Below the pieces are notes generated by a model, which saw only the letters and a program-made list of their open reading frames with translations, searched no databases and was not told where the DNA came from. This document shows, one piece after another, positions 1 through 64,000 of a DNA stretch of 64,000 bases; position 1 is the first letter of the stretch; the number at the start of each line of letters is the position of its first letter. The translations under genes and the position numbers were made by a program. The stretch covers positions 1-64,000 of the forward strand of contig DASPIL010000107.1 of assembly GCA_035629175.1 (NCBI GenBank), in the 5' to 3' direction. The DNA is from Verrucomicrobiia bacterium (lineage in GTDB: Bacteria; Verrucomicrobiota; Verrucomicrobiia; Limisphaerales; DASXHY01).

Positions 1-1229
1 GCGGCACTGAAGGGGCTGGCTTGTCCTTCGTGTCACGCACGAACCTGATGGCTGCAGTTCAAACAGCAGTGATCCAATTCTTCGCATCGGTTGGTGTTGA
101 CCTTGCTCCTCAAAATGGCAAAAACGTGTTCTGGAACGACCGCGAAGGGACGCTGATGGTCCGTGCGACATCTCAGGAACTCGATGTCATCGAAGCTGCG
201 ATCAACACGCTCAATATCGCTCCTCCTCAAATCAACATAAAGAGCAAGTTTGTGGAAGTTACGCAGAATGACTCCAAGGCGCTCGGGTTTGATTGGTACC
301 TCGGAAATTTCCTTATGGGCAATGGCTCGATGGGTGTGCAGGGCGGCACTGCGCCCAGCTTTGAAAACGGCCAGCCAGGCGGTGAGTTCCCAGGCAATAT
401 TGTGGGTGGGACCACGATTCCTCCATCCACCAGCGATCAATTGCTCACCGGCGGGTTGCGCAATACAGCCCCCGCGCTCGGAACGCTCACCGGCATCTTA
501 ACCGATCCCCAATTTCGCGTGGTTTTACGCGCGCTCGAGCAGCGCGACGGTGCTGACGTTCTGACTGAGAGCAGTGTGACTACGCTGAGTGGCCGCCAGG
601 CGCAAATCCAGGTGATTGATCTGCGCTTCATTGTCACGGCCGTTGTTCCCTTTACCGGCGATGCTGGCGGAGGGGCCGCCGCGGGGGTGGGCCAGGTCGT
701 GCAGCAAGCAGTTCCGTTCGGTGTTCAACCGATTCCAACTCCAATCCCCCTGGGCCCAACACTAGACGTGATTCCCTACGTTTCTGCTGATGGCTATACC
801 GTCCAGATGACGCTCATCCCAACCGTGACTGAATTCATCGGCTATGATGATCCCGGCCAGTTCACGCTGCAGATCCAAGCGACGGGCGGCGGCAGCGGGG
901 CGTCGACGCCTCTGGCGCAACCCGTCGCGCTTCCGCGCTTCCGTGTTCGTCAGGTCACCACATCGGCTATTGTTTGGGACGGCCAGACCGTTGTCCTTGG
1001 CGGGTTGATTTCTGACAACATGATCCGCACGAAGGACAAGGTCCCCGTGCTGGGCGATCTGCCGTTCCTTGGGCGCCTGTTCCGCAGTGAATCGAATCAG
1101 ACACAGAAAAAGAATCTGATTATTTTTGTAACTCCGACGATCATTGATCCTGCCGGAAATCCGGTTCACAACGAGGAGGAGTTACCATTCGCTCAGTCCA
1201 GCATCCCGGTTCAGGAACCCCGGATGTAA
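1..1229 (+). CDS. Type II secretion / type IV pilus secretin, C-terminal part (5' truncated by window)
   Basis: Outer-membrane secretin that forms the multimeric exit channel of type II secretion or type IV pilus machines. The frame is open to the left edge (codons from base 3), so the true start is outside the window; the TTG at 21 is only the first in-window start-like codon. The first residues resemble the last small periplasmic ring domain (ending near ELDVIEAAINTLN). The secretin domain follows from about PPQINIKSKFVEV. The family signature is clear: TVVLGGLISD, then VPVLGDLPFLGRLF, then KKNLIIFVTPTII close to the C-terminus. Four exported proteins follow on the same strand, which suggests, but does not prove, that it serves their export or surface assembly. 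GspD and PilQ cannot be separated from this fragment. Confidence 0.9.
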   Translation, partial: GTEGAGLSFVSRTNLMAAVQTAVIQFFASVGVDLAPQNGKNVFWNDREGTLMVRATSQELDVIEAAINTLNIAPPQINIKSKFVEVTQNDSKALGFDWYLGNFLMGNGSMGVQGGTAPSFENGQPGGEFPGNIVGGTTIPPSTSDQLLTGGLRNTAPALGTLTGILTDPQFRVVLRALEQRDGADVLTESSVTTLSGRQAQIQVIDLRFIVTAVVPFTGDAGGGAAAGVGQVVQQAVPFGVQPIPTPIPLGPTLDVIPYVSADGYTVQMTLIPTVTEFIGYDDPGQFTLQIQATGGGSGASTPLAQPVALPRFRVRQVTTSAIVWDGQTVVLGGLISDNMIRTKDKVPVLGDLPFLGRLFRSESNQTQKKNLIIFVTPTIIDPAGNPVHNEEELPFAQSSIPVQEPRM

Positions 1230-1300
1230 CCGTTTGAACGAGCCACCTCGTCAAAATGCATCGACAAGTTTTCTCAATCTGATAGAAACAGTATAGAAGT

Positions 1301-2635
1301 ATGCCTATCTCGTTGTCCCTCCGGAGTTTTCTAGTTTGCGGCTGTCTGTTACTTAGCCGGGGTTTGGGTGTTGGACAGAGTGTCAATCCGGATGGTGGCG
1401 AGTGGCCGGTTGTTGGGCCGGTCCTGGGGGACCAGTTGTTTGCGAGCGGGGCAGTTAATGATTCGGGTGGTTACCTCGTATGGTCCGACAATTCCGTCAT
1501 TAAACTGGGAAGCCGGATCCGCGTCCAGCGACTTGCCTCGAATTTTGCACCCGTCGGGGCTCCTTTCACCGCCACCTCGGCGTGGAAATCGAAAACGGCA
1601 GGCGATCAGAACGATCCTGACATTGGTGTTTTTGCGGACGGACGCGGAGTCGTTGCGTGGTCTGGCGGAAAGAATGGCAGTCAGCAGATTTATGCGCGGT
1701 TCCTTCGAGCAGACGGGGTTCCCCTTCGTAGTGATATCAGGGTCAGCGGCGGAAAGACCCAGAAGTCCGATCCTGCAGTCGCTGTATTAGCGGATGATAG
1801 TGCCGTTGTGGTCTGGAGCAGTCACGGTCAGGATGGCAGCCTGCAGGGCATCTATGCCCGGCGCTACTCTGCAAATGGTGCTCCTCTTGGAAAAGAGTTT
1901 CGGGTGAACGAATGGACAGAAGGCAATCAGAGAAGTCCTGCAGTTGCCGCTCTTGCCGGGCAGGGCTTTGTTGTGGTGTGGGTTTCGGAGCTGCAGCGCG
2001 ACGAAGTAAGCGTCGATATTTATGGCCGCGTGTTTGACTCTGCGGGAAGCGGTGGGCCCGAACTGCTGATCAACAGTGCCACCCAGAAGCTTTGCGCAAA
2101 CCCTGCGGTAGCTGGGTCCAAGGCAGGTGGTTTTGCGGTGGCTTGGAGCCAGCGGGAGATTTCAAGACATTCTGCGCCAAGCGACCCCAATGATCCTACA
2201 GGGTTTGAAGACCCGATCGCAAAGCCATGGGCCACGCGATTCGAAAGCACCCAGAAGAATGCGGATGGCTGGGACGTGTATGCCCGGTTTTATGACCTGG
2301 AAACAATCGGTTCGGACACAATCCGGATCAACGCTCATACTTTCGGCGATCAGTACGGCCCCCGGCTCGCGAACAACGGAAATGGTTATTTCATCGTGTG
2401 GACGAGCCTCGAACAGGATGGCGACCAACGGGAGGGAGTATTTGGGAAGCCATGCTCTCTGACGGGAGCCCTGCCAGGGCCCGATGTTCATGCCAACACC
2501 ACGACAATCAGTCGCCAGTATCTGCCGGCAGTGATTGCCAACGGACAGGACCGGTTCCTGGTCGTGTGGTCAGGCATCCTCCCGACATTCGGCGTCGATC
2601 TCCAGGCCCAGGTCTATTCGTTCTCAAGCAACTAA
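1301..2635 (+). CDS. Exported repeat protein, probably a beta-propeller
   Basis: No named function recognised. The N-terminus is a signal peptide (LRSFLVCGCLLLSRGLGVGQ, residues about 8-27). The mature protein has six copies of a strand motif of the type PAVA-x(4-8)-F-V-V-V-W-S (for example DPAVAVLADDSAVVVWSS and SPAVAALAGQGFVVVWVS) spaced about 45-90 residues apart, each usually followed by IYARRYSANGAPLG-like segments. This looks like a six-bladed propeller. It starts 71 bp after the secretin stop and ends 3 bp before the next gene, so it belongs to the same run. It has no C-terminal anchor or sorting motif that I recognise. Confidence 0.75.
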   Translation: MPISLSLRSFLVCGCLLLSRGLGVGQSVNPDGGEWPVVGPVLGDQLFASGAVNDSGGYLVWSDNSVIKLGSRIRVQRLASNFAPVGAPFTATSAWKSKTAGDQNDPDIGVFADGRGVVAWSGGKNGSQQIYARFLRADGVPLRSDIRVSGGKTQKSDPAVAVLADDSAVVVWSSHGQDGSLQGIYARRYSANGAPLGKEFRVNEWTEGNQRSPAVAALAGQGFVVVWVSELQRDEVSVDIYGRVFDSAGSGGPELLINSATQKLCANPAVAGSKAGGFAVAWSQREISRHSAPSDPNDPTGFEDPIAKPWATRFESTQKNADGWDVYARFYDLETIGSDTIRINAHTFGDQYGPRLANNGNGYFIVWTSLEQDGDQREGVFGKPCSLTGALPGPDVHANTTTISRQYLPAVIANGQDRFLVVWSGILPTFGVDLQAQVYSFSSN

Positions 2636-2638
2636 AAT

Positions 2639-4036
2639 ATGTCCTGCAGAATCTATTCACTATTTTTGGGCGTAATTCTTGGTGCGGCTCCCTGCGCCTC
2701 GGCCTTTTCTCTTCTGGGTCCGGAGCCCGACTGGCAGACATTCCGACTTGGTTACCAGGTGGGCGGTCTCGATATCGGCGGCACGATGAACCTCACGGAA
2801 GAGTATCGACTGAACATCAAAACCATCTCGTATGGTTTCGACAAAACCTTCATCGATTATTTTGGCAAGAGGGGAGTTGAGGAGGTCAACAAGGCGATGG
2901 CGATCATGAACGCGCTCCCGCCTGTTTCGAAAATGAGCCGGAATCTGCTGGAGTTTCCGAACGATACACGCCGTTACAATTCGCGTGCCGCAGCGCTGAA
3001 CATTCTGGATTTGAAGTCGGCTACCATGGCGAATTTGCTTGAGCAGATGGGACTCGCCAGTCCTGAACGGTTTGTATGGTCGCTTCGGTCCCGTGTTCCC
3101 GTGCCTGGCGCACCTGCGGGTGTGAATTGGTATGCGGTTATCATGCGGAACTTTGATCCTGTCACGTGGGAGCCATCCCGTTATATCAATGGAACTCTTT
3201 ACACCTATACCATTATTGATGCGTACTGGGCTGCAGACAGTTCCGAAGCCGTTGAGATTCCCGTCGATCCCCTGGCACCGACTTACACTGCGGTGGCAAG
3301 TTATTTTTATTCCTCCGCTGTTTCGGTGAACTTATACGGGATGTTCTACACCGGGTTGACCCGCGACGACGTCGGTGGGCTCCGCTACATTTTGCGACCG
3401 AACAATTACAACTACGAGAACCTGCTCCCCGGCACGCTTCCGGGTACCGCGGCATGGACTCCTGTCGGCGGAACCAACAATCAGAATACCAACCTGCTGG
3501 TCAACCTGGCACTTCGGCCCGGGGTCGACAAAATCGTGTTCAAGCGCGTAGGCAATGAGAGCGGTGTTGGGTGGGTGAAGGTGGTTACCAACCGGTATAC
3601 TGACACATACATCCTGAACGGACGAAAACGATCACAAAAAACCCAGCGCGTTCTTGCCGGTTCAATCAACGGCGGCGTGACCAACGGACTTCCTGATCTG
3701 CTGTTTGCAGCGGGGGACATTGGGGTCGGAGCGTCCGGATATCCCGCGATTTTGGAACGTTTGACCGTTCTTTGGGAAAACAACTCGGCATTAAACTCGC
3801 AAAGTGGAAATCTGCAGGCTGGGCCTGGCGTCATTCAACCGCCCGCGGTCATTACGTTCAACAACGTTGGGCCGTTTAATTTCCATCAGTCTCCCGCCTT
3901 CGCGGATGAAGCCAACGTGCTGGAGGTCGGGTATGTCTGGGGAGCGTTCGATGGCACTACTAACCCACCGGTTATATTTCCTGAACGGGAGAGCGTGGAA
4001 GCTTTGGAGAACAGGGTTCTCAGAGGCAACAATTAG
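2639..4036 (+). CDS. Exported protein of unknown function
   Basis: Unrecognised. A hydrophobic N-terminus (YSLFLGVILGAAPCASAFS) is a signal peptide with a likely AxA-type cleavage site around residue 22. The 440-residue mature part has no motif I can name; it holds aromatic-rich segments (NWYAVIMRNFDP, YTYTIIDAYWAADSSEAVEI) and a Gly/Asn-rich C-terminal third. The ATG is only 3 bp after the previous stop, and the next gene begins 18 bp downstream, so it is probably translated as part of an operon with the large exported proteins on both sides. Confidence 0.7.
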   Translation: MSCRIYSLFLGVILGAAPCASAFSLLGPEPDWQTFRLGYQVGGLDIGGTMNLTEEYRLNIKTISYGFDKTFIDYFGKRGVEEVNKAMAIMNALPPVSKMSRNLLEFPNDTRRYNSRAAALNILDLKSATMANLLEQMGLASPERFVWSLRSRVPVPGAPAGVNWYAVIMRNFDPVTWEPSRYINGTLYTYTIIDAYWAADSSEAVEIPVDPLAPTYTAVASYFYSSAVSVNLYGMFYTGLTRDDVGGLRYILRPNNYNYENLLPGTLPGTAAWTPVGGTNNQNTNLLVNLALRPGVDKIVFKRVGNESGVGWVKVVTNRYTDTYILNGRKRSQKTQRVLAGSINGGVTNGLPDLLFAAGDIGVGASGYPAILERLTVLWENNSALNSQSGNLQAGPGVIQPPAVITFNNVGPFNFHQSPAFADEANVLEVGYVWGAFDGTTNPPVIFPERESVEALENRVLRGNN

Positions 4037-4054
4037 TCAGCCAGCTGGATTTCT

Positions 4055-7000
4055 ATGAAGCGATTGTTCACTGCCTCGCTGTTCGTCAGCATGATTCTAT
4101 CCGGGCCCATCGCCGCGGGTCAGAACTTCTTCAACGACACGACGACCACTTTCTATTATAACAACGGGTTTTCCGGGGATTCTCCTCCGATCGACGCCCT
4201 CAACTTTATCAACAACGGCACGTTCATCGCCCAGAATGGTTTGGTCTTGACGGTTCTGCAGCAAATCCCATTTGAGACGTCCAGCACGCTCAACTACACA
4301 AATACGGGAACGATGTCTGCCAACGTGGGATTTCGCTTTCGAAATAATCCCAGCAATGTTGGCATCGCGGTCCCGTCGCGTAGCTTTTACAATGGCCGGC
4401 TCGGAATTGTCGACGCCGCCAGTCACCTCATCATCCACGCAACAAACATCATCAATCGCGGAACGCTGTCCATAGGTTCCGGCGGTGTTATGGCGATTGC
4501 CGGTGGCAACGTCGATGTGGCGGAGAGCGTGCTCGCTGTTCCTTCTCTGGCGACGTTTTCAAGCTTCAGCTTTTATCCGTTCCAGACGAACTTCTTTATC
4601 CCGGCTGTTTCTGTGTACGACCAGAACTGGAGCACCACGAACCTGGCGCCGATTGTTCGTCAAATTAACACCGCGGCCCTATGGAATGTCGGGGTGTTCG
4701 GCACCAATGCGACTGCGCCTTCGGTCCTTGCTGCGCCGGCGCCGTCGCTGCCGGCCGCGGGTTTTACAATTCCAAATGCATCGACTGATGAATTCATTGC
4801 GGACTCGCATATTCGAATCCTTCAATCGATTCCCCTTGTCGTGACAAACCAGGATCTGAGTACGACTAACGTCCTGGTCGGCAGCAACATCGTAAAGCAG
4901 GCGGCATTCGTCGCGATTCCAGAAGGATTCGATGGGCGTGTCGCATTCGAGGCGGATGGCACGATCAGCGTCTACTTGTCATCGGTATCGACCGATCCGC
5001 TCACAGGAATCACCACGACCAACACGATCCAGTTTATCGACACACTCGCTGCCGATGATGATCGGGGACGGTTGTTACAGAACCTCAACGATGGAACCTA
5101 CCGGCCTGTCAACTACAGCATCGACCGCTTGGGGAGCTTCCCGCCGTTTATTTTTGGTCCTGCCTCAGGAAACAATGGGGTTCCGAATTCTGATTTCTTC
5201 CAGGTTTCAGGAAATGCGGAACAAGGGGGCTTTTCCAACCTTGTGAACCTCGTCGGCATCGAGTTTCCCACGAATACTATCATTACGAATGGAGGAATTT
5301 ACTCAGCATACACAGCGGTGATCGACAACGTGATTTCCCGGCCTCCGAACGTTAGCGGTGGAACATTCACAAACCTTCCGGGCAGTATTCGAATTGAGTC
5401 CCAAAATCTGGACCTCTCCGAGACCAAACTGGTCGCGCAAGGCCAGATCTCAATCGTGACGGACCACCTGGTTCCAAGCACAAATACCCTGCTGGATGTC
5501 GACAATATCGCTCTCGACATCGGTTCCACCAACGGAACGCTCATTGTTAATGATTTGATTCCGGATTCAGTGACGGGGCGAACCCGCGGAACGATTCAGG
5601 CGTGGAGCGGATTTTGGACGAATACGGTGACCGTCATTATCGATGAGAACTACGGACCGGACACGAACGGCATCGTCGTGCAGCAGCCACTTACCAATGT
5701 CGTAACGGTGATCTACCATGCTCTGATTCTGGATGCGACGGGAATGGCCAGCACCCTTCCGGCCTACGTTTACGATTTCATGGCGCATGCGGACCATGTA
5801 GAAGTGAACGATAACATGACGCTTGTTCAGCATCTCTTCCTCGATGCCCGGAGCGCCTCTCTCAATGGAATCATTAACGTTCCTGGCGTGTTTCCGGTGG
5901 ATCCGATTAGCGGGCTGACGGCTCCTGGCAATCCGCTCGCTGACTGGTTTGGAACGAATGCGCCGAGGCTCCTCTACCTTACTAACTCTGGCACCGTCTC
6001 ATTCCCGAATACGATTCATTGGGGCGACGACCGTTCCCGGTTTGCAGCGGTGGTGAACACCGGCACCGTCCGAGCAAGGAGCGTCCAGGCGAACAGTTGG
6101 GACCTGCACAACTCCGGAACGGTGGATTCGCTGGGATTGATCGACTTGCGATTCAATACAGCGCTGCTCACAGGCGGGGAGATGTCCTCGAGCAACTACA
6201 TCCGTTTGACGGGGAACAATCTCGTTCTGACTAATCATCACCTCATAACGCTTGGATTCCTGGATCTTCGAATCTTCGGTGTGCTCAGCGATTTGGGTGT
6301 TACCAATTTCATCGAGGTGAATGACGGATTCAATTTGCGAACAAAGCCCGTTGTGGGGGACCTACTTGCTACGACGTTATCCAGCTACGGCCCGAAGTTC
6401 GGCGCAAGCACTATTCGACACACGTGGGGAGCCGAGGATCGCGGGCCCACTGTTGAGGGTTTTCAAGATAATGCAGCCGTTGGCCGCGTTGTCCTGAACG
6501 CCGCCACGCCGGCAGCCCAGTTCCGATTCACCGGCGCCGGAGTCATTGGAACAACCAACGCCATCTATATTGACGAACTGGTGTTCGGAGACAACGTCGA
6601 TAATTTCGACCCATCATTCAACGCGACGAATGTCGTCATCGATTCCAACATCCGCATCTACTATGCAGAAGCCACGGCGGACGGCGTGTCTATCGCTGAG
6701 AAATTGGACGGCCGCAATGGTGGCAGGTTCATTTGGGTGCCCAGTTACTCCGGTTCATTCAGTGGAGTGACCCTGGACTATGGCAGCGGTCCGCTGGCTT
6801 TCAACCGTGCCTTGGTGCAGAGCACGACCATAAATTCCGATGGCGAAGGGGATGTCAACGCATTTGATCCGACGCCCATCCCGGCAGCAGAGGCTTTTGT
6901 ATCAACACCCAGCATTCCCAACTTCTCGGATCTGCCATTGCGCGACGAACTTGCCAATAACTTCAATCCGGGGTTTGCCGGAGCAAGGGGAAATTACAGC

Positions 7001-7942
7001 GGCCTTTTCTATGCGCGAACAGGCGTGATGCCTGAATCCTCTGGGTTCTTCACTGCTGCAACCACGACAAAAGGACGTTTCAGCGCGAAAATGCGCTTTG
7101 GGACGCGATCGACTTCCTTTAGCGGCCAATTCAATTCTCTCGGGCGCTGGACCAATTTCGTCGGAAGTGCCGAGATCGAACTGCAACTCGACCTGGAAGG
7201 TAAGGGACAGATCACGGGACGCATCATCACTGATGAATGGACTGCCGATCTGACCGCCGACCGCAGCGGCTTTACCCGTGGTTTCAACCCGGGTTCCGTC
7301 GCCGGCAAATATACGTTGCTGATCCAGGGAGAAGCCGGCGCCACCGATCGGCCGGCGGGTGACGGCTTTGGAACCGTAAGTGTCTCAAAGAACGGTGTTC
7401 TTACCTTCTCAGCGGTCCTCGCTGACGGAAGCAAGGTAAGTCAAAAGAGTGCGCTCTCGATCGACGGTCACTGGCCGTTATACGCGCCACTGTATCGTGG
7501 TGGCGGGGTCCTGATTGGATGGATCGATTTCCGTGACGAGGTGGAGACTGATTTCAGTGGGCAAACGCTGTGGATCAAGCCGGAGGGGGCAGGCGGCGCC
7601 TACCCATTGGGTTTCAACCACACAGCCTGGACAATGGGATCCCGCTATACGCCCCCGCCGAACATTCGACGCGGCGTGGCAGTATTGACGGATGGTGATC
7701 TCCTTTCCTCTCTGACAAACGGATTTGCCTTGGGCAAAAAATTCACTGCCTCCAGGCAGCAGCCCCACGACTTTTCAATCGCATTCACGCCGCAAACAGG
7801 TTTGTTCCGCGGCAGTGTTCGAGACGAGGAAGGGACCGCGATCGTCTTTCGCGGCGCCTATCTGGAGAAAGCAGGGTTCGGAGGCGGCTTCTTCCTCGGA
7901 TTCGAGAATAGCGGACGAGTCCATATCCGCGCCACACCCTAG
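4055..7942 (+). CDS. Large exported adhesin-like protein with C-terminal beta domain
   Basis: 1295-residue surface or secreted protein, function unknown. Residues 1-22 are a signal peptide (LFTASLFVSMILSGPIAAGQ). The middle is rich in Asn, Thr and Gly with many short repeated strands (IINRGTLSIGSGG, NSGTVDSLGLIDLRF), as expected of a right-handed beta-helix or a filamentous adhesin. From about residue 985 the composition changes: GNYSGLFYARTG, FGTVSVSKNGVLTFSAVLAD and GHWPLYAPLYRGGGVLIGW define an all-beta C-terminal domain that I remember on other verrucomicrobial exported proteins (memory only, not checked). It follows the 465-residue gene by 18 bp. It could be an autotransporter-like passenger, but no clear barrel with a terminal aromatic residue is visible. 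Confidence 0.7.
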   Translation: MKRLFTASLFVSMILSGPIAAGQNFFNDTTTTFYYNNGFSGDSPPIDALNFINNGTFIAQNGLVLTVLQQIPFETSSTLNYTNTGTMSANVGFRFRNNPSNVGIAVPSRSFYNGRLGIVDAASHLIIHATNIINRGTLSIGSGGVMAIAGGNVDVAESVLAVPSLATFSSFSFYPFQTNFFIPAVSVYDQNWSTTNLAPIVRQINTAALWNVGVFGTNATAPSVLAAPAPSLPAAGFTIPNASTDEFIADSHIRILQSIPLVVTNQDLSTTNVLVGSNIVKQAAFVAIPEGFDGRVAFEADGTISVYLSSVSTDPLTGITTTNTIQFIDTLAADDDRGRLLQNLNDGTYRPVNYSIDRLGSFPPFIFGPASGNNGVPNSDFFQVSGNAEQGGFSNLVNLVGIEFPTNTIITNGGIYSAYTAVIDNVISRPPNVSGGTFTNLPGSIRIESQNLDLSETKLVAQGQISIVTDHLVPSTNTLLDVDNIALDIGSTNGTLIVNDLIPDSVTGRTRGTIQAWSGFWTNTVTVIIDENYGPDTNGIVVQQPLTNVVTVIYHALILDATGMASTLPAYVYDFMAHADHVEVNDNMTLVQHLFLDARSASLNGIINVPGVFPVDPISGLTAPGNPLADWFGTNAPRLLYLTNSGTVSFPNTIHWGDDRSRFAAVVNTGTVRARSVQANSWDLHNSGTVDSLGLIDLRFNTALLTGGEMSSSNYIRLTGNNLVLTNHHLITLGFLDLRIFGVLSDLGVTNFIEVNDGFNLRTKPVVGDLLATTLSSYGPKFGASTIRHTWGAEDRGPTVEGFQDNAAVGRVVLNAATPAAQFRFTGAGVIGTTNAIYIDELVFGDNVDNFDPSFNATNVVIDSNIRIYYAEATADGVSIAEKLDGRNGGRFIWVPSYSGSFSGVTLDYGSGPLAFNRALVQSTTINSDGEGDVNAFDPTPIPAAEAFVSTPSIPNFSDLPLRDELANNFNPGFAGARGNYSGLFYARTGVMPESSGFFTAATTTKGRFSAKMRFGTRSTSFSGQFNSLGRWTNFVGSAEIELQLDLEGKGQITGRIITDEWTADLTADRSGFTRGFNPGSVAGKYTLLIQGEAGATDRPAGDGFGTVSVSKNGVLTFSAVLADGSKVSQKSALSIDGHWPLYAPLYRGGGVLIGWIDFRDEVETDFSGQTLWIKPEGAGGAYPLGFNHTAWTMGSRYTPPPNIRRGVAVLTDGDLLSSLTNGFALGKKFTASRQQPHDFSIAFTPQTGLFRGSVRDEEGTAIVFRGAYLEKAGFGGGFFLGFENSGRVHIRATP

Positions 7943-7975
7943 GAATAGGGAATTAGTGCGGCGAGGATAGGAGTT

Positions 7976-8026
7976 GGTGTCGCGTGCAGGTGTCGCGTGC
8001 CGCGTGCAGGTGTCGCGTGCAGGTGT
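7976..8026. repeat. Short direct repeats of GGTGTCGCGTGCA
   Basis: GGTGTCGCGTGCA occurs at 7976-7988 and 8009-8021, with a copy lacking the last base at 7989-8000 and partial units at 8001-8008 and 8022-8026. It lies in the leader between the adhesin-like gene and the giant Calx-beta gene. The reading frame of the giant gene is open across it, but the repeat encodes only low-complexity VSRAGV units and is more likely non-coding. Confidence 0.8.
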
Positions 8027-8120
8027 GATTTCTTGGAATCGCGCCTGCCCCATAAAGGGGTGCTCGGGGAAGGCAGCGTTGGTTGCGCGGGGTCAAATCA
8101 TATCAGTCAGAAGAGTGTCT

Positions 8121-11100
8121 ATGCATACAGCAATTCAGGCTTGGAATCCGTTTCTTAAACTGAGGCGGCTTGCCGCGGTCGCGTTGGCAATCGGCGGACT
8201 GCAATCCGTGGTGGCGCAGCCGCTAAACGATAATTTCTCAAGCGCGGAAGAAGTGTTCGGCGATTGGGGCAGCATCGCATTCGACACTACCAACGCTACC
8301 AGCGAAGTCGGGGAGCCGAGTCATGCCGGCCATCCTGCGCAGGCTTCCATCTGGTTCAAATGGACAGCGCCACGCGATGGGGAGGTTACCCTCGATACGC
8401 TCGGTTCAACGTTTGATACAGTGGTCGCGGTTTATTCCGGAACGGAATTGTCGACCCTTGCTCAAACAGCCGCGAACGATGACCTGTTCCCAATCAGTGT
8501 AGTGCCGCAGTTCACATACTCCGGCAGCGGAGATTATGCGGCCCTTGCCGGACGGGGCAGCTTGCCCATTCTGACCTTCACGCAAAACTACTACGGCCCA
8601 AGCGGATTGAGGTTTAATGCAAAAGGAGGAGCGACCTATTACTTCGTTGTGGGTTCAAAAACAATATTTGGTGTCGGTGAGGGAACACTTAGTTGGGCCT
8701 ACAAACCCTCTGGCGTGTTCCGATTCGCAACGGAGGACATGGACTTTTCAACGGGACTCCCTCTGTATCAAACCGCAGACACCGAAAGCTTCCCGCCTGT
8801 CGGTAACGACGTGAACAGGAACTCGGTAGTTCTCACCTATTACACTTTCAACGCGCCGGGAGTTTTGCTGACCGTGACACGCGTCGGCGGTGCTGTTGGA
8901 CGCGTCATGGTGGATTACCAAACAATCGACGGCACTGAACTACCTCAGTTACCGACCAACAACGCCGCAGGCATCGCTGGCTTCGATTACGCACCGGTAA
9001 GTGGAACGCTCATTTTCGACGACTTCGAAATGAGCAAAACCATCCTTATTCCGATCATCTCAAGCTTCTCCGGGAGCGACCTCAGCAATGTCGTTTTCGG
9101 AGTCTCACTTTCAAATCCGCAGTATGATCCCTTTGAATCTGGAGACGTGGCACCGCCGCGCATCGACTCGGACCGGAGTCTGGCACTGGTGAAGATTCTC
9201 AATACTTCTGCAGATCCTTACGGCCCGAACACGATTGAGGTCGTTGACACGAACACCATGACCACAAACATGATGATCGTCTCTCCCACCAACGCGATCT
9301 TCAATTTTCAAAAAGCTAATTTCCGGGTTCCTTCCGACGTGAACGAGACGAATACGGACTGGCCGGAAGTTTCCCTGTATATCTCGCGGTCTGGCACGAA
9401 CCGGTCTGCAACCACCCTTCAATATCGGGTTAATAATTATTTGGGAGACGGCGAAGACGGCGACGAGCAGCGGAACATCTTTTTCCCCTTGCAGCCGGGA
9501 TCGGACTACGCGGTTCCTACTCCGCCCGACTGGCCGCCCATCCGTGGCGCGAATCCCGATTTCGAGATGGCCCGGGGCTCCGTCAGTTTCGGCGAGAACG
9601 ATTTCATCCCTAAACGGATTACATTCACGGTTCCCCCGAACGCGCTTCCGAGGTTCAACAAGGATTTCCGCGTTCAGCTCTACCGCGAGGTTCAGATTAA
9701 CGGAAGAAACACCCCCGTGCTGGTTGGAATGGTCAATGAAACAGCCGTAACCATCCTGTTCAACGATCGGACCCCGCCTGCGGGTTCAGTGGACCAGCTC
9801 TATAATGCGGACTTCAATGCGAGCTTGGCACTTCCACCCGACATCGTTCCCCAAACCTGGCCGAACAATAACCTCGCGCATCCAGGTGTGGCGGGTCAGG
9901 TATACGCGATGGTGGTGCGAACCAACGATCAGACTCTAGCTGTCGGAGACTTCGTGTCGTACAACGGCTATCCGCAGGGAAATATTGCTTTGATCAATCC
10001 GGACGGCTCGCTCGACCTGTCTTTTCAAACGGGCTCGGGCGCCAATGGGGCGATCTTCGCTGTCGCGATGATGCCTTCGGGTGCGCAATGTGTCGTTGCA
10101 GGCGACTTCACGTCGTTTAATGGAAACGGATCATCAGGCATAGCCCGGATCAACATGGACGGAACCTTGGATGCATCGTTCACGCCCTTTGCCAACGGCG
10201 CCGTCCAGGCAATGTTGGTTCAGCCCGACGGGAAGATTGTCATCGGCGGAGATTTCACCGAGGTAAATGGCATCCAGCGACTTCATGTGGCGCGCTTGAA
10301 CTTCGATGGAACCCTGGACACGGATTTCGATCCTGGCACCACCTTCAATGGTCCTGTTTATGCCCTGTCGGCTCCAATGCCGTTCGTCATTCACGCAGGC
10401 GCAGAGTCGACGGGAGGCAGCAACGAAGTGGTGGAAGTGATCAATTTCGCGCCAGCGACGACTGGCATACTCCGGGTCGATTATGACATGTTGGGTGTCC
10501 CTGACAGTCTTCGGGTGTATTACGGCGAGACCAATGGAACTCCAATCTTTCAGACGGGAAATGTCAGCGGGACTGGAACGATCCAAATCCCATTCGGACC
10601 AGCCAACGGCGTCACTACGAACTTCATAACACTGGTGATGAACATGGGAGGCGGCGAGAGCGGCACCTTCTGGTCTTATTCAGCTTCCGTTCAGATTCTT
10701 CCTTCCGTAACCGAGGGCATTGCCGTCGGGGGCCGTTTTGACGTTGCGGGGCGCCCATATAAAAACATCGCGCTGCTGAATTCATTTACCGGCCAGATTG
10801 ATCCAGCCTTCAACCCGGGAACTGGTCCCAATAACACGGTCCTGTCCCTTGCGTGGCAGCTGAACGGTCAAATTCTCGCAGGCGGCGTGTTCACCGCGGT
10901 GAACGGCAGCCCCAACAACCACCTGGTCCGCCTCAACCAGAACGGCACCGTTGACACTACCAATTTCTTCATCGGAACAGGTGCCGACGATGTTGTCTAC
11001 ACAGTCATCCCGCGACTGGATGGAACGATCTATGTGGGTGGCGCATTTTCGAAATTCAACGGCACTCACCGTCGTGGATTCACCCGTCTTTACCCGAACG

Positions 11101-14100
11101 GGACGGTCGATACCACTTTTCTGGATACAGCATACAACCAATTCGCCGGGCTCAAGCGGGTGTATTCCTGGGACTTGCCCGCAGTTTTTTGCGCGGGCGT
11201 GCAGACCGACGGGAACGTCATGATAGGCGGTGCCTTCGAACAAGTGGGTGGCGGGCAGCCGAACACCAATGTGTTCAACACGCTTAACGATTCGTTCGGG
11301 TATCCCAAGAGCTTTGAAGACCCGAACCTTTGGGTTGAGCCGAAGAGCCGCGATGGAGCACGAAATCGCCGAAGCATTGCACGCCTCATCGGCGGAGCGA
11401 CGCCGGGGCCGGGAAATATCGGTTTGAAGTTGAATAGCTACACAGCGAACAAGAGCCAGTCATCGCTATTTGTCAGCCTGCTCCGAACCAACGGCGTCCT
11501 CGGCCCGGTCTCCGCCAATTTTTCAGTGAATCCAGGCCTTGCGTTGACTGGGCGCGATCTGGTCTACACCAGTGATGCGCCGCTGTATTGGATTGGCTGG
11601 CAGTACCTCAGCCGTCCGACGCGCGAGCGTTCGGATGGTTTGTTTGGAACCAGCGGGTTCCTGATCGATCCCTACGGCCTGAACCTGTTCAACTCCGACT
11701 CTGAGATCAACAACCTGTCGACGGTAACTGTCAGCATCATCAAGAACACGGAAATCGCCGGAAACCTGAATGCGAGCTTCCAGCTCTCCAATCCGAGCTA
11801 TTCCGAAAACTTTCTGCTGGGCGGGCAGAATATCCCCATTGCCGCCGCGCTCGGTGTCTCCACCGCGCCTTTGGCACTGATCGACGATACGCAGCAGCCG
11901 GGCGTCTTTGGATTCGAATCGCCAACCTTCGTTGCGACGAATGCCAACGCACTGATTACAGTCCTGCGCAGCAACGGCACATTCGGAACCGTGTCGATGC
12001 GGTATTCCACAGCAAACGGCACAGCAACGGTCGGAACCGATTACGTTGGCCTGACGAACCGAACCCTGTTGTTTAATCAGAACGTTGTGAGCAATGGATT
12101 TGTTGTGACGATCCGGAACAATGGGTTCATCTACACGAACGCACAGGAGAAAACGGTTCAGATTTCTCTCTCGAACCTGGGAACCACCCCTGGCGCTACC
12201 TTCGGCATTTCCAATGCAATCATTCGGCTCATCAACCCCAACTACCAGGGTTATGTCACGCTGAGCACCAACCAGTATCAAGGCGCGCAGAGCGCCGGCT
12301 TCGTTAACTTCATTGTCAATCGCGTGGCAGGCAGCCTCGGGAGTGTCTCCGTGCGCTATGCCACTCTGAACGGATCAGCCGTCAATGGCATCGATTTCAT
12401 CGGAACCACGAACACGCTTGTTTGGAACAGCGGCGATGTGGCGCCGAAGGTGATATCCGTGCCGTTGCTAAACGCGGGTGTCGTGGGCGCCAACCGGCAG
12501 TTCAATCTTGCCCTTTCAAACTTTGCCCTCAATGGCACGAACACCCCCGCGCTCGCTGGTCTCACAACAAACGCGATCGTTACAATCATCAACGACAACA
12601 GCTATGGGAAGCTGCAGTTTAATGCGCCCTCTTACACGGTGAACGAAAACGGTGGCGTTGCGACCGTGACAGTGATTCGGACTGACGGTGCCAGCGGAGC
12701 AGCCTCGGTAAGTTACTCAACCAGCAACGGACCGAATGGCGCCGCCGGAGTGAACTATGTCGCCACAAGTGGCGTGCTTTCATTCAGTGCCAACCAGCTC
12801 GCCGCCTCATTCGACATCCCGCTGTTGAACGACGGGGCCGTAAATCCTCCTGGTGTTCTGACGTTCAACGTTCATTTGTCGAACCCCGTAAACGCCACGC
12901 TTGGGGCCTTGCAGGATGCTCTCGTGAACGTCATCGACGCGAATTCATTCATTCGCCCGCCTGGAGGGGCTGATACGGAATTCGATATTGCAACCAAGTT
13001 CAATGACAGCATCCATTCGCTTAAATTGCAGGCGAACGGACAGATTATTGCCGTTGGCAGTTTTACCGCCGTTGGACCTATTCTCCGTAACCGGATCGTT
13101 CGCCTTAACACCGAGGGCGCCGTGGATGCAGACTTCCTTGCCGGAATGGCGGGTGCTAACGGTCCTGTGCTAACAGCCGCAATCCAGACAGATCAGCGCA
13201 TCGTTCTCGGTGGCTCATTCACATCGGTCAATGGCGTGCACAGAAACTTCCTGGCCCGGCTGATGACTGACGGTTCGCTGGACACGAGCTTCAATCCTGG
13301 AGCTGGAGCCGATAACAGCGTGCTCGTAGTCGCGGAGGATTTCATTGGCGGCGCGCGAAAGGTTTACGCAGGCGGAATGTTCAGCATGGTCAATAGTTTC
13401 CTGAGCCCGCGTCTCATTCGGTTGAACAATGACGGTTCTGCCGATCCCTCATTTTCTGTGGGAACCGGTGCCGACGGGATTGTTAAAGCACTTGCTGTTT
13501 ACCCGACAAACTCAATCCACGCTGGGAAACTTATCGTTGGGGGCAGTTTCACACACTTCAACGGAGTTCCGGTGCCTCGTCTGGCAAGATTGAACGCTGA
13601 CGGCTCACTGGATACGGTGTTTGTCGCGAACCTCGCTTCCGGCCCCGGGGCTGACGTAGATGCGATCGTCATTCAACCTGACGGCGGGATTCTAGTTGGT
13701 GGCAGCTTCACGAATTTCCATAGCACGCTCGTGAACCGATTGGTCCTTCTCACGTCCAACGGCAATCTGGATTCGGCGTTCCTTGCCAACCTGGGCAGTG
13801 GATTCAACGACACGGTGAATGCAATCGCACTGCAGAGCGACAACAGGATTGTGGTGGGAGGGCAGTTCACCCAGGGTAACGGCGTCACCCGCAACCACGT
13901 GACGCGCCTCTTGGCCAACGGTTCTGTTGATCCCACGATCAATTTTGGAGCTGGAGCCAACGGGGACGTGGAGGCTGTGCTGGTCCAGCCCGATGGCATG
14001 ATAGTGATCGGCGGTGCGTTTACGGAGTATGACGAACAGCCTCACGAGAACATCGCGCGCGTTTACGGCGGTTCGACCACCGGTTCTGGTGCGTTCAGCT

Positions 14101-16550
14101 TTACGTCGGCGAACTACGAGGTCACGGAATTTGGATCATTCGCCGTTGTTACTGTCCGCCGAACCGGTGGGACCAGCGGGCCAAATCCCGACGGCAGTGG
14201 AAATATCAGCATCCTGTTCCGCACCGCAAATGGCACGGCTGTTTCAGGGATTAATTACCTTGGAACCACCAACACTTTGATCTTCCCGCCCGGGGAAGTG
14301 CTGAAGATTGTCACCATTCCCATAATGGATGACTTTGTGGTCACTTCAAACCTCACTGTCAATCTTTCGCTTTCAAACCCCACACCGCCCGCAGGTATTG
14401 GTAATCAATCAACAGCGGTTCTAACGATTGTGAATACTGACACATCGGTCAGTCTCTCCTCCTCCATTTACAGCGTCCTGAAGAATGTTGTCACTGGGGG
14501 TGCTGACATTTCAATTGTTCGTCAGGGCGGGTCAGCGGGGACGGCGTCAGTGGCCTTTGCGACGACGACTGGCGGTACTGCTGTCGCGGGAGTGGACTAC
14601 ATTCCGACCAACACCATTGTGACCTTCCTTCCGGGCGAAACGGTGAAATCCGTCCGGGTTCCTGTCATTGACAATGGCCTGCCTCAGGGGAATAAGACCG
14701 TCGCGATCGCCTTAAGCAATCCAAGCGGATCATTTCTGCAGGAACCGTCTACGGCAATCTTGACGATCGTTGATACGGTAATCGCTCCCGGAACGATCAG
14801 CTTCGCCAGCCCAACCTATTCCGCGAGTGAAGGGGATTCGAGCGTGCTTGTGACTGCGATTCGCACAGGGGGAACATCTGGAAACGTTTCAGTCAGCTAT
14901 ACAACCGTTGCAAGCAATGGTGTTTCGGGCGTGAATTACGTCCATAGCAGCGGGTTGCTGTCCTTCAACGACGGCCAATCCAGCCGAAGCTTCACTGTGC
15001 CGCTCGTTGACAACAGTGCGGTTCAGGGAACGGTGCGGTTCTCGATCGTCCTGTCTGCGCCCACGGGCGGCGCCAGCCTCGGTGTGCCATCCACGACGGT
15101 CGTTTCAGTGGCTGACAACGACGAAGCGTTGTCGATTGCAGCATCGGGCGCAGCCCTGATTTCAGAAAGCACGCCGAATGGCTGGATCGACACCAACGAA
15201 ACGGTGACTCTCGCATTTGGATTGCGGGTCGCAAGTGGCACGAACATCGGAAATCTCACGGCGACACTGCTTGCGACGAACGGAATCGTTTCGCCAAGCC
15301 CTGCATCCAATTCTTATGGAGCGTTGTCGGTTCGCGGGCCGTCAGCGTCCCGGAATTTCAGTTTCACCGTGAATCCCACATTTACGAACGGCCAGCAAAT
15401 CGTGGCTGTTCTGCAGGTGCGGGAAAATGGAAACCCCATCGGGTTCGTGCAATTCCCATTTGTGCTCGGTTCCTTCACCCGGGTGTTTTCGAACGCGACG
15501 CCAATCGCCATCAACGACAACACATCCGCGTCGCCATATCCCTCGACCATTACTGTTTCGGGACTTGGACGAATTCTCACGAAAGCCACGGTTTCATTGA
15601 ATCGGGTGAGTCATAGTTTCCCGCGCGACATTCAGGCTTTGGTTGCCTCGCCGGCTGCGCCGTCAGTGATGGTCCAGGGCAATGCGGGCGGCTCGTTCAC
15701 AATCAACAACGTGAACCTCACATTCGACGATCTCGCTGCCGCTTACCTCACGACTAACCAGATTACTGCGGGCACGTATCGCCCAACGGTGATGGGAACT
15801 GTCACATCTCTTCCGAATCCGGCTCCATCAGCGCCCTATTCAACCAATCTCTCCACATTCAATGGCGCCAATCCCAATGGCGTGTGGTCCTTGTTCGTAA
15901 AGGATAACGCTCCGTTCAACACTGGCTCTATTGCAGGGGGATGGTCTCTCTCCCTCACAACCGTTGATCCCTTGGCTGGAGCGGCTGACGTGGGTGTCTC
16001 CGTGAGCGCGGCGGGAACCAACATTCCGGTAGGTGCACAACTGGTCTATGTCATCGCCGTAACGAACTACGGCCCGTCAATTGCATCGGATGTCGTCGTT
16101 ACCAACCTTCTGCCTGCAGGGCTGTCCTTTGTCTCTACAACTCCGACGGCCGGTTCGTTCGTCCAAAGTGCTGGCACCATCAGGTGGAACGTTGGCACGC
16201 TGGCGGTCAATGCGGGCGGCCGAATGACCGTAACGGTGAACGCCACCACCGTGGGAGCGAAGGTCAGCACGATTCTGAGCCGCACAGCGACTGCGGATCC
16301 CAATGCTGCGGATGATGTCGCATTCCTTGTGGCAAATGTCACCACTGCAACGCCCCCCACCGTAACGGGTGTGCGTTCAGGTTTTGGAATTCAGTTGTCG
16401 GTCGGCGGGGCTGCTGTTCCAACAGTGGTTCAGGCTTCAACGAACCTGACACAATGGCTGCCGATCTTCACCAACGTGCCGCCGTTCATCTTTACCGATC
16501 CGAATGTGGGGACGCAGCCTTACCGGTTCTACCGCGCTGTTGCCCAGTAG
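8121..16550 (+). CDS. Giant exported Calx-beta / delta-60 repeat protein
   Basis: About 2809 residues from the chosen ATG. I prefer this start over the frame's upstream extension (to 7974) because it begins a proper signal peptide (LRRLAAVALAIGGLQSVVAQ) and AGAAGAG lies a few bases before it. Order of modules: an N-terminal all-beta domain (NDNFSSAEEV to STFDTVVAVYSG); Calx-beta-like segments; delta-60 repeats (type LVQPDGKIVIGGDFT) at about 9900-11290 and again 12960-14060; at least four Calx-beta repeats between 11400 and 12950 and three at 14090-15120 (type GTATVGTDYVGLTN); a proprotein-convertase P-like domain at about 15470-15960; a DUF11 domain at 15985-16340; and a short C-terminal module ending YRFYRAVAQ. 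Calx-beta repeats bind calcium in known proteins. The architecture suggests a cell-surface adhesion or matrix protein. coaE starts 8 bp downstream. Confidence 0.85.
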   Translation: MHTAIQAWNPFLKLRRLAAVALAIGGLQSVVAQPLNDNFSSAEEVFGDWGSIAFDTTNATSEVGEPSHAGHPAQASIWFKWTAPRDGEVTLDTLGSTFDTVVAVYSGTELSTLAQTAANDDLFPISVVPQFTYSGSGDYAALAGRGSLPILTFTQNYYGPSGLRFNAKGGATYYFVVGSKTIFGVGEGTLSWAYKPSGVFRFATEDMDFSTGLPLYQTADTESFPPVGNDVNRNSVVLTYYTFNAPGVLLTVTRVGGAVGRVMVDYQTIDGTELPQLPTNNAAGIAGFDYAPVSGTLIFDDFEMSKTILIPIISSFSGSDLSNVVFGVSLSNPQYDPFESGDVAPPRIDSDRSLALVKILNTSADPYGPNTIEVVDTNTMTTNMMIVSPTNAIFNFQKANFRVPSDVNETNTDWPEVSLYISRSGTNRSATTLQYRVNNYLGDGEDGDEQRNIFFPLQPGSDYAVPTPPDWPPIRGANPDFEMARGSVSFGENDFIPKRITFTVPPNALPRFNKDFRVQLYREVQINGRNTPVLVGMVNETAVTILFNDRTPPAGSVDQLYNADFNASLALPPDIVPQTWPNNNLAHPGVAGQVYAMVVRTNDQTLAVGDFVSYNGYPQGNIALINPDGSLDLSFQTGSGANGAIFAVAMMPSGAQCVVAGDFTSFNGNGSSGIARINMDGTLDASFTPFANGAVQAMLVQPDGKIVIGGDFTEVNGIQRLHVARLNFDGTLDTDFDPGTTFNGPVYALSAPMPFVIHAGAESTGGSNEVVEVINFAPATTGILRVDYDMLGVPDSLRVYYGETNGTPIFQTGNVSGTGTIQIPFGPANGVTTNFITLVMNMGGGESGTFWSYSASVQILPSVTEGIAVGGRFDVAGRPYKNIALLNSFTGQIDPAFNPGTGPNNTVLSLAWQLNGQILAGGVFTAVNGSPNNHLVRLNQNGTVDTTNFFIGTGADDVVYTVIPRLDGTIYVGGAFSKFNGTHRRGFTRLYPNGTVDTTFLDTAYNQFAGLKRVYSWDLPAVFCAGVQTDGNVMIGGAFEQVGGGQPNTNVFNTLNDSFGYPKSFEDPNLWVEPKSRDGARNRRSIARLIGGATPGPGNIGLKLNSYTANKSQSSLFVSLLRTNGVLGPVSANFSVNPGLALTGRDLVYTSDAPLYWIGWQYLSRPTRERSDGLFGTSGFLIDPYGLNLFNSDSEINNLSTVTVSIIKNTEIAGNLNASFQLSNPSYSENFLLGGQNIPIAAALGVSTAPLALIDDTQQPGVFGFESPTFVATNANALITVLRSNGTFGTVSMRYSTANGTATVGTDYVGLTNRTLLFNQNVVSNGFVVTIRNNGFIYTNAQEKTVQISLSNLGTTPGATFGISNAIIRLINPNYQGYVTLSTNQYQGAQSAGFVNFIVNRVAGSLGSVSVRYATLNGSAVNGIDFIGTTNTLVWNSGDVAPKVISVPLLNAGVVGANRQFNLALSNFALNGTNTPALAGLTTNAIVTIINDNSYGKLQFNAPSYTVNENGGVATVTVIRTDGASGAASVSYSTSNGPNGAAGVNYVATSGVLSFSANQLAASFDIPLLNDGAVNPPGVLTFNVHLSNPVNATLGALQDALVNVIDANSFIRPPGGADTEFDIATKFNDSIHSLKLQANGQIIAVGSFTAVGPILRNRIVRLNTEGAVDADFLAGMAGANGPVLTAAIQTDQRIVLGGSFTSVNGVHRNFLARLMTDGSLDTSFNPGAGADNSVLVVAEDFIGGARKVYAGGMFSMVNSFLSPRLIRLNNDGSADPSFSVGTGADGIVKALAVYPTNSIHAGKLIVGGSFTHFNGVPVPRLARLNADGSLDTVFVANLASGPGADVDAIVIQPDGGILVGGSFTNFHSTLVNRLVLLTSNGNLDSAFLANLGSGFNDTVNAIALQSDNRIVVGGQFTQGNGVTRNHVTRLLANGSVDPTINFGAGANGDVEAVLVQPDGMIVIGGAFTEYDEQPHENIARVYGGSTTGSGAFSFTSANYEVTEFGSFAVVTVRRTGGTSGPNPDGSGNISILFRTANGTAVSGINYLGTTNTLIFPPGEVLKIVTIPIMDDFVVTSNLTVNLSLSNPTPPAGIGNQSTAVLTIVNTDTSVSLSSSIYSVLKNVVTGGADISIVRQGGSAGTASVAFATTTGGTAVAGVDYIPTNTIVTFLPGETVKSVRVPVIDNGLPQGNKTVAIALSNPSGSFLQEPSTAILTIVDTVIAPGTISFASPTYSASEGDSSVLVTAIRTGGTSGNVSVSYTTVASNGVSGVNYVHSSGLLSFNDGQSSRSFTVPLVDNSAVQGTVRFSIVLSAPTGGASLGVPSTTVVSVADNDEALSIAASGAALISESTPNGWIDTNETVTLAFGLRVASGTNIGNLTATLLATNGIVSPSPASNSYGALSVRGPSASRNFSFTVNPTFTNGQQIVAVLQVRENGNPIGFVQFPFVLGSFTRVFSNATPIAINDNTSASPYPSTITVSGLGRILTKATVSLNRVSHSFPRDIQALVASPAAPSVMVQGNAGGSFTINNVNLTFDDLAAAYLTTNQITAGTYRPTVMGTVTSLPNPAPSAPYSTNLSTFNGANPNGVWSLFVKDNAPFNTGSIAGGWSLSLTTVDPLAGAADVGVSVSAAGTNIPVGAQLVYVIAVTNYGPSIASDVVVTNLLPAGLSFVSTTPTAGSFVQSAGTIRWNVGTLAVNAGGRMTVTVNATTVGAKVSTILSRTATADPNAADDVAFLVANVTTATPPTVTGVRSGFGIQLSVGGAAVPTVVQASTNLTQWLPIFTNVPPFIFTDPNVGTQPYRFYRAVAQ

Positions 16551-16558
16551 TACCAGCG

Positions 16559-17143
16559 ATGAAACTGTGGGGTTTGACGGGCGGGGTGGGAATGGGCAAG
16601 TCAACGCTGGCCGCAGTCTTGCGGAACCTCGGGTTCGAGGTGGTGGATACAGATTCCCTGGCCCGTGAATTCACGCGACCAGGGGAGCAGGCGCTGTCGG
16701 AAATTGTCAGGACCTTCGGATCCTCTATTGTCGATGAAAAAGGCGAGTTGCGCCGGGGAGCCCTTGCCGACCTGGTTTTCTCCGACTCTTCCGCCCGCCA
16801 CCGCTTGCACGAGATCCTGCATCCGAGAATCCGAAATGCCTGGAAGGCGCGACTCATGGCGTGGCGCCGCGCGGGAATAGAGAACGGCGTAGTAGTTATT
16901 CCCCTCCTTTTCGAAACGAACGCGGAAGAGGAGTTTGATCATACTCTTTGCGTAGCTTGTTCGACGACGTCGCAATGGAATCGCTTATCAGCGCGCAATT
17001 GGATCTCAAAACACATTGAGCAGCGAATTGCATCCCAAATGCCTATCGAGGAGAAGATGCAACGATCCACCTTCGTGGTTTGGACCGAAGGGCCCATGGA
17101 AATAACGGTGCAGCAGGTGAAGCGCATTCTCGCGCACCTGTAA
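16559..17143 (+). CDS. coaE: Dephospho-CoA kinase
   Basis: Last step of coenzyme A synthesis: ATP-dependent phosphorylation of the 3'-OH of dephospho-CoA in the cytoplasm. The 194-residue product begins MKLWGLTGGVGMGKST, with the P-loop at residues 8-16, followed by the family's VVDTDSLARE segment (D30/D32, substrate site) and the LIDs-type helix around LHEILHPRIRN. Length fits the family (about 200). The frame is open upstream within the end of the giant gene, but the ATG at 16559 gives the conserved N-terminus, 8 bp after that gene's stop. Being downstream of a giant surface protein is probably a chance neighbourhood. Confidence 0.92.
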   Translation: MKLWGLTGGVGMGKSTLAAVLRNLGFEVVDTDSLAREFTRPGEQALSEIVRTFGSSIVDEKGELRRGALADLVFSDSSARHRLHEILHPRIRNAWKARLMAWRRAGIENGVVVIPLLFETNAEEEFDHTLCVACSTTSQWNRLSARNWISKHIEQRIASQMPIEEKMQRSTFVVWTEGPMEITVQQVKRILAHL

Positions 17144-17196
17144 ATAGGGGTTGTTTTGCATGTCGTTTTCTGAATGGTCTGCTACATTGCGGCACC

Positions 17197-19395
17197 ATGG
17201 TTTTGACCCAACAGGAACTTCAAAGGCTCGTTCAGGTGAATCATCGCACCCCACACGAGTTGCTGGGCATGCACCCTCTCGGAGGCCGCGCAGGCCTTGT
17301 CGTCCGGGCTTTTGTTCCTGATGCGACGAAGGTTGAGATCGAGCCTGTCCACGAAAAACAAAAGCCCCGCCTGCGTTTGGAGCGCATTCACCCGGCAGGC
17401 GTCTTCGAAGCTGTCACGAAGGAAGCTCACGACGTCTACGCATACGACCTTGTCATCACCGGAGGCGACAAGCAGGTCCGCCGAACCCGGGATCCTTATT
17501 CGTTTCTTCCGACGCTCGGCGAATCCGATTTATACCTCTTTGGCAAAGGGGATGAGCGGCGAATTTACGAAAAACTCGGTTCACAACTGCGCACAATAGA
17601 CGGGGTGCCGGGGACCAGCTTCGCCGTTTGGGCTCCCAACGCGCAGCGTGTCAGTGTGGTTGGTGACTTCAACGGTTGGGACGGACGACACCACATGATG
17701 CGGTCGCTCGGCTCCTCTGGGGTGTGGGAGCTCTTCATTCCCAGCGTCGGCGAGGGGGCGCACTACAAGTACGAACTTCGGGACCTTCACGGCCATGTAT
17801 CGCTGAAGACTGATCCCTATGGCGTGTTCTTCGAAACTCCGCCAAAGAACGCCGCCATTGTCTGGAACACCCAGAAATTCGAGTGGTCGGATCAACAGTG
17901 GATGCAACAGCGGCGTGGCCGCGATCCCTTGAGATCTCCGATGAGCGTTTACGAGGTGCATGTCGGATCGTGGCGGAAGAAGTCGGCAAGCGAGTCATTG
18001 AGCTATCGGGAAATGGCGGAGCCTCTTATCGCTTATGTGCGCAAAATGGGTTTCACGCATGTTGAATTTCTCCCGATTGCTGAGCATGCGTATTATCCCT
18101 CCTGGGGCTACCAGGTGACGGGATTCTATGCGCCCACCAGCCGGTTCGGAACTCCTGAAGACTTCAAGTACCTCGTCAATGAGCTGCATGCAGCAGGTAT
18201 TGGCATCATTATCGATTGGGTTCCAGCACATTTCCCACGCGACGCCTGGGCATTGGCAAAGTTCGATGGCACGGCGTTGTACGAGCATGAGGATCCGCGC
18301 AAAGGCGCGCATCAGGATTGGGGCACCCTCATCTTTAACTTCGGCCGGCACGAGGTCACCAATTTCCTGCTCGCGAATGCGCTGTTTTGGTGTGACCAGT
18401 TTCACGTCGATGGCCTTCGGGTCGATGCGGTCGCGTCGATGCTTTACCTCGACTACTCGCGCAAGCAGGGCGAGTGGATTCCCAACCAATTTGGCGGGCG
18501 CGAAAACCTGGAGGCGATCGAGTTCCTGCGGAAGTTCAATCACATCACGCACGTGGAATTTCCCGGAGTCATGACCATCGCCGAGGAATCCACCGCGTGG
18601 CCGCTCGTCACTCGTCCTCCGTATCTCGGTGGATTGGGATTTTCATTCAAGTGGAACATGGGATGGATGCATGACACGTTGAACTACTTTGCCCTCGATC
18701 CCATCTATCGCCGATTCCATCAGAACGACCTCACGTTCGCGATGCTCTACCACCATAACGAAAACTTCGTCCTGCCTCTTTCACATGACGAGGTGGTGCA
18801 TGGAAAGCATTCGCTGCTCGGCAGGATGCCTGGCGACGACTGGCAGCGGTTCGCCAATCTCCGCACGCTGCTGGGTTATCAATGGTTGTTTCCTGGCAAG
18901 AAGCTGCTGTTCATGGGATGTGAGATTGGCCAAAGCGGGGAGTGGAATGCAAACGGCGAAGTCGATTGGTGGCTGCTGGATGCGGGCCCCTATCACAAAG
19001 GCCTGCAACAGTTCGTTGCGGACTTGAACCGCTTGTACGCATCGGCACCCGGATTATGGGAGGGGGATTTCGATTCGGGCGGGTTCTATTGGATTGATTG
19101 CCTAGACAGCGACAACAGCGTCCTGTCCTTCGTCCGTCAGAAGAACGACGGCACCGCAGCAATTGCCGTCGTGGCAAACCTGACGCCGGTTCCGCGATAC
19201 GCCTATCGCATAGGATTGCCGTGCGGCGGCAGGTGGCTTGAAATTCTGAACAGCGATAGCGCGGTTTACGGCGGGAGCAATGTCGGAAACATGGGCGGCG
19301 TTGTTGCGGCCGAAGGCAAGTGGCACAATCAGGATTTCTCCGCGCCGATGACGCTTCCCCCTCTGAGCATCATTGCATTCAGGCCTGAAAAATAA
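17197..19395 (+). CDS. glgB: 1,4-alpha-glucan branching enzyme
   Basis: Glycogen branching enzyme (GH13, CBM48), 732 residues from the ATG at 17197; the frame extends to 17080 but the extra 39 residues overlap coaE and lack family character. Domain order: N1 module (TPHELLGMHP), CBM48 (TSFAVWAPNAQRVSVVGDFN), catalytic barrel and C-terminal beta domain. Catalytic residues are present: nucleophile D410 in DGLRVDAV, acid/base E463 in TIAEESTAWP and D531 in LSHDEVVHGKHS. These match E. coli D405, E458 and D526 with a constant offset of five. The gene acts in cytoplasmic glycogen storage. No other glg gene is in the window. Its stop abuts the stop of the convergent MgtC-family gene. Confidence 0.96.
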   Translation: MVLTQQELQRLVQVNHRTPHELLGMHPLGGRAGLVVRAFVPDATKVEIEPVHEKQKPRLRLERIHPAGVFEAVTKEAHDVYAYDLVITGGDKQVRRTRDPYSFLPTLGESDLYLFGKGDERRIYEKLGSQLRTIDGVPGTSFAVWAPNAQRVSVVGDFNGWDGRHHMMRSLGSSGVWELFIPSVGEGAHYKYELRDLHGHVSLKTDPYGVFFETPPKNAAIVWNTQKFEWSDQQWMQQRRGRDPLRSPMSVYEVHVGSWRKKSASESLSYREMAEPLIAYVRKMGFTHVEFLPIAEHAYYPSWGYQVTGFYAPTSRFGTPEDFKYLVNELHAAGIGIIIDWVPAHFPRDAWALAKFDGTALYEHEDPRKGAHQDWGTLIFNFGRHEVTNFLLANALFWCDQFHVDGLRVDAVASMLYLDYSRKQGEWIPNQFGGRENLEAIEFLRKFNHITHVEFPGVMTIAEESTAWPLVTRPPYLGGLGFSFKWNMGWMHDTLNYFALDPIYRRFHQNDLTFAMLYHHNENFVLPLSHDEVVHGKHSLLGRMPGDDWQRFANLRTLLGYQWLFPGKKLLFMGCEIGQSGEWNANGEVDWWLLDAGPYHKGLQQFVADLNRLYASAPGLWEGDFDSGGFYWIDCLDSDNSVLSFVRQKNDGTAAIAVVANLTPVPRYAYRIGLPCGGRWLEILNSDSAVYGGSNVGNMGGVVAAEGKWHNQDFSAPMTLPPLSIIAFRPEK

Positions 19396-20082
19396 TTACG
19401 ACCAGCGAATCTGCTGAATGCCAGGCAGTGACCGAAGATCCTGAACGATTTTGCCAACAACATCGGGCGCTTTCTTGCGGTTGAATTGAACCTCAACCGA
19501 CACCGTGATCTTCTGCGCCTCGAGGTCATACCGCATTTTGACGCGCTTCGGCTTCAGGCCTGCGATAATGAGCCGCCCGCGTAAATCTCGCTCGCTCAGG
19601 CTGTCCATGGCCCCGATCACCGTTAATGTTGAATACCAATCAACGGGCAGGAGCTTCTCGAGGGCTGGAAGCGCACCCAGGCTGATTAGGGCGATGACGA
19701 GCCCGATGAACCCGAGGAAATAAAGGCCGGTGCCGAAGGCAAGGCCCAGGACCGTCACGAACCAGAGACTCGCGGCCGTGGTAACTCCCCGGATGGTGTC
19801 GCTGTTGCGCATGATGGTTCCCGCGCCAAGGAAGCCGATCCCGGTGAGAATTCCGGCGCCGAGGCGGGCAGGGTCGGGACGCCATGCAGTGTTCGTTCCG
19901 CTATCTACAAAGAGGCTCTCCGACACCACCATTGAAATTGCAGAGGCAACGCATGCAAGAATGGTGGTACGAAGTCCGGCTGGCCTTCCGCGCGTTTCGC
20001 GTTCCAATCCCACCACGATTCCGGCGACAGTCGCAGCAAGGATCCGCAGCAGGATTTCGTGATACGTCAGGGGTGCGTTCAT
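19396..20082 (-). CDS. MgtC/SapB family membrane protein
   Basis: 228 residues from the ATG at 20082 (MNAPLTYHEILLRIL). The frame is open further upstream, but that part crosses a terminator hairpin and has no membrane-protein character; an alternative ATG at 20118 would add twelve residues. The N-terminal MgtC domain has several membrane segments with the family signature GIVVGLERETRGRPAGLRTT and GIGFLGAGTIMR. It is followed by a soluble C-terminal domain of about 80 residues (ACT-like in relatives). MgtC proteins are linked to magnesium limitation and to control of ATP synthase or membrane potential; the role here is unknown. It is convergent with glgB with no gap, and no terminator is visible between them. 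Confidence 0.88.
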   Translation of the reverse strand: MNAPLTYHEILLRILAATVAGIVVGLERETRGRPAGLRTTILACVASAISMVVSESLFVDSGTNTAWRPDPARLGAGILTGIGFLGAGTIMRNSDTIRGVTTAASLWFVTVLGLAFGTGLYFLGFIGLVIALISLGALPALEKLLPVDWYSTLTVIGAMDSLSERDLRGRLIIAGLKPKRVKMRYDLEAQKITVSVEVQFNRKKAPDVVGKIVQDLRSLPGIQQIRWS

Positions 20083-20145
20083 GTATCGAGAGTCCAATCG
20101 TTGCGAAGACATCTCAAGGAGAAGTTCACCTGGAATGACCGGCCA

Positions 20146-20181
20146 CGAAAAAACTGGCGGCCTGCTTTCGCAGGCCGCCAG
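20146..20181 (-). terminator. Rho-independent terminator of the minus-strand operon
   Basis: Perfect 12-bp inverted repeat: CTGGCGGCCTGC at 20154-20165 and GCAGGCCGCCAG at 20170-20181, loop of four. Read on the minus strand it is followed immediately by a run of six T. There is no T-run on the plus-strand side. It therefore ends transcription arriving from hscB and the genes upstream of it, and separates that block from the MgtC-family gene. Confidence 0.9.
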
Positions 20182-20209
20182 GAACCAAACCCAATTCAGA
20201 AGACAAACG

Positions 20210-20422
20210 CTACATAGCCAGCGATGTGCCAAATAATCCGTGCACCGCGTTTTGATCGTTGGAGACGGCAAATGTCGGGCGAAAGACCCGTTTTATGGGG
20301 TTCGCGGCGTTGATGTCGCAAATAATTCTGTCTGCGGCATTGCGCCCTCGGAGGGTGTGTGGCACTGCGAAGCGCCCGGCTCTGTCCTGTTTGAAGGCAG
20401 CCGTGTCCCGTTTGTGGCGCAA
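20210..20422 (-). CDS. Possible small protein of 70 residues after hscB
   Basis: Weakly supported. An open frame with a TTG start lies 10 bp after the hscB stop and ends 28 bp before the strong terminator, so it is within the transcript. The product ends AVSNDQNAVHGLFGTSLAM and is basic in its first half. AAAGG lies almost against the TTG, closer than a normal ribosome site. A second start-stop arrangement (TGATG at 20435-20431) opens a different 46-codon frame. I recognise no family. It may be simply the 3' untranslated part of hscB. Confidence 0.3.
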   Translation of the reverse strand: MRHKRDTAAFKQDRAGRFAVPHTLRGRNAADRIICDINAANPIKRVFRPTFAVSNDQNAVHGLFGTSLAM

Positions 20423-20432
20423 ACCTTTCGCA

Positions 20433-21044
20433 TCAGAGGATCAATTGGGTTGATTTCTCCCGCAGCTGATTCAGCCAGCGATCATAAAATGCAAGTCGAT
20501 GATGCAGCTGCCGCACCTGCTGAAGGCAGCCGGCGCGCTGTTCGTTTTGCGATGCAGCCGTATCCCAGACAAGATCGAGCTCCCGAACTGCGGAGAGCGC
20601 GGCGTCACGTTTTTGTTCGATGCTCGCGGCAAACTCGCGGAGTTCGGTGCCCAGCTCCTGGCCTGCTGCAAAAACTTCAACTTTCAGCAGTGGAGAAGTG
20701 GTTTCTGCTTTTCTGCGCAAATGAGCGTCGGCCTGCCGGCAGAGTTTGCCCGCGTCCATGAAGTCGGTCACCAGTTCTTCAGGCACCTGTTGAATGTCTG
20801 TAATCGGGGTGTCGGACTCGAGTTGAAGCAGGTGACGCAGCCGTTCACGTGGTTCACGAAGACACTGGTAGGCGCTGTTGAGCCCGGCATAACGTTCCTG
20901 TGCCGCTCGGCGCTGTGGCTCGTCCAAATGACTCAGGTGATCCGGATGCCAGCGTCCGGACATTTCAAGAAATCGGGCTTTCAGAATCCCGGCGTCCAGC
21001 CACGGACGGCGCACCTGTCCAAACAACGCAAAGTAATCAGTCAT
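20433..21044 (-). CDS. hscB: HscB-like J-domain co-chaperone
   Basis: 203 residues. A J domain fills residues 1-75 with the HPD motif at 33-35 (GRWHPDHL), which stimulates the ATPase of an Hsp70 (HscA-type). A helical C-terminal domain follows (PEELVTDFMDAGKLCRQ), as in HscB proteins that deliver the IscU scaffold for Fe-S cluster transfer. The length is slightly above that of E. coli HscB (171). The neighbour upstream by 9 bp is an IscA-type gene, which supports the Fe-S role. IscS, IscU, HscA and ferredoxin genes are not in the window. Confidence 0.82.
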   Translation of the reverse strand: MTDYFALFGQVRRPWLDAGILKARFLEMSGRWHPDHLSHLDEPQRRAAQERYAGLNSAYQCLREPRERLRHLLQLESDTPITDIQQVPEELVTDFMDAGKLCRQADAHLRRKAETTSPLLKVEVFAAGQELGTELREFAASIEQKRDAALSAVRELDLVWDTAASQNEQRAGCLQQVRQLHHRLAFYDRWLNQLREKSTQLIL

Positions 21045-21053
21045 GCTCCCGCA

Positions 21054-21452
21054 TCATGCGCTGAAGCTTTCGCCGCAGGAACAGCTCGTGGCCGCGTTGG
21101 GATTGGTGACCTTGAATCCGCCTTGCAAACCTTCTACGAAATCCAGTTCGCTTCCCGTCACGTACAGTGCGCTTTTCGGATCGACGACCACGCGAATGCC
21201 GGAGGTCTCCACAAGGAAATCCCGGTTCGCAGGGGCGTCCTGCAAATCCATCTTATATTGCAAACCCGAGCAGCCGCCGCCCACCACCGAAACGCGAAGG
21301 ACACCTTGTGCGCGTCCCTGTTTTTGCAGCAACGTCCCGACACGGCGCGCGGCCGTCGTGGTTACCTTGATGAGCCGCTCGTCGCTGGTTCGAAAACCAG
21401 CCGGGGCGGATGAATTATTCCTGGATACGGGTGCGATCATGCTGCGCGACAA
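21054..21452 (-). CDS. IscA/ErpA-type iron-sulfur carrier (HesB family)
   Basis: A-type Fe-S cluster carrier of 132 residues. The three ligand cysteines are present: C61 in VGGGCSGLQY and C124/C126 in ATSCSCGESF. The core domain starts near residue 27 (LIKVTTTAARRV). The first 20 residues are an extension, so the true start may be the inner ATG at 21440 (MIAPVSRNN). It is followed by hscB after 9 bp and preceded by the DUF1361 gene by about 70 bp on the same strand. IscA, ErpA and SufA cannot be told apart by sequence alone. Confidence 0.88.
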   Translation of the reverse strand: MSRSMIAPVSRNNSSAPAGFRTSDERLIKVTTTAARRVGTLLQKQGRAQGVLRVSVVGGGCSGLQYKMDLQDAPANRDFLVETSGIRVVVDPKSALYVTGSELDFVEGLQGGFKVTNPNAATSCSCGESFSA

Positions 21453-21520
21453 GGCTAATGGCGCTGAACCTTCGCGTCAATTGGCCTGAATTGATTGATG
21501 ACATCACTTAAGATCCCGGA

Positions 21521-22306
21521 TTATCGACTTTGGTTGGCCAACGATGAACCCGTGCGGCTCCCCAGATGGGTCAGGGCATGGAGCATCACATACGCGACGA
21601 ACAGAAATGCGGCGAAGAGGAGCAGGAAGGCCACAGCGTGGCCATTCCACATGTTGGCTTGCGTCCATGTGTCGAGGGTCCGAAATATTCGCCCCGGTCG
21701 CAGGACCACATCCCAGCTGTTGAGCCGCAGGAAGCGCCCGATATACACGCCGAAGCTGCTCAAGGCGGTCGTTGCAAGCACGAACACCCAGCCGGCCGCG
21801 CGCCCGCAAGTCTCTGCAACGAGCGCCTGCATCAAATAGAGCGACAGGAACCCGACGAGCAATCCGGTGAACGCGAAGAGTAGAATGAGCGTGAGCTCAA
21901 CCCAGAACGGATTGTGAAACCAGAATCGCAGGTGGGTCAGGTCGGTGAAAATGTAGGGCGAGTTCGGAAAGAACAGGAGCCATCCCGCTGCCAATCCCAA
22001 AAGCAGCCACTTCCGCCGCGCGCCATGGCGAAATTCATCATCCGCAAACAGCGCCAGCCCGAGCGGAATCCAGGCGAGGAAGAGATTCCAAACCAGGAAT
22101 CCTTGCGACAATCTGCCGGTCAGGAGAAAACGGCCAAAGATCACGGCGAGTCCGACCGCTGAACCAAAAGCGAGGGCGGCCATGGGCGCCAATGTTTCAC
22201 GCCGGCACAGTATCCGGTTGGTTCGTGACAGGACCTGTCCGATTGCGAGCACTGCGCCTGCGATCAACGTCCGGGGGCTGAGAAATGGTAGCGGCGCTGT
22301 CTTCAT
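21521..22306 (-). CDS. DUF1361 family membrane protein
   Basis: 261 residues from the ATG at 22306 (MKTAPLPFLSPR); the frame extends to 22396 but that part overlaps the preceding gene. At least six hydrophobic segments are visible, including LVWNLFLAWIPLGLALF and WLLLGLAAGWLLFFPNSPYI. The segment FFPNSPYIFTDLTHL followed by a later SFGVYIGRFLRLNSWD is characteristic of DUF1361, an integral-membrane family without known function. The gene starts 4 bp after the preceding stop, which suggests translational coupling to the membrane protein upstream. Confidence 0.8.
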   Translation of the reverse strand: MKTAPLPFLSPRTLIAGAVLAIGQVLSRTNRILCRRETLAPMAALAFGSAVGLAVIFGRFLLTGRLSQGFLVWNLFLAWIPLGLALFADDEFRHGARRKWLLLGLAAGWLLFFPNSPYIFTDLTHLRFWFHNPFWVELTLILLFAFTGLLVGFLSLYLMQALVAETCGRAAGWVFVLATTALSSFGVYIGRFLRLNSWDVVLRPGRIFRTLDTWTQANMWNGHAVAFLLLFAAFLFVAYVMLHALTHLGSRTGSSLANQSR

Positions 22307-22310
22307 TATC

Positions 22311-23060
22311 TTACTCGCGATTCTCGAGGGAATCCCCCCAATGACCCAGGAAGAACTTCTTTTGCGTGGGCAACAGGGTGTCCGCAGTTCCCACAATGGG
22401 TCTCAAGGCAGTGGTCATTTGGAGGACCACCAGGATGAAGACAACGACCCACGTGTTCAACCCCGCTTTCGACCGTGCCTGCGACTGCGTGAAACCCGCA
22501 TCCAGGAACCGAAGGCCGAAAATCGTGGCAATGCCCCAGAAGACGAGGTGCAGGATGCCCATCCAGATTTTTGAATCCGTCGATTGCGAGAACAACCACG
22601 CGATTGGAGCGAAGCCAATCAGCAGCAAAGTCATCAGCATGAGAAGCCCGGCGACGAGCCCGATTATCTCAATCAGCCGGGCACGCGAACCACTCAGGCA
22701 GGCAAAGATGTAAAGGCTCGGCAGACAGATTACGGCGGCGAACAGCAATCCCCCTGCAATCTTCACTGGCGCCGCCCACAATTGCGTTCCCATCGAGAAC
22801 GATCCCACGACCACGCCATAGATGAGGCTGCACGCGATGCCGATGATGACCATGGAAAGAATAAGCCCTCCAGCGCCCGGTTGGCGCAAATGATACAACA
22901 CGCGGCGGGGCTGGCGAAGAATCGCTTCAATCGCTGCCATGCTGTTAGGGATGGGTACGCGTTCCGCGGGATCGTCGCCGATTGCGGCGGGCGTTTGTGA
23001 AGCAACCGCGGCTGGAAATTGCGGCGGCACGGAGGGGTGGGGTGGAGGTGTGTTTTCCAT
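22311..23060 (-). CDS. Polytopic membrane protein, YIP1-like
   Basis: 249 residues. A Pro/Ala-rich cytoplasmic N-terminus (about 40 residues) precedes an amphipathic stretch (AIEAILRQPRRVLYHL) and about five membrane helices (GLILSMVIIGIACSLIYGVV, AGGLLFAAVICLPSLYIFAC, LVAGLLMLMTLLLIGF, GILHLVFWGIATIFGL, TWVVVFILVVLQMTTAL). The layout resembles YIP1 domain proteins; the function is unknown. It stands 17 bp downstream of another polytopic protein of similar size, and the two may form a pair. Confidence 0.65.
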   Translation of the reverse strand: MENTPPPHPSVPPQFPAAVASQTPAAIGDDPAERVPIPNSMAAIEAILRQPRRVLYHLRQPGAGGLILSMVIIGIACSLIYGVVVGSFSMGTQLWAAPVKIAGGLLFAAVICLPSLYIFACLSGSRARLIEIIGLVAGLLMLMTLLLIGFAPIAWLFSQSTDSKIWMGILHLVFWGIATIFGLRFLDAGFTQSQARSKAGLNTWVVVFILVVLQMTTALRPIVGTADTLLPTQKKFFLGHWGDSLENRE

Positions 23061-23077
23061 AATATTTGAAAGGGATT

Positions 23078-23788
23078 TCAGGAGATCAGGCGCATCAGGG
23101 ATCGGAATACCGCTTCGTAGAAGTTTCCGGAGAGCGGTTCATCACGGAGAAATTGGAGTGGCAGGCCAGGCGCACCGATGAATGGGCGGAATACCCACGA
23201 GAGCTGGCTTCCGACAAACAGGTTCGCAGCCAGCCAGGCAAACAGAACCCGGTTCGCTGCCGCAGGTCCCCCAATCACGCGGAGAAGCTGGCGCAACCGC
23301 ACGTTTGCCGCGATTCCAGCAAACGCAATGATGATGACGTGAGTGAGCAGAATGAAGCTGTAGGCGCCACTCCGCATGGCTGCATTGTCAATTGGCGGTG
23401 CATTCCAAATCATGAACGCCGCGACCGGGCTGAAGGCTCCAAGGATGGCCGCGGCGATTGAAAAACTCATGAGGATGGTGAGGAATGACTGGCGGAATGG
23501 GATGTTCAATCCGAGCAGCGGCGCGAGCATGCCGTTCAACAGCGCAGTCCCGCACGTTGTCAGCAAAACCAGCAAGGGAAATTTGACCGCTGTGTACAGT
23601 GCCTGTTGCGGTGCGCGCCACCAACCCACTGCCGCGCCGAAACAACCCGCACCGATGACGACAATTAAGACGTGCGTGGCCAGCGAACGTGCCTGCCACT
23701 GACGCGTCCATCCCAGCACCGGCTCGGGCTCTCCGCGCAGCAGAGTTCCGATCTTGAATCGATGCAGTGATGGGATTTCGGGAGGCAC
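23078..23788 (-). CDS. Polytopic membrane protein of unknown function
   Basis: 236 residues with a soluble N-terminus (about 35 residues) and six predicted helices, for example THVLIVVIGAGCFGAAVGW, FPLLVLLTTCGTALLNGMLA and LTHVIIIAFAGIAANVRL. The short intracellular segment ARSLATHV precedes helix 1. No known domain is recognised. It starts about 50 bp after the ispH stop and ends 17 bp before the next membrane gene on the same strand, so the three membrane proteins from here to 21521 are probably co-transcribed. Confidence 0.7.
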   Translation of the reverse strand: MPPEIPSLHRFKIGTLLRGEPEPVLGWTRQWQARSLATHVLIVVIGAGCFGAAVGWWRAPQQALYTAVKFPLLVLLTTCGTALLNGMLAPLLGLNIPFRQSFLTILMSFSIAAAILGAFSPVAAFMIWNAPPIDNAAMRSGAYSFILLTHVIIIAFAGIAANVRLRQLLRVIGGPAAANRVLFAWLAANLFVGSQLSWVFRPFIGAPGLPLQFLRDEPLSGNFYEAVFRSLMRLIS

Positions 23789-23836
23789 GTTAGGTCCTTT
23801 TCGATGTTATTCGACAGCGGCCAGCCAGTCCCGCGT

Positions 23837-24715
23837 TCAATGTCCATTCGCCGTCGAGTCCAGCAATTGGCTGCGCAATTCGTCAGCGATCCGATTCATC
23901 CGCCGCTCGACTTCGTCAATGATCCAATCCGGTGTCGACGTGCCGGCCGTGATCCCGGCGGTTTCTGCGTTATGAAACCATTCCTCCCTCAAATCGACCG
24001 CGGACTGCACGTGATGCACTGCGGCGCAATGCTGGCTGCAACTTCGAACCAGTTCCCGCGTGTTGTTGCTGTTGGCACCACCGATGACAACGACCACGTC
24101 ACATCGCCTCGCCAGCTCAATCGCTGCGAGCTGCCGTTGCTTGGTAGGCTGGCAAACGGTATCGACGAATCGCACTTCGCTTTCGGAGAACCGTTCTTCG
24201 ATCAAATGAACCAAATGACGAACGCGCTCAATCGGTTGTGTGGTTTGCGCCGCGATGCCGAAACGCGGACGTGGCACGAGCGCCGCGACATCGCCTTCCG
24301 ACAGGACGACGTCGAATGCCTCCAGGTCGCCGGTCAGACCGCGAACTTCCACGTGATCGCGCTGGCCAACGATGATCGGATGAAAACCATCCGCGACCAG
24401 CCGCGCCACAGCGCGATGGGCATGATGCACGAGCGGGCAGGTGGCTTCGACGACATTTAATCCCAGCGCGCGCGCGCGTGCTTTGGCGCGATTCGACGCA
24501 CCATGGGCGGTGATCATCACTGTGCGGCTTTGGGCGGCTTCGGGCCGTTGCGCGACAGTTACGCCCCTGGCGCGCAGCGCGGCAAGGACCGACTCGTTGT
24601 GGACCAGATCGCCAAGTACCGTGAGCGGCGCGGTATCGGCGGTACGCATCGCCAGGTTAATGGCATCTCTCACTCCGAAGCACATTCCCAGATGATCAGC
24701 TCGCAGAATCTTCAT
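23837..24715 (-). CDS. ispH: 4-hydroxy-3-methylbut-2-enyl diphosphate reductase
   Basis: Last enzyme of the MEP isoprenoid pathway, a 4Fe-4S reductase making IPP and DMAPP. 292 residues from the ATG at 24715, chosen because MKILRADHLGMCFGV is the canonical N-terminus; the frame's extension to 24826 runs into the regulator gene. The cluster cysteines are C12, C93 (ATCPLVHHAH) and C188 (VDTVCQPTKQRQ). Substrate residues seen are H39, H71, H121/E123 and T158/T159, then GGANSNNTREL and GTSTPDWIIDEV. The segment after C188 reads QPTKQRQ where most IspH proteins have NATQERQ or similar, so this is a divergent branch. No Shine-Dalgarno site is present; instead a palindrome ends 3 bp before the ATG. 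Confidence 0.93.
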   Translation of the reverse strand: MKILRADHLGMCFGVRDAINLAMRTADTAPLTVLGDLVHNESVLAALRARGVTVAQRPEAAQSRTVMITAHGASNRAKARARALGLNVVEATCPLVHHAHRAVARLVADGFHPIIVGQRDHVEVRGLTGDLEAFDVVLSEGDVAALVPRPRFGIAAQTTQPIERVRHLVHLIEERFSESEVRFVDTVCQPTKQRQLAAIELARRCDVVVVIGGANSNNTRELVRSCSQHCAAVHHVQSAVDLREEWFHNAETAGITAGTSTPDWIIDEVERRMNRIADELRSQLLDSTANGH

Positions 24716-24718
24716 AAG

Positions 24719-24733
24719 CTTTGTAATACAAAG
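24719..24733. promoter_or_regulatory. Palindromic operator candidate at the ispH start
   Basis: CTTTGTA-A-TACAAAG, perfect 7-bp arms around one base. It ends 3 bp before the ispH ATG and lies just after the stop of the winged-helix regulator gene (24771). It has the same consensus as the palindrome at 25749-25765 before the regulator's own operon. A repressor bound here would cover the ispH translation start and probably its transcription start. Confidence 0.65.
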
Positions 24734-24770
24734 TAAACGACGCCATGAACGGCGGAAGTGTTCAAAAAAA

Positions 24771-25079
24771 TTATTTCTGTCTGGTTTGCTGGACGATTTG
24801 CTCGAGCAGCAGGATGTAATCGGCAAACGCTTTCCGGCCGGCAGGCGTCAGCGAGCAGGTGGTGAGCGGGCGGTTGTTCTGATAGGACTTCGACACCACG
24901 ACATAGCCCGCTTCCTGCAGGGTTCGGATATGGGTGGTGAGGTTGCCGTCGGTCATCTCCAAGGCGTCCCGCATTTCGGTAAACGCGAGTTCCGGGGTTG
25001 CGGCGAGCATCGACATGATGGCGAGCCGCCCCTTCTCGTGGATCACCCGATCGAGCTGGAGGAACGGTTCCGGGTTCAC
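24771..25079 (-). CDS. Winged-helix transcriptional regulator (MarR/ArsR-like)
   Basis: 102-residue DNA-binding protein consisting of one winged-helix domain. The likely recognition helix is MTDGNLTTHIRTLQEAGYV (residues about 42-60) followed by the wing SYQNNRPLTTCSLTPAGRKA. This is typical of the small single-domain regulators of the PF13601 type, usually local regulators of the membrane protein next to them. Its ATG overlaps the stop of the upstream membrane gene by four bases (ATGA at 25079-25076), so the two are translationally coupled. Two palindromes with one consensus flank the pair and are the likely binding sites. Confidence 0.88.
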   Translation of the reverse strand: MNPEPFLQLDRVIHEKGRLAIMSMLAATPELAFTEMRDALEMTDGNLTTHIRTLQEAGYVVVSKSYQNNRPLTTCSLTPAGRKAFADYILLLEQIVQQTRQK

Positions 25080-25741
25080 GTTCCGTTCTTTCGTTCAGTC
25101 GCCGACAGGTAAGCGCCGTAAGCCAGGTGAACCACACCAAAGAAGAAGCCCATGAGCAGGTGGCCGGTTTGCTGGGGACGCACGGACCCCAAGACGTTTG
25201 TGAGCACCCAGGACGCAAACGCAATGGATCCACCCGTGATGAAAATCCACCCGAAAAGCCGCAGCCCGCGCGGGGTGAATGCGCCCGAAGCGTGTATGGC
25301 ACAGCCGTAGAGCATGATCCAACTCAAGGGCAGCCACATGAGATCTGCACCTGCTGCAGAAGGCAGGAGGACGTCGGGATCGCCGCGCTGCATTTCAGCC
25401 GCAAGCAGCACAATTCCTAGAACGAAGCCGATTACCAGGCATGGAAGCATTGCCTGAACGATGCGCCGTGCAGGCGGGGTGAAGAGCGGCTCCTTCTGTT
25501 TCAAAGCCTGCTGGCGCACCAGCAGAAAGGCGCTGAGGGCGCCCAGCATGCCGACGCACAGCCAGTATGCCGTAAAGACGACCGGCGCCTCGAAGTTCAG
25601 CAGCCATCCAGCGCCGGCCGCAATTATCCCGATCGTGCCTGCCAGCGTCATCACTGGACTGAGCGCGCGCCGGTAAATAGCCGAACGCTCCATTAACGTG
25701 CGAATCACTTCAAGGTGCTGCGCTGCATGACTCGAGTCCAT
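25076..25741 (-). CDS. Six-pass membrane protein coupled to the winged-helix regulator
   Basis: 221 residues from the ATG at 25741 (MDSSHAAQHLEVIRTLMERS); the frame runs back to 25777 but that would translate the operator palindrome. A soluble N-terminus with an amphipathic helix is followed by six hydrophobic segments (VMTLAGTIGIIAAGAGWLL, VFTAYWLCVGMLGALSAFLL, AMLPCLVIGFVLGIVLL, LMWLPLSWIMLYGCAIHA, LFGWIFITGGSIAFASWVL, LLMGFFFGVVHLAYGAYLS). The function is unknown. The pairing with a small winged-helix protein is a recurring arrangement; the membrane protein could sense a membrane signal and work with the regulator. Confidence 0.78.
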   Translation of the reverse strand: MDSSHAAQHLEVIRTLMERSAIYRRALSPVMTLAGTIGIIAAGAGWLLNFEAPVVFTAYWLCVGMLGALSAFLLVRQQALKQKEPLFTPPARRIVQAMLPCLVIGFVLGIVLLAAEMQRGDPDVLLPSAAGADLMWLPLSWIMLYGCAIHASGAFTPRGLRLFGWIFITGGSIAFASWVLTNVLGSVRPQQTGHLLMGFFFGVVHLAYGAYLSATERKNGT

Positions 25742-25748
25742 ACGTTGG

Positions 25749-25765
25749 ACTTTGCACTGCAAAGT
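25749..25765. promoter_or_regulatory. Palindromic operator candidate before the membrane protein-regulator operon
   Basis: ACTTTGCA-C-TGCAAAGT, perfect 8-bp arms with a one-base centre, ending 7 bp before the ATG at 25741. A second, shorter inverted repeat (CAACT-CTA-AGTTG, 25775-25787) lies just upstream. The position and the match to 24719-24733 point to autoregulation. Confidence 0.7.
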
Positions 25766-25875
25766 GGATCTCCGCAACTCTAAGTTGATGGAACGCTTGA
25801 AATGAGGGTGCAGCGCAGACGTCTAGCGGGGCCGTATCGACGATGCATAGGCTGCTTGAGCGGTGATCGCCCACC

Positions 25876-25920
25876 CGGCTTGGAAGCGCGGCGATACAGC
25901 AGATTGGAATCTGCGCTGCG
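25876..25920. repeat. Dispersed hairpin repeat, copy A
   Basis: The block starting CGGCTTGGAAGCGCGGCG, then ATACAGCAGATTGG and AATCTGCGCTGCG, matches 44006-44051 over about 45 bp. Within it GCAGATT and AATCTGC form a stem; the other copy has CAGGTT and AACCTG instead, so paired positions changed together. It lies immediately downstream of the aminotransferase gene and upstream of the regulator operon. It is not coding. Confidence 0.75.
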
Positions 25921-25924
25921 CGTT

Positions 25925-27073
25925 CTACTTCGATTCGATTTTGGGAAAGATCTCCTTGAACGCGGCCAAGAACCGCGCCATCTCGTCCGCTGTTCCAATT
26001 GACACGCGCAAGTGCTCGAGCATTGGCGGGAACGGACGCCCGACGAGAATATTCCGCTGGCGAAAATCCTGGATCACTTCACCCACCGCACGGCGGACAT
26101 GCACCATGAAAAAGTTGCCGTGAGAGGGAATTACGGCGTAGCCGTGCCTTTGGATTTCCCTGGATGTGTCCGAGCGAAGTTGGATGGTGGCCGTGCGAAC
26201 CCGATCGTAACCAGCCTTGTCCTCCAAAGCGGCGACGCCTCCAAACCGCGCCAGGACATTGACATTCAGGGATCCGGCATAAGGACGCATGCGCTGCATC
26301 AGTGGAGCTGGAGCGAGGCCGTAACCCAGGCGCATTCCTGCCATGCCGAAAATCTTTGAGAAGGTACGCGCAACGATCACTGGCCTTCCCTCGTTCACTG
26401 CGGGAATGGCAGAGTCGTATTCAGGCGTGTCCACGAAATCGTGGTAGGCTTCATCAACCAGGATGGGAATTTCGCGCGGCAATTCATTGAGCAGCTCCCG
26501 GATTTCATTCCTTGGAACAATCAGTCCAGTCGGATTGTTTGGATTGCACACGTAAACGAGCCCGATTTCGTTGGCGTGTTGCCCGACGGCTTTGATCAAT
26601 GCCTGGGTGTCCTGGCGGTGATCGGCTTTGAGAGGCAGGCGGATGGCGTTTGTTCGCAGGCCCGTTGCGAATTCATAAACCGAGCTGAAAGTCGGTTCCA
26701 CGCCGATCACCTTTTTCCCATTCTGTAAAAACGCCATTGCGGCGACGTGCAGGATTTCCGTCGAACCTGCGCCCAGTAATACGTTGTCCTGCCGCACGCC
26801 GTGATACGCGGCAATGGCTTGAATCAGCCCGGGATCGGGGTAGCGATAGCGATTGGCGTATTTGGTCGCGCGGCTCATTGCATCCAGCACCGATTGGGAA
26901 GGGCCATAGGGGTTCTCATTGCTGGCGAGTTTCGCGACCGAGTCATAGTCACCGCCTGTCGATCGCGCCGCGACGTTCGTGTTCTGCGCCTGAAGGTGGG
27001 CTGGGACGCTGAGGCCCGCGACCGTGGCCGCCAGTTGTCCAACAAAGGTTCGCCGAGTGACTGGATTTTTCAT
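25925..27073 (-). CDS. HisC-like PLP aminotransferase with Tat signal
   Basis: 382 residues, fold-type I aminotransferase of the histidinol-phosphate/aromatic group. The PLP lysine is K240 in ARTFSKIFGMAGMRLGYG. Other family positions are N180 (CNPNNPTG), D207 (LVDEAYHDF) and the R248 region. Residues 1-30 are a twin-arginine signal peptide: TRRTFVGQLAATVAGLSVPA ending at AQ, so the folded, cofactor-loaded enzyme is expected outside the inner membrane. No his genes are nearby. It is transcribed away from the ABC/SPFH operon, with a 196-bp shared upstream region. The substrate is unknown; histidine biosynthesis in the periplasm is unlikely, which makes a different role probable. Confidence 0.88.
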   Translation of the reverse strand: MKNPVTRRTFVGQLAATVAGLSVPAHLQAQNTNVAARSTGGDYDSVAKLASNENPYGPSQSVLDAMSRATKYANRYRYPDPGLIQAIAAYHGVRQDNVLLGAGSTEILHVAAMAFLQNGKKVIGVEPTFSSVYEFATGLRTNAIRLPLKADHRQDTQALIKAVGQHANEIGLVYVCNPNNPTGLIVPRNEIRELLNELPREIPILVDEAYHDFVDTPEYDSAIPAVNEGRPVIVARTFSKIFGMAGMRLGYGLAPAPLMQRMRPYAGSLNVNVLARFGGVAALEDKAGYDRVRTATIQLRSDTSREIQRHGYAVIPSHGNFFMVHVRRAVGEVIQDFRQRNILVGRPFPPMLEHLRVSIGTADEMARFLAAFKEIFPKIESK

Positions 27074-27222
27074 GCGCTAGTTTTGGAACGGGCGTTCGTG
27101 TTGATGTGTCCGCGTGGTGACGCCATCAGTCTCCTTTTCCGTCGCAGCCAACGCAAGCGTCGTGAAGCATTCCCATCCACATGGAATGCAGGGGTGGCGC
27201 TGTTGTAATCGGGCGAAACCAT

Positions 27223-27250
27223 TTGCAATCGAATGCTTCGTCCGTAATCT
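27223..27250 (+). promoter_or_regulatory. Sigma-70-like promoter of the ABC/SPFH operon
   Basis: TTGCAA at 27223-27228, 16 bp, TAATCT at 27245-27250. Transcription would start near 27257, giving a leader of about 13 bases before the ATG at 27270. It is the best match in the intergenic region between the aminotransferase gene and the operon; predicted by eye only. Confidence 0.45.
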
Positions 27251-27269
27251 GTGCCACCTGATTGGCCAG

Positions 27270-28232
27270 ATGCGACAGTTTGTTACCATCGCAAGCAACA
27301 CTTTTCTGGAACTGGTTCGGCAGCCGATTTTCCTCCTGCTGACGACCGTTTCCGCAGCGTTCGAGATTTTTCTGGCGACGCCGTATTACTTCGCATTTGG
27401 GGATGAACCCAAGCTCGTGAAGAACAGCGTGCTGGCGATCATGCTCCTGTCCGGGTTGTTCGGCGCGGTGCTGGCGGCTTCGGCGGCGCTGGCGCGGGAG
27501 TTGAGGGCGGGCACTGCTCTGGCCGTCCTTTCAAAGCCGGTTGGACGGGCGCAATTCGTCCTCGCCAAGTACGCGGGACTGGTCGTTGCCTTGACGCTCA
27601 TGACCTACATCAACCTGGTCGCTGCGCTGGTTGCCAGCCGGATGGCGTTCGACGCGTATGGCACCACGGATCTGGCGGCGCTTGGAATTTTTGCGGGCGG
27701 CGTGCTGCTGGCTTACGGTATCGGCGGGTTCAGCAATTTTTTCCTCCGCCGGCCATTTGTGAGCGATGCGTTTTTCGCGCTGCTGTTCACTGTAACGGCA
27801 GCGGCGTTCATCATCATTCAGTTCACAACCCAGCAGCAAAGCCTCGGGGAAATTGCGAAGGTGGAGTGGAACATGATTCCCGCGGCCATCCTGATCCTGT
27901 TCGCGCTCTGGATCATCGCCGCACTCGCGCTCGCGTGCTCGACACGGCTCGACGTGATTCCGACGCTGGCGATCTGTTCGGCTTTCTTCCTGATCGGGAT
28001 CATGTCTGATTACCTGTTCGGGCGCCCGGCCGAGAGGGGCGTGTGGTGGGCGTCGGTGCTTTACACGGTTACGCCGAATTGGCAGCTTTTCTGGCTCGCA
28101 GACGCGCTGGAGACCGGCCGGAGCACCTTCCATTGGGATTACGTGGCGAAGGCGTTCACCTACGTCGTTGGTTATGTTGGCGCGGCGCTCGCGGTGGCGG
28201 TGCTGCTGTTTGAAGAACGTGAACTCAGTTGA
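27270..28232 (+). CDS. ABC-2 type transporter permease
   Basis: 320 residues from the ATG at 27270 (MRQFVTIASNTFLELVRQPI); the open frame reaches back to 27114 but those residues lack character. Six or more membrane helices are visible (LVVALTLMTYINLVAALVAS, ALGIFAGGVLLAYGIGG, FAGGV and later LAICSAFFLIGIMSDYL). The cytoplasmic segment RELRAGTALAVLSKPVGR followed by AQFVLAKYAG is shared with the second permease at 35613. It has no ATPase domain; the only ATPase in the operon is at 34396. Function: membrane half of an exporter, substrate unknown. First gene of the eight-gene operon. Confidence 0.85.
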   Translation: MRQFVTIASNTFLELVRQPIFLLLTTVSAAFEIFLATPYYFAFGDEPKLVKNSVLAIMLLSGLFGAVLAASAALARELRAGTALAVLSKPVGRAQFVLAKYAGLVVALTLMTYINLVAALVASRMAFDAYGTTDLAALGIFAGGVLLAYGIGGFSNFFLRRPFVSDAFFALLFTVTAAAFIIIQFTTQQQSLGEIAKVEWNMIPAAILILFALWIIAALALACSTRLDVIPTLAICSAFFLIGIMSDYLFGRPAERGVWWASVLYTVTPNWQLFWLADALETGRSTFHWDYVAKAFTYVVGYVGAALAVAVLLFEERELS

Positions 28233-28325
28233 GCGAGCTAAACCAGGAATGAACGGGAAACGTCCCAGATCGATCCAAAATCCCGCGCGGGAATGGTTTT
28301 CGATGGATCTTATCCGCGGCTAAAC

Positions 28326-30200
28326 ATGGAACGAAGCACAAAGAAGAATGGACTGATCAACCTGGCGATCCTGCTGCTGGTAGCGGTGGCGGGCTTCGGA
28401 ATAGCGCGTCTCACCCACTCGCTGTCGGGCGAGCTGAGCTCGGTCATCATGGCGATTGGAGTCCTGGTTGCCGCGGTGAGCTGGTTTCAGATGCGGCTCG
28501 AGGAGCGGGAGTATCTTGAACGCCTGGAGCTCGATGAGCTGGCCAAGAATCGTGGCAGCGGCACGTTGTTTGAAGGCAAGGATGCGGAAAGCTTTCCCGC
28601 GCAACGCTCGCGCGAACAGTTCGAACGGTTCTTTGTACCCGGTTTCACTGCGCTGCTGTTCGTTGCCGAGGCTGCGGGCGCATACTTCATCTGGAAAGGG
28701 CTTTCGCGCCCGGATGCCGCGACCGACCTCGAGCGGCCCACTCTAGGACTGGCCTTGTTCGGCCTCTTTGCGCTGATCCTGTTTCTCCTCGGCAAGTTCA
28801 GCGCAACCATCGCCCGGATCGAGAATCATCGGCTGCTCAGGCCCGGCGCCGCATGGGTCCTGCTGAGCGCCTATCTCTGTTTCGCGGTAACCGTGGCGAT
28901 GGTGATTGTGGAGGCTGGCTTTCCAAATGCGGACCTATACGCCGCCCGCGGGCTGGCTGTGCTGCTTGCGGTGATTGCCTTTGAAACACTGCTCAACCTG
29001 ATCCTTGAAATTTATCGTCCGCGGATTCGGGGCAAGGTGGTGCGTCCATTGTATGAAAGCCGCGTCGTTGGATTGCTGGGACAACCTGAAGGGTTGATCA
29101 CGACTGCCGCACAGGCGCTCGATTATCAGTTTGGCTTCAAGGTTTCAGACACCTGGTTTTATCGATTCTTCGAACGCGCGCTCGGGTGGCTGTTGCTGCT
29201 GCAGCTGGGTATCCTGTTTCTCTCCACGTGCGTTGTGTTCATTGAGCCCGGAGAACAGGGCGTGCTCGAACATCTGGGTCGTCCAGTCCCTGGCCGCACG
29301 ATCTTGAACCCTGGCGCTCACCTCAAATGGCCGTGGCCCTTTGACCGCGTCTACCGGTTTCATACCGAGCAGGTCCAGAGTTTCGATGTGGGATTCACAC
29401 CCGACCCGCAGTTTGAGAATGCGCCAGCACAGCTCTGGAATGTTCCGCATGCGAATGAGGAGAATTTTCTCGTCGCCAACCGCGAGCCTGCGGTCTCCAC
29501 GAACGCGGCGAGTGGCACGCGTTCTACACCGCCCGTCAGCCTGCTGACAGTCAGCATTCCGGTGCAGTTCCAAATCACGAATCTCCTGCACTGGGTTTAC
29601 AACAACGATCAGCCGACAAACCTGCTGCGCAATATCGCGACGCGGGAAGTGGTGCGCCAGCTGGTCAGCGCTGACATCAACGAGATCATGTCAACCCAGC
29701 GCGGGGCCGCGGCTGCGGCCCTTCAGGACCGCGTTCAACAGGCGGCCGTGCAGCATCAACTCGGTGTGCGGATTGTGTTCGTCGGCCTGCAGGATATTCA
29801 TCCGCCGACGAAGGTGGCTCCCGACTACGAGAAGGTAATTGGAGCCAAGCATCAGAAACAGGCGCGCATCCTTGCCGCCCAGGCAGCTGCGATTGCGACG
29901 AATGCCGTGGCGCGAGGCGAATCAACGAACCTGATCAATCGCGCAATCGCGCAGCGGGTGAATCTCGAAATTGGCGCCAAGGCGCGGGCCGGCTTGTTCA
30001 CGAACCAGATTCCCGCATTCGCCGCTTCGCCATCCATTTACATGCAGCGATCCTACCTGGACGCCTTCGCGCGTGCGTCGGCTCAGGCGCGGAAATACGT
30101 GATCCTGACCACCAACACGCAGGATGTGATCAGCATTGACCTGCAGGACCGAATCCGCGGCGACTTGCTGGGCGAACTCAGCGTAACCCCGGAGAACTGA
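28326..30200 (+). CDS. SPFH-domain protein with N-terminal polytopic membrane region (HflK-like)
   Basis: 624 residues from the ATG at 28326 (MERSTKKNGLINLAI); a second in-frame ATG at 28293 would add eleven residues. The N-terminal half has about seven hydrophobic segments, from INLAILLLVAVAGFGIARL to WLLLLQLGILFLSTCVVFI. An SPFH (band 7) domain follows from about residue 303 (EPGEQGVLEHLGRPVPGR), then a coiled-coil-prone Ala-rich helix (KHQKQARILAAQAAAIATNA) before the C-terminus. Ordinary HflK has one membrane helix and about 420 residues, so the long membrane portion is unusual. SPFH proteins oligomerise into membrane cages and, as HflKC, control the FtsH protease. Two more SPFH genes follow. 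Confidence 0.85.
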   Translation: MERSTKKNGLINLAILLLVAVAGFGIARLTHSLSGELSSVIMAIGVLVAAVSWFQMRLEEREYLERLELDELAKNRGSGTLFEGKDAESFPAQRSREQFERFFVPGFTALLFVAEAAGAYFIWKGLSRPDAATDLERPTLGLALFGLFALILFLLGKFSATIARIENHRLLRPGAAWVLLSAYLCFAVTVAMVIVEAGFPNADLYAARGLAVLLAVIAFETLLNLILEIYRPRIRGKVVRPLYESRVVGLLGQPEGLITTAAQALDYQFGFKVSDTWFYRFFERALGWLLLLQLGILFLSTCVVFIEPGEQGVLEHLGRPVPGRTILNPGAHLKWPWPFDRVYRFHTEQVQSFDVGFTPDPQFENAPAQLWNVPHANEENFLVANREPAVSTNAASGTRSTPPVSLLTVSIPVQFQITNLLHWVYNNDQPTNLLRNIATREVVRQLVSADINEIMSTQRGAAAAALQDRVQQAAVQHQLGVRIVFVGLQDIHPPTKVAPDYEKVIGAKHQKQARILAAQAAAIATNAVARGESTNLINRAIAQRVNLEIGAKARAGLFTNQIPAFAASPSIYMQRSYLDAFARASAQARKYVILTTNTQDVISIDLQDRIRGDLLGELSVTPEN

Positions 30201-30216
30201 AAGAATTTTCGAAGAC

Positions 30217-31119
30217 ATGAAAAGAAATCCACTGACACTGGTGATCGGCGCGGTGCTGATCCTGATTTTTGCGCTGCTCCTTTTCACCTTCCAGGTGAGA
30301 ACAACGCAGGTGGCCGTTGTGACGACGTTCGGCAAGCCGAGCGGCGAAGGCATCACGCAACCGGGGTTCTATTGGAAACTCCCGTGGCCGATTCAGCGCG
30401 TATATTACTTCGACAAGCGCGTGCAGAGTTTCGAAGACAAGTTCACCCAGGACTATACCGCGGATAACGTGACGCTTCTCACCTCCATTTATATTGGGTG
30501 GCGCATCACGGACCCGAAGGCGTTCTTCCCGAAGTTTGCCGGCGGCTCGGTGACTGAGGCGGAAAAGGTCCTCAGCCAGATTGTCCGCGGCGCCAAGACC
30601 GACACCGTAGGCAAACACGCGCTTTCGGACTTTGTTTCAGTGGATGGCGGACGGTTTGCGGAGATTGAAGCCGCCATGCTGGAATCGATCAAATCGCAGG
30701 TGCAGGTGAACAATTACGGCATCTCGGTGGATTTCCTCGGCATCAAGAAGCTCGGATTCCCTGAGAGCGTTACCCAGGAGATTTTCACTCAGATGACCTC
30801 AGAGCGAACTGTGCTGATCGAACAGTTACAACGCCAGGGCGAGGCAGATGCGCAGATCATCAGGTCAGAAGCCGATCGCCGTGCCGCTGAATTGCTGGCA
30901 TCTGCGCGCGGTGCAGCCACTCAGATTCAGGGTATGGGTGAACTCGAAGCGACGAAGGCCTTGTCCGTGTTCGAGCAGAATCCCGAGCTCGCGAGTTTCC
31001 TGTTCCGTTTGACGGCTCTCGAACAATCGCTTCGCGAACGTTCCACGCTGATTCTCGATCCGCAAACGCCGCCATTTGACTTGTTGCGGGGAATCTCCAC
31101 GAACGCGGTCCGACGCTGA
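30217..31119 (+). CDS. hflC: SPFH protein, HflC-like protease modulator
   Basis: 300 residues: one N-terminal membrane helix (LVIGAVLILIFALLLFTFQV), an SPFH domain (TQVAVVTTFGKPSGEGI, GFYWKLPWPIQRVYYFDKR) and a C-terminal helix region (RQGEADAQIIRSEADRRAAE) typical of HflC. In E. coli HflC and HflK assemble a periplasmic cage around FtsH. There is no ftsH in this operon; the genes that follow are another SPFH protein, a metal ATPase and an ABC transporter. It begins 16 bp after the previous stop. Confidence 0.88.
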   Translation: MKRNPLTLVIGAVLILIFALLLFTFQVRTTQVAVVTTFGKPSGEGITQPGFYWKLPWPIQRVYYFDKRVQSFEDKFTQDYTADNVTLLTSIYIGWRITDPKAFFPKFAGGSVTEAEKVLSQIVRGAKTDTVGKHALSDFVSVDGGRFAEIEAAMLESIKSQVQVNNYGISVDFLGIKKLGFPESVTQEIFTQMTSERTVLIEQLQRQGEADAQIIRSEADRRAAELLASARGAATQIQGMGELEATKALSVFEQNPELASFLFRLTALEQSLRERSTLILDPQTPPFDLLRGISTNAVRR

Positions 31120-31136
31120 CCAGAAATGATTAGTCG

Positions 31137-32234
31137 ATGAACGATCATCCTCATTCTCACGACGATCCTTCGCATCAGCACCCGGCGCCGCCTGAGACGC
31201 CGATCGATGCTGGATCGCAGGCGCTCTCCGAGGCGCTGCGCAGCAGCTTCGCCATTGTCAAAGTGGTGATGTTTATCCTTTTGGTCGCATTCCTGGCATC
31301 GGGCTTTTTCCAGGTTGGCCCGCAGGAACAGGCGATGGTGTTGCGCTTCGGCAAACCTGTTGGACAAGGGCAGGACGCCCTGCTCGGCCCGGGGTTGCAT
31401 TGGTCATGGCCGTATCCCATCGATGAATACGTGAAGGTCCCGATAACCGGCTTGCAACAGGTTCAATCGTCGGTCGGCTGGTATGCCACGACTCCCGCGC
31501 AGGAAGCTGCGGGAACCGAACCGCCGCCGGGGGCGTCACTGAATCCCGCTGTGGACGGTTACGTGATCACCGCGGACGGAAACGTCGTTCACTCGAGGGC
31601 AACCTTGTTCTATCGCATTGAGGATCCCGTGCAGTACGAATTTGGATTCACGAATGCGGCGCGGCTTGTGCAGAACGCCTTGAACAGCGCGCTCGTGGAG
31701 ACCGCGGCGCGGTTCAAAGTGGACGACATTCTCACGGCCGACGTCATGGGTTTCCGCGATGCTGTCCGCCAGAACGTGACGCGTTCGCTGGAGCAACATG
31801 CATTGGGCGTTGTGGTGGACCGCTGCGAGGTGCAGAGCATCCCGCCCCGTTATCTCCGCGGCGTCTTTGATCGCGTCGTGAGCGCGGGCCAGGCGCGGAG
31901 GACAGTGCTCGACGATGCTCAAAAGTATCGCAACCAGGTGCTCAGCCGGGCCACGGCCGATTCCCAATCGCTGACCAATATCGCCGAAACCGAGCGCGTT
32001 GTTTACGTCCAGAACATGACGAGCCTCGCCACCAATTTTCAGCAACTGCTGCCGGAATATGCCGGGAATCCACAACTTTACCAGCAGCGCCGGCTTCACG
32101 AGGTTCTGGGCCGCAGCCTCACGAACGCGGAAATCTGGCTGTTGCCGGGGCAGGTCGATGGAAAAAGTTCGGAACTGCGGTTAATCTTGAATCGCGAACC
32201 ACCGAAGCCGCGGAACCAGGCGCCTCCGCCTTGA
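31137..32234 (+). CDS. hflK: SPFH protein, HflK-like
   Basis: 365 residues. The N-terminus is His-rich and cytoplasmic (MNDHPHSHDDPSHQHPAPP), followed by one membrane helix (VVMFILLVAFLASGFFQV) and an SPFH domain starting VGPQEQAMVLRFGKPVGQ. The C-terminal helices hold DDAQKYRNQVLSRATADSQS, as in HflK. The His-rich tail recalls the one on the P-type ATPase encoded next and might bind metal, an inference. It begins 17 bp after the hflC-like stop. Confidence 0.86.
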   Translation: MNDHPHSHDDPSHQHPAPPETPIDAGSQALSEALRSSFAIVKVVMFILLVAFLASGFFQVGPQEQAMVLRFGKPVGQGQDALLGPGLHWSWPYPIDEYVKVPITGLQQVQSSVGWYATTPAQEAAGTEPPPGASLNPAVDGYVITADGNVVHSRATLFYRIEDPVQYEFGFTNAARLVQNALNSALVETAARFKVDDILTADVMGFRDAVRQNVTRSLEQHALGVVVDRCEVQSIPPRYLRGVFDRVVSAGQARRTVLDDAQKYRNQVLSRATADSQSLTNIAETERVVYVQNMTSLATNFQQLLPEYAGNPQLYQQRRLHEVLGRSLTNAEIWLLPGQVDGKSSELRLILNREPPKPRNQAPPP

Positions 32235-32291
32235 GCACGAACCGCTGTTTGTTTGGCATTTAATATTTTTAGCATGCAAGTCACATCTTTA

Positions 32292-34301
32292 ATGAGCCAT
32301 GAGGATCATTCCCATGCGCACAAGCACGAACACGGCCCGAGCTGCGGCTGCGGCGAGCATCACGAGCATGCCCCCGTGCGCCTCAAGCAAACGCTGGTCG
32401 GCGTGGTGTTTGTGCTGAATGCCTTCATCGTGGATTGGTTTTTTGTCCAGGGATCCACGATCGCCAGCGCCAGCGCCATGATCGGAGCGATTATTCTTGG
32501 AACACCGATCATTCTCATCGCCATCAAGGATCTCAAGGCAGGCCGCCTGAGCATCAACGAGCTTGTCGCGATCGCCGTGCTCGCCGCGTTTGCATCGGGC
32601 GACTACAAAACCGCGGGAGTCGTCGCATTCTTCATGTTGATGGGGGAAATCATCGAGACGCGCACCGCGCAAGGCGCGCGGGAATCCATTGAATCATTGA
32701 TCAAACTGACGCCCACCAAGGCGCGCCGCATCCGCGCAGACAAGTCCGAGGAGGAGGTTCCGGCGAGCCAGCTGGCGATTGGCAATGTCATCCGCATCCG
32801 TCCCGGCGACAACGTTGCTGCCGACGGATTGATTGTCACGGGACAGGGTTCGTTCAACCAGGCGACAATCACCGGTGAATCGCTGCCGGCCGACAAAAAG
32901 CCCGGTGATGAAGTGTTTGCTGGAACACAGAATTTGACGGGTGTCCTGGAAGTAAAAGTCAGCCGTGCGGGAACAGACACGACACTGGGCCGCGTGCGCG
33001 AGCTGATCCTTGCGGCCGAGCAGACGAAGCTGCCGGTGCAGAAGATCGTTGATCAATACATGGGTTTTTACACGCCGCTGGTGCTTGTGATCGGCGCGCT
33101 CGTCTGGGCCTTCACCCACGATCTGACTCGCGTGATTGCGGTGCTGGTGGTTTCGTGCCCCTGCGCTTTTATTCTTGCAACGCCCACGGCGATGGTTGCC
33201 GCGCTGTCAGCCGCTGCGCGTCTCGGAATCCTGATTAAGAACGTCGCGGATATTGAGCTGGCGGCGAAGATCAATGCGTTTGTTTTCGACAAGACGGGTA
33301 CGCTGACAACAGGCCAGCTGGCCGTGAGCCGTCTGGCGCCGATCGGGGAAATCAAGCCGGCCGAACTGTTGTTGCTTGCAGCGTCTGCTGAAAAATACAG
33401 CAACCATCCGACAGCCAAGGCGCTCGCCCAACTGGCAGGTGACGCGAATGTTCCGTTGATTGAACCAAAGGATTTTTCGGAAACCGCGGGTCGTGGTGTG
33501 CAGGCTGAAATTAATGGCGCCAAGGTCCTCGTTGGCCGCGCAGCATGGCTCAAAGACAACGGGGTCGAGAGTGGATTCGAAAAGTCTGTGGACCTGAATG
33601 AAGCCGAAGGCTGGAGCCTCATTTTTGTCGCGCGTGGCGGCAAATGCGTCGGCTGGGTCGGCTTGCAGGACAAGACTCGCGTGGAAGCCAGGGAAGCATT
33701 GGCTGATCTCCGTGACAGTGGCGTGCGGCGCATCTCGATGGTTTCCGGTGATCGCCAGGCGGTCGCAACCCGCGTTGCCAAGGAAATTGGGTGCGAAGAA
33801 GCCGTGGGCGAATGCCTTCCGCAAAACAAGGTGGAATTCGTGCGCGCCGTGAAGAGCAAGGGCTACAAGGTGGCCGTGATTGGCGACGGTGTGAACGACG
33901 CTCCTGCGCTTGCGGCGGGCGACATCGGAATCGCCATGGGAGCCGCGGGAAGCGAAGTGGCGATTCACAGCGCGACGATCGCACTCATGAACAACGATCT
34001 GCGGCGCTTGCCGTTCCTTGTGCAGCTCTCGCGCAGCACGCGCACCGTGATCAACCAGAACTTTGCGTTCGGCGTGCTGTTCATCATTGGCGGACTGACG
34101 CTGACCAGTCTTGGATATGTCGGGCCGATCCTTGCATCGATCCTGCACGTGGGCGGAACATTCCTCGTGGTGTTCAACAGTGCGCGACTGGTGCGCAAGG
34201 GTGAGGAGCTGGAGCATTATCACGCTGAAACCGGCAAGCCCGCGGACCGGGGCGGTTCACATCCCGCGCCGGCGCCGCGGCTGCAGCCGAAGATTGCATA
34301 A
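32292..34301 (+). CDS. P1B-type heavy-metal translocating ATPase
   Basis: 669 residues from the ATG at 32292 (MSHEDHSHAHKHEHGPSC); an ATG at 32274 is possible. Metal efflux pump of the inner membrane. Instead of an HMA domain the N-terminus is a His/Cys-rich tail (HKHEHGPSCGCGEHHEH). Motifs: CPC at 289-291 in the transport helix (VVSCPCAFILATPTAM), actuator ITGESLPADK, phosphorylation D333 (DKTGTLT), HP motif in SNHPTAKAL and GDGVNDAPAL. About eight membrane helices. The last helix carries HVGGTFLVVFNSARL, near the zinc/cadmium-type HDGxT segment but with Val for Asp. The C-terminal tail also has histidines. Zinc, cadmium or cobalt is more likely than copper. It follows the SPFH trio by 57 bp. 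Confidence 0.92.
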   Translation: MSHEDHSHAHKHEHGPSCGCGEHHEHAPVRLKQTLVGVVFVLNAFIVDWFFVQGSTIASASAMIGAIILGTPIILIAIKDLKAGRLSINELVAIAVLAAFASGDYKTAGVVAFFMLMGEIIETRTAQGARESIESLIKLTPTKARRIRADKSEEEVPASQLAIGNVIRIRPGDNVAADGLIVTGQGSFNQATITGESLPADKKPGDEVFAGTQNLTGVLEVKVSRAGTDTTLGRVRELILAAEQTKLPVQKIVDQYMGFYTPLVLVIGALVWAFTHDLTRVIAVLVVSCPCAFILATPTAMVAALSAAARLGILIKNVADIELAAKINAFVFDKTGTLTTGQLAVSRLAPIGEIKPAELLLLAASAEKYSNHPTAKALAQLAGDANVPLIEPKDFSETAGRGVQAEINGAKVLVGRAAWLKDNGVESGFEKSVDLNEAEGWSLIFVARGGKCVGWVGLQDKTRVEAREALADLRDSGVRRISMVSGDRQAVATRVAKEIGCEEAVGECLPQNKVEFVRAVKSKGYKVAVIGDGVNDAPALAAGDIGIAMGAAGSEVAIHSATIALMNNDLRRLPFLVQLSRSTRTVINQNFAFGVLFIIGGLTLTSLGYVGPILASILHVGGTFLVVFNSARLVRKGEELEHYHAETGKPADRGGSHPAPAPRLQPKIA

Positions 34302-34395
34302 CGCTTGCTGGCCGCGTCGCGCTGTTTCGGTGAGCCGTCCTGCAGTGAATAATGAAGCCCGGCCGTGATGGCGCTTCGGAATTTGCCGAAATGAA

Positions 34396-35610
34396 ATGAA
34401 TATCTCGTCCCAGATTAAATCGGATCCGCAGCCCGAAACGCGCAATGTAAAGTCGGAAACTGTCGTCGCCGTTCGGGGCCTCACCAAAGTCTTCAAGGAT
34501 TTTTGGAATCGCCCCAAGGCCCGCGCAGTTGACAATGTCGATTTCGAGGTCCGTCGCGGGGAAGTCTTCGGCTTGCTCGGGCCGAATGGGTCGGGGAAGT
34601 CGACCACGGTAAAGCTGTTGCTGGGTTTGCTGCATCCGACCAAGGGGCACATTGAAGTCTTCGGACGCTCTCCGCGCCACGTCCAAACGAAGTCGCGGAT
34701 TGGTTACCTGCCGGAGGAATCCTACCTGTATCGCTATCTCAACTCGCGCGAGACCCTCGATTTTTTTGGCAACCTGTTTCACCTGTCGAAGGACGATCGC
34801 GGAAACCGCGCGGAGCAATTGCTGGAAATGGTGGGATTGAACCAGACCCGCACCCGAGCCATCGGCGAATTTTCAAAAGGCATGCAGCGCCGCATTGGTC
34901 TGGCGCAGGCGCTGATCAATGATCCCGACCTGGTGATCCTCGATGAACCGACCGCGGGTCTCGATCCCATCGGCTGCCGCGAAGTAAAGGATCTGATCCT
35001 GGCGCTCGCGCGCCGCGGCAAAACCGTGATCCTGAGCAGTCATTTGCTTTCCGACGTGGAAGATGTGTGCGATCGCGTCGTGATCTATTACGGCGGCAAA
35101 ATCCAGGCGATGGGCACTTTGAAGGAATTGCTGGCGAAACCGGACGCTGTTCGCATCACCACTCCCGTGTTGCCGCGAGAGACAATGGAGCGCGTGCTGG
35201 AGCTGATTCGGCGCGATGTGGAGATGGAGAAGATCCGGATCGATAATCCGACACAGAATCTCGAGAGCTATTTCCTGGATGTGGTGCAGAAGGCGCGCGC
35301 GGCGCAGGAAACCAGTGGTGCGCAATCGGGCGCGCGGGTGGCCGCGTACCTGCGTGGCGATGCCGATTCCACGCAACAAACGGATAAGTTGCTGGAGCGC
35401 CTGACCGCTGGGCCGGAGACGTCGAATGTCGAAGAGCCTGTCATTGCCGCAGGATCAAAAGCCGACGAGCAGAAGCTCGCGGATTTGTCGCGCCCGGCTG
35501 GACCAGACTCCACGCCACCGCCTGCAGCCGCGCCCAAACAGCAGGCGCCCGACCTCTCCAAAGCCGATGAAAAGCTGTCATCGCTGCTAGGCGGCGGTCC
35601 CAAACCCTGA
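34396..35610 (+). CDS. ABC transporter ATP-binding protein with long C-terminal tail
   Basis: 404 residues. Nucleotide-binding domain of the CcmA/NatA exporter type: Walker A GLLGPNGSGKST, Q-loop region GYLPEESYLYR, signature FSKGMQRRIG (in place of LSGGQ), Walker B LVILDEPTAGLDP and H-loop ILSSHLLSD. After the usual end at about residue 310 there is a tail of about 95 residues that is Ala/Pro/Lys-rich and probably unstructured (PAAAPKQQAPDLSKADEKLS). The tail might tether the ATPase to partners, an inference. Its stop is 2 bp before the permease ATG, so the two are coupled. It is the only ATPase available to the permeases at 27270 and 35613. Confidence 0.92.
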   Translation: MNISSQIKSDPQPETRNVKSETVVAVRGLTKVFKDFWNRPKARAVDNVDFEVRRGEVFGLLGPNGSGKSTTVKLLLGLLHPTKGHIEVFGRSPRHVQTKSRIGYLPEESYLYRYLNSRETLDFFGNLFHLSKDDRGNRAEQLLEMVGLNQTRTRAIGEFSKGMQRRIGLAQALINDPDLVILDEPTAGLDPIGCREVKDLILALARRGKTVILSSHLLSDVEDVCDRVVIYYGGKIQAMGTLKELLAKPDAVRITTPVLPRETMERVLELIRRDVEMEKIRIDNPTQNLESYFLDVVQKARAAQETSGAQSGARVAAYLRGDADSTQQTDKLLERLTAGPETSNVEEPVIAAGSKADEQKLADLSRPAGPDSTPPPAAAPKQQAPDLSKADEKLSSLLGGGPKP

Positions 35611-35612
35611 GC

Positions 35613-37007
35613 ATGCAACGCCTCCTTGCCATTACATGGCTGACCTGGAAAGCCGCGTTGCGCTTCAGGTTGTTCCTTGTCATTGCCGCGCTGCTGCTCC
35701 TTGCAGTCGTGGGCTTGCCGATTCTGATCAAGGACGACGGCACCGCCCGTGGTTTCACGCAGATTCTCCTAACCTATACGTTGAGTGTCATCACGGGATT
35801 GCTGGGATTGTCGACCTTGTGGCTGTCCTGCGGAACACTTGCGCGCGACATCGAGGAGAATCAAATCCAGGTGGTGGCGACGAAGCCGATAGCGCGATGG
35901 CAAATCTGGCTCGGCAAGTGGCTGGGAATAGTGTCACTGAACGCGGCGCTGCTCACGCTGGCTGGGGCGAGTGTCTATTTCCTGCTGCAATGGAGAGCGA
36001 CGAAGCTTCCTGCCGACGAGCAGGCAATTCTGCGGGATGAAGTGCTTGTCGCGCGCGGTTCGGCACGGCCGCCTGACAGGACGCAGGAAATCGCCGCGCA
36101 GACCGAGCGCGTATTACAGGAGCGATTGCAGAATTCACCGCCCTTGAAACGCGATGAAATCCGGGAGGTGCGCCAGCAAATCGCGGAGCAGATCCGCGCG
36201 GAGTTCCAGGTGGTGCCTGCTGGTTATACAAGGGTTTGGGAAATCGATCTGGGAGTCGCCCGGCATTTTCTCAAGGACAAGCCGCTGCAGTTGCGCGTGA
36301 AGTTCAACTCCGCGGACAAGAGTCCCACGGGAACTTTCGCGGGGATGTGGCGTGCTGGCATTCCCGAAAAAACCGAGCTCTGGGGAACAGCAGAGCCGAT
36401 GAGCCTCGCGCCCGATACGTTCCACGAATTTGTGATCGCGCCGAATACGTTTGATGAAAACGGCCTGCTGCGGGTTGAGTTTTGGAACCTTCGTGAAAAC
36501 GGCACGACGCTGTTGTTTCCCCTCGAGGAAGGGTTTGAGGTGCTCTACCGCGAAGGGGGTTTCGGACTGAACTTCGCGCGCGGGCTCGCGATCATCTTCT
36601 GCTGGATGGCGCTGCTTGCGGCACTCGGTTTGTTCGCGGCTTCATTCCTTTCATTTCCTGTTGCGGCTTTTTTCGCACTTGGCCTCCTGACGATGGCGCT
36701 TTCGAGTGGAACACTCGCCACGGTCGTGGAGGAAGGAACGGTCATGGGTTCCAATGAGGAGACTGGCGAGGTGGGTTCTTCAATCATCGACATCGTGATC
36801 GTGCCTGCGTTCCGGGTCGCCCTCGCGGTCATCAACCTGGCGCGCGATTTCTCGCCGATCGAGGCGCTCAGCAGCGGGCGCAGCATCACCTGGGTGCAAC
36901 TCGCCCGCGCAGTGGGGCAGATCGTCTTCGTGCTCGGAGGGATCGTCGCTCTTCTCGGCATCGGCATTTTCAACCGCCGCGAATTGGCAGCGCAGGGCAG
37001 TCCGTGA
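35613..37007 (+). CDS. ABC transporter permease with large extracytoplasmic domain
   Basis: 464 residues. The first helices are FLVIAALLLLAVVGLPILI and ITGLLGLSTLWLSCGTL. The cytoplasmic segment QVVATKPIARWQIWLGKW corresponds to LAVLSKPVGRAQFVLAKY of the permease at 27270. A soluble region of about 190 residues (roughly 135-320) follows and is probably outside the membrane, starting with a charged helix (QEIAAQTERVLQERLQ). Three to four more helices end the protein (AIIFCWMALLAALGLFAASF, FALGLLTMALSSGTLATVV, IVFVLGGIVALLGIGIF). Exporter permease of unknown substrate; the extra domain could interact with the SPFH proteins. Confidence 0.85.
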   Translation: MQRLLAITWLTWKAALRFRLFLVIAALLLLAVVGLPILIKDDGTARGFTQILLTYTLSVITGLLGLSTLWLSCGTLARDIEENQIQVVATKPIARWQIWLGKWLGIVSLNAALLTLAGASVYFLLQWRATKLPADEQAILRDEVLVARGSARPPDRTQEIAAQTERVLQERLQNSPPLKRDEIREVRQQIAEQIRAEFQVVPAGYTRVWEIDLGVARHFLKDKPLQLRVKFNSADKSPTGTFAGMWRAGIPEKTELWGTAEPMSLAPDTFHEFVIAPNTFDENGLLRVEFWNLRENGTTLLFPLEEGFEVLYREGGFGLNFARGLAIIFCWMALLAALGLFAASFLSFPVAAFFALGLLTMALSSGTLATVVEEGTVMGSNEETGEVGSSIIDIVIVPAFRVALAVINLARDFSPIEALSSGRSITWVQLARAVGQIVFVLGGIVALLGIGIFNRRELAAQGSP

Positions 37008-37011
37008 TCCT

Positions 37012-38514
37012 ATGAACCCGCGCGTGAAAAAAATCCTCCTGCTTGTGCTCGCTGCGGCGCTGCTGTTCGGGACATCGCAAATCCAGGGCTCGCTCAACCG
37101 CGACCGGAATCGGCTTGGGTTAACACGCGTCGAGCCGCTGGAGAACGCGCCCCCGGTTCTTGCGTTCACAACCGTGGCGCTTGGCGGGTTTCGCGGCTTG
37201 ATCTCCAACATGTTGTGGATTCGCGCGAACGACCTTCAGGAGCAGGACAAGTTCTTTGAAATGGTCCAGCTTGCCGATTGGATCACCAAGCTGGAACCGC
37301 ATTTCGCCACCGTCTGGACGCATCAGGCCTGGAACATGGCCTACAACATTTCCGTGAAGTTCAAGCAGACGGCGCCGGGTGAGTATCCCGATCGCTGGCG
37401 CTGGGTGAAACGCGGCTTTGAACTCATCCGCGACGAGGCGCTTCGTTACAACCCCAATGATCCCAGCCTGCACCAGCAGATCGCGTGGATCTTCCAGCAC
37501 AAGATGGGAGCGAACCTTGATGACGCGAACGTGTATTACAAGCGCGAGTGGATGCTTGAGATGAACGAGGTCCTGGGGACTTCGTTGGACTCGGGCCTGG
37601 ATGAACTGATCAACCCCGAGACCGACGATCAACAGCGCCGCGCAAAGTTGTTGCGCGAGGAGTATGACATGGATCCCGCCTTCATGAAGTCACTGGACGA
37701 ACGGTATGGTCCGCTCGAATGGCGCCTGCCGGAATCGCATGCGATCTATTGGGCCGCACAGGGATTGCAGCGGGCAAAGGAGAATCCAACGAAGGTGAAG
37801 CAGGATGATTTGATGCAACTGCGGAGGGCGATTTATCAATCGATGTTGCTCGCATTCCAGCGCGGACGGCTGATGACGAACCGTTTCGCGGGCGGCCTCG
37901 ACTTCGGGCCCAATCTGGACATCATCCCCAACGTCAATCGCTCGTATGAGGAGCACATGGCGGAGGACCCGGCCAACCGTGATAACATTGAGAATGGGCA
38001 TCGAAGCTTCCTGCGTCAGGCCGTTTACACGCTGTATGTGAATAATCGAATGCAGGCGGCGGCGGGATGGTTCAAATACCTGCGCGAGCAGTATCCCAAC
38101 AAGCCGGTGATTGACGGCCAGCCGAATTCCCTGCCTGCCAACCTGACGTTGGAGGAGTACGCGCTCAGCAACCTGCAAATTGATATCAACGAAACTTCGC
38201 GGGATCGCGTGAAGGCAGCGCTTGAAGGATTTATTGGAAACAGTTTCCTGGCGTTGATCGAGGGAAACCACGATCGCGCTGCGGGACTGCAATTGCTGGC
38301 GCAGCAGGTCTGGGCGAATTACCGGAAAAAGATCCCACAGGATCGCTGGGCGGCGATCGGGCTTCCAACGATTGCGGAAACGAGACAAACCGTGCTTGCC
38401 GAATTCATGGATGAGAACACAGGCCTGACGCCTGAGGCTCGCGCGATTCTGAGCACCGAGCTCAACCTCCCGGCTCCCGCAGTTCAGGGCACGAATTCGG
38501 TCCCTGGTCGTTAG
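37012..38514 (+). CDS. Membrane-anchored helical (TPR-like) protein of unknown function
   Basis: 500 residues. The N-terminus has one hydrophobic segment (ILLLVLAAALLFGTSQI) that anchors or exports the protein. The rest is largely helical with TPR-like spacing (FFEMVQLADWITKLEPHFAT, GFELIRDEALRYNPNDPSLH, LRQAVYTLYVNNRMQAAAGW). Conserved-looking segments are GGFRGLISNMLWIRANDLQ and IAWIFQHKMGANLDDANVYY. No family recognised. It starts 4 bp after the permease stop and is the last gene of the operon, so it probably works with the transporter, perhaps as its extracytoplasmic partner. Confidence 0.78.
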   Translation: MNPRVKKILLLVLAAALLFGTSQIQGSLNRDRNRLGLTRVEPLENAPPVLAFTTVALGGFRGLISNMLWIRANDLQEQDKFFEMVQLADWITKLEPHFATVWTHQAWNMAYNISVKFKQTAPGEYPDRWRWVKRGFELIRDEALRYNPNDPSLHQQIAWIFQHKMGANLDDANVYYKREWMLEMNEVLGTSLDSGLDELINPETDDQQRRAKLLREEYDMDPAFMKSLDERYGPLEWRLPESHAIYWAAQGLQRAKENPTKVKQDDLMQLRRAIYQSMLLAFQRGRLMTNRFAGGLDFGPNLDIIPNVNRSYEEHMAEDPANRDNIENGHRSFLRQAVYTLYVNNRMQAAAGWFKYLREQYPNKPVIDGQPNSLPANLTLEEYALSNLQIDINETSRDRVKAALEGFIGNSFLALIEGNHDRAAGLQLLAQQVWANYRKKIPQDRWAAIGLPTIAETRQTVLAEFMDENTGLTPEARAILSTELNLPAPAVQGTNSVPGR

Positions 38515-38550
38515 CGGATTGGCGCCGTCCTGGCGCGACGATGCCGAAAA

Positions 38551-39366
38551 CTAGGGAGCAACAGTGGATCGTTCCCTCAGCCAGGAAAGATCCCCGTAGG
38601 CAGGAGATTGGCTGGCATCGGCCCGGATAAAGACGGCTGTGGCATTGAGGACGGCTCGATCGCGCCAGCGCTTCATTTCAGCGCGTCCATCGGCAAATGA
38701 AATGCCTCCTGACTGATTGTGGTAACTCGCAGGAATATCGATCCAGGTGAACGCGTTTGCCCCGCTTTGCGACGCGGAAACACAGAACCAGCCATCATTA
38801 ATCGTGTTGTGATTCTCGTCCATCAACACCCACCACTGCGCTGGCGAGAAACCTCCTTCAAGATCCGACTCGCGGCGAAAAACACGGGCTGGTGCCGACA
38901 ATCCGTTCTGATAGAGAGTCGAAACAGGATTCATCCACGCGTTCATGGAAATGCTGCGCACGGTGGCGGCGCCATTTGAGACCCGCTTGATGTCGGCTGG
39001 ACATTTATACAGCGCTACCGACCTGGCATACGGCCAGAGAAGTCCGCGTTGGATGTGATTTGTATTGGTGGATTCGATCGGAATATCCATACGCCCGTGA
39101 ACCCATTGTGGTGAATTTGGGTGCGCCGTTCCCGCCGTTGGACAAATCACGCCCATGTGGTCGGCCGAATAGGTGCTCCATGCGACCTGCATTCTGCGAA
39201 GATTGCTAAGACATTGGAAAGCCTGGCTCGATGAACGCACTTTCGACAGCAGCGGCAGCAGCAGGGCTGCCCCGATAATGAACATTGAAATTAATGTGAG
39301 CAGCTCGCAAAGGGTGAATGCCCGAGACGTCGCGGATCCGCGCCGGATGAAAGTATTACAGTTCAT
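38551..39366 (-). CDS. Type II pseudopilin with H-X9-DG domain
   Basis: 271 residues from the ATG at 39366 (MNCNTFIRRG). The N-terminus has the prepilin peptidase site and hydrophobic stalk: RAFTLCELLTLISMFI, with the conserved Glu five residues after the cut. The usual Gly before Phe is Ala and the position after Leu is Cys. Near the C-terminus YHNQSGGISFADGR contains H, nine residues, then DG, the mark of the H-X9-DG processing-associated domain common in Planctomycetes and Verrucomicrobiota. Its ATG overlaps the stop of the propeller gene (ATGA at 39366-39363), so the two are translationally coupled. It may be exposed through the secretin-type system, an inference. Confidence 0.85.
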   Translation of the reverse strand: MNCNTFIRRGSATSRAFTLCELLTLISMFIIGAALLLPLLSKVRSSSQAFQCLSNLRRMQVAWSTYSADHMGVICPTAGTAHPNSPQWVHGRMDIPIESTNTNHIQRGLLWPYARSVALYKCPADIKRVSNGAATVRSISMNAWMNPVSTLYQNGLSAPARVFRRESDLEGGFSPAQWWVLMDENHNTINDGWFCVSASQSGANAFTWIDIPASYHNQSGGISFADGRAEMKRWRDRAVLNATAVFIRADASQSPAYGDLSWLRERSTVAP

Positions 39367-41056
39367 TCGCTGACAATTCTGTAAAATCGTGCGTCCGCAG
39401 CGGGTGCAAGGTCCCGCACATACGCCCGTTTCCCAATGAACAGGATATTGCCGATCACGTCGCGCCAATGATTTTCATTCCAGTGTTCCTTAAACTGCAC
39501 GTGGAAATCGACTTGATTACCAGCCAGCCAGCTTAGAACTGGACCTCCGCCAGGAAGAGCAGGATCCGGCGCAGACACCCACTCGGGCGTATCGATTCTT
39601 AAATCGCGGACATAGACGTCGCTCTCACGGTTTGAATCGTTCGCAACCAGGGCGGCCATGGATTCGAAAGCAACGACATTTCCATCGGAACTGAGCGCCG
39701 TCTGAGCCGACGGAAACACTGCTGGCGCTTCACCCGATTCCTCATCCACCCGCACGGTAGAGCCCGCAAGGTGATCCCACCGATAGAGGTGGAATTCTGA
39801 AGTCGTCGCGCCGAGGAACGTGACGAAACGGCCATCGGCGCTCACTTTTGGCGAGGCGCATAGTCCGCCCTCCTGCGGAAGACTCGCCAGCACGTTTGAT
39901 CCAGGTGAGGTTTTCCAGAGGTAAAGAGCGGACGTTTCGCCGGCGGATCCCGGCGGGCTTCCCACGAACGCCACAAACTGTCCATCAGGACTCATGTCCA
40001 GATTGTTCAGCGATTGGTACGTCTGGGTTGAAACGTAGGCGTTCGAATGCAGAATCGTGGTCGCGCCACTTTCCAGGTCATGACGCAATACGGCGGATTT
40101 TCGGGGAAGGAACCCGATCGAAGCATTGGTGGAGGCGATGAACACAACGAATTTGCCGTCATCGCTTATGCGGGGATTGAAAGACGCGACGACAGTGCCT
40201 TTCGAGACTTGTCGCGCATGAATACTGGCCCACGCTGTTGAGCCGGCGATGAGATCCCGGACGTATACGTCATTCGCAAGCATCGATCCCGGGACCAGGT
40301 TCGTGGCCGCGCTGAAAAAGGCCACGTGTGTACCGTCGGGCGTGATGCGCGGCGAATGTGAGCCGGCCCCCGGCTGCAGCGCGTTTCCTGCAATTGCGCC
40401 CACGCTGACCAATGCAGTCGTCCCAGAGAGGAGATCCCGCACAAAGACATCTGGAACCCGGTTGGTATCGGCCATCACCAGGTTGGTTGCGGCACTGACA
40501 AACGCAACATAACGACCGTCGGGCGTCATCACGGCGTCGCGCGAGTCGCCGTTGCCACACGCGCCGCCGAGCCCGCGGCTGACCAGCAATGTCGTCTGAA
40601 GAACCAGGTCGCGGACGAACACGTCCCGGGTTCCATTCGTGTCACCCGTCACGAGATCACTCGCCGAGCTTTCGAATAGAACGAAACGGCCATTTTCGGA
40701 AATTCCTGACGGCAGGGAATCGCCATTTCCGCCTGTGTTCCCAGCGTGGTGGACGCTTGCCAGCGATGTTGTGTCGAGGACGCGATCGCGTACGAAGACG
40801 TTGATTGGTGGCGGGAACAATTCCGCAGTGGCTGGTTGCTGTGCGCAATCAAGTTGCCGGCGGTGCTGGCGAAAGCCACATAACGTCCGTCCGAACTGAG
40901 AATGGGAGCCCCGGAATTCCCTGCCGCGAGAATACGAAAAGTCGAGGGCCCGCTCTGAAGGGAAAGAGTGACGTTTGTCGCAGCAGAGGCAGACAGGACG
41001 GCTAAAAATGTGAATAAGGTTATTGTCATCCTCCACGATGCTGCTTGTGGGTGCAT
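39363..41056 (-). pseudogene. Exported WD40/TolB-like beta-propeller, frameshifted
   Basis: The N-terminal and C-terminal parts lie in different frames. The start at 41056 (AGGGA five bases before it) gives a signal peptide (MTITLFTFLAVLSASAATN) and a first blade motif (DGRYVAFASTAGNLIAHSNQ). The following blades (NVFVRDRVLDTTSLASVH onwards) are in another frame of the same strand. The switch must lie between about 40803 and 40868, best near 40829-40835, where one base appears missing. The remainder holds seven or so repeats of the type DGRYVAFVSAATNLV...DVFVRDL. The C-terminus ends DARFYRIVSE. Either a mutated gene or a sequencing error. Exported, function unknown. It overlaps the pseudopilin start by four bases. 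Confidence 0.8.
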
Positions 41057-41238
41057 GGCGTTCCCTGTTGTAGGTTCGACGAGCAGCAGCGTCAAGAACG
41101 CACTGGAACCAGTCGACTTCCTGGCCGGCTTCCCGCCCGCCCGACCGCGGTTGCATGTCGGTGGTTGTCCGCATTTGGCTTTGTTTGTAAATTCGTGCCG
41201 TTGCCGCACCTGAAGTTTCCTGGCTTGGCAGCTTTAAA

Positions 41239-41592
41239 ATGACGACAAAGCATCGAATTTTCACGACGAGTTTCGCGAGTGTGTATCCTCTTTATGTCGC
41301 GAAGGCGGAGAAGAAAGGGCGGAAGAAGGCGGAGGTGGACGCCATCATTTGCTGGCTCACAGGCTACGATCAACGGGCTTTGGAAGAACAACTTAGGAAG
41401 CAGGTTGACTTCGAAACCTTCTTCGACGAAGCGCCGCGGCTGAATCCTTCGCGAACTTTGATCAAGGGCGTCGTTTGCGGAGTTCGAGTCGAAGAGGTGG
41501 AAGATCCCTTGATGCGGGACATTCGTTATCTCGACAAACTCGTTGATGAACTGGCCAGGGGAAAAGCCATGGAAAAGATTTTGCGGAGCTGA
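41239..41592 (+). CDS. DUF2200 family protein
   Basis: 117 residues, cytoplasmic, matching the DUF2200 pattern: it begins [20 protein letters not shown], then [15 protein letters not shown], and ends [20 protein letters not shown]. Members are about 110-120 residues and have no experimentally known function. It is transcribed away from the propeller gene, with a 182-bp divergent region, and is convergent with the FG-GAP gene that ends 15 bp downstream. It has no obvious functional link to its neighbours. Confidence 0.88.
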
Positions 41593-41607
41593 GAAGAAGC
41601 AGAACGC

Positions 41608-43098
41608 TCAACGCTCCTGCAAACGGAAGAACAGTTGCGGCGCGGAGTTGCTGACGATGATTCCGGTGATGGGAGTGCCATCCACAACGGTGTGCCAGTT
41701 GGATGACTCCGCTTCGGTTGCGAATTGCAGGTCGAATTGGCCAGGGGCGCCCTGCCAGTAGATCACGTTAGATCCTGAGGCATCACGCGCGATCCGACCC
41801 GAGGGCGCGGATGTCGGAGTGGTGTTGATGTAAATCTGAATCAACCCGTGCCTGTCGCCCGATACGATGTCCGCTTTGCCGTCCGCATTGAAATCACCCA
41901 CTGTCAATCCCGACCGCTCGGGTGCGGTCACCATCGTCCTCGCGACGGCAAAAACGCCATCCCCGCGATTCGTTGCGACGACAAATCGATCGTCGGGTTC
42001 CGACTGAAAAACACAATCCACCCTGCCGTCGAGGTTGAATTCCGCGGCAATCAACACGGCGCCACGAGCCTCATTCGTTGCGAGCGGTCCCAGCGCTGCG
42101 GTTGATGCGGGAACGAAGATTCCGTTGCCCGCATTGGTTGCCACTTTCAACACGTTGAGAAACGGTGCGGCGTTGGTCAGAAATGACGGACAAAGCAAAT
42201 CAGGCCGGCCATCGCCATTGACATCCGCAATGTCGCCGATCGAACGCTGACGCGCTGTGGTCGTGCCGAGCATGTTTGTCACCACGGAACTCAGCGCGAA
42301 GTTCGTGCCCATCGCGTTCGTGAAAATGCTCACCGAACCTGCCCGGTCTCCGCAAATCATGTCCGCGCTTTGATCGGAGTTCACGTCCACAAGGCGCACC
42401 CAGACTGGGCCGAACAGGGCGTTCGTGATGCTGGTCAATATCGTAAACGTTCCCTGGCCATCGTTGGTCAGAACATTCAGCGGCCCCGCAGGCTGCCGAT
42501 GCGCGATCGCAAGGTCTGGGATGCCGTCGCCATTCACATCCGCGGCACTGAGAGCCCCAGGGGTGGGGTGGCCCAGCGCGACCAGCGAGCTGGCGCTGAG
42601 CAATCCGGAATGGTTCGTCAGAATTTGAAGGGAAGCGCTTCCGAGTAGCGGCGTTGCAATGTCCGGGAATCCATCGCCGTTCAAGTCCGCCGCCGCGCTC
42701 TGCCTCACCACGGCGTCGATCTGGAGTTGGTTCAGGTTGCCCAGGAGCCCGTCGCCTCGATTCAGTGCAATCCCATGCGTGGCGAAGAGATCGATGCGGC
42801 CGTCCTGGTTGAAATCGGCCGCAAGGAAGAACCCGTCCGCGGAAGCATTGCCAGACAAGGTTGAATCCAGCACGAATGACGGCGCGGCGGCGGAGGCGGA
42901 AGCAGAAAACGAAAGGAAAAATAAAAAGCCGGGCAGGGCGAAGCATAGTGGAATCACCCGCTTTTTTTTGCAGATGCAGTGTTCGCTCGCAATCCGAAAA
43001 AAAGGTTCCCTGCAATTACGAGTGGTTGGACCGGCTGGCGCAACTGCCTCGAACAAGCTTTGTTGATTCGCCGCTTGCAGGAATTGTTCGTTGTGCAT
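41608..43098 (-). CDS. Exported FG-GAP (VCBS) repeat protein
   Basis: About 450-496 residues depending on the start. A signal peptide (VIPLCFALPGFLFFLSFSAS ending ASAAA) precedes repeats of the FG-GAP/VCBS type: AADFNQDGRIDLFATHG, AADLNGDGFPDIATPLLG, AADVNGDGIPDLAIAHR, IADVNGDGRPDLLCPSF, VGDFNADGKADIVSGDR. These have Ca-binding DxNxDGxxD loops and form an integrin-alpha-like propeller. The end is QLFFRLQER, similar to the tails of two other exported proteins here. The start is uncertain: the ATG at 43098 leaves 47 residues before the signal core, while a GTG at 42957 removes the KKKR basic part. A run of eight T (42962-42969) at that point could hide an indel. It is divergent from the ABC gene. 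Confidence 0.82.
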   Translation of the reverse strand: MHNEQFLQAANQQSLFEAVAPAGPTTRNCREPFFRIASEHCICKKKRVIPLCFALPGFLFFLSFSASASAAAPSFVLDSTLSGNASADGFFLAADFNQDGRIDLFATHGIALNRGDGLLGNLNQLQIDAVVRQSAAADLNGDGFPDIATPLLGSASLQILTNHSGLLSASSLVALGHPTPGALSAADVNGDGIPDLAIAHRQPAGPLNVLTNDGQGTFTILTSITNALFGPVWVRLVDVNSDQSADMICGDRAGSVSIFTNAMGTNFALSSVVTNMLGTTTARQRSIGDIADVNGDGRPDLLCPSFLTNAAPFLNVLKVATNAGNGIFVPASTAALGPLATNEARGAVLIAAEFNLDGRVDCVFQSEPDDRFVVATNRGDGVFAVARTMVTAPERSGLTVGDFNADGKADIVSGDRHGLIQIYINTTPTSAPSGRIARDASGSNVIYWQGAPGQFDLQFATEAESSNWHTVVDGTPITGIIVSNSAPQLFFRLQER

Positions 43099-43134
43099 CC
43101 TGTGAACACCATTATTTTTAAGGCCACATTTTGA

Positions 43135-43950
43135 ATGAGATCTTCCAAACGCATCCTGGATGTTTCCAACCTGCGCATTGAGCGCAACGGAACGGTCATT
43201 CTCCACGATGTGTCATGGCAGGTTCAAAGAGGACAACACTGGGCGATTCTCGGCGCGAACGGCTCAGGAAAGACTTCGCTGCTCAGCGCCCTCACGGGTT
43301 ACCTCATGCCGACGGCAGGGGACATTTCGTTGCTGGGCCAGCGCTACGGAGAATCGGATTGGCGCGAACTGCGGCGCAGGATTGGAATTGTCAGTTCGTC
43401 CGTGCGCCAGATGATGGCGGACGACGAACCCGCGCTGGAAACCGTGGTCAGCGGAAAGTACGCGATGATCGATTTCTGGGGCCGTCCGCGGCCAGCCGAC
43501 GAGCGCGAGGCACGCCGCTTCCTGGCTCAGGTGGAATGTTCCGAACTCATTGATCGGCGATGGGGTGTCTTGTCGCAAGGTGAGCGTCAGCGGGTGCTGA
43601 TCGGCCGCGCGCTCATGGCCAAGCCTCAGGTGCTGATTCTTGATGAACCCTGCGCGGGTCTCGATCCCGCGGCGCGCGAACAGTTCCTCGGATTCGTCGA
43701 GCGTATCGGGAATCGCCGAGATGGCCCGACGTTGATCCTGGTGACGCATCATGTGGAGGAGATCATGCCGGCGTTTTCTCATGTTCTGCTGCTCAAGAAT
43801 GGACGCGTAGGTTCTGCAGGGGTAAAAGCCGATGTTCTAACAAGCCGCAACCTGTCCGATACCTTCACTGCACGCGCGCGGGTGAAGGTCGTTCGACATC
43901 GATATCAAATGACGATTGCTCCGGGACAGCGCAGAGACCGCGTCGCGTAG
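43135..43950 (+). CDS. ABC transporter ATP-binding protein (stand-alone, YlmA/ModF-like)
   Basis: 271 residues with a complete ATPase domain: Walker A LGANGSGKTSLLSAL, signature LSQGERQRVLIG, Walker B VLILDEPCAGLDP and H-loop VTHHVEEIMPAF. The segment IVSSSVRQMMADDEPALETV is typical of stand-alone ATPases of the YlmA/ModF type often annotated as iron or molybdate related. No permease or binding protein gene is adjacent, so its partner, if any, is elsewhere. Some related proteins act without a permease. It faces the FG-GAP gene across a 36 to 177-bp region depending on that gene's start. Confidence 0.88.
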   Translation: MRSSKRILDVSNLRIERNGTVILHDVSWQVQRGQHWAILGANGSGKTSLLSALTGYLMPTAGDISLLGQRYGESDWRELRRRIGIVSSSVRQMMADDEPALETVVSGKYAMIDFWGRPRPADEREARRFLAQVECSELIDRRWGVLSQGERQRVLIGRALMAKPQVLILDEPCAGLDPAAREQFLGFVERIGNRRDGPTLILVTHHVEEIMPAFSHVLLLKNGRVGSAGVKADVLTSRNLSDTFTARARVKVVRHRYQMTIAPGQRRDRVA

Positions 43951-44005
43951 CGGGTTGCGTGGCTATGCAGCGCTTCCCAGCCTGCTCGGCGTGGATCACA
44001 TTTGG

Positions 44006-44051
44006 CGGCTTGGAAGCACGGCGATACAGCAGGTTGGGAAACCTGTTGCGG
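44006..44051. repeat. Dispersed hairpin repeat, copy B
   Basis: Second copy of the element at 25876-25920: CGGCTTGGAAGCACGGCG then ATACAGCAGGTTGGG and AACCTGTTGCGG. The CAGGTT/AACCTG stem replaces CAGATT/AATCTG of copy A. It is located between the ABC ATPase gene and the LURP-one-like gene. In both copies the same minus-strand frame reads NLLYRRASKP, a by-product of the repeat and not a gene. Confidence 0.75.
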
Positions 44052-44137
44052 CACGAAACGGTGGCAGACAATGCCGTTGCGCCGTGAGTCGCGCGCGATT
44101 ACGGTTCGGCAAAGGAAAGGTAAAATAAATCCAGGCT

Positions 44138-44629
44138 ATGCGGTACGTGATGAAACAAAAGTTTTGGTCGTGGGGCGATGACTTTACGATCAAGGATTCC
44201 AATGGCGCCGATGTTTTCCAGGTCGACGGCCGCGCTTTCAGCTGGGGCGACAAGCTGTCGTTCCACGATGCCGCTGGAAAAGAGATAGCGTTTATTCGGC
44301 AGAAACTTCTCTCGTGGGGACCCACGTATGAGGTCGAGGTGCACGGGAGACTGACTGCGGTCGTAAAGAAACATCTGTTCACGCTGTTCCGGGCAAAATT
44401 CACGGTCGACGTGCCAGGACCAGACGACCTGGAGGCAGCGGGCGATTTCCTCAGTCATGAGTATGCGTTTTCACGTGGCGGCAGAGCCGTGGCCCAGGTG
44501 AGCAAACGCTGGTTCAGTTGGTCGGATACATATGGGATTGATGTCGAAGACGGCGAGGATGACGTGCTGATCCTGGCGAGCGCCGTCGTGATCGACATGG
44601 TATGCCATCAGGAGAGCCGGAAAGGGTGA
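44138..44629 (+). CDS. LURP-one-related / Tubby-like fold protein
   Basis: 163 residues, matching the LURP-one-related (DUF567) family, a Tubby-like beta-barrel: MKQKFWSWGDDFTIKDSNGA, FQVDGRAFSWGDKLSF, IRQKLLSWGPTYEVEV and KRWFSWSDTYGIDVEDGEDD. Members are found in bacteria and plants and have been proposed to bind membrane lipids or act as scramblase-like proteins; bacterial functions are not established. No signal peptide. The start at the first ATG is kept, though MKQKF four codons later is the conserved beginning. Confidence 0.85.
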   Translation: MRYVMKQKFWSWGDDFTIKDSNGADVFQVDGRAFSWGDKLSFHDAAGKEIAFIRQKLLSWGPTYEVEVHGRLTAVVKKHLFTLFRAKFTVDVPGPDDLEAAGDFLSHEYAFSRGGRAVAQVSKRWFSWSDTYGIDVEDGEDDVLILASAVVIDMVCHQESRKG

Positions 44630-44762
44630 GTGCCGTCAGAATGCGCGGCATGGGCGTGACTAAAAGTGGGTGATCAAACCTGGTTTATGCAAACTCCCTC
44701 TTTCGGGGGAAGCCGAAGGAGAAGTTCCCGAAACTCTAAGCCGCCCGCAAAGAAGCCGCATG

Positions 44763-44819
44763 AGGGTGGCGTCAGGCATCTTGCCTGACGTAGAGGGCGG
44801 CATCCTTGCCGTCCGGAAA
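44763..44819 (+). repeat. Two-hairpin intergenic repeat, plus orientation
   Basis: GTGGCGTCAGGCATCTTGCC region: hairpin 1 GTCAGGCA-TCT-TGCCTGAC (44771-44789) and hairpin 2 GGGCGGCA-TCCT-TGCCGTCC (44795-44814, one G-T pair). It shares layout and much sequence with the reverse complement of 44876-44936. It is an intergenic element, not coding. Confidence 0.7.
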
Positions 44820-44875
44820 AACCGTTAAGCACGAGAGACACTCAGATCCTCTCGATGCGCTCGGCTTCGTTTGAG

Positions 44876-44936
44876 GTTCCTTCCACCGGGCTGGAAGCCC
44901 GGTTCTACGGCCGGCAAGGATGCCTGCCGCCACCGT
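44876..44936 (-). repeat. Two-hairpin intergenic repeat, minus orientation
   Basis: Reverse-oriented partner of 44763-44819. Hairpins are CCGGGC-TGGAA-GCCCGG (44886-44902) and GGCCGGCA-AGGA-TGCCTGCC (44909-44928, one mismatch). Read on the minus strand it begins GTGGCGGCAGGCATCC TTGCC, close to the start of the other copy. The two copies face each other with 56 bp between them. Confidence 0.7.
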
Positions 44937-44943
44937 GGGCCCA

Positions 44944-44972
44944 TAGGCGCCGCATTTGGCGCCTACCGTTTT
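44944..44972 (+). terminator. Rho-independent terminator upstream of the rpmH promoter
   Basis: TAGGCGCC-GCATTT-GGCGCCTA at 44944-44965, a perfect 8-bp stem, followed by CCGTTTT. It probably insulates the rpmH operon from transcription coming from the LURP-one-like gene. Confidence 0.7.
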
Positions 44973-44973
44973 A

Positions 44974-45001
44974 TTGACACTCGAAAGTTCGCTGGTATTC
45001 T
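44974..45001 (+). promoter_or_regulatory. Sigma-70 promoter of the rpmH operon
   Basis: TTGACA at 44974-44979, 16-bp spacer, TATTCT at 44996-45001. Transcription would start near 45008 and leave a leader of about 70 bases before the rpmH ATG. It follows the terminator directly. Confidence 0.75.
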
Positions 45002-45079
45002 CCCGCGTTCCGGTTTCCGGGCTGTTCCCATGCGCCATGCGCGGCAAGTGTTTTCCGGGGCAGCAACAGATTTGATTTT

Positions 45080-45217
45080 ATGAAGAGACAGTATCAACCG
45101 TCGAAGATTCGCCGTAAGCGGCAGCACGGATTTCTTTCGCGCAACAGCAAGAAGAGCGGAAAAGCCATCCTGGCGAATCGCCGCCGCGTGGGCCGCAAGC
45201 GCCTGACTCCCGTCTAG
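45080..45217 (+). CDS. rpmH: 50S ribosomal protein L34
   Basis: A 45-residue basic protein, too short for a standard ORF cut-off. It begins [20 protein letters not shown] and ends [12 protein letters not shown], the unmistakable L34 pattern. It is part of the large ribosomal subunit, with the stop TAG at 45215-45217 and rnpA starting 10 bp later. No clear Shine-Dalgarno site precedes the ATG. Promoter at 44974. Confidence 0.97.
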
Positions 45218-45227
45218 GAACCGGCCC

Positions 45228-45593
45228 ATGGCCGCCGCTTCCCAGCCGCTGACGTTTACCCGCGCGATGCGGATCAAGCAGGGGCGGGACTTCTCGCGCA
45301 TTCGCCAGCAGGGCCAGCGTGTGGTTCACGGTTGCCTGATTGCTAACTGGCACAAAATGCCTGCGGGTGCGCAACCCCGGCTGGGGTTGGTGACGAGCGC
45401 AAAAATCGGGAATGCGGTGGTTCGCAACCGGGCACGACGACTGATGCGGGAGGCTTTTCGATTGCATCAACATGATTTACTCGGGCCGGTGGACCTGGTC
45501 CTCGTGGCCCGCGCATCGATAGTGGGAAAGCCACTCGCAAGCGTGGAGAAGGACTTTTTGACAACCCTGCGCAAGGCGGGATTGCTGAACTGA
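45228..45593 (+). CDS. rnpA: Ribonuclease P protein component
   Basis: 121 residues; protein subunit that helps the RNase P RNA bind precursor tRNA for 5' processing. The family signature is clear: [20 protein letters not shown] (RNR motif) and an early F-x-R-I-R-Q-Q-G segment ([12 protein letters not shown]). The start at 45228 adds about 13 residues before the conserved MRIKQGRDF; the ATG there (45267) is the alternative. The standard place is directly behind rpmH. Confidence 0.95.
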
Positions 45594-45612
45594 CGAGCGA
45601 GGAACGATTCAA

Positions 45613-45903
45613 ATGAATCCGGCGCAACACATTCTTGTCCTGCTCGTGCGGATCTATCGCTGGGTGCTGTCCCCCGCCAAGACTTTCCTCTTTGGTCCGC
45701 TGGGCCATTGTCGCTTTGAACCGAGTTGCTCCCAATATGCCATGGACGCAGTGATGGCGCACGGCGCTGCCCGCGGTACGTGGCTCGCCTTTCGTCGCAT
45801 TTGCCGGTGTCATCCCCGCGGTGGATGCGGGTGGGACCCTGTGCCTCCTGCCAGCCAGCGCCGACGCGGCGTTGAGGTGCAGGCCGCAGCCGTTTCCAAA
45901 TAA
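45613..45903 (+). CDS. yidD: Membrane protein insertion efficiency factor YidD
   Basis: 96 residues, matching YidD: an N-terminal amphipathic helix ([17 protein letters not shown]), then [20 protein letters not shown] with the conserved cysteines, and [18 protein letters not shown]. It assists YidC-dependent insertion of membrane proteins. It lies between rnpA (19 bp upstream) and yidC (5 bp downstream), as in most bacteria. Confidence 0.95.
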
Positions 45904-45908
45904 CTTTC

Positions 45909-47705
45909 ATGGATCGTAAAACCATCTTCATCATCGTCGCTTGCATTGGCCTTCTGCTCGGCTGGAACGCCCTCATTTCACGGCTTTATCCACCCGTTCC
46001 CGTACCCGTTCAAAGCTCGACCAACAACGTGGCAGAGGTGCCCCCCGTTACTGTTGCAGGAACGAACAGTGCGAATGCCGCGTTTTCACCCGCGACGAGC
46101 ACGCTCGGCACCAACATTGCGCAATTGACGGACACGAATGTGGCGGAACAAACCCTCGTGGTCAGCAACGAGAACGCCCGTTACACCTTCAGCACGCACG
46201 GCGGGGGCTTGAAGCAGATCGACCTCGTCGGCGCGAGCACATCGCGGGAGCGCCGCCAGGGTGTTGCGCCCACGCTGAACGCAGGAGCCCGCATCGCCAC
46301 CATGGCTGCAATGGATGGAACGATGCTTGACGGCAACGGCGTGTATCATCTTTCCGAGACACCCACGGGTGTCCGTGCGGAAAAGCAGCTGCCCAATGGA
46401 CTGGCGATCATTAAAGAGTTCACCATCCGCTCGAACTACATGGTTTCGGTCGCGTTGCGCCTGCAGAATGCCTCGCAGCAGCCGATTGCGTTGCCTGAGC
46501 AGAAATGGGTGGTTGGAACGGCGACGCCCCTCACACCCGACGACGATGGATTGACCCTGGGAATTTTCTGGTCGAATGGTGAGACACCCGAGGACATCAG
46601 TTCCGGCTGGTTCGCCAATCGCACGCTAGGTTGTTTTCCAGGAACACCGCGGACGGAATATCGCGACGGACAAAGCAATGTCGTCTGGGCCGCGGTTCAC
46701 AACCAGTTCTTCGCGATCGTGGCCATGCCCCGCGAACCGGCGAATCAGATCTACGGACGTTCATTGTTGATGCCTCCGCCGAGTGCTGAGTTGATGCGCA
46801 CCAACTCGCGAGTGGTGAAGGAGCCGAAAGCCTACGAAGCAGCGCTGGTGTATGCAGCGGCCACGCTCGCGCCGGGACAGGCGATCGATCGCCACATTGA
46901 GCTCTACGCGGGACCCAAGGAATACAAAACCCTGGCGAGCATCGCGGGAACGCACAACGACATGGTGAACGTCGTGATGGGATTTGGCGGGTGGTTTGGC
47001 GGCTTCTTCGGGTTCTTTTCGAAAATGCTCCTGCTGGGCATGAACGGCCTGCACGATCTGCTCAGCCTGCCCTACGGATGGTGCATCATTGTCATTACGG
47101 TCATCGTCAAGCTCCTCTTCTGGCCCCTCACTGCGGCAAGCACCCGCTCCATGAAGCGCATGGCGGCATTGCAGCCGCAGATGAAGGCGATTGCCGACAA
47201 ATACAAGGAAGACCCGGTCAAGCGGAACCAGAAGACCATGGAGTTCATGCGGGAAAACAAGGTGAACCCGCTGGGCGGATGTCTGCCCATGCTGCTGCAG
47301 ATGCCGGTGTTCATCGGATTCTTCTACATGATCCGCAGCGCGATCGAGTTGCGCGGCGCGGAGTTCCTGTGGGTGCCCGACCTGTCGCGGCCCGACACGC
47401 TCTTCTTTATTCCCGGAATCAATTTTCCGTTCAACGTGCTGCCCCTTCTGATGGGTGGAACGATGCTATGGCAGGCGCATTTGACGCCGCCATCGCCCGG
47501 CATGGATCCGATGCAGCAGAAGATCATGAAGTACATGCCCCTCATGTTCATGGTGTTCCTCTACAATTATTCCTCGGGCCTCGCGCTGTATTGGACCGTG
47601 AACAATCTGCTGACGATTCTTCAGACCAAGCTGACGAAAACGAATCCGCTGCCCACGCCTGCGCCTGCTCCCGCCTTGACGGCGCACGGGAAAAAGAAGA
47701 AATAG
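45909..47705 (+). CDS. yidC: Membrane protein insertase YidC
   Basis: 598 residues, YidC/Oxa1 insertase of the Gram-negative type. An N-terminal helix (IFIIVACIGLLLGWNALI) is followed by a Thr/Asn-rich linker and the large periplasmic P1 domain (about 70-340: ARYTFSTHGGGLKQIDLVGA to AIDRHIELYAGPKEYK). The conserved C-terminal membrane domain follows (GWCIIVITVIVKLLFWPLT, MAALQPQMKAIADKYKEDP, NPLGGCLPMLLQMPVFIGFF, PLMFMVFLYNYSSGLALYW). The C-terminus is basic (HGKKKK). It acts alone or with SecYEG. The next gene (khpB) starts 32 bp after the stop. Confidence 0.97.
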   Translation: MDRKTIFIIVACIGLLLGWNALISRLYPPVPVPVQSSTNNVAEVPPVTVAGTNSANAAFSPATSTLGTNIAQLTDTNVAEQTLVVSNENARYTFSTHGGGLKQIDLVGASTSRERRQGVAPTLNAGARIATMAAMDGTMLDGNGVYHLSETPTGVRAEKQLPNGLAIIKEFTIRSNYMVSVALRLQNASQQPIALPEQKWVVGTATPLTPDDDGLTLGIFWSNGETPEDISSGWFANRTLGCFPGTPRTEYRDGQSNVVWAAVHNQFFAIVAMPREPANQIYGRSLLMPPPSAELMRTNSRVVKEPKAYEAALVYAAATLAPGQAIDRHIELYAGPKEYKTLASIAGTHNDMVNVVMGFGGWFGGFFGFFSKMLLLGMNGLHDLLSLPYGWCIIVITVIVKLLFWPLTAASTRSMKRMAALQPQMKAIADKYKEDPVKRNQKTMEFMRENKVNPLGGCLPMLLQMPVFIGFFYMIRSAIELRGAEFLWVPDLSRPDTLFFIPGINFPFNVLPLLMGGTMLWQAHLTPPSPGMDPMQQKIMKYMPLMFMVFLYNYSSGLALYWTVNNLLTILQTKLTKTNPLPTPAPAPALTAHGKKKK

Positions 47706-47737
47706 ACGCGAACCATTCGCCAACGCCCTTTACTGAC

Positions 47738-48187
47738 ATGCCTGCCCAACCCAAAGAAACGCTGGAGAAGGTTCTGCAACTGCTCGGGTTCGATGTCACG
47801 ATCGAGGAACATACGCTGGAAGATGGCGTTCTCCTCGACGTGAAAACGGAGGAATCCGGGCGGCTGATCGGACGCCAGGGCCAGACGCTTTCAGACCTTC
47901 AATACCTGACAAATCGCCTGCTGTTTCAGCAGGATCCGGCCGCGCCCAAGGTGATGGTGGATGTAGGCGGTTATCGTGCCGAAGCCCGCGAAGCGCTGGT
48001 CAAGAAGGCCAAGGAAGCGGCCGAAAAGGTGCGGCGCTGGGGTGACGTGGTGGAACTGGAGCCGTTAAGCGCGTTCGACCGGCGCATCATTCATCAGGCC
48101 TTGCGAGATGATCCCGGCGTTGAGACCCACAGCGTGGAAGTGGAAGGCACGGACAAGAAGGCTATTCTGCTGCGGCCAAAACATTAA
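47738..48187 (+). CDS. khpB: KH/R3H RNA-binding protein (Jag/KhpB family)
   Basis: 149 residues from the ATG at 47738; the open frame further upstream runs out of phase inside yidC and is not coding. It has a KH domain (LLDVKTEESGRLIGRQGQTL, then LQYLTNRLL) and a C-terminal R3H domain (LEPLSAFDRRIIHQALRDD). It lacks the N-terminal Jag domain of Firmicute proteins, as is usual in this group. It likely binds RNA as part of post-transcriptional control. The position after yidC is the conserved one. Confidence 0.93.
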   Translation: MPAQPKETLEKVLQLLGFDVTIEEHTLEDGVLLDVKTEESGRLIGRQGQTLSDLQYLTNRLLFQQDPAAPKVMVDVGGYRAEAREALVKKAKEAAEKVRRWGDVVELEPLSAFDRRIIHQALRDDPGVETHSVEVEGTDKKAILLRPKH

Positions 48188-48250
48188 GTCCGCCTGGCAA
48201 GGCGACAGCCAAACGGTGCGAACGCAATTTTCCCGTCGGTTTTTCCCAGC

Positions 48251-48877
48251 TTATTGCTGAGGCAGCTTGTGCGACGGGTCGGAACACGTGGGAGGTTGAT
48301 TGACGGCGTTCAACGTATAGGTTCCGCCGACAGGACACGCAGGAATGGCATTGCCGAGATAGGATGCGATCTCAGCGGGTTGGGGCATGGCTGTGGCAGG
48401 TTTCTGATGCTCGAGAGCCCACTGCTGTTTCGCTCCATCCAGCCGCCGCAGGTTGTTCACACAGGCGTTCATCTGCATCTGTAACGCCCGTTCGGCGCGA
48501 ATGTTGGCAACCATCATGGCGTTCGACTGCGCATTTTGCGCGACTTGGGCGACCTCGGTGCGAGCCGCTTCAGCCTGACTCTGCGCGCGCGACAGGTCCT
48601 GGGTGAGCCGCTTGGATTGATCCCGCAACTGGCTGACTTCGCCGCGCAGGCGGATCAACTCGTCCTTGTCCTTGCGGGACACCATCACTTGATCTTCCGA
48701 AAGCTGGCTGCGTGATTCGAATTCGGCGACCTGTGTCTGGAGCTGTTCGGCGAGGGCGGCGGTTTCGCGGAGTTGGGCTAGTTCTTTTTCCTTCGCCTGG
48801 CTCTTCACATACACCGCGGCGAGGCCTGACCCGAGTCCGATTGCAAGAATCCAGGGCAACAAAATGTTCAGCTTCAT
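48251..48877 (-). CDS. Membrane-anchored coiled-coil protein with pseudopilin-like C-terminal domain
   Basis: 208 residues from the ATG at 48877 (MKLNILLPWILAIGLGSGLA). The longer open frame starts inside tRNA-Arg and is rejected. One N-terminal membrane helix is followed by a coiled coil of about 100 residues (ELAQLRETAALAEQLQTQVA to EAARTEVAQVAQNAQ). The last 65 residues (ACVNNLRRLDGAKQQWALE, IPACPVGGTYTLNAVNQPPT) match the globular head of verrucomicrobial type II pseudopilins, but the prepilin leader is missing. It may be a structural partner of the pseudopilus. The gene is convergent with khpB. Confidence 0.75.
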   Translation of the reverse strand: MKLNILLPWILAIGLGSGLAAVYVKSQAKEKELAQLRETAALAEQLQTQVAEFESRSQLSEDQVMVSRKDKDELIRLRGEVSQLRDQSKRLTQDLSRAQSQAEAARTEVAQVAQNAQSNAMMVANIRAERALQMQMNACVNNLRRLDGAKQQWALEHQKPATAMPQPAEIASYLGNAIPACPVGGTYTLNAVNQPPTCSDPSHKLPQQ

Positions 48878-48893
48878 GTGATCCTTAGGAAAG

Positions 48894-48970
48894 TGGTGCG
48901 CGAGGCGGGGGTCGAACCCACAACCTTCGGCTCCGGAGGCCGACGCTCTATCCAATTGAGCTACTCGCGC
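48894..48970 (-). tRNA. tRNA-Arg (anticodon CCG), CCA encoded
   Basis: On the minus strand it reads GCGCGAG acceptor, D arm GCTCAATTGGATAGAGC, anticodon stem TCGGC/GCCGA around CTCCGGA, T arm GTGGG-TTCGACC-CCCGC and CTCGCGC acceptor, then A and CCA. Anticodon CCG reads CGG. All four stems close. Confidence 0.96.
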
Positions 48971-49234
48971 GTGTTGCGGCAAAAACTAGGTCAATTCCCC
49001 GCTGCGGGCAATCAGTTAATGGCGAGCGCCTGAAGACGCGCGCGCATCCTTAAATACTTGGGAACGCCGCAACCAAGACGGGAATGAAGAAATCCCTGAG
49101 AGGGGCATTCTCCTGGGAGTGACCTTTCACCCGATTGGGTGGGGGTGAGTTTCTTGACGCGCCCTGTGCGAACGAGTTTTTTATAGACCATGTCGGCCGA
49201 AGCCCGTAATTTATGCGAGTTCCTTTTTTCGAAC

Positions 49235-52573
<3,339 letters not shown>

Positions 52574-52638
52574 TCAAGCCGCACAATAAGCTCACATAGT
52601 TTTCGCTGGTAAGCGCCGGTTGAGTGTGATTCGCTCAG

Positions 52639-52652
52639 CCGGACTTGTCCGG
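52639..52652. promoter_or_regulatory. Inverted repeat before the symporter gene
   Basis: CCGGAC-TT-GTCCGG, perfect 6-bp arms, 65 bp upstream of the symporter ATG in the 144-bp gap after the GH2 gene. It could be an operator or a short hairpin; no T-run follows. Confidence 0.35.
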
Positions 52653-52717
52653 ACCTTGCGGACACCTCAACACCGCGAACGGCAGAAACAGAACCGAACA
52701 CAGAACTGGAACCAACT

Positions 52718-54652
52718 ATGGAGACCATCAACCTTGGTGGAATTGATTACGCTATCCTGCTTATTTACGTAGCCGCCGTTGTGGGGATTGGGTTTGCCCT
52801 CAAGCGCTACATGAAAAGTTCGTCCGACTTCCTCACGTCGGGACGATCGATCCCCACATGGGTGACCGGACTTGCGTTCATTTCAGCGAACCTGGGAGCG
52901 TTGGAACTGGTTGGGATGGCGGCAAGCGGCGCGAAATATGGCATCGCCACGAGCCATTTCTATTGGGTGGGCGCGATTCCAGCGATGGTGTTTCTGGCGG
53001 TGTTCATGATGCCGTTTTACTACGGCTCAAAGGCGCGATCCGTTCCCGAGTACTTGAAGATGCGGTTTGATGAACGCGTGCGGGCGCTGAATTCCGTCGC
53101 GTTCGCCGTCATGACCGTCTTCGCGTCAGGCATTTCGATGAACGCGCTGGCCAAGCTGCTGAACCAGTTGCTGGGATGGGATTACCATCTGGCCCTGTGG
53201 ATCTGCTCGGGCGTCGTGCTGTTGTATGTGCTCAAGGGTGGCCTGACTTCCGCGATCTACACCGAGGTGCTGCAGTTCTTCATGATTGTGCTGGGCTTTG
53301 CTCCCGTTGTTTACCTGGGGCTGAAGGACGTTGGCGGCTGGGGTGCCATGAACAAGACCCTGGAGACGGTAGCAACCAATCCCTCAGGCGTTTACCTGGC
53401 CGAAGCTGGCAAAACCTTTGAGCCGAATGCATGGACCAGCGCATGGCAGCCGCTGCTCGCCGGCCCCGCCAACAATCCGATGGGCGTCGATATTTTCGCA
53501 ATGGTCTTCGGACTCGGCTTTGTGCTGTCGTTTGGTTACTGGTGCACCAACTTCCTCGTGGTTCAACGCGCCATGGCGGCGAAGAACATGACGGCCGCCC
53601 GGAACACCCCTCTTGTCGCGGCGGTGCCGAAAATGATTTTTCCAATCCTGGTGATTGTTCCGGGAATGATCGCTGTTGCGCTTACGGCGATGCCTGAAAA
53701 AGGCTTTCGCATCCCGCCGCCGCCGATCAGTTCGCAGGTGTATACCGCTTCAGCGGAAGTGGTGAAGCAGGCCAGCCCCGCTGATCCCAATGCGGCTGTC
53801 GAATCCATCACGAAAGCCATGGGCAAGAAGATGGACAACGTGAAACTGGTCGCGCTTGTAAGCCAGGCTCCGACCTTGAACGACGACCAGATCAAGACGC
53901 GCCTGCACGACGCCGTGGCTGAATACGATTACGACGGCGTGATCCTTTCGCTCGTGAAGAAGTATTGTCCGCCGGGCCTGCTGGGGCTCGCATTGACAGC
54001 GCTGCTGGCATCGTTCATGTCCGGAATGGCGGGCAACGTCACAGCCTTCAACACCGTCTGGACCTATGATCTCTATCAAGCCTACTTCGCTCCCAACAAG
54101 AGCGACTCCCATTACATGTGGATGGGCAAGGTGATCACAGTGGTGGGAATCCTGTTGAGCATCGCCTGCGCTTACTTTGCCAAGCAGTACAACAATGCGA
54201 TGGACATCATTCAGCTCGTGTTCGGATTTGTGAACGCGCCGCTGTTTGCGACGTTCCTGCTGGGAATGTTCTGGGCGCGCTGCACTGCGACGGGAGCGTT
54301 CTATGGGCTCTTCGGAGGGATTGGTGCTTCCGCCCTGTTCCATGCCCTGACCATTGCGGGCAGCAACGCGCCGGGGGTGAAGGGCGGCTATCTGGCCGTG
54401 AAGCAGGTATTCCCGAGCGAAATGGCGCAGAACTTCTGGCTGGCCGCCTTCGCGTTCATCGTGTGTTTTGTCCTGACGCTCGTGATTTCACTGGCAACCA
54501 AACGGACCAAAACCAATGAAGAGCTGACGGGCCTGGTCTATTCGCTCACGCCCAAGATCAAAGACGAGAACCAGGCCTGGTATGTGCGTCCTGCAGTGGT
54601 CGGAACGATTCTGCTGATCGCCTGTGTGATCCTGAACATCATCTTCTGGTAA
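52718..54652 (+). CDS. Sodium:solute symporter (SSS/SGLT family)
   Basis: 644 residues with about 13-14 membrane helices. Family features: the N-terminal LLIYVAAVVGIGFALKRYMK, SDFLTSGRSIPTWVTGLAFI, KYGIATSHFYWVGAIPAMV and FGLGFVLSFGYWCTNFLVVQ, as in SGLT-type sugar transporters. It imports sugars (or related solutes) driven by sodium. A hydrophilic insertion of about 90 residues between helices (ITKAMGKKMDNVKLVALVSQ region) is longer than usual. It stands behind the GH2 gene and before a small membrane protein, which supports a role in uptake of the released sugar. Confidence 0.93.
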   Translation: METINLGGIDYAILLIYVAAVVGIGFALKRYMKSSSDFLTSGRSIPTWVTGLAFISANLGALELVGMAASGAKYGIATSHFYWVGAIPAMVFLAVFMMPFYYGSKARSVPEYLKMRFDERVRALNSVAFAVMTVFASGISMNALAKLLNQLLGWDYHLALWICSGVVLLYVLKGGLTSAIYTEVLQFFMIVLGFAPVVYLGLKDVGGWGAMNKTLETVATNPSGVYLAEAGKTFEPNAWTSAWQPLLAGPANNPMGVDIFAMVFGLGFVLSFGYWCTNFLVVQRAMAAKNMTAARNTPLVAAVPKMIFPILVIVPGMIAVALTAMPEKGFRIPPPPISSQVYTASAEVVKQASPADPNAAVESITKAMGKKMDNVKLVALVSQAPTLNDDQIKTRLHDAVAEYDYDGVILSLVKKYCPPGLLGLALTALLASFMSGMAGNVTAFNTVWTYDLYQAYFAPNKSDSHYMWMGKVITVVGILLSIACAYFAKQYNNAMDIIQLVFGFVNAPLFATFLLGMFWARCTATGAFYGLFGGIGASALFHALTIAGSNAPGVKGGYLAVKQVFPSEMAQNFWLAAFAFIVCFVLTLVISLATKRTKTNEELTGLVYSLTPKIKDENQAWYVRPAVVGTILLIACVILNIIFW

Positions 54653-54679
54653 ACCTTAACCAAGCACCGAAGGACTTTT

Positions 54680-54898
54680 ATGGGACTCGACCTACGCTGG
54701 CCAATCGGCCTCATGTTCACGCTCATCGGAGCACTGCTGACGATCAATGGGATGCTCACGGGATCGAATCCCGAAGTGCTGCAACGCTCGCTCGGGATCA
54801 ACATCAACCTGATCTGGGGCATCATCCTGCTTCTCTTCGGAGCGCTCATGCTGTTTCTCGCCATGCGCGGCGGAAAGAAATCAGGCCCCACCAAATAG
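54680..54898 (+). CDS. Small two-helix membrane protein
   Basis: 72 residues with two hydrophobic segments (WPIGLMFTLIGALLTINGML and LIWGIILLLFGALMLFLAM) and a basic C-terminus (RGGKKSGPTK). It starts 27 bp after the symporter stop, with AAGGA shortly before its ATG. I remember similar short proteins beside SSS symporters in Verrucomicrobiota and Acidobacteria (memory only). It may be a small subunit or stabiliser of the transporter. Confidence 0.75.
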   Translation: MGLDLRWPIGLMFTLIGALLTINGMLTGSNPEVLQRSLGININLIWGIILLLFGALMLFLAMRGGKKSGPTK

Positions 54899-54912
54899 AA
54901 TCTCAGATTTCC

Positions 54913-54930
54913 AATCTCAAAGTTGAGATT
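54913..54930. promoter_or_regulatory. Palindrome upstream of the dicarboxylate carrier gene
   Basis: AATCTCAA-AG-TTGAGATT, perfect 8-bp arms, 38 bp before the ATG at 54969; a further half AATCTCAGATT lies just left of it at 54899-54909. It could be an operator. Such AT-rich AATCTCA/TGAGATT phrases may also be simple repeats. Confidence 0.3.
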
Positions 54931-54968
54931 TGAACGATGCTGAGGGCGCCATCGCAGAATGCCGCCGC

Positions 54969-56231
54969 ATGAAGCGAATTCCGCAGCACCTCCAAATCCT
55001 GGGCGCCATTGCCCTTGGTGTGGGTTTCGGAGCAGTCATCGATCCTGATGCAAGCATTGGGGATCTGAAGGTCGTATCCATTCTTCAAGTTGTCGGAGAT
55101 TTGTTCCTCAACTTGTTGAAGATGCTCGTTGTCCCACTGGTCGTCGCCACGATCATTAGCGGCGTGGCGAGTCTCGGTCCCGGCCGCGACTTCGGAAGAA
55201 TCGGAACAAAAGCCCTCATTTACTTCGTCAGCACCACATTCATCGCCGTGTTGATCGGCTTGATGTTCGTGAACTTTGTCCGGCCGGGCACGCGGGGAGA
55301 CGGCGTTGCGCCACTCGCGATGACTGAGGAGGCTCGAACACAGCTCGCGAAGGTTGAGGGAACGGGCGCGGGGACGGTGATGAATGTGCTGATGCGTTTC
55401 GTTCCGCAGAATGTCATTCGCTCCGCGGCCGATGGCGACATGCTCGGACTGATCTTCTTCAGCATCGTGTTCGGCTACTTCGCCGGGCGCCTCACCGGTG
55501 AACGGCATCGGTTGGTGCTTGGATTTTTCCAAGGCATTCACGAGGTCATGCTTCTCGTGACAAACTGGGTGATGCTCTTCGCGCCGCTCGGGGTGTTTGC
55601 CCTTGTCGCTAAAGTCGTCGCGACAACCGGGCTGGACGTCTTTCGCACGGTGGCATTGTTTTTCGTAACGGTTGTCGCTGGGCTCGCCCTCCATTTATTT
55701 GTGTTTTTGCCGCTGCTGGTGCGGCTGATCGGACGAGTCAATCCGGTCCGCCATTTCCGCGCAATGATGCCTGCGCTGGTCACGGCATTTTCCACAGCAT
55801 CCTCGTCCGCGACCCTGCCGCTGACTTTGAAGTGCATCGAGCAACGGGCGGGCGTGTCGAGCCGAACTTCGGGAATCGTGGTGCCGCTGGGCGCGACCGT
55901 GAACATGGACGGAACCGCGCTTTACGAATGCGTGGCCGTGTTGTTCATTGCGCAGGTTTACGGGGTGGAACTCTCACTCGGCGCGCAGTTCACAGTGGTG
56001 CTGCTTGCCCTGCTGACAAGCATTGGCGTCGCGGGAATTCCGGCTGCAAGCCTGGTTGCAATCGTCATCATCATGAATGCCGTCGGAGTTCCCGCCGAGG
56101 GATTGGGACTCATCCTAGCGGTCGATAGGATCCTCGACATGTGCCGCACCGCAGTGAATGTCTTCAGCGACAGTTGCGGCGCCGTGATCATCGCGCGAAC
56201 GGAAGGCGAGCAACAGGTTCTCGCCGCGTGA
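54969..56231 (+). CDS. Dicarboxylate/amino acid:cation symporter (DctA/GltP family)
   Basis: 420 residues from the ATG at 54969 (MKRIPQHLQILGAIALGV). Eight membrane helices and two hairpins are expected for this SDF family. Signature segments: TAFSTASSSATLPLTLKCIE (serine-rich hairpin), VVPLGATVNMDGTALYECVA and VPAEGLGLILAVDRILDMCR. It imports C4-dicarboxylates or acidic/neutral amino acids with sodium or protons. The residues GVGFGAVIDPDASI after helix 1 fit GltP-type members. Substrate not resolved. It lies between sugar-use genes but in its own transcription unit. Confidence 0.92.
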   Translation: MKRIPQHLQILGAIALGVGFGAVIDPDASIGDLKVVSILQVVGDLFLNLLKMLVVPLVVATIISGVASLGPGRDFGRIGTKALIYFVSTTFIAVLIGLMFVNFVRPGTRGDGVAPLAMTEEARTQLAKVEGTGAGTVMNVLMRFVPQNVIRSAADGDMLGLIFFSIVFGYFAGRLTGERHRLVLGFFQGIHEVMLLVTNWVMLFAPLGVFALVAKVVATTGLDVFRTVALFFVTVVAGLALHLFVFLPLLVRLIGRVNPVRHFRAMMPALVTAFSTASSSATLPLTLKCIEQRAGVSSRTSGIVVPLGATVNMDGTALYECVAVLFIAQVYGVELSLGAQFTVVLLALLTSIGVAGIPAASLVAIVIIMNAVGVPAEGLGLILAVDRILDMCRTAVNVFSDSCGAVIIARTEGEQQVLAA

Positions 56232-56264
56232 ACCCACTCTGCGCGCCTGATTGATCGCGCCCGC

Positions 56265-59018
56265 TCATTGCGGCTTGAGCTTTGCCAATGGCGTGAAGCT
56301 TACGGGTCCGAGCAGGCCTGAATCGGTGAGCGGCCATTCCGAGGCGTCAAAGGGACGGTAGTTGATGTTCACAAAATTGATGTCACGGAAGTTGCGCCAG
56401 TTCACCTTGCGTTGATCCAGGTCGCGGATTCGATTTGCTGAGACGTTTGCAACTTCCACTTCGAGCACATTCCCTCGGCGTTTTAAATTGTCCACGTTCA
56501 ATGTGAACGGGGCTGTGATGAGCGTGCCGAGGCCGCGTCCGTTCAGCGTCACGCGCGCGCTCTGTCCGACATTGCCGAGATCCAGGCGATACGTTTTTCC
56601 GCGTGATCCGGGTGCGTCGAAGCGCAGCGTGTAACGGCCCGTTCCCGCGAAGCGTTGTGCGTTGGTATCGTCCAGGGTCGTCCATGACGCTGTCCTTCCG
56701 ATGTCCGCGGAGTTCGGCAACTCGGGACCGCCTTTCACAAAGTTCAGCTTCCACTCTGGGGGAAGGGGCAACGGCCCGGTGTTGTCCGCAACCGCAAAGT
56801 AATTCCACTCTGCGCCTCGCACGCGTTGTTTGCTGTGTGTACGGACGATGATTGAAGCGCCTGGGGGAAGCTGCAGGTACAGGTCAGCACCTTGAGTTGA
56901 CCGCGCACGCATCCGACCAACCCCCGTCGCGCCGCTCAGCGGGTCCATCAGCACGACCCTGCGGGCTTCAGTCGCAAGCGGCAGCCATCCTTCGAATGCA
57001 TTCGTGCCGCGATTGGCGATGAAGTAGTACCGTCCATCATCCACCTTGCGCCGAATGCACATCAGTCCTGGTTCATCGAAGAGTTGTTCACGCGGCGTGC
57101 CGCTGGCAGGAAACACGGACTCCAGCGCGCCGATCAGGATTCCACCAGTTCCCGGCTCGTTTCTTCGCGCGATCCTTTGGGCGACATCAAGCCTGCGTTG
57201 AAAAGCTTCCCGCCGGCTTTCGAGATTGGCCAATCCGGGCACGTCCCGGGGAAGCTGTTTTTCAAAAATAACGGTGGCTCCGGCCTCGGCGAGTTGAACG
57301 AGTTTGCTGAGGGTTGGAAGCGGCATGAACTCGCAGGCCGGGACGAGTATGACGCGGTAATCACCGCCGGGAACGCGCACAAATCCATTCTGAACGCGGG
57401 CGCCGCCGAGCTGCTTGTCCGAGATGAAGTCGAATTGATAGCCTCGCTGCCACAGCCATTCGGCAGCATGGCCGATCGGTTGCTGTTCAAACCAGTCGCG
57501 GGCGTGAACTGTAAACGGCTGCACCATCCCGCGTGCGTCGTTCCAGCGGTCGTGAATCGGCCAATAGACCAGGACATCGTTGTCGGGAGATCCGGCCTGC
57601 AACACGGATTGGCATCGAGCCGCATAAAGGTTGAGCGCATCCACGTGATGCCACACAGAATTGCGCGGGTTCATTTCGTACGAAGCATAAAACAGCCAGC
57701 CGGGCCAGCCCGCTTCGTCTGGCGAATAACATGAACCGTGATAGAAAATGTGGTTTACGCCCGACAGGAAAAGGTCGTCGAGCAGATGCTTCATGTCGCC
57801 AAGCGTTTCAGTGAAGTGCTCTTTCAGCCACGTGCCCGTTTCGCTCGAGCAGAGCGGACGTCCTGCGACATGCGCGGCGGAGGACGCGAATTTGGAAATC
57901 ATTTTATTCCGGTCCGTGTGGAACATTTCCGTCTCGGGAATGTCGGCAAGCGCATACAGGTCGAGCAGGTTTCCGGGCGAACCGTGCGCCTCGTTGCGGG
58001 TGATGTACCCGCGGTCGTGCGACCATTTTACCCACATTGGCAGGGTGACTTCAGTCATGATATCGGAAAGCGTTTCCCGATAATCCGACTTCACGCGAGC
58101 CGCGCGCTCGGTTCCTTCGAGCCCAAAGAATGCGGGAAGCTCATCGCGCAGCGAATAACCGCGGCGTTGCTGAAACGTATCGAACAGGCCGGGCGCCCAC
58201 TCAGATCGATACTCGTAGGAATCGTGATATTGGGCCCGCGGCCGCGCACCTTTGTAGTGGATGAATGGTTCCCCAAACCATTCGAGAAAATGCGTCATTG
58301 CAGGAGCGTGAAAGAGATTCAACATCCAGCCTTCGCCGCCAGGCCCGGGCCGTTTGACCTTCTGGGGCGACGGACGCTGCGAGATGGCAAAGACTTTCCA
58401 CGAACCGCTTTCCGGGCTCCAGTCCACCGAACCGTCGTCCTTCACGCGAGGCAGCAGATCGATTCTTTCGCCATTGGAGCCGAATGCCATCAACGCCTGC
58501 GGAGCATTCGTCTTGAAATTGCCTTCAATCACGCCTCCTGCCGCAACGTCGAGTTGCCGCGACACCAGCGAGGCATTCGCGTCCGCGTCGGTCACATTCG
58601 GGCCGCCGAAACACCAGCCGCTTCCCGTGGTCATATCCACGCCCAATCCCAGTCGCTGCGCTTCGCGGACAGTGTAGTCGAGCATCTGCATCCAGCGCGG
58701 GCTCAAATAGGTGATGTAATTGGATTCGAATCCACGGGCGCCGTAGATCGGTATGATGTGAACCCCGCCCAAGCCAGCATCGCGGTAGCGCGTGAGTTCG
58801 CGCGTGATGTTCTTTTCATCCACAGCGCTCGCCATCCACCACCAGTAGGTCCACGGACGCTGGATGCTGGAAATCGCAGGCCAATCATTGGCTGCTGCTG
58901 AGGCACGTTCGCCAATTAAGGCAAAAACAAGGGCGCCAATGAAGCCAGCCATTCGCAGAGCGGTCTGGATCGAGCGGGAAAATCGTCTCGCGGGGTGGCT
59001 GATGTTGAGCTGGGGCAT
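56265..59018 (-). CDS. Exported alpha-L-rhamnosidase, GH106 family
   Basis: 917 residues from the ATG at 59018 (MPQLNISHPARRFSRSIQTA); the longer frame to 59162 has no support. A signal peptide (MAGFIGALVFALIGERASAA) is followed by the GH106 pattern: NITRELTRYRDAGLGGVHII, MLDYTVREAQRLGLGVDMTT, GSGWCFGGPNVTDADAN, FYHGSCYSPDEAGWPGWLFY. SSETGTWLKEHFTETLGDM holds likely catalytic Glu residues. A C-terminal jelly-roll (TYRLDLGNVGQSARVTLNGR) resembles a galactose-binding fold. It cleaves terminal rhamnose from plant polysaccharides or glycosides outside the cell. It is convergent with the dicarboxylate carrier gene. Confidence 0.88.
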   Translation of the reverse strand: MPQLNISHPARRFSRSIQTALRMAGFIGALVFALIGERASAAANDWPAISSIQRPWTYWWWMASAVDEKNITRELTRYRDAGLGGVHIIPIYGARGFESNYITYLSPRWMQMLDYTVREAQRLGLGVDMTTGSGWCFGGPNVTDADANASLVSRQLDVAAGGVIEGNFKTNAPQALMAFGSNGERIDLLPRVKDDGSVDWSPESGSWKVFAISQRPSPQKVKRPGPGGEGWMLNLFHAPAMTHFLEWFGEPFIHYKGARPRAQYHDSYEYRSEWAPGLFDTFQQRRGYSLRDELPAFFGLEGTERAARVKSDYRETLSDIMTEVTLPMWVKWSHDRGYITRNEAHGSPGNLLDLYALADIPETEMFHTDRNKMISKFASSAAHVAGRPLCSSETGTWLKEHFTETLGDMKHLLDDLFLSGVNHIFYHGSCYSPDEAGWPGWLFYASYEMNPRNSVWHHVDALNLYAARCQSVLQAGSPDNDVLVYWPIHDRWNDARGMVQPFTVHARDWFEQQPIGHAAEWLWQRGYQFDFISDKQLGGARVQNGFVRVPGGDYRVILVPACEFMPLPTLSKLVQLAEAGATVIFEKQLPRDVPGLANLESRREAFQRRLDVAQRIARRNEPGTGGILIGALESVFPASGTPREQLFDEPGLMCIRRKVDDGRYYFIANRGTNAFEGWLPLATEARRVVLMDPLSGATGVGRMRARSTQGADLYLQLPPGASIIVRTHSKQRVRGAEWNYFAVADNTGPLPLPPEWKLNFVKGGPELPNSADIGRTASWTTLDDTNAQRFAGTGRYTLRFDAPGSRGKTYRLDLGNVGQSARVTLNGRGLGTLITAPFTLNVDNLKRRGNVLEVEVANVSANRIRDLDQRKVNWRNFRDINFVNINYRPFDASEWPLTDSGLLGPVSFTPLAKLKPQ

Positions 59019-59327
59019 AGTTTTCGTTGTTCGTTGCGGGTTGCAGGTTGTTCGGGCTGCCACTGCGATCGTTCGTGCCTGGAGTGCGAAGTGTGACAGG
59101 ATTCGCGGAGAAATAACATGGCCGGCCAGTTGGGCATTGTCGCCAATAGAGGGGAGCCGCATTCAAACTGTTACGTTCAATCTCCGATTCGCCAGTGTTT
59201 CAGCTTGGCATTCAGCCGCCGTAAAATGTTGGTTTCGCCAAAACCCAGGAGCATCGGTTGCAATTTTGATCAACAACCCGCCAACCGATGGAAAGCTCCT
59301 TGCCCTTCGACTCCAGAGGATCTCCCC
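59019..59327. other. 309-bp intergenic region, no gene seen
   Basis: Between the GH106 gene (minus) and a small plus-strand ORF. Both strands have open frames, but they look like random translation. No RNA gene, repeat or clear promoter was found; it must contain the start signals for both flanking transcripts. Confidence 0.5.
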
Positions 59328-59540
59328 ATGCAAGCCCTGCCACATCCCCAGCCTGATCAGGAGCAGAGGATCGCGAATTCCAACGCATCCGCTCCGCATG
59401 CGCCCGTTTTGCTGGTGCGATTATTTGAAAAGATCCTGAAAGCGGAAGCTCCACTCGGATACGAGGATCATCGGGGATTTCACTTTGGGCCAGAGCCGTC
59501 TCAAGCCGTGCTGTCTTCACGGCTCAGCCGCAACGCCTGA
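59328..59540 (+). CDS. Possible small conserved protein of 70 residues
   Basis: Start ATG at 59328 with AGAGGA about seven bases upstream. The first 25 residues are polar and low-complexity. The C-terminal part reads APVLLVRLFEKILKAEAPL then GYEDHRGFHFGPEP, which looks like a real short domain of mixed amphipathic helix and strand. I do not recognise the family. Its stop lies 4 bp from the end of the convergent glycosyltransferase gene. The open frame begins at 59118, but the upstream portion lacks protein character. Confidence 0.45.
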   Translation: MQALPHPQPDQEQRIANSNASAPHAPVLLVRLFEKILKAEAPLGYEDHRGFHFGPEPSQAVLSSRLSRNA

Positions 59541-59544
59541 ACAT

Positions 59545-61554
59545 TCAACGGAGCTGTTGAGTCGACTCAGTTGAAGGCATGTTCGGGCGCTGCGGCTGGC
59601 GAAATGGCGTGCCCGACTCGTAAAGCCGCAGGCGGGCTTCCAATCCGTCGATGAGTTCCTGAACTTGGGCTTCGCGGGCGATTTGAAGAGCCTGCCTGCT
59701 GACTTCAGCCGCCTTTCCAAAGTTGCCTGTCTCGGCATACGCCATGGCGAGGACATCCAATACGAAGGGTTGTTGCGAGGCGGTGAGTTGATTTGCCTTC
59801 TCCGCGAGCATCACGGATTCGACTCCGTTCCGCACGGACGCATCGCCGCTGGTCGCCAGCACGCGCGCGAGCAGGGTCAGCGATTGGAAGTCCTGGGGAT
59901 CGCGCCGCAGGGCCTCACGAAAGTGCGCCACCGCGTCAGGATGACGGTCTTCGCGCCAGCAGGCTTTTCCCATCAGGTAATGCGGCGTCGCGCTTTCCGG
60001 CGCCAGGCGCGCCGCCTCCTGGTAGCTCTTCATGGCGCCGGCGAAATCCCCTGACTCGGCGAGCAGCGTGCCAAGGTTCTGGTGTGCGAGGGGCGCGTTG
60101 GGCTTGAGTTCAAGCGCCCGCAAATAATGCCTTTGCGCGTCGTCGCGCTTCCCGAGGTCGGCGAGCAGGTTTGCAATGTCGTTGTGCGTTTGCGCGCGGT
60201 TCGTGCTGATGGTCAGCGCCTGGTAATATTGCTGAAGCGCTTCGTCCTTTCGATCCGCTTGCTCAAGAGCGACTCCAAGATTGATGTGCGCGATCTCGTT
60301 GCGTTCCGTTACTGCGAGCGCGCGGCGGAACAGGGTTTCGCTGTCCTTCCAAAACCCGAGTTGATGACGCGTGGCGCCGAGGCAAAGAACGCCCGCGACG
60401 GCGCCCACTCCCAACAGCATTGCGTCGGGCGCCTTGATCCGCGCGGCCAATTTTTCGAGGCCGAAAACGACAACGATCAACAAGCCGGCGATCGGAAGAT
60501 ACATGTATCGATCGGCCATCGATTGTCCCCCCACCTGAACCAGCCCGATCACGGGGACCAGCATTCCGAGGAACCAAAACCATCCGACAGCGACGAAAGG
60601 CGCGGACCGGCGCAATTGGATTGCAGCCGCTGAAACCCCCGCCAACAATGACAGCGCGATGACGACGACCTTGCCAGACGGAACACTGTTCAACGGGTAA
60701 ATGACACTCAATCCGGCAGGCCAAATGGTTTTTCCGATGTAGAACAAGCAGGCTGCGATGGCATTGAGAACGCGTGCGCCGAAGGGGAGGCGTTCCAGTC
60801 CCACGACGGCTTCTCCGCGCTGGGCGGCAAACGTGATCACGCAAAAAAGAACCGTCAGTACGAAGAGCGGCCACTTCTCGGCAACGCGTCGCAACCCGGA
60901 TCCTGCCTGATCCTTGTGCCACCGGTTCAATGGCCAGACATCGAGGAGCAGCATCACGAACGGCAGTGTGACGAGCATGGGTTTTGACATGAGCCCAAGC
61001 GTCAGCCAGACCACCGTCATGGCGTAGTCCCTGGACCGCGGCACAATTGCATTCTCCGCAAGCGTGCGGCTTGAATCCGATTGCGCATAGCGCGCGTAGG
61101 AGCCGAGCGCGAGCAGTCCGAAAAAGGTGCTCAATACATCCTTTCGTTCGGATATCCATGCCACCGATTCCACGTGCAACGGATGCCATGCAAACAGCGC
61201 GGCGATGATGGCTGATGGCCACATCCTGCCTGTGATTTGCAGCAGCAGCCGCAGAAGCAGGACAGAATTCGCGACGTGAATCATGACGTTGACGAGGTGC
61301 ATCGCGGCGGGATTGGGCCCGAACAATTCGGAATCGATCATGTGCGACAACCACGTGATCGGATGCCAGTTCGACACGTGCAGCGTCGTGAACGCCCATT
61401 GGATTCCTTCAAGGGTGATTCCGGCCAGCACATATCGGTTTTCCAGGATGTAATCCGGGTCGTCGAACACGACGAATTCAAACTGCCGGACGGGCAGGTA
61501 GAGCAGCAGGGTAACCAGGGCGAGCAACAGGCCGATGACGCGGGAACGTGCCAT
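59545..61554 (-). CDS. GT-C type membrane glycosyltransferase with C-terminal TPR repeats (TMTC-like)
   Basis: 669 residues from the ATG at 61554 (MARSRVIGLLLALVTLLLYL); ATG at 61563 is an alternative. The first periplasmic loop contains VFDDPDYILENRYVL, the acidic motif of GT-C enzymes, and WHPLHVESVAWISERKDVLS, typical of TMTC/PMT-like proteins. About eleven membrane helices are followed by four to five TPR units: INLGVALEQADRKDEALQQY, NDIANLLADLGKRDDAQRHY, QNLGTLLAESGDFAGAMKSY, LMGKACWREDRHPDAVAHF. It probably transfers sugars from a lipid carrier to proteins outside the inner membrane; the acceptor is unknown. It is divergent from the DUF455-ATP-grasp gene over 88 bp. Confidence 0.85.
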   Translation of the reverse strand: MARSRVIGLLLALVTLLLYLPVRQFEFVVFDDPDYILENRYVLAGITLEGIQWAFTTLHVSNWHPITWLSHMIDSELFGPNPAAMHLVNVMIHVANSVLLLRLLLQITGRMWPSAIIAALFAWHPLHVESVAWISERKDVLSTFFGLLALGSYARYAQSDSSRTLAENAIVPRSRDYAMTVVWLTLGLMSKPMLVTLPFVMLLLDVWPLNRWHKDQAGSGLRRVAEKWPLFVLTVLFCVITFAAQRGEAVVGLERLPFGARVLNAIAACLFYIGKTIWPAGLSVIYPLNSVPSGKVVVIALSLLAGVSAAAIQLRRSAPFVAVGWFWFLGMLVPVIGLVQVGGQSMADRYMYLPIAGLLIVVVFGLEKLAARIKAPDAMLLGVGAVAGVLCLGATRHQLGFWKDSETLFRRALAVTERNEIAHINLGVALEQADRKDEALQQYYQALTISTNRAQTHNDIANLLADLGKRDDAQRHYLRALELKPNAPLAHQNLGTLLAESGDFAGAMKSYQEAARLAPESATPHYLMGKACWREDRHPDAVAHFREALRRDPQDFQSLTLLARVLATSGDASVRNGVESVMLAEKANQLTASQQPFVLDVLAMAYAETGNFGKAAEVSRQALQIAREAQVQELIDGLEARLRLYESGTPFRQPQRPNMPSTESTQQLR

Positions 61555-61642
61555 GCGGCGCATGATGGCGTTGAACCGAGCCAGGCGCAAATTGGGAATT
61601 CAGTTTGAGATTTGCCGCCCGAACCCGGAACTTCAGGGTGAA

Positions 61643-63772
61643 ATGGAAGTTCGAGAATTTGCGGAACGCGTCTTGTATGCGACATCGCTCGAAGAAAAAC
61701 TTCGGCGGCCTGCCAGCCTGACGGATGAGCAACCGGGTCCTGCGGCCCAGGCTCCGGTGGCTCCCGGCCGGCCGAAGGAGTTGCTCTTCAAGCCGCCGGG
61801 TTCAGGAAAGGCTGATTTTCCCGGACTGCATGCGCTGGAAAATCCCCGAGAACGGGGACGTCTGCTCCACTTCTTCGCCAACCACGAACTGCTTGCAACG
61901 GAACTCATGGCGCTGGTGCTCCTGCGCTTTCCGGATGCGCCTGCCGCCTTTCGCAAGGGGGTGCTGCAAACGCTCAAGGACGAGCAGGAACACACGCGTC
62001 TGTACATGGAACGCATGCGTGCGTGCGGCATTGCATTCGGTGAAATCCCTGTCAGCGGCTTTTTTTGGCGGACCGTTTCATCAATGGAGAACCCGATGGA
62101 TTACGTCTCGAGTCTCTGCCTCACGTTCGAACAGGCAAACCTTGATTTTGCGCGCCACTTTTCGCGCGGGTTTGCGCGGGTGGGCGACCGTGACACGGCA
62201 GCTCTGCTCGAGAGGATTTATCGTGATGAAATCGGCCACGTGGCTTACGGGTTAAAGTGGTTCCGGCGATGGAAAAATCCCAACGAGAGCGATTGGGACG
62301 CATTCTGCCGGCAATTGAAGTTCCCGCTGTCGCCGCAGCGCGCGAAGGGTTTTTCGCTGAACATTGAAGGCCGCCGCGCGGCGGGTCTCGATCCCGAGTT
62401 CATTGCGAGGCTGGATGTCTTCGCGCAATCAAAGGGCCGAACACCGAGCGTGTTCCTGTTCAATCCTCATGCTGAGGCGCAGATCGCTCACGGGAAAACC
62501 TTCAATCCGAACCGCGCGCAACAACAGCTGGCGCGGGATCTGGAGACTCTTCCGCAATTCCTTTGCCGGGAAGACGACATCGTCCTCGTCTCGAAGCAGC
62601 CCTCAGTTCAATTCCTCAGTTCGATCAAACAAGCCGGATTCAGCCTGCGCGAATTTTTTCTGACATCGAAACTCCGGTCCGCGGGAGACGGCGATTCCGG
62701 TCTCGCGAACCGCAAACTGGGCAGGCTGCGTCCCTGGGCTTGGTCGCCGCACTGCGTGGAATTGTTGCGTCCTTTGTCCGCCAATGTGACCGCCGAGAAG
62801 CGGACCCTGGAGCAGCGATTCAATAGCGATGTGGCACGGCTTTTCTCCAAAACATGGAGCGCGGAATTCCTTCGCAAATTTCTGGATCATCGGAACGATC
62901 CCATGCTCTGCGAATCCCATGTTGCAGGCCGCGCGGTGACGGACCTGGAGGGCGCGTTGGAAGCGGTGGAATCGATCCGAAGCCGCGGACATCAGCGTGT
63001 TGTCGCCAAGGAGGCGTTCGGACTGGCGGGTGGAAATGCTTTGCGGTTCTTTGAACCTGAAATCAGCACAACACAACGGCGATGGCTGGAGAAGGCACTC
63101 ACTGCCGGGCGTAAGGTTGTGGTTGAACCGTGGCTGGAGCGGGAGGTTGATTTTTCATTGCAGCTTGAGATGAATGACGACGGGCTCAAGCTCTGCGGCT
63201 ACACGGGTTTGATCAACGATGCCAGGGGTCAGTTCCAGGCGAATTGGGCGGAGTCGCACCATCACAAGCGCATCCCCGCCGCCGTGGTTTCACATTTTCC
63301 CGGTTTTCCCGACATTTCCCGGCGAATGCTCGACATCTTCGCTGATCTGTGCCGGCAACTCGAAGATGAGTTGCGTTGCATCAATTATCGCGGTCCGATT
63401 GGCGTCGATGCCTTTGTGTATCGTGATGCATCTGGAACATGCCGCCTGAAGCCGGTTGTGGAGATCAATCCACGTTATACCATGGGCAGGCTGACGGTGG
63501 AGTTGATGAAACAGAGCTGCCCTGGAAGCGCCGGGTTATTTCGGATCGTGAACCGCCGCGGCCTTGAGGCGTCGCGGTGCGACAGTTTTCCAGCATATGC
63601 GGCAGAGATGCGGAAGCGTTATCCGCTGCAGTTGGAGGGCGGCCCCGTGGCGCGCATCCGGGAGGGCGCTGTGGTTCTCAACGACCCTGCGGCCGCGGAA
63701 TCCTTCCTGGCGATTTTCCACGTGAACCGATCCCTGGGAATTCTTTTGCAGGATTTCTCAAAACAGCATTGA
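61643..63772 (+). CDS. DUF455 ferritin-like domain fused to ATP-grasp domain
   Basis: 709 residues from the ATG at 61643, where AGGGTG lies two bases upstream and MEVREFAERVLYATSLEEKL is the canonical DUF455 beginning; the frame back to 61535 overlaps the glycosyltransferase start. Residues 1-270: DUF455, a ferritin-like four-helix fold with H81-E82 and E87 (NHELLATELMA), E114-x2-H117 (KDEQEHTRLY), an EQANLDF helix and a DEIGHVAYG pair, consistent with a di-iron site. From about residue 430: ATP-grasp domain, with RVVAKEAFGLAGGNA, VVEPWLEREVDF, YRGPIGVDAFVY and VVEINPRYTMGRL holding nucleotide and magnesium ligands. ATP-grasp enzymes join carboxylates to amines. A radical or oxidase step and a ligation in one chain is unusual. 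An exported-protein gene follows 32 bp downstream. Confidence 0.85.
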   Translation: MEVREFAERVLYATSLEEKLRRPASLTDEQPGPAAQAPVAPGRPKELLFKPPGSGKADFPGLHALENPRERGRLLHFFANHELLATELMALVLLRFPDAPAAFRKGVLQTLKDEQEHTRLYMERMRACGIAFGEIPVSGFFWRTVSSMENPMDYVSSLCLTFEQANLDFARHFSRGFARVGDRDTAALLERIYRDEIGHVAYGLKWFRRWKNPNESDWDAFCRQLKFPLSPQRAKGFSLNIEGRRAAGLDPEFIARLDVFAQSKGRTPSVFLFNPHAEAQIAHGKTFNPNRAQQQLARDLETLPQFLCREDDIVLVSKQPSVQFLSSIKQAGFSLREFFLTSKLRSAGDGDSGLANRKLGRLRPWAWSPHCVELLRPLSANVTAEKRTLEQRFNSDVARLFSKTWSAEFLRKFLDHRNDPMLCESHVAGRAVTDLEGALEAVESIRSRGHQRVVAKEAFGLAGGNALRFFEPEISTTQRRWLEKALTAGRKVVVEPWLEREVDFSLQLEMNDDGLKLCGYTGLINDARGQFQANWAESHHHKRIPAAVVSHFPGFPDISRRMLDIFADLCRQLEDELRCINYRGPIGVDAFVYRDASGTCRLKPVVEINPRYTMGRLTVELMKQSCPGSAGLFRIVNRRGLEASRCDSFPAYAAEMRKRYPLQLEGGPVARIREGAVVLNDPAAAESFLAIFHVNRSLGILLQDFSKQH

Positions 63773-63804
63773 GTCCGTTTGAATGCGGATATATTTCTAG
63801 CTGC

Positions 63805-64000
63805 ATGCATCGTCCGTGTTCCGCTTTCCTGCTGTTACTCTTCCTGTGCGCGGCTGTTGCAACCCCGGCACGCGCGGCAGAGGGTCGTGTGATGAAGGTG
63901 CTGCCGCACCTGCTCGATAATGACGGACGGCACACGCTTGCGCCGAGCCTTTATGATCGGGACGCCTATCAGGCGCACTTGCGGCAACACACGAACCTGA
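63805..64000 (+). CDS. Exported protein, N-terminal part (3' truncated by window)
   Basis: The frame is open from the ATG at 63805 to the window end (65 codons). A signal peptide (FLLLLFLCAAVATPARAAEG) is followed by RVMKVLPHLLDNDGRHTLA and YDRDAYQAHLRQHTN. No family is recognised from this short part. It starts 32 bp after the DUF455-ATP-grasp gene on the same strand and is probably co-transcribed with it. Confidence 0.7.
   Translation, partial: MHRPCSAFLLLLFLCAAVATPARAAEGRVMKVLPHLLDNDGRHTLAPSLYDRDAYQAHLRQHTNL

Follow-up and report, generated by a model that had tools for sequence, protein, structure and literature searches.

The two repeats found in the window are very probably decayed members of a REPIN family, that is, non-autonomous mobile elements made of two inverted REP arms and spread by a RAYT. 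The window is the whole 64,000-nucleotide stretch of Verrucomicrobiia DNA analysed here. A first-pass annotation had described two matching copies in it, at 25876-25920 and 44006-44051, and we find both in the window sequence. The stems are also as described, CAGATT (25900-25905) with AATCTG (25908-25913) in copy 1 and CAGGTT (44030-44035) with AACCTG (44040-44045) in copy 2; the differing pair is A-T in the first and G-C in the second, that is, the paired change is real, and similar ones have already been reported for REPs. The loop is GG in copy 1 and GGGA, 2 nt longer, in copy 2. The core common to both, GGCTTGGAAGC(G/A)CGGCGATACAGCAG, occurs with up to three mismatches at these two places only in the window, against an expectation of 0.00 from 100 shuffles.

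Features of the two repeat copies in the window (positions are those of the 64,000-nucleotide stretch)
Feature	Positions	Strand	Remark
Probable decayed left arm and spacer, copy 1	25823..25874, limits uncertain	+	from alignment
Inner hairpin, copy 1	25875..25891	+	CCGGCTT-GG-AAGC-g-CGG
Linker CGATACA between hairpins, copy 1	25892..25898	+	
Outer hairpin, copy 1	25899..25914	+	stem CAGATT/AATCTG, A-T at the two-state pair
Right-end tag, copy 1	25915..25920	+	GCTGCG against consensus GCTACG; tag GTAG changed to GCAG
GTAG, possible left tag of copy 2	43947..43950	+	TAG doubles as the ABC ATPase stop codon
Decayed left arm and spacer, copy 2	43951..44004	+	from alignment
Inner hairpin, copy 2	44005..44021	+	
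Linker CGATACA, copy 2	44022..44028	+	
Outer hairpin, copy 2	44029..44046	+	stem CAGGTT/AACCTG, G-C at the two-state pair

Both window copies are intergenic. Ten bases lie between the outer hairpin of copy 1 and the end of a minus-strand aminotransferase gene (25925-27073, Pfam Aminotran_1_2), and on the other side of copy 1 is an ORF lacking a Pfam match, beginning at 25777; copy 2 is flanked by an ABC ATPase gene that ends at 43950 and a LURP-one-related gene that starts at 44138. An alignment of 14 copies shows that the window copies retain the right arm and that their left arm is decayed. The decayed left arm of copy 2 has CTGCTCGGCGTGG(A/T)TCACA in common with the copy at C76:25559; the decayed left arms of both copies are absent among the own-genome matches to the covariance model described below. 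GCTAC is retained at the right end in 18 of 36 own-genome rows and in neither window copy; no CTAC follows the outer hairpin of copy 2, whose right-hand tag is gone.

Collecting copies genome-wide and building a covariance model, as the first-pass annotation had advised, brought out many further copies. Our search pattern had 31 positions, two of them free, and is exact in both window copies; the own genome comprises 5.41 Mb in 108 contigs. With up to three mismatches the pattern was found at 8 places genome-wide, and the reversed pattern at no place in the whole 5.41 Mb. A covariance model, R1, was made from the alignment of these 8 own-genome copies with the two-hairpin structure written in, and it gave at least 109 own-genome matches at E<=1, of which at least 78 reach E<=0.01. 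These counts come from scoring 150 of the 1600 first-look candidates, and chance may account for the weakest matches. The worry that the two window copies might be the only ones is thus removed, as is the worry that other copies might break the stem, since 90% of cells are paired in the 36 best own-genome rows.

The repeat is a short palindromic one in many dispersed, mostly extragenic copies: 23 of 29 sampled own-genome copies are intergenic, against a predicted coding share of 80% (by a rough hexamer gene caller). The nearer gene end of the intergenic copies is a 5' end in 12 and a 3' end in 11, or 11 and 12 when the ABC ATPase gene beside copy 2, which the caller overlooked, is counted; there is therefore no preference for 3' gene ends. 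The annotation's remark that both window copies sit beside gene ends is right as far as it goes, both being intergenic and near gene ends, but the placement is ordinary extragenic placement without favour for 3' ends. These numbers bear on the idea that the repeats are host RNA elements (3' end stabilisers, attenuators or terminators) whose compensatory changes come from selection on the transcript. Although the intergenic share suits it, as do stems that covary with some G-U pairs, we consider this idea very unlikely: 3' ends are not favoured over 5' ends, the window hairpins have no T run after them on either strand, no element has an Rfam match at gathering score in the window or in 8 related loci, and the repeat frame adjoins RAYT genes (see below). 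A terminator role in particular was set aside, there being neither T run nor 3' bias. In the window the Rfam gathering score was reached by two tRNAs only. The 8 related loci gave three microRNA-precursor matches, two of them on elements; all scored far below the gathering threshold, and we read them as chance matches on palindromes. Some copies could have acquired a host use later.

The organization of the repeat is that of a REPIN. Read inwards, each arm has a GTAG tag, then an outer hairpin, then the linker TGTATCGC (GCGATACA in the mirrored arm) and last an inner hairpin. In a full element of the related genome G037, CGTAGCGCAG-stem-CTGC is followed by TGTATCGC and the second hairpin; beyond the spacer come the third hairpin, GCGATACA, GCAG-stem-CTGC and GCTACG. 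The same frame with other stems is found in G006, G018 and G052, and also, with altered tags, in G029; copies in all five genomes likewise carry the linker CGATACA, and those of G037, G006, G018 and G052 have the GTAG-type tetranucleotide outside the hairpin foot, as GTAG...CTAC. This chassis is common to several genomes of one verrucomicrobial order, and its stems and loops vary widely between them. Complete copies that we measured span 103-156 bp from tag to tag (136-156 bp in G037, 134-135 in G006, 134 in G052, 103 in G018 and 112-114 in two own-genome copies). Among the 109 own-genome matches there are 15 neighbouring pairs within 200 bp, and 14 of these show one and the same inverted arrangement around a spacer, the tags facing outwards; one such pair consists of two overlapping matches. 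At E<=0.01 the proportion is 7 of 7. Of this paired organization the window copies show a decayed left arm only. In several G037 copies (loci L122, L125, L126 and L127) the sequence just outside one CTAC end resembles, by eye, GGGGGCGGTGCGCGGATGCGCCC, which may be a favoured target site or may belong to the element as an extension.

The suspicion in the first-pass annotation that the hairpin is kept by selection is supported by covariation, and this support comes from the larger sets of copies, the first eight alone showing covariation not above that of shuffled alignments. Re-searching 29 of the 30 best own-genome loci gave 37 matches and 36 distinct rows. In these rows 90.0% of cells are paired against 83.3% after shuffling, and both sides are changed in 33 cells against 8.5 in the shuffles, a number that none of 500 shuffles reached; when the partner is shifted by 1-3 columns, pairing drops to 22-45%. 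The two-state position is GC in 19 rows, AU in 9, GU in 2, unpaired in 5 and a gap in 1. The 36-row alignment was fitted to the structure and leans that way; two further extractions were anchored on the linker and tag, outside the stem, and have no such leaning. First, the 40 outer hairpins from 20 loci of G037 comprise 24, 10 and 4 hairpins of three paired stem types and two single departures, with 99.4% of cells paired against 94.1% shuffled. Second, among 54 distinct hairpins from many genomes, at loci found with R1 or for RAYT genes and thus neither a random sample nor free of related, non-independent copies, the outer seven pairs are formed in 88.6% of cells against 80.4% in shuffles (maximum 83.6% in 2000); the two-state position is AT in 24 and GC in 22. 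A loose own-genome extraction was left out of the pairing tests because unrelated sequence was mixed in.

Paired changes might instead arise incidentally, through palindrome correction or through exchange between arms, with no selection on the fold. Because the arms can carry different stem versions, an arm swap would change both stem sides at once: four own-genome rows with GGGCGATACA context have GACT..AGTC or GACT..GGTC stems, and most rows of the CCGGCTTGGAAGC hairpin carry GGTT..AACC or a near version. We nevertheless judge this origin rather unlikely, because fully paired stems come in more than six versions among the loci, because the next position has a third kind of pair (GC, three times) that could not be created by arm swapping alone, and because swapping would itself need an earlier origin of the paired versions. 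Selection on the fold of a RAYT-spread REPIN remains our preferred reading of the covariation.

The link to RAYTs comes from related genomes, beginning with the RAYT gene of G006, which has repeats of the frame on both sides. We collected RAYT loci in named genomes, the best 80 of at least 537 relatives, and R1, although built from own-genome copies only, matched 11 of the 80; 25 of the 29 matches lie within 300 bp of the gene, a zone that makes up 14% of the flank at those 11 loci. In a tree of 48 proteins, G006 and five of the named loci (L205-L209) form one clade with support 100/98, and the frame stands beside the gene in 6 of 6 members. R1 matched all 5 named loci of this clade against 6 of the 75 other named loci (Fisher p 2e-5), with the frame on both sides in 4 of the 5, the fifth locus ending 30 bases after the match. 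The linker is GCGATAC(A/G) at G006, L205, L206 and one side of L207, and, with one base changed, GCGAAAC(A/G) at the other side of L207 and at L208 and L209. The tree comprises 45 of the 80 named proteins together with those of G006, the own genome and G052; it includes L243-L250 and leaves out L251-L284 as well as L242, which was hit but has a partial match. The R1-match label needs 8 changes on this tree, against 11.7 when shuffled (4 of 500 shuffles as low), because R1 matches are scattered in the sister group.

The frame beside these genes also bears on the possibility that the repeats are the termini of a degraded element bounded by terminal inverted repeats, either a DDE-type insertion sequence or a MITE, the RAYT link being coincidental. 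Inverted arms with a spacer would suit such an element, and so would the repeat populations of G037 and G018, where no RAYT stands beside a copy. However, the GTAG tag and the hairpins within each arm fit a RAYT element, and the frame stands on either side of the RAYT gene in G006 as well as in the four named clade members noted above, so that we hold a DDE origin to be extremely unlikely and keep to a RAYT-spread REPIN.

The check for an associated RAYT, likewise advised by the annotation, succeeded in part: frame-flanked RAYT genes exist in related genomes, but no RAYT of that clade was detected in the window's genome, which is 96% complete, such that an overlooked gene is possible. The own genome has 5 Y1_Tnp matches; the one closest to the clade shows 52% identity, and the tree places it outside the clade. 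Because the own RAYTs all lie outside the clade and both right-hand tags are altered, the window copies are probably relics that remained after loss of their cognate RAYT. With the NCBIfam model REP_Tyr_transpos (cut-off 80), an own-genome RAYT scores 81.7 bits and that of G006 78.7. Among solved structures, PDB 4er8 (TnpA-REP) was the one relative found for the own RAYT, at E 1e-5; we take this chain, named TnpArep, to be the E. coli TnpA-REP.

An R1 match beside a RAYT does not by itself establish the frame. We compiled 81 locus entries around Y1_Tnp/RAYT matches of the own and related genomes, several entries being the same gene, and found R1 matches at five places: G006:C176, G012:C679, G002:C31, G052:C165 and the own contig C67. 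These are five of the six places whose RAYT is at least 50% identical to that of G006 from residues 44-51 to 259-263 (G006 counted); the sixth, G005:C239, had no R1 match. Scores are 25-36 bits at G006, 33-36 at G012, and 20-24 at G002, G052 and the own genome. The flanks at the four places other than G006 have other linkers (GCGATACG in one G012 repeat; 1-3 matches were read per place), and these are therefore related repeats and not the TGTATCGC frame. The repeats by the nearest own RAYT and by the other matched RAYTs outside the clade, too, have mostly different linkers, and since such repeats reach 19-36 bits, an R1 match alone is no proof of the frame. Two of the named loci, L226 and L232, are apparently the same genes as G012:C679 and G002:C31, and the two locus sets are thus not independent.

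Other RAYT loci have repeats of their own. At L010 (own C67, 739-2037) a RAYT gene has tandem repeats GTAGCGGCAGGCATCCTGCCTGCC plus a second hairpin, GCCGGGCTTCCAGCCCGGC, on both sides, and GTAGCGGCAGGCATCCTGCCTGCC is found at 29 own-genome places with up to three mismatches, some of them in arrays on C1 and C77 with a spacing of 175-179 bp. Another own RAYT gene, at L012 (C69, 1040-2130), has direct GCCGACTGGAAGTCGGC copies and longer duplicated flanks on both sides. The RAYT genes at L156 and L157 (G037) and L166 (G002) have other flanking hairpin repeats (GGAGCGCGGCTGTGTCGC, GTAGCTCGACATTCCAATGTCGAG and GGCGACACTCTTGTCGCC); at L158 and L167 the two flanks have no 14-mers in common. At L160 (G052:C165) the RAYT gene is partly duplicated in tandem with a flanking repeat, the upstream piece carrying a stop. 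Within this order the repeat family may vary with the RAYT.

Across the order, R1 matches at E<=0.01 were found in 29 of 58 genomes, the 57 relatives searched all belonging to other families of the order. The repeat is present in 28 of the 49 genomes with Y1_Tnp against 1 of the 9 without (p 0.025, ignoring genome size and relatedness), a comparison that is only weakly informative. A phylum sample of 194 genomes, searched at E<=1e-4 with stricter filters, yielded the repeat in the own genome only; the 20 other genomes listed are all of the same class.

Ten genomes (the own and nine relatives) have at least 13 R1 matches. Five of the ten have an R1 match beside a RAYT, and the very frame is clearly there in G006 only. 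G037 has at least 104 R1 matches, many equal in score (the weakest at 8.6 bits, E 0.81), and a match at none of its 9 Y1_Tnp loci (1.5-2 kb searched on each side); G018 has 60 matches and no Y1_Tnp found in a genome that is 89% complete; matches were seen beside none of 4 Y1_Tnp loci in G025 and at neither side of the single one in G009. In G029 a left arm of the repeat lies near a RAYT fragment that is of a different type and carries a stop, with R1 scores of at most 15.5 bits (sub-threshold). Repeat-bearing genomes without the repeat beside a RAYT (G037, G018, G025 and G009) are the main gap in our account, although absence beside RAYTs is weak evidence because draft genomes collapse such repeats. 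If one RAYT moved several sub-families, reading tag and linker and not the stem sequence, the G037 and G018 populations without an adjoining cognate RAYT would be explained; we regard this as an unlikely extension.

By analogy with the TnpA-REP work in E. coli and Stenotrophomonas, a RAYT, being an HUH/tyrosine transposase, would bind the folded single strand of the repeat, read the GTAG tag and hairpin, and then cut and rejoin the strand. Copies able to fold would be the only ones copied on, and a one-sided stem change would thus be kept when matched on the opposite side. Movement of the repeat by a RAYT is then the presumed source of its many copies, and single-stranded DNA the likely form under selection. 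Neither excision nor an empty site came to light.

On this reading the repeat in the window is ordinary debris of a mobile element. More broadly, we have a sequence-defined REPIN family and RAYT clade in uncultured Verrucomicrobiota, with widely varying stems in a nearly fixed frame, and hence a convenient natural data set on which parts of a REP are read by a RAYT. Among the papers listed in our literature searches we recognised none on this REPIN family; it may have been printed before, for instance among the Opitutus GTAG consensus sequences.

Among the closest known systems are the TnpA-REP/REPtrons of E. coli, Stenotrophomonas and Marinomonas (PMC8266576). The TnpA-REP HUH tyrosine enzymes described there cut single-stranded REP hairpins using GTAG, in a mode that differs by group, and group 3 REPs are perfect palindromes. 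In Stenotrophomonas a stem mismatch affected or almost eliminated cleavage; the E. coli enzyme requires a bulged stem, and pairing it up kills activity, so that activity does not depend on a perfect stem in every system. Activity was measured in those systems, whereas the present family is known from sequence alone, and its own-genome RAYT reaches the TnpA-REP structure only at the E-value given above. Tagged REPs (GTAG or CGTC) occur in 8 phyla according to Di Nocera et al. 2013 (PMC3733652), a study that places GTAG-tagged REPs also in the PVC group and describes alternative complementary stem residues. The dimer partners of O. terrae GTAG-17 and GTAG-19 are given there as 1-2 bp apart, whereas 14 of our 15 own-genome pairs are 12-85 bp apart. 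REPINs were defined in Pseudomonas fluorescens SBW25, where, according to Bertels and Rainey 2011 (PMC3116915), their hairpins show compensatory changes, singlets are regarded as remnants, and REPIN clusters are placed beside RAYTs. Published work thus already covers REPINs, RAYTs, compensatory stems and verrucomicrobial GTAG repeats, and the family is of a known kind; compared by description only, it differs from the SBW25 REPINs in that each arm is two hairpins joined by TGTATCGC/GCGATACA, an arrangement that may also occur in other REPINs.
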